IMG/VR virus record: IMGVR_UViG_3300047322_000147 | Span: 1-21,820 of that record | Source: a virus | Length of the DNA stretch: 21,820 bases | Strand: one strand, 5' to 3' | Shown: positions 1 to 21,820 of the stretch, one piece after another | How positions within the stretch are numbered: the stretch's first letter is position 1 | Layout of the letters: every line of letters starts with the position of its first letter | Position numbers and translations under genes: made by a program | Notes under the pieces: generated by a model | What the model was told of the DNA's origin: nothing | Database searches by the model: none | The model's input: only the letters and a program-made list of their open reading frames with translations

Positions 1-1
1 A

Positions 2-244
2 CCCGATTCTTGGGCTGGCAATTGCCACGTTTTGGCAGAGTTCTTTGATAACAAATGGCGCAATGCCCGCATGGAAAAGGAATTAATGAAATGCAAATCT
101 CTCAGTGAAAAGAGAGCATTAGCTGGTTTGAAAGGTGCTTGGGCTAAGCATAAAGGCCCTACGGATAATGTCTGGCAATTGCCACCACAATCACACTCAC
201 ACATAGAAATCTTAGCTAAGAGGCTAACCGAGAAGAAAAAGTGA
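2..244 (+). CDS. C-terminal part of a DUF1376-like protein (cut by window edge)
   Basis: The reading frame is open to the left edge without a stop, so this is the 3' end of a longer gene; the TTG at 32 is unlikely to be the true start. The visible 80 residues contain VLAEFFDNKWRNARMEKEL followed by a Lys/Ala/Gly-rich stretch (KRALAGLKGAWAKHKG). This is how DUF1376 proteins end their conserved domain: a hydrophobic stretch, W.N.R, an acidic helix, then a low-complexity basic linker. DUF1376 proteins are common in phage and prophage replication regions, but their function is not established. The stop codon overlaps the GTG of the next gene (GTGA), implying translational coupling. The family call rests on a short conserved stretch, so it is moderate. 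The frame being coding is fairly sure. Confidence 0.6.
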   Translation, partial: PDSWAGNCHVLAEFFDNKWRNARMEKELMKCKSLSEKRALAGLKGAWAKHKGPTDNVWQLPPQSHSHIEILAKRLTEKKK

Positions 245-477
245 AGGATAAACTTTACTTCATCGTCGTCTGCACCCTAGCATCGGTAATGCTAGCTGTG
301 ATAGCCGTGCTATTAATTGGTTTATTCGACGAACGGGTGGACAACGACAAGATACTGGCGATCTTATCCCCAGCGTTCCAAACGATTGTTGGGTGTTTTG
401 TAGGTGTACTGGGTAGCCGTGTGCTTGGCGAAAAACCTTCTGAAAACGGAAAACCACCTACCGATAGTTCCACGTGA
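241..477 (+). CDS. small membrane protein with two predicted transmembrane segments
   Basis: A 78-residue protein starting with GTG at 241, which overlaps the previous stop by three bases. Residues 5-29 form a strongly hydrophobic segment (LYFIVVCTLASVMLAVIAVL and on). Residues about 39-61 (ILAILSPAFQTIVGCFVGVLG) form a second, weaker one. The acidic/basic link FDERVDNDK lies between them, and the polar tail EKPSENGKPP follows. I do not recognise the family. Two short helices with a charged tail would fit a class II holin, but no endolysin or spanin lies nearby, so that is only a possibility. Two minus-strand frames cover the same bases but lack any protein-like character. Confidence 0.6.
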   Translation: MKDKLYFIVVCTLASVMLAVIAVLLIGLFDERVDNDKILAILSPAFQTIVGCFVGVLGSRVLGEKPSENGKPPTDSST

Positions 478-494
478 AACATTTGGGGGATTGA

Positions 495-905
495 ATGCGC
501 TGGTACGTCGCCTACTGCGGTATCAATCAGGAGATAGTAGCCGAGCGTGAATTACCTAAAATCGTAGAAGTCTATTGCCCCAAGGGCCAAAAGACTGTTC
601 GCCATGCCAGACGCTCAGAAATCAGAATATTCCCATTGTTTTCCAGATACTTATTCATAGGCACCGAAAGTCCGTACGAGGATTGGTGTGAGCCAGTCAG
701 ATCGACAAATGGCATTATTGATATTCTGATTAACGCTCATTGGCAGCCCTTGGAAGTCCCTTCTGAGGAAATTGAAAACCTTAAGCGCCGTGAGCTATCC
801 GGCGAGTTTGTGCAGCGCAGCAAGGAAAAACAGAAATATAAATGGCAGCACGGATTTGAAATGCTCAAGGCATTGTTAAATCCACAAGCCGAAGTGGTGA
901 TTTAG
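495..905 (+). CDS. NusG N-terminal (NGN) domain protein, RfaH/NusG paralog without KOW domain
   Basis: A 136-residue protein. The N-terminus RWYVAYCGINQEIVAEREL, a middle FPLFSRYLFIG (residues 46-56) and VRSTNGIIDIL (68-78) are the hallmarks of the NGN domain of NusG/RfaH: W-Y near the N-terminus, P-LFP-YLF, and the R.T.G...V strand. VPSEEIENLKRRE (88-100) corresponds to the family's helix after the core. NGN binds the RNA polymerase clamp and suppresses pausing. The C-terminal KOW domain, which in NusG binds Rho or S10, is missing: after residue 110 the protein ends in a basic helix and a short tail. A phage-specific processivity or antitermination factor for the long + strand operon is a reasonable inference. 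A weak GGGGA lies before the ATG. Frame and family are fairly sure; the role is not. Confidence 0.82.
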   Translation: MRWYVAYCGINQEIVAERELPKIVEVYCPKGQKTVRHARRSEIRIFPLFSRYLFIGTESPYEDWCEPVRSTNGIIDILINAHWQPLEVPSEEIENLKRRELSGEFVQRSKEKQKYKWQHGFEMLKALLNPQAEVVI

Positions 906-1082
906 ATTGACTTTACGCGGCGAATCACATCACCAATTCAGAATGTGCCAGGTGGACCTGTTTCACCCGCATGGAAAGCTCGCCCGAAATTCACCCTTGC
1001 ACGCTGTCCCCAGCTTGCAAATGCCGGTCATGCCGCCACCCAGCCCTCCCTAGGCATGGCCGGTAACAATTAGGAGATAGAC
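906..1082 (+). other. 177-base intergenic gap, largest true gap of the left half
   Basis: No convincing gene fills this stretch. The frame of the NusG-like gene stays open for about 54 codons after its TAG (to a TAG at 1071), but the translation has no recognisable motif. The right half is C-rich and holds the hairpin listed separately. No sigma70-like promoter with both boxes was seen; there is a TTGACT near 909 but no matching -10. Confidence 0.5.
1023..1064 (+). promoter_or_regulatory. stem-loop in the leader of gene 1083
   Basis: CCGGTCATGCC (1024-1034) pairs with GGCATGGCCGG (1053-1063), 11 pairs including one G-U, around an 18-base C-rich loop. The loop carries CTCCCTA, which nearly complements the Shine-Dalgarno TAGGAG at 1071-1076 (one extra C). 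It may influence translation of the downstream gene or act as a processing or pausing site. There is no U-tract, so it is not a standard terminator. Confidence 0.4.
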
Positions 1083-1316
1083 ATGGCAAAGGCCGGTCAA
1101 TCGTGGTCCAGTAAGGAACATGCAGCGCACAAGGCAGCGCATGGGCCGAGCGGGATTGAGCATGGGAAATATAGCCATGGAACTGAGCATCATGGGCTTG
1201 GTGGTGAGGCTAGAATGATGTTTAGAGAAACTAAAATTTCACCGGAACATCGGGCGCAAGCTATGAAACGGATTGAAGAAGTGGCTTCCCAATGGCGAAA
1301 TAGGAAAGAAAAATAA
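1083..1316 (+). CDS. small basic/His-containing protein, paralog of 2621-2878 at its N-terminus
   Basis: A 77-residue protein with a good Shine-Dalgarno (TTAGGAGATAGAC before ATG). The first about 30 residues, MAKAGQSWSSKEHAAHKAAH then EHGKY, recur in the protein at 2621 (MAKAGQNWSSKEH and on), with similarity visible in DNA too. The rest differs: here a His/Gly stretch (HGTEHHGLGG) and then a charged helix (PEHRAQAMKRIEEVASQWRNRKEK). I do not recognise a family. The protein is hydrophilic with no membrane segment. The stop is followed directly by the ATG of the next tiny gene (TAA then ATG), so it belongs to the same operon. The N-terminal repetition and the strong RBS make the gene itself convincing. 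Confidence 0.7.
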   Translation: MAKAGQSWSSKEHAAHKAAHGPSGIEHGKYSHGTEHHGLGGEARMMFRETKISPEHRAQAMKRIEEVASQWRNRKEK

Positions 1317-1406
1317 ATGTGGGGCGCGGTTGAATGGAGCGCTTTGGCAATATTTTTATTTATTGTTTGGTGGATTTTCTACTTAAAATATCATCGTTGG
1401 AAATAA
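1317..1406 (+). CDS. 29-residue single-pass membrane peptide
   Basis: The ATG directly abuts the stop of the previous gene. The translation MWGAVEWSALAIFLFIVWWI then FYLKYHRWK has a hydrophobic core of about 17 residues (ALAIFLFIVWWIFY) flanked by a Glu on the N side and basic residues (K, H, R, K) on the C side. That is a plausible N-out/C-in single-pass peptide. It fits exactly between two well-supported genes, and an AGGAGA for the next gene follows its stop. No Shine-Dalgarno of its own is obvious except GAAAGAAAAATAA, so it would rely on coupling. Very small; function unknown. Confidence 0.45.
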   Translation: MWGAVEWSALAIFLFIVWWIFYLKYHRWK

Positions 1407-1418
1407 AAGGAGAATGAA

Positions 1419-1595
1419 ATGCCCGGCAAGGAAATCGACAGCAAAGGCTTGAAAGGCCGCGAGCCCAAGGAATCCGGCACCAAGTCGGATGTGAAGGATG
1501 GCCGGCACGAGCATATGCGGTATTCGCATCATGAAATGGGCGAGTACAAGGAAGGCTCACACCATCACGATCACCATCGCGGTAAGGGTGATTGA
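1419..1595 (+). CDS. His-rich small hydrophilic protein
   Basis: A 58-residue protein with AAAAGGAGAATGAA before the ATG at 1419, a strong Shine-Dalgarno. The N-terminal half is Lys/Glu/Gly/Ser-rich (MPGKEIDSKGLKGREPKESG). The C-terminal half concentrates nine histidines in residues 30-53 (HEHMRYSHHEM, then SHHHDHH), ending RGKGD. Such clusters can bind Zn, Ni or Cu, but no defined fold is recognisable. The stop overlaps the next start (TGATG). The gene is supported by RBS, coupling and absence of any competing frame. Confidence 0.6.
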   Translation: MPGKEIDSKGLKGREPKESGTKSDVKDGRHEHMRYSHHEMGEYKEGSHHHDHHRGKGD

Positions 1596-1729
1596 TGCCG
1601 CTTAAAAAAGGCAAATCAGAAAAAGCCTTCAAGTCCAATATCAGGGCTGAGGTTCACGCCGGCAAGCCTGTCAAGCAGGCTGTCGCGATTGCATACTCTG
1701 AGCGCAGACGGAACAAAAAGAAGCGTTGA
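1595..1729 (+). CDS. 44-residue basic phage peptide with KPxKQAVAIAxS motif
   Basis: Starts at the ATG that overlaps the previous stop (TGATG). The sequence begins MPLKKGKSEKAFKSNIRAEV and continues HAGKPVKQAVAIAYSERRRN with a KKKR tail. From memory, the SNI..E...GKP.KQAVAIA.S pattern recurs in small proteins of many unrelated phages, usually with a Lys/Arg-rich tail; I know of no established function. Its strong positive charge suggests nucleic-acid contact. About 30 bases separate it from the next gene, which has its own AGGAGG. Confidence 0.7.
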   Translation: MPLKKGKSEKAFKSNIRAEVHAGKPVKQAVAIAYSERRRNKKKR

Positions 1730-1759
1730 ATTGTTCCATCCTGACAACAGGAGGTAGCA

Positions 1760-1978
1760 ATGCACGAACACCTAGCGGAATACATGCGGTCGGTATGGGT
1801 TGATCCAACCCTTACCATAAGTCAAAAAGAGTTAATTAACAAACACTTGGCTAAGTTTGCAAAGACGGTTGATGCAGCAAGCGCAACGGCTAAATCAGTT
1901 TGGGATAAGCCTTTTGCGGAAGCTACTGCACAAGACAAACCTGCAAAACGGAAATACAAGCTTAAAAAGCGGCGATAG
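1760..1978 (+). CDS. small basic hypothetical protein
   Basis: A 72-residue protein with an excellent Shine-Dalgarno (ACAGGAGGTAGCA then ATG). The first half looks like two amphipathic helices (EHLAEYMRSVW, then SQKELINKHLAKFAKTVDAASATAK). The C-terminus is strongly basic (KPAKRKYKLKKRR). There is no membrane segment and no family I recognise. A basic tail of this kind is common in phage DNA-binding proteins, but that is not evidence of function. Confidence 0.65.
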   Translation: MHEHLAEYMRSVWVDPTLTISQKELINKHLAKFAKTVDAASATAKSVWDKPFAEATAQDKPAKRKYKLKKRR

Positions 1979-2000
1979 ATTATTTTAACGAAATCTGATC

Positions 2001-2267
2001 ATGGCGCGTGGACGACCAAAGGGCAGTAAAAACAAATCAATGCAAGAGCGCATGGCTGCGCTCATGGCAGGTGGTGAAACACCGTTAGAATATATGCTTC
2101 GGGTGTTACGGGATCCACAGACAGAACATGCTCGCAAAGATGAAATGTCTAAATCTGCCGCGCCTTACATGCATCCTCGACTAGCCGCAACTGAAGTCTC
2201 AGGAAATGCAGACAACCCAATCCAGCACCGCCTTAAGATCGAATTTGTGAAAGCAGGCGAGCCATGA
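2001..2267 (+). CDS. GRPKGSKNK-type protein, possible small terminase subunit or DNA-binding protein
   Basis: An 88-residue protein beginning MARGRPKGSKNKSMQERM. It continues with ETPLEYMLRVLRDP (residues 27-40), ARKDEMSKSAAPYMHPRLAATEV (44-66) and a tail (IEFVKAGEP). Proteins with this order (basic GRPKGSKNK start, TPLEYML, AA.PY.HP.LA) occur in many alphaproteobacterial phages and prophages, often near the terminase gene. The GRP core resembles an AT-hook. A DNA-recognition role as small terminase is therefore possible, but here it is about 10 kb from terL and shorter than typical TerS. The stop overlaps the following ATG (ATGA). No classic Shine-Dalgarno is visible (CTGATC before ATG). Confidence 0.72.
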   Translation: MARGRPKGSKNKSMQERMAALMAGGETPLEYMLRVLRDPQTEHARKDEMSKSAAPYMHPRLAATEVSGNADNPIQHRLKIEFVKAGEP

Positions 2268-2467
2268 TCGAATCAGTCATCACACTGCTGATTTACATCT
2301 GCGTCTTGGCGCTGGTGGTTTATCTGATCATCTATGTGCTAGGCGTTGTCGGCATCGCACTCCCGCCCAAGGTTGTTCAAATCATCTGGGTAATCGTGAT
2401 GCTGGTGGTTATCCTAATGATACTTAGGCTAGTTCTGCCAGGCATCGGACATGGGCATTTCTACTGA
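2264..2467 (+). CDS. two-transmembrane small membrane protein
   Basis: A 67-residue, extremely hydrophobic protein. Segment 1 is at residues about 4-30 (VITLLIYICVLALVVYLIIY and on). After LPPKV comes segment 2 at residues about 37-59 (VVQIIWVIVMLVVILMILRL). The end is polar (PGIGHGHFY). The ATG lies inside the last codons of the previous gene (ATGA overlap), and its stop overlaps the next start (TGATG). The topology resembles small holin-like or uncharacterised phage membrane proteins. Without a nearby endolysin I leave function open. Confidence 0.65.
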   Translation: MIESVITLLIYICVLALVVYLIIYVLGVVGIALPPKVVQIIWVIVMLVVILMILRLVLPGIGHGHFY

Positions 2468-2610
2468 TGCTGGATAACCCAATCGTCATGATGCACGGTC
2501 TATGGTGGTTAGCGTTGCATTTCATGGTGATTCCGGCCATCATCATCATATTGTTGACGATAGCCTCGCTGTACGATGAACTAGACGAACACAAGAATTG
2601 GCACCACTAG
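2467..2610 (+). CDS. 47-residue single-pass membrane peptide
   Basis: The ATG overlaps the previous stop (TGATG). The translation starts MLDNPIVMMHGLWWLALHFM, continues with a hydrophobic run (VIPAIIIILLTIASLY) and ends with an acidic, His/Trp tail (DELDEHKNWHH). It is followed by GATAACTGCA and the ATG of the next gene. The hydrophobic span of about 25 residues and the exact fit between two genes support coding. Family unknown. With the 2264 product it forms a pair of adjacent, coupled small membrane proteins, an arrangement seen for holin/antiholin pairs but also for many others. Confidence 0.5.
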   Translation: MLDNPIVMMHGLWWLALHFMVIPAIIIILLTIASLYDELDEHKNWHH

Positions 2611-2620
2611 GATAACTGCA

Positions 2621-2878
2621 ATGGCAAAAGCTGGTCAGAACTGGTCGAGCAAGGAACATCAGGCACATAAGGCGAGCCATGCGCCGCAGGTCGAGCATGG
2701 GGAATATTTTGTGAGAGCAAGTAGTAGATCGGGTAGGAAAATAGCCGAGTGGGGTCCGCATCCTGATCGTGAAACTGCTGCTAGTGAGGCATGGCAAAAA
2801 CATCCAAATGCAAAGCAGGTTTCAACTGCTAGAGGTCCGCATGGTATGGATATACGGTGGCATAATAAGCCATCATGA
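2621..2878 (+). CDS. small protein sharing N-terminal motif with 1083-1316
   Basis: An 85-residue protein. Residues 1-28 (MAKAGQNWSSKEHQAHKASH, then VEHGEYF) match the start of the 1083 product closely. The remainder is different: FVRASSRSGRKIAEWGPHPDRETAASEAWQ and HPNAKQV look like a small alpha/beta unit of the kind that carries W.P...R..A...A........V. The two genes therefore share a swapped or duplicated N-terminal module with different C-terminal halves. The final ATGA overlaps the start of the O-antigen ligase-like gene. Function unknown; hydrophilic and probably cytoplasmic. Confidence 0.68.
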   Translation: MAKAGQNWSSKEHQAHKASHAPQVEHGEYFVRASSRSGRKIAEWGPHPDRETAASEAWQKHPNAKQVSTARGPHGMDIRWHNKPS

Positions 2879-3951
2879 TCTTCGGCTTCCTGCTTGCCAT
2901 CTGTTTCAATCCCTACATTTACACCGCTGCAACCAACCCTCGTTGGTCTCTACTGGCTATTGCACTCCCGATAATGATTTGGGTTTCATCACCTAATCAT
3001 TTCACATTAAACCACCTATTGGGCTTGATCTTTCTGGCATGGAGCGCGTTTACCTTACTATGGACTGCAAACCCTCTAGATGGCGCGTCAAGCCTGATTC
3101 AGTTATCAATAGCCGCAATGGCATTCGTGCTTGGCGCTCGTTCACCTTCGTTGAGACCGATACTTGGCGGTCTCGCATTAGGAATAGCGGTAAGCAGCCT
3201 GATAGTGCTGTTTCAGATAGAAATCCCCGGCCAGATCATATCGACAAAGATAGAAGGACTGTTCGGCAACCGTGACATGCTCGCGGAGACTGCGGCGATG
3301 GTCCTGGTTGGTTGTATTGGATACAGATTATGGTGGGCGATCCCTGGGTTATTGCCGAGTTTGCTGATAACTCCAATGGCCCGGGCTGCGCTGATTGCAA
3401 CTGGCATTGCTGGATTGGTATGGGGGTGGTACCGCTATCCCAAATTAATCAAATTGTTAGCGTTATTGAGTTTCTTTGTGGTTCTCATATTGATCAATGC
3501 GAGGCCCAAAGGCGTCTTAGAACGTTGGGATGTTTGGACAGACGCGGTAAAGGGTTTAACATTAGTAGGACATGGACTGGGATCATTTCAGACGCTATTT
3601 CCTTTCCTTACCCACCACTTTGATGGCATCGACGTAGTTGTGGATCATCCGCATAATGACCTCCTGGAAATCTGGTTTGAAACGGGGTTTGTTGGATTTA
3701 CGTTTGCCCTCGCATGGATTGCGATTACCTTGGGAAGTGCAGACAATGTTTCGCGTGGCATCCTCACTGTATTCTTTGCGGTGGGCATGTTCGCGTTTCC
3801 TATCCATGTTCCTACGGCGCTTTTCCTGGCGGCACTGGCTGCCGGCCATGCTGCTAGGCGCGGGTTTGTTTTATGGGGTAACGATCACAGCAAGCGATTT
3901 GATCTTCGTCCGTGGTATGAACGCGGAGATGAGCCCGAAGGAGCGTATTGA
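2875..3951 (+). CDS. O-antigen ligase/polymerase-like membrane protein (Wzy_C superfamily)
   Basis: A 358-residue polytopic membrane protein with about ten hydrophobic segments. Family motifs are in order: GLFGNRDMLAE (128-138), PMARAALIA (168-176, the S/AR.A pattern), ERWDVWTDAVKG then GHGLGSF (216-238), and HPHNDLLEIWFETGFVG (258-274), the hallmark HN..L....E.G..G motif with H260 in the periplasmic loop. Family members (WaaL, Wzy, PglL) join or polymerise glycans on the periplasmic side of the inner membrane. In a phage this suggests alteration of host surface polysaccharide, as in serotype conversion and superinfection exclusion by O-antigen-converting phages. The ATG overlaps the previous stop (ATGA). 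The last about 35 codons are also read in another frame by the next gene. The residues after about 330 are hydrophilic and probably not part of the core fold. Confidence 0.85.
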   Translation: MIFGFLLAICFNPYIYTAATNPRWSLLAIALPIMIWVSSPNHFTLNHLLGLIFLAWSAFTLLWTANPLDGASSLIQLSIAAMAFVLGARSPSLRPILGGLALGIAVSSLIVLFQIEIPGQIISTKIEGLFGNRDMLAETAAMVLVGCIGYRLWWAIPGLLPSLLITPMARAALIATGIAGLVWGWYRYPKLIKLLALLSFFVVLILINARPKGVLERWDVWTDAVKGLTLVGHGLGSFQTLFPFLTHHFDGIDVVVDHPHNDLLEIWFETGFVGFTFALAWIAITLGSADNVSRGILTVFFAVGMFAFPIHVPTALFLAALAAGHAARRGFVLWGNDHSKRFDLRPWYERGDEPEGAY

Positions 3952-4276
3952 CGCTTTCAGGTTGTCGGCCAAGCTTGACCCGTTTGATATGGGAAAGCGC
4001 AGGGCCTCGGCTATAACGATGTCAGATATGGCGGTACAAAATCACGATGAAGGTTGGCTTAAGGCGGCACAGATTGAAAACCGCGCCGCATTGGAAATAG
4101 ATTTTACAAATGCTGGCCTGCTAGGTCGCGCTATTCTGGTTGACGTTGCATTGCACGATAATATCGAGGCATCGGCTTATTACAGGCAGTTCAAGAGAAT
4201 AGATCGCAAAGGAATAATTGAGAATTGGTGGCTGGTCCATCAAGAAGGCAGTACGCCCGTCGCTGCCAAACCCTGA
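3848..4276 (+). CDS. membrane-anchored helical-repeat-like protein overlapping the ligase gene
   Basis: From the ATG at 3848 the protein has 142 residues. A hydrophobic anchor (LLGAGLFYGVTITASDLIFV) is followed by an alpha-helical domain: AFRLSAKLDPFDMGKRRASA, then QIENRAALEIDFTNAGLLGRA. The spacing and A/L/P placement resemble the TPR-like periplasmic part found with or fused to Wzy_C ligases. The start is uncertain. ATG 3806 would add a basic N-terminus (FLRRFSWRH) typical of a signal anchor. ATG 3746 has GGGAAG eight bases upstream. A start at 3917 would delete the anchor. With 3848 the gene overlaps the ligase by 104 bases in the +1 frame. It probably sits in the inner membrane facing the periplasm and may be the ligase's partner. 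The coding frame is convincing downstream of 3951; the start is not. Confidence 0.62.
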   Translation: MLLGAGLFYGVTITASDLIFVRGMNAEMSPKERIDAFRLSAKLDPFDMGKRRASAITMSDMAVQNHDEGWLKAAQIENRAALEIDFTNAGLLGRAILVDVALHDNIEASAYYRQFKRIDRKGIIENWWLVHQEGSTPVAAKP

Positions 4277-4298
4277 CGCGGCTTTAGGAGCAACCAAG

Positions 4299-4898
4299 AT
4301 GAAGCTAAAACATCTCGGCCTCGCCGCTGCGGGGCTTATTGCTATTACTACGGGAGCCCTTGCTGCCGGTCTGTGGCCGGATTTTCCCATAGTGGGTAGT
4401 GCGAGCTATTGCGCCGGCACTTCCTCATCGGCTACCGGCACGATCATTGGTGCGGTGACGGGTTGCCCAAATACCGTTCCTGCCGGTCCGACCATCCTAA
4501 CTGGTAATGAACAGATCCCGGCTGATACCAGACTATCGAGTGGTGCCAATCCGCAAACCGTATTGATCCCGATGGCATCCCTTAATGCGCTGCCGATCCA
4601 GGTTTATACAGTTACTTCGACGGCCAACATCAGTGCGGCCAATAACTCGGGCGGCGTCTGCTTTACCTACTCAACGACGATTACGGCGGCTAACATTACG
4701 CTTCCGTTGAGCCCGATAGACGGACAGCAATACGCAGTATGTTCCGATCATACCATTACGACACTGGTCGTTGCGGCTGGTACGGGCACTACACTAGCGG
4801 CTACAACGCCAACCGTTCTGACCGCATCCACCACTGCACCGCAGGGCTACAGATTCCTGTACAATGCGGCGCTTACCAAATGGATTAAACTCCAGTAG
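4299..4898 (+). CDS. exported beta-rich protein with signal peptide
   Basis: Start chosen at ATG 4299 because TTAGGAG stands eight bases before it and the protein then begins with a clean Sec signal peptide: MKLKHLGLAAAGLIAITTGA, with cleavage likely after ALAA. An in-frame ATG at 4218 lies inside the previous gene and would bury the signal. The mature 170-odd residues are Thr/Ala/Gly-rich and beta-prone, with four cysteines (e.g. SYCAG, GGVCFTY, YAVCSD) and the ending QGYRFLYNAALTKWIKLQ. The pattern of TLP...DGQ.Y...S......L.V..........P...GYRF.Y.....W..L recurs in virion-associated phage proteins of Alphaproteobacteria as I remember them. Function unknown; export to the periplasm is unusual for a virion protein. 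Confidence 0.72.
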   Translation: MKLKHLGLAAAGLIAITTGALAAGLWPDFPIVGSASYCAGTSSSATGTIIGAVTGCPNTVPAGPTILTGNEQIPADTRLSSGANPQTVLIPMASLNALPIQVYTVTSTANISAANNSGGVCFTYSTTITAANITLPLSPIDGQQYAVCSDHTITTLVVAAGTGTTLAATTPTVLTASTTAPQGYRFLYNAALTKWIKLQ

Positions 4899-4920
4899 CC
4901 AAATGACCATGAGGCACCGC

Positions 4921-5409
4921 ATGAAATATCTAATCTGGTTTTGTGCGGTTGCCTTCATGGGCGCGGCACACGCTCAATCGCTGCAAAAGATATGCGTTCC
5001 CACAGGCAACGGTAATTCCTGTCAGGAAGTGACGGCAAAAAATCCTTTTCCGGTGGCAACGATCAGTAGTTATCCGGTGGGCACCATTGCCATTACAGGG
5101 AACAGTTCTGGAACGACTGGCGCTGTTGTCGGAACATTGGCAGCGACAGCTACAGCGACGACTTACATCTGTGGTTTTGATGTCAGTGCTGTTGGCGGCG
5201 TGGCAACGGTAGGACCGATTACGATAGCTGGAACCGTTACTAGCTCGCTAATTTATTATTTAGTATCGACGGCAGCGGGCGTTACTTTAAGCAAGACATA
5301 TACGCCTTGTATTCCGGCTAGTGCCATCAATACCGCTATTACTATTACGACAACTGCTGATGCAACGGCATCCCATGTTTATGTTAATTCATGGGGTTAT
5401 CAGCAATGA
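4921..5409 (+). CDS. second exported beta-rich protein with signal peptide
   Basis: The ATG at 4921 is preceded by GAGG at a spacing of six and yields MKYLIWFCAVAFMGAAHAQS, a typical signal peptide with an AxA site (AHA before QS). Earlier in-frame ATGs (4903, 4909) only add MTMRHR. The mature protein of about 143 residues is rich in Thr, Ala and Val (VATISSYPVGTIAITGNSSG, TLAATATATTYICGFDVSAV) with paired cysteines (KICVPTGNGNSCQEV; YICGF; TPCIP). It looks like an extracellular beta-sandwich. The order signal peptide, Cys-containing beta domain and position next to the 4299 gene suggest the two exported proteins work together. The stop overlaps the next ATG (ATGA). No family recognised. Confidence 0.7.
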   Translation: MKYLIWFCAVAFMGAAHAQSLQKICVPTGNGNSCQEVTAKNPFPVATISSYPVGTIAITGNSSGTTGAVVGTLAATATATTYICGFDVSAVGGVATVGPITIAGTVTSSLIYYLVSTAAGVTLSKTYTPCIPASAINTAITITTTADATASHVYVNSWGYQQ

Positions 5410-5747
5410 AGGATGGCGGTTATCTGTTAATCGACCACCGCGCATCACCTGGCCTGCCAGAAGATATAGCCCGCGCCAGCGGCTATGACCCACGCCAGGT
5501 TGGTGAGGGCAAGATGCTGGAAACCAAAACTTTCACCTGCTCGCATTGTAAATGCAGCGTAGTGCCTAATCCATTTAGGACAAGAGATAGGGCGACATGC
5601 TTCAAGTGTGGCAATCACTACATTTGTGATATTTGCCATTTTGAAACTACGTTGCCGGATTATTCCCATACACCATTCGATAAGAAGGCTGAATTGGTTT
5701 TGTCGTCGCTTGGAAGTCCCTTTAAACTATTAACAGAGGAAACCTGA
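5406..5747 (+). CDS. zinc-ribbon phage protein
   Basis: Start chosen at ATG 5406, which overlaps the previous stop (ATGA); the ATG at 5391 would only add five residues inside the upstream gene. The protein has 113 residues. The N-terminus (GGYLLIDHRASPGLPEDIA, then GYDP) is a short conserved-looking segment. The core carries C45, C48, C50, C65, C68, C74 and C77: TCSHCKC, TCFKCGN and ICDICHF, enough for one or two Zn knuckles. Similar proteins with YLLIDHRASPGLP and C..C pairs are, as I remember, common next to structural genes in alphaproteobacterial phages; their role is not known. Cytoplasmic, possibly nucleic-acid or protein binding. Confidence 0.75.
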   Translation: MKDGGYLLIDHRASPGLPEDIARASGYDPRQVGEGKMLETKTFTCSHCKCSVVPNPFRTRDRATCFKCGNHYICDICHFETTLPDYSHTPFDKKAELVLSSLGSPFKLLTEET

Positions 5748-5748
5748 A

Positions 5749-6258
5749 ATGGCTAAACGATCATTCTCGGCGGCGACCTGGACGCCTACGGCTACCGCCG
5801 ACACTACGGCTCTTGCTAACAGCACTTTCATGTCGATTGGTGCATCAGGAGCAACTGCCGGCCTTAATGTCCTGGAAATCTATCTGGGCGGACAAGCTAC
5901 ATCCAGCGCGGTGAATATCATGCAGTTTGCGCGGGATTCCACGCTGATTGGCACGCCGACTGCTCTTGCGGCTCCAAACAGTGATGGCCCGCTTAATACC
6001 ATGACGGCGGCTCTTGCTGCGGTTCCTATTACGGCGGTTGCCGGTGGCACATCCCCACAACGTTCTGCGGCCACTACTGCGGCCCGCTTGTCACTCACGT
6101 TCAATGCCTTCGGCGGCATCGTGCGATGGGTTGCGGCTCCCGGAGAGGAATGGGGCATTGTTGGTGTTACCGTGAATGTCAGCGAAAGTTCACTGTCAGC
6201 CTATACGGGCGGTTCTGTGGGACTTATGGGAAGTCACGTAGTTTACGAGCCGTTCTGA
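5749..6258 (+). CDS. virion-like beta-rich protein (decoration or tail protein candidate)
   Basis: A 169-residue protein with GAGGAAACCTGAA before the ATG, a strong Shine-Dalgarno. The composition is Ala/Thr/Ser/Gly-rich and beta-prone, without cysteines or membrane segments. It starts MAKRSFSAATWTPTATADTT and contains GLNVLEIYLGGQATSSAVNI, RSAATTAARLSLTFNAFGGI and EEWGIVGVTVNVSESSLSAY. The regular small-residue strands suggest a jelly-roll or decoration-type virion protein. The ending HVVYEPF is typical of a folded edge strand. I cannot place it in a named family. Its stop TGA is immediately followed by the ATG of the glycosyltransferase gene. Confidence 0.68.
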   Translation: MAKRSFSAATWTPTATADTTALANSTFMSIGASGATAGLNVLEIYLGGQATSSAVNIMQFARDSTLIGTPTALAAPNSDGPLNTMTAALAAVPITAVAGGTSPQRSAATTAARLSLTFNAFGGIVRWVAAPGEEWGIVGVTVNVSESSLSAYTGGSVGLMGSHVVYEPF

Positions 6259-7041
6259 ATGCTTCCCATCCCGGCATTGGCAAGCATGAACGTCATGTTT
6301 GCCACGCCCTGCTATGCGTCAAGCGTTACATCCCCATACATGGCCAGTATGTATAGTCTTGCTGGGGATTGTGCTAATTACGGACTTAAAAACAGACTTG
6401 AACTGCATAGCGAAAGCCTGATTACGCGGGGCCGTAATAAACTGGTCGAGAAGTTCCTAGGAGATGAAAGCCTGACGCATCTATTCTGGATTGATGCCGA
6501 TCTGCTGTTCATGACGGAAGCGGTATTCAGGTTGTTACTGGCGGATCATGATGTGTGTGCCGGGGTATATCCCTTAAAGCAGTTTAACTGGCCTGCTGGC
6601 GGCATACCTCAGCACATGGATAAGCGGGAATTTGAGGACAGATATAACCTGTTCCCGTTCTGCCCAATCGAGAACAGGGCCGACGATGACGGGTTCTGCG
6701 AGGTTGTAGCGGCAACAACCGGGTTTATGTGTATCAAGCGCGATGTGTTCATGAAGCTAATGCAATACTATCCGAAACTGAATTATATCCCGGATGGTCC
6801 TCCCAATAATCCCAAGGCACATTTGTGCTGGCGGTTCTTCGATTGCATGATTGATAATGGCGGACGGTATTTGTCTGAGGATTATTCGTTCTGCAAGCTT
6901 TGGAGAGATCTAGGCGGTAAGATTTATGCGGATGTACATTCCAAACTCGATCATCTAGGACAGCATTTGTTTCATGGCGACCTGATGGCTACGTTGCAGG
7001 CAAAATCTGCCGATGTGGTTGAAATAGCCCAATGCCGCTGA
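6259..7041 (+). CDS. GT-A type glycosyltransferase
   Basis: A 260-residue protein. After a short N-terminal extension the core begins VMFATPCYASSVTSPYMASM (12-31). TRGRNKLVEKFL (56-67) and THLFWIDADLLF (73-84) follow, with the DxD motif D79-A80-D81 that coordinates the nucleotide-sugar metal. VCAGVYPLKQF (99-109), ATTGFMCIKRDVF (152-164), LSEDYSFCKLWRDLGG (205-220) and LDHLGQHLF (230-238) complete a GT-A fold: the ED pair as catalytic base region and the late H as a further metal ligand candidate. No signal or membrane segment is visible. Such enzymes in phages glycosylate virion proteins, DNA or host glycans; the target here is unknown. The alternative start ATG 6286 would remove nine non-conserved residues. 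The ATG abuts the upstream stop. Confidence 0.8.
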   Translation: MLPIPALASMNVMFATPCYASSVTSPYMASMYSLAGDCANYGLKNRLELHSESLITRGRNKLVEKFLGDESLTHLFWIDADLLFMTEAVFRLLLADHDVCAGVYPLKQFNWPAGGIPQHMDKREFEDRYNLFPFCPIENRADDDGFCEVVAATTGFMCIKRDVFMKLMQYYPKLNYIPDGPPNNPKAHLCWRFFDCMIDNGGRYLSEDYSFCKLWRDLGGKIYADVHSKLDHLGQHLFHGDLMATLQAKSADVVEIAQCR

Positions 7042-7703
7042 TTTCTATGGGTAGGAGATATTCCGCTGGCGCGCCTGCTGGCGGCACTCTGACAAACGAT
7101 GCCGCCAATGGCGTCGGTTATTCAGGTGGCGGCTCGGTTTCCACTTCTTTTACCATCACGGTTTCCACGACAAAAACGAACGATATTATTATTCTAGGAG
7201 TGATTGTTAACGCCTCTGGCGTGAGTACGATTACTTCCGCTAATGTAACTTGGGCATCGCGAGCCTCCGGCACCGTAAACATTGAGGAATGGTATGGTGT
7301 TTCCGCTGCCATCCTGACAAATGAAGTCATCACCATTACGGTTGTCGGCGGAGCCGCATTCTGTGCTGGCATTGCTCTGGTAATAAACGGAGCGGATATA
7401 AGCAGTCCTCCGACATCGGCGTATGATCCTAATGGATCTTTGCCTGCAACTGGTGCATCCGGCACTCCAAGCGGAATTTCAACAACAAAAAACAAAACGA
7501 TGGTCTATGGCATGGTTCGAGGCAACACCGATGGATCGGTTGCTTCTGGTTATACGGATGTAGCGCCAGGAACGAGGGGCACCTTGTTCATGGCGATGGA
7601 ATATCAAATCTTTTCATCGCCTCAATCCGGCATCGGCATCGCGGACACAATGACCAGCGTTAACGGCTGGCGTGCTGATGCAATCCAAGCATCGGGTCAG
7701 TAA
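7032..7703 (+). CDS. beta-rich structural-type protein
   Basis: A 223-residue protein whose ATG lies ten bases inside the end of the glycosyltransferase gene. It has no signal peptide. After a polar start (MPLISMGRRYSAGAPAGGTL) come repeated short strands: GGGSVSTSFTITVSTTKTND, IIILGVIVNASGVSTITSAN, VTWASRASGTVNIEEWYGVS, AFCAGIALVINGADI. The pattern looks like an immunoglobulin-like or jelly-roll domain of the kind found in tail fibres and glycan-binding modules. The segment TKNKTMVYGMVRGNTDG is characteristic of such folds. It directly precedes the depolymerase-like gene with the stop joined to the next ATG (TAA ATG). A tail-associated or adsorption role is likely; no family is named. Confidence 0.62.
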   Translation: MPLISMGRRYSAGAPAGGTLTNDAANGVGYSGGGSVSTSFTITVSTTKTNDIIILGVIVNASGVSTITSANVTWASRASGTVNIEEWYGVSAAILTNEVITITVVGGAAFCAGIALVINGADISSPPTSAYDPNGSLPATGASGTPSGISTTKNKTMVYGMVRGNTDGSVASGYTDVAPGTRGTLFMAMEYQIFSSPQSGIGIADTMTSVNGWRADAIQASGQ

Positions 7704-9392
7704 ATGTCGGCAGTTGGAACAAACCTTACCTTAACCGGGCAATTGTCAAACAACGCCTCCGAGCAGCCATTCTTAAATCTCTGCAAGCTCGGTCAGGGCT
7801 GGTACACGCTAAATTCCAGCAACGCAGATAATGGGGAAGAAGCAACCCTATATTCATCGCATCTTGATGCAAACGGCTATCCGACATCCCTCTCATTCGG
7901 GACGACAACCAAGGTTTTTTTTCAATGTAACTTTGTGATTGGAAACTCGGGTGGTCTAGTCACTTATCCTTATTTACCCGGTAACTACATCTTTCTTTAT
8001 GACGGATCGACTGGATCGGAAGTCTTTAGTTTTGGCGGTGACGCTTCCGTAGTTTCCGGGTTAGGAACCGGGAGGGTCGTCCTAAACGTCGCTACTCCGA
8101 ACGTTGGAATATATATCACTTACGGTCCAGGTCCAGCGATCGCTACCAATTTCAGACTGGTTTATTCTCCTTATGAATCCCTGCTTGCTGGCGGTGAGAT
8201 TTTCAATCCTGATTTCATAACAAGGATTACACCGTTCAAGACACTCCGTTTCATGGACTGGTTGTCAACCGTCACCCTTAATCAGACTCCGACAGTGACT
8301 TGGGGAAATAGGAATACGCAGAATTGGGTTTTCTGGAACGACAACAGGACATCATCAACTCCGCAAACGAATGCGGGCATCCCGATAGAAGTCTGCATAG
8401 CACTGTGCAATGAAATCGGGGCGGATGGATATTTCAATGTGCCGTTTCTTGCAGACGACACCTACATAGCGAATTACGCCTCTCTCGTTCATTCCAATCT
8501 AAATTCAAACTTAAGTGCATATGTAGAATATGGAAATGAACTGTGGAATGGAGTTTGGGGAACCGGAGTTGGAGCGCAATTAACAACAAATGGGAAAGCA
8601 ATTTTTTCCGGTATGGTTCCTGGTACGGATCAACAATACGCTTGGCAGTATGGCATCCGACAGATGGTTCGATGCGGATTAATTTGGAAATCTACCTGGG
8701 GTGCTGATGCAGGCAGAGTGCATAGAGTTCTCGGTGGGCAAAATACAGGTGATAGTTCTGTGCCGGTGGCGGGTGGTTGGAGTTCGTATGTTATAGCTAC
8801 AAATTCAAATGATTTCAGCGGGCCTACTTTTTGGGAATCCCCCTTAGCTGGGTCATCAACTGGAACGGCTGCACAAAATTCTGATTTCTTATGTGTGGCT
8901 CCTTATTTTGGTCAGGCATATTATACTTATACGGCAGGAATTAGTGTCTCGAATACGTTTGTTGAACTCTTAAGCGGGGGTGTTGTTTCTGGTGGTTATC
9001 CAGGTGGGGAGTGTCTAGAAGTCATCAATGCCTTCACCGAAAACTATAATATTGCTACTGCTGTAGGATTGAGACTAATATCTTATGAGGGAGGTAATAA
9101 TTTAGGCGGCGGTGTAAATGGAGCAACATTTCTTACATGCCAGACAGACTCAAGGATGACAACTGTTTACGATACGATTTTGAATGCGTGGTTTGCGCTG
9201 TCAAACATCGGGCCTTTTATTCATTATACAGATATTGCAGATATAAATAGTGCAGGTGCTTATTGGGGTGCATTGGTTAATGTGCAACAAACAACATCTA
9301 TCAAATATGCAGCATTATTAAGTTTTATAACTCCACCACCATCACCGCCAACTGCTGTTATACCTATCCCAATGGGCCAAGCCTGGATGTGA
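7704..9392 (+). CDS. putative clan GH-A-like glycosidase / tail depolymerase
   Basis: A 562-residue protein with three parts. Residues 1-155 are beta-rich and look like an attachment or carbohydrate-binding domain. Residues about 165-510 resemble a TIM-barrel glycosidase: LRFMDWL (181-187), ADGYFNVPF (240-248), YVEYGNELWN (273-282) and LRLISYEGGNN (456-466). In clan GH-A the acid/base Glu follows an Asn at the end of strand 4 (here N278-E279), and the nucleophile Glu ends strand 7 (here E462 in SYEGG). The spacing of 183 residues fits. The C-terminus is Pro-rich (FITPPPSPPTAVIPIPMG). A surface-polysaccharide depolymerase carried on the tail is the natural inference. No signal peptide, which fits a virion protein. 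The exact GH family is not identifiable by eye. Confidence 0.68.
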   Translation: MSAVGTNLTLTGQLSNNASEQPFLNLCKLGQGWYTLNSSNADNGEEATLYSSHLDANGYPTSLSFGTTTKVFFQCNFVIGNSGGLVTYPYLPGNYIFLYDGSTGSEVFSFGGDASVVSGLGTGRVVLNVATPNVGIYITYGPGPAIATNFRLVYSPYESLLAGGEIFNPDFITRITPFKTLRFMDWLSTVTLNQTPTVTWGNRNTQNWVFWNDNRTSSTPQTNAGIPIEVCIALCNEIGADGYFNVPFLADDTYIANYASLVHSNLNSNLSAYVEYGNELWNGVWGTGVGAQLTTNGKAIFSGMVPGTDQQYAWQYGIRQMVRCGLIWKSTWGADAGRVHRVLGGQNTGDSSVPVAGGWSSYVIATNSNDFSGPTFWESPLAGSSTGTAAQNSDFLCVAPYFGQAYYTYTAGISVSNTFVELLSGGVVSGGYPGGECLEVINAFTENYNIATAVGLRLISYEGGNNLGGGVNGATFLTCQTDSRMTTVYDTILNAWFALSNIGPFIHYTDIADINSAGAYWGALVNVQQTTSIKYAALLSFITPPPSPPTAVIPIPMGQAWM

Positions 9393-9397
9393 CATGA

Positions 9398-12300
9398 ATG
9401 CGCGAATCATGGCGCAAGCCACAATGGAACGGCAAAAGGAGAATTGACCATCCGGTAAACTGGACGCATTTGCCGGAATATGACTTCGGTATTGCGTGGA
9501 CTCAGGTTAAGGAGGATTGGGGTCACTCTAACACCTGGTTCATTTATAATCGAGACCGCACTACCAATAAGATCGTTGCCGCGCCGGTTTTCGCCCAGGA
9601 TGTAATAACCGCAACCGGCACCGGGACATACACCTCCAAAGTTTCCTGGAATAATTCCAATAATAAAGTAGAAGTTGTTGCCGGTGGTGGCTGCGGTGCT
9701 ATCGGTGCATCAACTACCACGGGCGGCGGCGGCGGTGCAGGCGGTGGCTATAATAGTATAAGCAATTTCAGTTTTGCCACGCCTGGTACGACAACCGCTT
9801 TATACGGCGTAGGTGTTGGTGGTCACTGGACTTCTTCATCAGTTACCAATGGTGGAGATACTTGGTTTAACTCCGCTGCTTTCCCGGCGAGCGGTACAGC
9901 GGTCGGTGCGAAAGGTGGCCCGTCACCGGCAACATTTAATACCGCAACTGGCGGCACTGCTGCTTTAACAAGCACGTTCTTTCCAACCACGTCGCCACCG
10001 GCAAGAGTTGGTGGCAATGGTGCAAGCGGGACTAGTGCATCGGTAGGAGGAGGCGGCGGCGGTGGTGGTGGGCCAAACGGTGTAGGCGGTAACGCTTCGT
10101 CTAATACTGGCGGCACTGGCGATGGCGGAACGGTAACGGCTGGCGCGGCTGGCAACCCAGGAACTGCCTTTGCTGGAAAGCAATTCGGCACATCGCTTCT
10201 AGCCGTAGGCATCGGTGGTGGCGGCGGTGGTTCAAATGCGTCCGCAGGCAAGGGCGCAACAGCTATTGGTTATGGCGGCGCAGGTGGTGGCGGTTCAAGA
10301 TCAAACAGCACATTAGCGGGTGATGGTTTTCAAGGTGTTGTTGTTCTTTCATGGAACATTGCCGATAGACCTGACGGAATTGATTTTCCCAATCCGACCT
10401 CCAAGAAAATACCGACCGATCAGTTAACCATTGCCGAAGCTGGTAATGCCTTAACGGCACCGGCAGTTACAACAACGACACTGCTAGGCGCGGTCGAGGA
10501 TTGGCTAGATTTAGGTCGTCGCACTAGGGTTGATCTTCTTACTTGGCTCAATACCGGGACCGCGCTGCTTAATGCGCTGGCACCATTTAGTCAGGACGAT
10601 TGGCCAAATCCTAAAGGACCAGCACCACAAGAACTAACGCATATCGACCAGGGAATATTGACGCTGCCGACCGTTACGGTTGCGCCTAATTTCCTAACTG
10701 ATTGGCCAAATCCGAAAGGAGCAAAATCCAACCAACCTCTGAGTTGGTCATCGCGAGCGCAGATCACCGCGCCGGTTGTCACGGCTCCGTTTGGTCAGGC
10801 TAATTGGCCGCTGCCAAATCGCGGTCTGCCTCTCGATTATGGCTCAATTGATCAAGGCTTCCTGCCGCCGACGCAAGCGCCGGGACCGCCATTACCGCCG
10901 ATCAACTATGATTGGCCCAATCCTCGCGGTTATCTATACCCGACAGACCTGCGGACGTTCATCAATCAGGGGTTGCCCTATCCGGTCACGTTTGCCCGTG
11001 CGCCAGCGTTCCAGGCTCTTTATCGCTCGCAGGCAAATGTCCGGTGGGATCAGCCGCCAAATATTGTCATCAAGACAACAGTTGCAGCGCCATTCAATCA
11101 AGATGATTGGCCATTACCGACTAAGGCAAAAGCCAATCAATCGCTAGGCATTGAACGTGGTCCGCAGATCACGCCTAATCCATTTAATCAGGATGACTGG
11201 CCGCTACCGACAGGAGCAAAATCTAATCAGCCGTTTAGCATCTCGCTACGGCCTCAGATCACACCAAATCCATTCAAGCAGACGGAATGGGTAAATCCAT
11301 CAGGTGCCAAGGCAAATCAACCGCTCGGACTAACGACATGGCCGCAACTTACCAGCGCCAATAATCCGTTCAATCAATTCGATTGGGCATTACCAAAAGG
11401 AGCAAAATCTACACAGCCGCTATCGGCCTGGGGCATTCCGCAAATTACTCCCAATCCGTTCAATCAAGATGATTGGCCCAATCCAACAGGTGCGAAGGCT
11501 AATCAGCCATTCTCGGTCGTCAGAACGCCGCAGATCACGCCAAATCCGTTCTCACAGACCGATTGGCCGCTCGCGGTCACGCTACGCCGCGCAATCGACA
11601 CATGGATTCCTACCAATGTCGCATTGGCCTCTGCCATCGCCCAGGTCGTACCGTTCAATCAGGATGATTGGCAGAACCCAAGAGGCGCAACACCAAATCA
11701 ATCGCTTGGCCTGTCCGGCCATGCCCAGATCACGCCAAATCCATTCAGTCAGTCGGATTGGCAAAACCCGCGAGGTTCAAGACCTAACCAGGCGTTAGGC
11801 ATTAATGCCGCACCGCAAATCCAGACAACGGCATCCCCGTTCGTTCAATCGGATTGGCCTAATCCGTTAGGAAAGAAATCAAATCAAGTTCTGGGCATCA
11901 GTCGCAGCCCGCAAATCAAGATCAATCCGCAAGCGTTTGTACAAACCGATTGGCCGGTTCCTAAAGGTCCACAGCGTGCAATTGATCTGCTTACGCTTAC
12001 TAATGCAAATGCTATACATTACCCGGAACCTGTACCGAATATTGGGCCTTTTGATTATCCCAATCCGAAAATACCGCCGCCTCTTAATTGGTCGTTCCGC
12101 GCAAGTCCTTATATTCCGGCACCTATACCACCCCCGCCTGCCGCACCTGGAGATTATTTCTTCAAATTCAATGACCAAACTGACGCATTTCTTGATCCAA
12201 TAGTCGGTCCAAGACTCGCTCTTCCTGGCAAACTTATCCCAATCTGGATCTATGATACCAGCAAGCAAAGTGCGGAAGTAGTTGATGGCTGGTGGTGCCT

Positions 12301-12514
12301 GTTAGTTGTAGACGCTCCCGTTCCTTCGTCAATTTCTCAGCATCCAAATCTGCAATTTGCTTTGGATAGGCAAGCTGCATTCACGCCGGGATATGCTCAT
12401 GGACAGGGTACGATTATCATTATCAATAATCTTATTCCGCCAATTGAACTGAGTTATTTCCAAATCGTGTCGCCAATGGCTCCAGTGGCCTATGCAAATG
12501 CCGGGATACATTGA
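9398..12514 (+). CDS. giant fibre protein: glycine-rich domain plus WPxP repeats
   Basis: A 1038-residue protein. Residues 1-67 are an aromatic N-terminal region that may dock to the tail. Residues about 68-320 form a glycine-rich domain (GGGGGAGGG; GGGGGGGGGP; IGGGGGGSNASAG; GYGGAGGGGS) ending in FQGVVVLSWNI, the usual end of glycine-rich phage-fibre and adhesin domains. Residues 330-925 contain about 16 units of D/N/E-W-P-x-P-x-G; the most regular are 30-32 residues (FNQDDWPLPTGAKSNQPFS, then PQITPNP). Residues about 935-1038 are a globular tail (YFFKFNDQTDAFLDPI, then WWCLLVVDAP). It probably is a host-recognition fibre or a scaffold for the neighbouring depolymerase. Unusual in lying upstream of terL. 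The stop overlaps the terL ATG (TGATG). Confidence 0.78.
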   Translation: MRESWRKPQWNGKRRIDHPVNWTHLPEYDFGIAWTQVKEDWGHSNTWFIYNRDRTTNKIVAAPVFAQDVITATGTGTYTSKVSWNNSNNKVEVVAGGGCGAIGASTTTGGGGGAGGGYNSISNFSFATPGTTTALYGVGVGGHWTSSSVTNGGDTWFNSAAFPASGTAVGAKGGPSPATFNTATGGTAALTSTFFPTTSPPARVGGNGASGTSASVGGGGGGGGGPNGVGGNASSNTGGTGDGGTVTAGAAGNPGTAFAGKQFGTSLLAVGIGGGGGGSNASAGKGATAIGYGGAGGGGSRSNSTLAGDGFQGVVVLSWNIADRPDGIDFPNPTSKKIPTDQLTIAEAGNALTAPAVTTTTLLGAVEDWLDLGRRTRVDLLTWLNTGTALLNALAPFSQDDWPNPKGPAPQELTHIDQGILTLPTVTVAPNFLTDWPNPKGAKSNQPLSWSSRAQITAPVVTAPFGQANWPLPNRGLPLDYGSIDQGFLPPTQAPGPPLPPINYDWPNPRGYLYPTDLRTFINQGLPYPVTFARAPAFQALYRSQANVRWDQPPNIVIKTTVAAPFNQDDWPLPTKAKANQSLGIERGPQITPNPFNQDDWPLPTGAKSNQPFSISLRPQITPNPFKQTEWVNPSGAKANQPLGLTTWPQLTSANNPFNQFDWALPKGAKSTQPLSAWGIPQITPNPFNQDDWPNPTGAKANQPFSVVRTPQITPNPFSQTDWPLAVTLRRAIDTWIPTNVALASAIAQVVPFNQDDWQNPRGATPNQSLGLSGHAQITPNPFSQSDWQNPRGSRPNQALGINAAPQIQTTASPFVQSDWPNPLGKKSNQVLGISRSPQIKINPQAFVQTDWPVPKGPQRAIDLLTLTNANAIHYPEPVPNIGPFDYPNPKIPPPLNWSFRASPYIPAPIPPPPAAPGDYFFKFNDQTDAFLDPIVGPRLALPGKLIPIWIYDTSKQSAEVVDGWWCLLVVDAPVPSSISQHPNLQFALDRQAAFTPGYAHGQGTIIIINNLIPPIELSYFQIVSPMAPVAYANAGIH
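10582..12069 (+). repeat. degenerate tandem repeat encoding WPxP units
   Basis: Within the fibre gene. Unit starts (CCATT or CCGTT followed by CAATCAAGATGATTGGCC-like sequence) lie at 11090, 11180, 11270, 11366, 11456, 11546, 11651, 11741 and 11837, giving spacings of 90, 90, 96, 90, 90, 105, 90 and 96 bases, all multiples of three. Units before 11090 and after 11940 are more diverged and less regular. CAGATCACGCCAAATCC is nearly identical in several copies, so recent duplication or recombination among units is likely. Confidence 0.85.
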
Positions 12515-13821
12515 TGGCTATTCAGTTCCCGGAAAAGGCGGTTTGTCTATTCAATCCAGCGCCATACAAGGTGATGTATGGCGGTCGCGGCGGTTCTAAA
12601 TCATGGGATATGGCAAGAGCCATTCTATGCCTTGGCGCACATAAGAAACTGTTTATCGTCTGTGGCCGTGAAATCCAACGCTCAATCAAGGATTCGGTTC
12701 ACAAGCTGTTAAGCGAGCAAGTTTCAGCATTGGGCCTTGACTCGCATTATGAAGTTCAGGAATCAAAAATCATCGGACGCTTAAACGGCACGGAAATCGT
12801 TTTCGTTGGTGTCAGGAATAATATCAGTTCTATCAAGTCAATGGAGGGTATTGACATATTCTGGCTCACGGAAGCCACCCATGTTTCAAACAACACCTGG
12901 GACACGCTTCTGCCGACAGTACGCCGCGATCCGCCTTTCGGCCCGTTTGGGCAGGGCTCCGAAGTCTGGATTGATTTTAACCCTGACCTTGGCACGGATG
13001 ACACTTATAAGCGTTGGGTTCTTGATCCTCCTGGCGATACTATGGTTGTCGAAGTCAATCACATTGATAACCCGTGGTTTCCCGAAATACTCAAGAGACA
13101 ATTGGAGGAAATGAAGGCCAAGGATTACGATGAATATTTAACAGTATGGGAGGGTAAGCCGCGACGAAGCCTAGAAGGGGCGATTTATGCTAAAGAGCTT
13201 TCAGCGGCCATTACAGAAGGACGAATTACTCCAAATCTCAAGTACGACAAATCCAGGGGAGTTATCGTTAGCTTTGACCTCGGACGGTCGGACATGTGCG
13301 CTCTGTGGTTTTTCCAGCAAATCGGGATGGAACATCACGCGATTGATTTCTACGGAAACACGGGCTTTGGAATTGATCATTATCTCCAAGAGATTCAAAG
13401 ACGTAAATATGCAGTAAAGCGCATTCTGTTGCCTCACGATGCTTCGCACCACATGCAGGCAGCGTCCAAGACAATCGAAAGGCAGGTCCGTGACGTATAT
13501 CCCGGTGAGATCGTCAAAATCGTCCCCAAAATCTCAATCGTCAACGGCATCAACGCCGTCAGACAATTATTCCCTCGTTTGTATTTCGCTGAAGGACCAA
13601 CTGCCGATGGAGTTTTGGGATTGCAGCATTATCAATATGGCGTCAACTCCGATACAAAGGTTAGAACTAAAGAACCTTTACATAACTGGGCCTCAAACCC
13701 CGCCGATAGTCTGCGATATTATGCCGTCGAAATAAAAGAGGGCAACAAGCCAAAGGAAAAAGAAGAACAATATGTCGATGAATTTGCCGATCACAATCAA
13801 TCTGTGGCTTGGATGGCATAA
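12514..13821 (+). CDS. terL: terminase large subunit (PBSX/Terminase_3 type)
   Basis: A 435-residue packaging motor. Start taken at ATG 12514, overlapping the fibre-gene stop (TGATG); the TTG at 12511 is one codon upstream. The ATPase domain has MYGGRGGSKSW (Walker A, residues 21-31), VCGREIQRSIKDS (49-61, adenine/R-coupling region) and IDIFWLTEA (Walker B, 113-121, catalytic E120). The nuclease domain is RNase H-like, with acidic residues at VSFDLGRSD (D255), LPHDAS (D309) and SNPADSLRYY (D398). It translocates DNA into the procapsid through the portal and cuts the concatemer, probably by headful as in P22. It is shorter than P22 gp2 but normal for the PBSX group. No small terminase gene lies directly upstream; 2001-2267 is a weak candidate. 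Confidence 0.93.
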   Translation: MAIQFPEKAVCLFNPAPYKVMYGGRGGSKSWDMARAILCLGAHKKLFIVCGREIQRSIKDSVHKLLSEQVSALGLDSHYEVQESKIIGRLNGTEIVFVGVRNNISSIKSMEGIDIFWLTEATHVSNNTWDTLLPTVRRDPPFGPFGQGSEVWIDFNPDLGTDDTYKRWVLDPPGDTMVVEVNHIDNPWFPEILKRQLEEMKAKDYDEYLTVWEGKPRRSLEGAIYAKELSAAITEGRITPNLKYDKSRGVIVSFDLGRSDMCALWFFQQIGMEHHAIDFYGNTGFGIDHYLQEIQRRKYAVKRILLPHDASHHMQAASKTIERQVRDVYPGEIVKIVPKISIVNGINAVRQLFPRLYFAEGPTADGVLGLQHYQYGVNSDTKVRTKEPLHNWASNPADSLRYYAVEIKEGNKPKEKEEQYVDEFADHNQSVAWMA

Positions 13822-15957
13822 GTGAGTTCAAGGGATGATATTTTACGCGAGGACATGACCGAGGACGATAGGATCGTTCAAGAGGCTAAGGACCGTTTCA
13901 AACGATGCCAGGATTGGGAAACAGACTTTCGCAGGCTTTATCTGCTAGATACTAAATTTGCCAATGCAGACCCATACAATGGCTGGCAATGGCCGGATGA
14001 TTTAAGGAAGGACCGGGAAAAGAACAAGCGTCCTGCCCTGACAATAAACAAGACCAAACAATATGTTTTGATGATTACTAATAACTGTAGGCAGAACAAG
14101 CCTTCAATAAATATCCGACCTATGGGGCAAGAGGCAAGTTACGAGGCTGCACAAATCCTAGAAGGGCTAGTCCGTCATATCGAATACATCAGCAGTGCCC
14201 AGAACATTTATGACGAGGCTACCGAAAGTCAGGTTGAAGGTGGAGTAGGGTACTGGCGGATTATCCAGCGTTATACCGATGACGATAGCTTTGATCAGGA
14301 ATTGATGATTTCTCCTGTCAGGGATGCCCTCAGCGTCTTTATTGATTGTGATACCAAGCAGAAAGACGCTTCCGATGCCCGCTATGGATTTGTGTTTGAT
14401 GACATCCCGGAAAAGGAGTTCAAGAAACAGTATCCTGATGTTGATTTTGATGAGGTTACGGGGACGGGGACGGGATTAGGTGAAACCGACGATTGGGTAC
14501 GAAGCGACAATATCCGAGTTGCGGAATATTACCGTATTCTGGAAAAAGACGACAAGCTAATTCATCTTGAGGATGAACACGGCGAAACTGCTGAGTTCAA
14601 ATTAAGTGCCATTCCTTCCAAGTATCGCAAGAAATGGGAAGAAGCCGGCGAAAACTATAAAAGCCGGGACATTGTTAACAAGCAGCTTGAATGGTATAAG
14701 ATTGCAGGTTCCAAGATTATCGACAGCCGCAAACTTAAAGGTCGGTATGTCCCGTTAATTCGGGTAGTCGGGATTGAGCGCATTATCGAAGGCAGGTTAG
14801 AGCGCAAGGGCCATGTAAGAACGCTGACCGATCCACAGCGGATGTATAATTACAATTCATCTGCCCAGGTCGAATCCGCCGCAATGGCGACAAAGACCAA
14901 ATGGATTGTGCCGACAGACGCTATTTCAGGCAATGAAGTGGCCTGGAATAACATGAACCGCGATAACGCGGCATATCTGACATACAAGCATAAGGATGAG
15001 GACGGCACCGATATGCCGCCTCCACAAAGGATTGATCCTGCGGCCTCTACCCCGGCTTACCTCGATGGCATGAAGATAGCCGCTGCTGAAATGGAAATGG
15101 CTTCTGGTCAAGTTTCACAGCAACAGCAAAATCCGGCTATTGAAAGAACGCCCCGCGCTATAGATGCAAGGGAGCAAAAGGGTGAGACGGCAACTTATCA
15201 TTTTATTGATAACCTTGCTATTGCTATCCGGCACACTGGCCGCGTCCTTCTGGATCTCATACCGCATATCTATGACACTGAACGAACTATACAAATATTA
15301 GGCAAGGATGGCAGTCAGACCAGGGTTCAGGTCAGTCCAGATATTGACTCGGCGCATCAGGTTCAAAGCGAGCGCGATGAAGTTACGGAAGTACTGTTCA
15401 ATCCTAAAGTCGGTAAATATGAAGTCGAATCTGATGTTGGCCCGGCTTATGCAAGCCAGCGTCAGGAAGCCTGGAACGCCTTTACTCAGTTGATGACAGC
15501 AGATAATCAATTGATGAATATCATTGGTGATCTGGCGTTTTTATCAGCCGATTTCCCAAACGCTGACAAGATAGCAGAACGCATCAAACGAAATATCAGA
15601 GCGACTACACCTTGGCTATTGGACGACCAGCCGGGGCCTGTCATTGCCAAGCTGAATGAGCAAATCCAGAAGCAATCCGAACAGATTGCGGAGCTTCTAC
15701 AGAAACTCGCTGAAAACAAACTGGCCGTCAAAGGCCATGCTGAAATGCGGGATATTGATGCTTACGATGCCAAGACTAGAAGGTTAACGGCAGAAGGCAA
15801 CGTAGTGGCCAATATCATTGAACTAGGACATGGCAAACAGGAATTGGATAATCTACTAGATAAGACCATGCACGATATGAACATGGACCATATCGACCAG
15901 ATACAGGAAGATAATGAGCAGAATATTAATAGTCAGGTCGGAGGAGAGAAGGGTTGA
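13822..15957 (+). CDS. P22-like portal protein
   Basis: A 711-residue protein with GTG start directly after the terL stop (TAA GTG); P22 gp1 is of similar length (about 725). Recognisable features of the P22 portal family are the N-terminal helix with W.WP (NGWQWPDDLRKDREKNKRPA), LTINKTKQYVLMITNNCRQN and KPSINIRPMG, then the repeated acidic/aromatic wing (QVEGGVGYWRIIQRYTDDD), and a long C-terminal helical region (LNEQIQKQSEQIAELLQKLA) that would form the barrel in the head interior. Twelve copies make the DNA entry ring at the unique capsid vertex and bind TerL and the gp4-like protein. The stop overlaps the next TTG start (TTGA). Confidence 0.92.
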   Translation: MSSRDDILREDMTEDDRIVQEAKDRFKRCQDWETDFRRLYLLDTKFANADPYNGWQWPDDLRKDREKNKRPALTINKTKQYVLMITNNCRQNKPSINIRPMGQEASYEAAQILEGLVRHIEYISSAQNIYDEATESQVEGGVGYWRIIQRYTDDDSFDQELMISPVRDALSVFIDCDTKQKDASDARYGFVFDDIPEKEFKKQYPDVDFDEVTGTGTGLGETDDWVRSDNIRVAEYYRILEKDDKLIHLEDEHGETAEFKLSAIPSKYRKKWEEAGENYKSRDIVNKQLEWYKIAGSKIIDSRKLKGRYVPLIRVVGIERIIEGRLERKGHVRTLTDPQRMYNYNSSAQVESAAMATKTKWIVPTDAISGNEVAWNNMNRDNAAYLTYKHKDEDGTDMPPPQRIDPAASTPAYLDGMKIAAAEMEMASGQVSQQQQNPAIERTPRAIDAREQKGETATYHFIDNLAIAIRHTGRVLLDLIPHIYDTERTIQILGKDGSQTRVQVSPDIDSAHQVQSERDEVTEVLFNPKVGKYEVESDVGPAYASQRQEAWNAFTQLMTADNQLMNIIGDLAFLSADFPNADKIAERIKRNIRATTPWLLDDQPGPVIAKLNEQIQKQSEQIAELLQKLAENKLAVKGHAEMRDIDAYDAKTRRLTAEGNVVANIIELGHGKQELDNLLDKTMHDMNMDHIDQIQEDNEQNINSQVGGEKG

Positions 15958-16286
15958 CCGAAAGAACCATCCGTTCAATGGCTAAGGAACTGGCCGGCAT
16001 CTTCTATGAGGATAATCGCTCACCAGCTTTTAGAAGGACGTTCCCGACATTGAAGGCATATATGCGCGGTCAATGGCATCAGAACGGGGATATTGTCATC
16101 AATAAACCGGGCTGGATGTATCATGTCGATCTGGCCCGTAAGGTTCTGGTTCAAATGCTTTCACAGTCGGATGAAAAAGTATCTTCAGTAATGAAAGAAC
16201 GGATTTACGAGGCTTTGATCGAGGAACATGAAAAGGCGACTGCGGAGCAAGCTAGAAGGGTTACACAGCGTATTCCAATTCAATAA
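15954..16286 (+). CDS. small protein between portal and scaffold
   Basis: A 110-residue protein with TTG start at 15954, overlapping the portal stop. GGAGGAGAGAAGGG immediately upstream is a strong Shine-Dalgarno with proper spacing, which decides this start; the next ATG (15978) has none. Sequence: SMAKELAGIFYEDNRSPAFR, then TFPTLKAYMRGQWHQNGDI and VDLARKVLVQML, ending in a helical, charged tail (EEHEKATAEQARRVTQ). Small proteins of this size follow the portal gene in many P22-like uncultured podoviruses, but I know of no function. It is hydrophilic and likely cytoplasmic or internal to the procapsid. Confidence 0.75.
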   Translation: MTERTIRSMAKELAGIFYEDNRSPAFRRTFPTLKAYMRGQWHQNGDIVINKPGWMYHVDLARKVLVQMLSQSDEKVSSVMKERIYEALIEEHEKATAEQARRVTQRIPIQ

Positions 16287-16321
16287 CGGTCCTGGCCGAA
16301 ATCCAGTGCAAGGAGATGTAA

Positions 16322-17104
16322 ATGGCTGATGAAGAAGTAAAACCAAATGAGGAAGTCGCACAGGCTGCTCCTGAGACAGTTGCGGAAGTTCCAGCAGAGG
16401 ATAAGCAGGAGGAACTGCCGCTTGCCGCCGAGTCTGCCAAACCAGAGGTTAAACCAGAAGAACCACCAAAAGAAGAACCAAAGCCCGATTGGCGTGAGCG
16501 CGAGTTAAAAGCCAAACATAGACAGTTACAGGAAGCCAAGCGCCGCGAAGCCGAATTAGTACGCGAACGCGACGATGCTAGGGCTCTTGCTGCGAAATTC
16601 AATCAGGGCAAGGAAGCATTACCGGAAGTCGTCCCTGCCGATGAAGTGGAAAAACGGGCACAGCAGTTAGTTGCTCAACAGCGATATGTCGAGGATTGTA
16701 ATAAGGCAGCGCAGACAGGCGAAAAGCAATATGGTACTTCGTGGAAGGAAGCCATCGAGAACCTCGAAGTTCTTGGAGGCTTCGATCAGGATACCATGAA
16801 CGGTGTTCTTGCCAGTGACGATCCGGCCAAGGTGCTTTACGAATTGGGTAAAAACCCGGACCGTTACCGTCAAATCATGGAAATGCCGCTGCCAAAACGC
16901 ATTATTGAAATGGGTAAACTCGCCATGCAGCCAACACAAGTTAAGAAGGTTTCAGATGCTCCAGCCCCTGTTAACCCGGTAGGTGGCAGGGCTGCGCCAG
17001 CGGCGACAACGCTTAATGATGAAATGGACGATGATAAGTGGTTCCAGACAAGGCGGGCGCAGCGCCGCGCCAAGTGGGAACAGGAACATGGAATCAGACG
17101 GTAG
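16322..17104 (+). CDS. scaffolding protein
   Basis: A 260-residue protein with GCAAGGAGATGTAA before the ATG. It is very acidic and Pro/Glu-rich at the N-terminus (KPEVKPEEPPKEEPKPDWRE), then a long charged coiled-coil (RERELKAKHRQLQEAKRREA, continuing to about 95), a middle helix region (ADEVEKRAQQLVAQQRYVED), and a C-terminal basic tail (KWFQTRRAQRRAKWEQEHGI). A disordered acidic start, coiled coil and basic coat-binding C-terminus are the classic scaffold plan (P22 gp8 binds coat through a C-terminal helix-turn-helix). Position between portal and coat confirms it. It nucleates procapsid assembly and is released before packaging. Its 3' end overlaps by 11 bases, tail to tail, the antisense endonuclease gene. 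Confidence 0.85.
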   Translation: MADEEVKPNEEVAQAAPETVAEVPAEDKQEELPLAAESAKPEVKPEEPPKEEPKPDWRERELKAKHRQLQEAKRREAELVRERDDARALAAKFNQGKEALPEVVPADEVEKRAQQLVAQQRYVEDCNKAAQTGEKQYGTSWKEAIENLEVLGGFDQDTMNGVLASDDPAKVLYELGKNPDRYRQIMEMPLPKRIIEMGKLAMQPTQVKKVSDAPAPVNPVGGRAAPAATTLNDEMDDDKWFQTRRAQRRAKWEQEHGIRR

Positions 17105-17672
17105 GACGTTTTGCCTTACCGGCTTTTGTGGCCTCCGATGTTCTTTTTCGTTCTTCTGGATTAAGGTAACGGCGTTTTTGGGATTCTGATTGAATACGCC
17201 TTTGTTCTGGATCATCCCAACGGGTACGGATAGGATTTCGTAAATCACTATCAGGATTGGCCCATGATCGTTTTAAGCTTTCAGACTGTTTCTTTCTTGA
17301 AATATCTGTTGGACTAAGCCTTCCAGTTGTTTCGTCTCTTGCTATTAAATAGTTATAACAATCCCGGCTAAGTATATGGCCAAATTCTGCGGCATCTGCC
17401 ATTTCCTTAGAAAACAGACCATCTTGTAAGATATTATATTGGAATGATATTTTGCCGTGAGTGTTCCAATCTTGCTGTAATTCGGCACACCAATGTTTGT
17501 TGGTCATTAGTGCGCTTTTATGGGTCCACCAACGCTGTCGAGGATTGATGGTTTGACCGATATAGCATTTGCCGGTCATTATAAACCGTATTTCATAAAT
17601 AAAATGCTGGCGTCCCGGCGCGTTATCCGGTGCGGCGTCTCGGCGCTTTGAACCCGATGCATATTGATCCAT
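17094..17672 (-). CDS. GIY-YIG homing endonuclease with NUMOD3-like tail
   Basis: The only clear minus-strand gene. Start chosen at ATG 17672 (192 residues) because GGGAGGGG lies five bases before it; an upstream ATG at 17714 has no such site. GIY-YIG catalytic elements are in order: FIYEI (24-28), KCYIGQT (35-41), R47 and H51 in RQRWWTH, and E96 in MADAAEFGHI. The C-terminus has two basic segments of the NUMOD3 kind (SRKKQSESLKRSWANP; RIQSESQKRRYLNPEER), which bind DNA in T4-type SegA-like and I-TevI-like enzymes. Free-standing versions cut a neighbouring site in phages lacking the gene and spread by recombination. It lies exactly between scaffold and coat and is transcribed against them. 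Confidence 0.88.
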   Translation of the reverse strand: MDQYASGSKRRDAAPDNAPGRQHFIYEIRFIMTGKCYIGQTINPRQRWWTHKSALMTNKHWCAELQQDWNTHGKISFQYNILQDGLFSKEMADAAEFGHILSRDCYNYLIARDETTGRLSPTDISRKKQSESLKRSWANPDSDLRNPIRTRWDDPEQRRIQSESQKRRYLNPEERKRTSEATKAGKAKRPTV

Positions 17673-17676
17673 CAAA

Positions 17677-17684
17677 CCCCTCCC
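17677..17684 (-). promoter_or_regulatory. ribosome binding site deciding the endonuclease start
   Basis: On the minus strand the bases read GGGAGGGG, followed by TTTG and the ATG at 17672. This is a strong Shine-Dalgarno and supports translation from MDQYASG rather than from the earlier MHHGWVS start. It also shows that the gene has its own translation signal. Confidence 0.65.
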
Positions 17685-17736
17685 GTTGAACGGAGACACC
17701 CAACCGTGGTGCATCGCGGTTAAGCTTTCAAGCTAT

Positions 17737-17765
17737 GGCTAACATGATTGGTCATAGAATGTCAA
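17737..17765 (-). promoter_or_regulatory. possible minus-strand promoter for the endonuclease gene
   Basis: Reading the minus strand, a perfect TTGACA (17765-17760) is followed after 17 bases by TTAGCC (17742-17737), a poor -10. The -35 hexamer overlaps the Shine-Dalgarno of the coat gene on the other strand, so the match may be chance (it shares AAGGAG). Without it, the origin of an endonuclease transcript is unclear. Confidence 0.2.
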
Positions 17766-17778
17766 GGAGACAAAGCCA

Positions 17779-19005
17779 ATGAGTAACAGCTTATTGACGA
17801 TTTCGATGATCACTAGAGAGGCCATTGAAATTTTTGTAAACAGCAATGCGTTCATCAAAAACCTCGACCGTCAGTATGACGAGGACTTCGGCAAGAAGGG
17901 CGCGAAGATCGGTTCGCAGCTTCGCATCCGCCTGCCCAACGATTATACGGTCAGAACTGGCCCTGCGGTTTCAATTCAGGATACCGCCGAACAGCAGACC
18001 GTCCTCACCCTTGCTACACAGGACGGTGTTGACGTTTCCTTCTCGACCGCCGATTTGCTGTTGAGCTTGGATGACTTCTCCGAGCGCATCATGCTGCCCA
18101 TGATGAATAACCTTGCCGGTGGGGTTGCTGCGGCGATTATGAGCAATTCCGCCAATACCATCTGCAACATGGCGCAGAACGCCGATGGTGCGGGTAACAT
18201 CCTTACTCCGACTTCCGGGACGTTTCTGGATGCCCAGGCGACGTTGAACATCAACTCCACGCCGCCTTCCTCACAGAAAATCATCAACGATCCACGCACG
18301 GAAGCGCGAGTCGTCACCAGCCTGTCAGGATTGCTCAATCCGACAACCGCTATTTCGGATCAGTATTACGAAGGCATGATGTACCGGGCTTTGGGAGCTA
18401 CCTGGTTTTCCGATCAGACCGTGCTTAAGTTTACTACAGGCACATTTACAACCGGCACGATGAGCGGTGCCAACCAGACCGGAACTGCATTGACAGTTAC
18501 GGGTATTACCGGAACGCTTCTTGTTGGTGATATTGTGACCATTGCCGGCGTTAATGCCGTCAACCGTGTTACCAAGCAGTCAACTGGTGAGCTTCGCCAG
18601 TTTGTCATTACGGTTGCTATGGCAGCTAACGCTACGGTGATGAATGTCTATCCGTCATTGATCCCGTCAGCTACTGGCGTTGCTGGTGGCCCCGCTGTTC
18701 AATATCAGACGGTGGATGCTTCTCCTACTGTTAGCGCTACGATTACGCTCTACACAAACAATGGTGCGGCTCAGACCTACCGTAAGAACTTCCGCTATGC
18801 GCCGCAGGCTATCACGATGGCTACTGGCGATCTTCCGTTGCCGGCGAACAAGGTCGTTGCCCGTCACAAATATGATAATGTCTCCATGCGAGCCATTACC
18901 GATTACATGATTGGTACCGACCAGGAAATAACCCGTCTTGATGTTCTGTTCGGTTCTCTTGTGATTCGTCCTGAGTGGATGTGTGTCGTTCCTGATAAGG
19001 TTTAA
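17779..19005 (+). CDS. P22 gp5-like major coat protein
   Basis: A 408-residue protein (P22 gp5 has 430) with TCAAGGAGACAAAGCCA before the ATG. HK97-type coat features are seen: an N-terminal helix region (LLTISMITREAIEIFVNSNA), an E-loop part (KGAKIGSQLRIRLPNDYTVR, then GPAVSIQDTAEQQTVLTLAT) typical of P22 coat, and the spine/P domain (LSLDDFSERIMLPMMNNLAG). At about 215-330 there is an inserted Gly/Thr-rich region (TGTALTVTGITGTLLVGDIV, then IAGVNAVNRVTKQSTG and ANATVMNVYPSLIPSAT) corresponding to the gp5 I-domain. It forms the T=7-type capsid shell together with the scaffold. It is separated from the next gene by a stem-loop, which would fit its high expression. Confidence 0.92.
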   Translation: MSNSLLTISMITREAIEIFVNSNAFIKNLDRQYDEDFGKKGAKIGSQLRIRLPNDYTVRTGPAVSIQDTAEQQTVLTLATQDGVDVSFSTADLLLSLDDFSERIMLPMMNNLAGGVAAAIMSNSANTICNMAQNADGAGNILTPTSGTFLDAQATLNINSTPPSSQKIINDPRTEARVVTSLSGLLNPTTAISDQYYEGMMYRALGATWFSDQTVLKFTTGTFTTGTMSGANQTGTALTVTGITGTLLVGDIVTIAGVNAVNRVTKQSTGELRQFVITVAMAANATVMNVYPSLIPSATGVAGGPAVQYQTVDASPTVSATITLYTNNGAAQTYRKNFRYAPQAITMATGDLPLPANKVVARHKYDNVSMRAITDYMIGTDQEITRLDVLFGSLVIRPEWMCVVPDKV

Positions 19006-19012
19006 TGCAACA

Positions 19013-19036
19013 GGTGGCGGGGTAATTCCCGCCACC
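19013..19036 (+). terminator. stem-loop after the coat gene, possible attenuating terminator
   Basis: GGTGGCGGG (19013-19021) and CCCGCCACC (19028-19036) form a perfect 9-bp GC-rich stem with the 6-base loop GTAATT, eight bases after the coat stop. There is no following T-run (GCTTCC follows), so full Rho-independent termination is doubtful. Partial attenuation, or protection of the coat mRNA 3' end, is more likely. It explains a step-down in expression after coat. Confidence 0.5.
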
Positions 19037-19054
19037 GCTTCCAAAAGGTGACAA

Positions 19055-19399
19055 ATGGCTGATGCTAACGAGTTCCAGAAGGCTTATATCGAGGCGCAAA
19101 AGAAGCTGGCCAAGGATATTAGACCCATGATTGCGCGTTCTGGAATGTATAATCCAGAATCAGATCCTGAATATGTGTTTCAGCCATTTCCCGAAACCGT
19201 CAAACTCCCCGGTGGGCGTGAGGTCATCGTTAATAACCAGGAAGAAAAAGATAGCGTCTTAGGGACTAAGCCGCTTCAGGCCAAAGCTGTTTCTGTTGAT
19301 GTTGCTAAATTGATCAATGAACAGCAGGCCGAAGCTCCTCGCCAGAAACGCAAATATACCAAACGCGCATCAACCGATCTTCCGGCTAATCTCGAATGA
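19055..19399 (+). CDS. small protein after coat, unknown
   Basis: A 114-residue protein with AAAAGGTGACAA before the ATG. The first third is helical and charged (ANEFQKAYIEAQKKLAKDIR), the middle contains SDPEYVFQPFPETVKLPGGR, and the C-terminus is Gln/Lys/Arg-rich (EAPRQKRKYTKRASTDLPAN). There is no membrane segment and no recognisable motif. Position between coat and gp4-like genes is usual for small head-associated or assembly proteins in this group. The stop overlaps the next start (ATGA). Confidence 0.68.
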   Translation: MADANEFQKAYIEAQKKLAKDIRPMIARSGMYNPESDPEYVFQPFPETVKLPGGREVIVNNQEEKDSVLGTKPLQAKAVSVDVAKLINEQQAEAPRQKRKYTKRASTDLPANLE

Positions 19400-20136
19400 C
19401 CACTGTTGCCGATGTCATAAAAGAAGGCCAACTCAAGTCCGGCGTTCTTGGACTTGGCCAATCCATGACGGGCGATGATCAAGTCAGTTGTTTGGCTGAC
19501 TTTAACGACATGATCGCCCAATGGAATAGCCAGCGTTGGATGACATGGGACCTGGTAACGATTGGTTATATCTCGACAGGCTCTAGTAGTTACACGGTTG
19601 GGCCAGGTGGTAATTTCAATGTTGCTGCAAGACCGGACAGGATCGAATCTGCCTTCCTGCGGCAGCTTGTAGTGTCCGGCCTGAATGTCGATACCCCTAT
19701 CGAGATCATTCCGTCCCGCGAGGAATATAATCGCTTATCTCTTAAGGGCCTGATTTCATTCACAATCTATGCTTATTACGATAACTCGTACCCTACCGGT
19801 ACGGTTTATTTCTATCCAAGTCCTAATGCCGTGACTTATCAGATGTGGCTTTCGTTCAAGAATGCCATTCCGGTTTATACGATGGCGACCATTGCGAGTG
19901 TGTTGAGCATTCCGCCGCAGTACATAGCCGCCATAAAGTTTAATCTCGCCAAGCGTTATCGGCAGGCTTATGGCAAAGGTTTAAGACCAGACCCGGAATT
20001 GAATGCTCTAGCCCGCTCATCACTGGACATTGTGAAGCAATCCAATCTTCAGATTCCAGAACTTATTATGCCCAAGGTTCTCATCATTCAGTCGAGTGGG
20101 TATAATATCCTATCGGATCAATTTGGTCAGGCTTAA
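19396..20136 (+). CDS. P22 gp4-like head-to-tail connector protein
   Basis: A 246-residue protein whose ATG overlaps the previous stop. P22 gp4 is about 166 residues, so this is longer. The N-terminus (TVADVIKEGQLKSGVLGLGQ) and the following helix (DDQVSCLADFNDMIAQWNSQ, then RWMTWDL) are those of gp4-type connectors: VxDlI..AL...G.l..G......D....l..LN.ml..W. A beta part (YTVGPGGNFNVAARPDRIES; DNSYPTGTVYFYPSPN, then TYQMWLSF) and a C-terminal helix (PPQYIAAIKFNLAKRYRQAY, then ELNALARSSLDIVKQSN) follow. It binds as a ring beneath the portal and closes the DNA channel before gp10 joins. Family membership is secure from order and motifs. Confidence 0.87.
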   Translation: MTTVADVIKEGQLKSGVLGLGQSMTGDDQVSCLADFNDMIAQWNSQRWMTWDLVTIGYISTGSSSYTVGPGGNFNVAARPDRIESAFLRQLVVSGLNVDTPIEIIPSREEYNRLSLKGLISFTIYAYYDNSYPTGTVYFYPSPNAVTYQMWLSFKNAIPVYTMATIASVLSIPPQYIAAIKFNLAKRYRQAYGKGLRPDPELNALARSSLDIVKQSNLQIPELIMPKVLIIQSSGYNILSDQFGQA

Positions 20137-20148
20137 CAGGAGACTATA

Positions 20149-20568
20149 ATGACGCAGACCGTTCCTACCGATCTTCAATCCGTAATTACTGGTGCGCCGT
20201 TTCTGGGTGCGGTTGGCGATCTTGCCGATTGCATCAAGCGCGGCTATGGCATGAATACCTATGATGCAGTTACTGCATCGACTACTCAGACCCAGGCCGG
20301 AGGCACTAAGCTGTTTCATGGCCTGAATGTTATTGCGACTGCAAGCGGCAGTGATGCCGTGACAATGCCCATGACAAGCGTTTTTGGTTGCATTCTGGTT
20401 ATCGTCAATCACAGTGGCCAGACTATCCAACTATTCCCGGCAGTTGGCGGCACGATCAATGCGGCTTCACCCAATGCTGCCGTTACGATTGCTACCGCAA
20501 CTACTTCGATTTACGTCTCCAGCGTGAATAACCAGTGGTGGGGTGGTGCCATCACCAATGAAGGCTGA
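20149..20568 (+). CDS. small beta-rich virion protein
   Basis: A 139-residue protein with AACAGGAGACTATA before the ATG. It begins MTQTVPTDLQSVITGAPFLG and has beta-type segments: ALTMP-like VTMPMTSVFGCILVIVNHSG, QTIQLFPAVGGTINAASPN and IATATTSIYVSSVNNQWWGG. This TLP...G....V.N.SG.....P..G..I pattern is common in phage decoration, fibre and baseplate modules. It also resembles the C-terminal part of the 4299 exported protein. It has no P22 counterpart at this position. Its stop overlaps the following ATG (TGATG). A capsid or connector accessory role is inferred only from position. Confidence 0.65.
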   Translation: MTQTVPTDLQSVITGAPFLGAVGDLADCIKRGYGMNTYDAVTASTTQTQAGGTKLFHGLNVIATASGSDAVTMPMTSVFGCILVIVNHSGQTIQLFPAVGGTINAASPNAAVTIATATTSIYVSSVNNQWWGGAITNEG

Positions 20569-21820
20569 TGCCGCGCATTCCATTGACGAGCGGCGCTTAC
20601 TCTGCCGCCTCGCTGATTGCCAATGCTCAACGATCCGTCAATCTCTATCCTGAGAGCAATCCGCAGGAAACAACCCCGCCTGTCCAGGTTACGCAATATC
20701 CAAGACCGGGATTGACGCTGCTTTCCTCTCCGCCAACGGTGGGGTTTGGCAGGGGACTTTATGTTGCGACAAATGGTAAGTTATTTGCCGTTATCAATCA
20801 GAATGTCTACCATATTCACTACGAGGATAATTGGGAATTTCATCTTGTAGGAACAATGCAATCGGCCATTACTACTCCTGTTCTGGCGGCTGATAATGGC
20901 GTTGATGCGTTGTTTCTCGATAACACATTAAATGGCTATTCGGTCGTTATTGATACAGCGGTAGGACATCAGTTTAATCAGATTGGTGATCCTAACTTTC
21001 TTGGTGGCACTAGACCTGATTTTATAGACAGCTTCCTGATTACCAATCAACCAAACACAAAAAACTGGTATTCGACGCTATCGGGCCAACTCGTATTCAA
21101 TGGTTTGTATATAGGTGTTAAAACGGCATGGCCCGATAATATCCAGTGCGTCATATCGGTTGAACGCGCGGTTTGGGTCTTGGGAAAATACAAATCAGAG
21201 CTTTGGTATAATGCGGGAGCGGTGCCATTTCCTTTTCAGATACAGCCTGGGCTTATTATAGAACATGGATGTGCTGCGCCCTATTCGGCTGCAAAACAGG
21301 ATGTGAACTGCTACTGGCTTTCGCAGTCCCCGGAGGGGGCGCGTATGGTCATGAAGGGAACTCAGAACATAGCGCAGAGGATCTCGAATCACGCGATAGA
21401 AGCTGAGTTCGTGAATTACCCTAGAGTTGATGACGCGATAGGTTCTGTGTTTCAGATTAATGGTCATGCTTTTTACTGTCTTGATTTCCCTACTGCGGAC
21501 AAGACCTGGGTTTATGATGAAGCGACTAAGCAATGGCATCAGTGGACGCATATCGACACGAACGGGATGGAGCATCGCTGTCTAACGCCGTTCAAGGCTT
21601 ATGCTTATGGGATAAACGTAGGTCTCGATTGGCAAAATGGAAACCTGTATAAACTTGATGAGGAAAACTTTACCGACAATGACAGTCCTATAGCTTATAT
21701 AAGATCGTTTCCGCATGTCGAAGCCAGTGAAAGCCAGCGCATTACGGTCTGGAAGTTTGTCGCGGATATGCAGGTAGGAGCGGCTCCCGGGACTTCTCAG
21801 GTTCCGACTACAATAGAACC
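20568..21820 (+). CDS. P22 gp10-like packaged DNA stabilization protein (cut by window edge)
   Basis: The frame opens at the ATG overlapping the previous stop and stays open for 417 codons to the window's end, so the 3' part is missing. It begins MPRIPLTSGAYSAASLIANA, continuing QRSVNLYPESNP, the known start of gp10-type proteins (P.....GAY.a.S..A.aQ..vNlypE.np). Characteristic internal segments are FLITNQPNTKNWYSTLSGQ, WVLGKYKSELWYNAGAVPFP, QIQPGLIIEHGCAAPYSAAK and TWVYDEATKQWHQWTHIDTN: the ..G...sElW.n.G..pFpf..i.G..ie.Gc.a. pattern of the family. In P22 this protein forms the hexameric ring below gp4 that locks DNA inside and bears gp26. Family and role are clear; the length cannot be compared. 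Confidence 0.9.
   Translation, partial: MPRIPLTSGAYSAASLIANAQRSVNLYPESNPQETTPPVQVTQYPRPGLTLLSSPPTVGFGRGLYVATNGKLFAVINQNVYHIHYEDNWEFHLVGTMQSAITTPVLAADNGVDALFLDNTLNGYSVVIDTAVGHQFNQIGDPNFLGGTRPDFIDSFLITNQPNTKNWYSTLSGQLVFNGLYIGVKTAWPDNIQCVISVERAVWVLGKYKSELWYNAGAVPFPFQIQPGLIIEHGCAAPYSAAKQDVNCYWLSQSPEGARMVMKGTQNIAQRISNHAIEAEFVNYPRVDDAIGSVFQINGHAFYCLDFPTADKTWVYDEATKQWHQWTHIDTNGMEHRCLTPFKAYAYGINVGLDWQNGNLYKLDEENFTDNDSPIAYIRSFPHVEASESQRITVWKFVADMQVGAAPGTSQVPTTIE

Follow-up and report, generated by a model that had tools for sequence, protein, structure and literature searches.

A predicted Wzy_C glycan ligase and an overprinted TPR partner form a conserved gene pair in diverse phages

A phage gene for a predicted Wzy_C-family membrane enzyme (gene 1) is overlapped by a +1-frame gene for a membrane-anchored TPR protein (gene 2), whose start falls within the coding sequence of gene 1. 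This arrangement was found in all 18 distinct pairs from 17 IMG/VR contigs of uncultured phages, the window included, with identities down to 26%. The window, the whole stretch of DNA analyzed, comprises an entire IMG/VR record (21,820 bases) and represents a fragment of a P22-like podovirus. Judged from its sequence, gene 1 is a member of the Wzy_C family in a new, overprinted two-gene architecture, and we tentatively favor the two genes as a two-subunit periplasmic glycan ligase that would work on host lipid-linked glycan and act as a phage O-oligosaccharyltransferase on exported phage proteins. The pair occupies the following positions in the window.

2875..3951, + strand: gene 1, predicted Wzy_C/WaaL-fold membrane glycan ligase or polymerase, 358 aa (PF04932, profile, and AlphaFold)
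3646..3660, + strand: HPHND motif, residues 258 to 262, with H260 (3652-3654) as the presumed catalytic His
about 3806..4276, + strand: gene 2, N-terminal transmembrane (TM) helix and predicted periplasmic TPR domain, +1 frame (AlphaFold and conserved overlap)

The start of gene 1 overlaps the stop of the preceding gene (ATGA). Residues 164 to 277 matched PF04932 (Wzy_C) in the Pfam scan with an E value of 3e-7 and 30.8 bits, below the cut-off of 31.7, and the same match reached 36.1 bits, above the cut-off, in the genome search; 12 of 16 gene 1 relatives matched the family as well (best E value, 6.6e-12). With a profile of six relatives, the top solved chain was WaaL of Cupriavidus metallidurans (PDB 7tpg/7tpj; E value of 1.5e-4 for 7tpg), and R170, R217, and H260, the second His of HPHND, aligned with R191, R265, and H313 of 7tpg. 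The spacing of the Arg/Arg/His residues also agrees with that of R215, R288, and H338 in Escherichia coli WaaL, which were reported to be important and whose counterparts are kept in PglL (PMC3643930). H260 was invariant in the 16 relatives, and each Arg was kept in at least 90% of them, R217 being missing in locus L001 and R170 in L035.

The AlphaFold model of gene 1, made from the alignment of the relatives, was of moderate confidence (pLDDT 70, pTM 0.73). Its best fold match was 7tpg (VIA-align Z of 14.8 over 280 residues), followed by FtsW and RodA (Z of 8.1 to 11.8), which places gene 1 in the GT-C polymerase/ligase superfamily. Residues 332 to 358 had a pLDDT under 50, and the C-terminal tail is variable and was modeled as disordered. 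Unlike WaaL, gene 1 is phage-borne, lies outside an LPS locus, and has an overlapping TPR partner gene; it is also shorter than 7tpg and shares 15% identity with it. The sequence-only reading had described an O-antigen-ligase-like protein with the Wzy_C motifs, including HPHND with a candidate His, and this was borne out by the PF04932 match and the alignment of H260 with H313 of WaaL. The comparison with WaaL structures that it proposed gave the fold match above, and the periplasmic catalytic loop, whose loss it held to speak against the assignment, was present in the model together with the WaaL fold, with residues 247 to 257 of the loop at low confidence. No match to PF15864 (PglL_A) or PF11846 (Wzy_C_2) was obtained in Pfam scans of the window protein (E value up to 1) and the 16 relatives (E value up to 0.01), and gene 1 is therefore not filed as PglL; no informative match of gene 1 came from the PHROGs either.

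Several starts are conceivable for gene 2, of which ATG 3806, present also in L004, is preferred to ATG 3746 and ATG 3848. The overlap with gene 1 amounts to at least 104 nt, and to 146 nt if ATG 3806 is used; the conserved part of gene 2 begins with the TM helix at 3848. A 212-aa open reading frame from TTG 3638 was rejected as the gene 2 protein, the codon divergence following the gene 1 frame until the start of the TM helix. The model of gene 2 (pLDDT 89) consists of a single long N-terminal helix and then three helical hairpins, and its top PDB matches were all TPR proteins (TM-score up to 0.78 by target; best E value, 2.5e-3). One member of the gene 2 family matched TPR_16 with an E value of 3.1e-5. 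The residues before the TM helix (MFLRRFSWRHW) are basic, and by the positive-inside rule, the N terminus should lie inside and the TPR domain should face the periplasm. The confident TM and TPR model and the recurrence of the pair across phages thus uphold the earlier description of the next gene as a membrane-anchored, TPR-like protein.

The pair sits between a NusG-like gene (495) and a block of fiber-like genes that precedes the terminase. Its surroundings in the window are marked by these genes.

495-905: phage NusG-like antiterminator (PF02357, E value of 4e-14), found also in L004 at 2860-3267
12511: terminase
13822: portal
17779: major head protein
20568: head-closure protein

The LPS biosynthesis locus that characterizes WaaL is absent here, the pair lying in the phage late region, and the neighborhood survey of the pairs found no LPS genes or glycan gene cluster near any of them. 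A tyrosine integrase was present in 1 of 14 related contigs and a serine recombinase in none of 10, many of these contigs being fragments. The placement of gene 1 in the late region rather than in a lysogenic-conversion cluster, proposed from the sequence, agrees with the position before the terminase, the distance from glycan clusters, and the few integrases. The inclusion of the glycosyltransferase at 6259 in the system was not sustained: the gene is a plausible glycosyltransferase (PHROG glycosyltransferase, E value of 7e-4), but the pairs of other phages lack it as a neighbor, and it was rejected as a component. Two small paralogous open reading frames, at 1083-1316 and 2621-2878, have the common N terminus MAKAGQ(S/N)WSSKEH-AHKA, and the second of these is the one that overlaps the start of the Wzy_C gene.

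Downstream of the pair follow two genes for exported proteins that are candidate acceptors.

4299..4898, + strand: gene 3, Sec-signal protein of 199 aa, candidate acceptor (neighbor analysis)
4921..5409, + strand: second exported protein with the signal MKYLIWFCAVAFMGAAHAQ, possible further acceptor (sequence; no family match)

The gene 3 family adjoins the pair in the window, L001, and L004, with 70 to 71% identity in the latter two, and has members also in L011 and L035; the remaining groups of pairs are flanked by other exported families. A Sec-type signal was called in 11 of the 23 immediate neighbors of the pair versus 16 of 135 other same-strand genes (Fisher P = 1.8e-4), a figure to be read with the crude signal-peptide caller, the relatedness of the loci, which are not independent, and the commonness of exported proteins in these phages in mind. 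The exported proteins matched no Pfam family and mostly no PHROG, save for a weak pectin-lyase match of one, and for gene 3, no homologue of known function was found. In the open literature, no relevant paper was found on a phage oligosaccharyltransferase or on exported phage structural proteins. Many fiber-like proteins with Sec-type signals were observed, in the window at 4299-4898 and 4921-5409 and elsewhere at L012:4448-6004, L012:7306-7926, and L019:9081-9992, among others.

Wzy_C enzymes transfer lipid-diphosphate-linked glycans in the periplasm. In the mechanism that we propose, catalysis would fall to gene 1, a GT-C enzyme with multiple membrane spans from the WaaL/Wzy_C/PglL family, whose R170, R217, and H260 would, from what is known of the family, move an undecaprenyl-diphosphate-linked host glycan. 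Gene 2, translated from its own start within gene 1 in the +1 frame, would hold its membrane-anchored TPR domain, oriented N-in, beside the active site and would most likely recruit the acceptor, and the overlap would couple the amounts of the two subunits and their inheritance. At least one of the neighboring Sec-exported phage proteins, of the gene 3 family or others, would serve as acceptor. The formation of a complex, the host lipid-linked glycan as donor, and the exported phage protein as acceptor are each put forward as plausible parts of this scheme.

Known protein O-oligosaccharyltransferases offer the closest parallels. Their TPR module is fused in PglL and WsfB and encoded by a separate gene, wsaA, beside wsaB (PMC2943079), a comparison for which this review is the basis, as the searches made here retrieved no fused bacterial Wzy_C-TPR homologue. 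WsfB and WsaB/WsaA, predicted to act on S-layer proteins, likewise combine a Wzy_C enzyme with a TPR module, and WsaA of the Geobacillus cluster is a TPR protein of 168 aa from a separate adjacent gene upstream of that of WsaB (PMC2943079). They differ from the phage pair in being bacterial, in belonging to S-layer glycan clusters, and in that no out-of-frame overlap has been described for them. PglL and PilO (TfpO) are, like gene 1, PF04932 enzymes; they are often encoded beside the gene of an exported target, and for PglL, this was so in 21 of 31 cases, outside LPS loci (PMC3643930). In contrast to the phage pair, they are bacterial single-gene enzymes, and the PglL-specific Pfam models fail on gene 1. 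The TPR module of protein O-oligosaccharyltransferases, the location of PglL beside its targets, and the Sec-signal neighbors of the phage pair together favor, with modest confidence, the O-oligosaccharyltransferase reading over remodeling of the host surface; the lack of a PglL-specific Pfam signature and the loss of R217 in L001 count against it.

It is also quite possible, if somewhat doubtful, that the pair remodels the host surface, with gene 1 as a Wzy polymerase of O-antigen or capsule or as a WaaL ligase and the TPR protein as its chain-length or export partner, and thereby excludes other phages or frees the progeny from receptors. The fold of gene 1 is closest to WaaL, and WaaL and PglL are inseparable by sequence alone (PMC3643930). 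The demonstrated phage Wzy proteins considered here act in this way, with O-antigen or capsule as their substrates (PMC4815439 for D3 Wzy-beta; PMC9241936 for the Acinetobacter baumannii prophage WzyPh1). Both are, like gene 1 on this account, phage-encoded glycan polymerases, and their lysogenic conversion genes alter O-antigen or capsule linkage, but neither is described with a TPR partner in the texts consulted, and the relatives of WzyPh1 belong to PF14897 (EpsG), not to the PF04932 family of gene 1. Against host remodeling stand also the lack of a glycan gene cluster near any pair and of a conserved glycosyltransferase neighbor, the few integrases, and neighbors that are exported proteins instead. 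The neighborhood points to glycosylation of exported phage proteins as much as to remodeling of LPS.

The phage enzymes known to alter sugars of the host surface are encoded by single genes for lysogenic conversion. The pair described here, a WaaL-fold enzyme with a TPR subunit, is fixed and overprinted, recurs in very different phages, most of them apparently lacking integrases, and lies beside exported phage proteins. Should the acceptor be a phage protein, the pair would amount to lipid-dependent protein glycosylation encoded by a phage, and if that protein received host glycan, phage products would carry host sugars; should the acceptor be LPS, superinfection exclusion would have a new architecture. 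In both cases, the pairs offer a naturally occurring collection of minimal split Wzy_C/TPR enzymes for direct tests of what the TPR module does, a question that the S-layer enzymes also pose. A fuller version of the O-oligosaccharyltransferase reading, that of a phage family with its own two-subunit enzyme, an overprinted TPR subunit that binds the acceptor, and exported fiber-like proteins that receive host surface glycan in the periplasm, appears rather unlikely as a whole.

Related loci (L numbers) were collected by stepwise searches. The pairs span clearly different phages, as a Terminase_3 gene was present in only 4 of 14 related contigs and the gene families flanking the pair differ. No relatives were found in INPHARED or in two scans of GTDB genomes (queries A3 and A8), and tblastn with three gene 1 proteins gave no match in 50,697 phage records; the plasmid search gave one weak match, a Sphingomonas O-antigen ligase gene in a rhamnose/exopolysaccharide cluster. 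The Wzy_C genes of four more distant loci (L042 to L045), matched only around the HND motif, were without a TPR pair. Those of L044 and L045 (~4001-4400) look unrelated and have no TPR partner, with an apparent HNH-type gene after one of them, and phages thus seem to have acquired such enzymes repeatedly. Contig L011 carries two divergent Wzy_C/TPR pairs (2335-3727 and 5875-7300), a few kilobases apart and both with the +1 overlap, which suggests two different acceptors or donors.

In every pair, gene 1 extends 89 to 299 nt beyond the point where the TM helix of gene 2 begins, and the pair clearly exemplifies a conserved gene overlap in tailed phages. Pairwise codon divergence showed the gene 1 frame to be constrained up to the TM start; past it, variability in most pairs was highest at the first positions of gene 1, which are the third positions of gene 2. 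The end of gene 1 is thus largely unconstrained, and selection there sees the core of gene 2, although this switch is compatible with a frameshift fusion as well. In the window, it falls as follows.

3848..3951, + strand: zone in which the gene 2 frame has taken over the constraint from that of gene 1 (codon-position divergence)

In 10 of the 18 pairs, the TM motif is preceded at exactly 19 codons by a TTG, which itself follows GGAGG by 6 nt; this GGAGG is built from gene 1 codons for Val-Glu-Gly/Ala-Cys-Phe, with Shine-Dalgarno duplex energies of -9.3 to -9.8. In other pairs, including the window (3806) and L004, the TM helix has an ATG some 14 codons ahead of it. When the codons of gene 1 were reshuffled synonymously, the combined P was 4e-7 for Shine-Dalgarno strength and also 4e-7 for a +1 frame open over 19 codons in all 18 pairs, and both values overstate the significance because lineages were taken as independent; for openness of the +1 frame, P ranged from 0.09 to 0.82 per locus. 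The window had no strong Shine-Dalgarno sequence before any start of gene 2 (P = 0.53), and internal initiation is therefore best supported in its relatives.

Programmed +1 frameshifting would instead join gene 2 to gene 1 in a single Wzy_C-TM-TPR protein that resembles the bacterial fusion enzymes, a possibility that we consider improbable. The +1 relation in 18 of 18 pairs, the abrupt passage of constraint between the frames with an unconstrained gene 1 tail, the existence of fused Wzy_C-TPR enzymes (PMC2943079), and the five pairs without an ATG before the TM helix (L016, L019, L020, L032, and L034) are consistent with it. However, these five have a strong Shine-Dalgarno sequence and a TTG at the fixed position, every pair has a +1 frame free of stops for at least 19 codons upstream, beyond chance, and no shared slippery sequence was found by eye at the switch. 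That the overlap is a chance open reading frame and gene 1 the sole gene, as the Ala/Leu-rich Wzy_C C termini that leave the +1 frame open fairly often might suggest, is refuted almost beyond question by the conservation of the gene 2 frame well past the gene 1 stop, the confident TPR fold, and the presence of gene 2 in 18 of 18 pairs.

Two further genes of the window were recorded. The gene at 9398-12514 encodes a fiber-like protein of 1,038 aa with a glycine-rich domain, the C-terminal part of which is common to L004 and L011; the motif DW[PQAV][NLV]P occurs in it 11 times, mostly about 30 to 70 residues apart. Between the open reading frame 16322-17104 and the major head gene, a GIY-YIG endonuclease gene lies on the - strand (17094-17714) and is probably a homing endonuclease.
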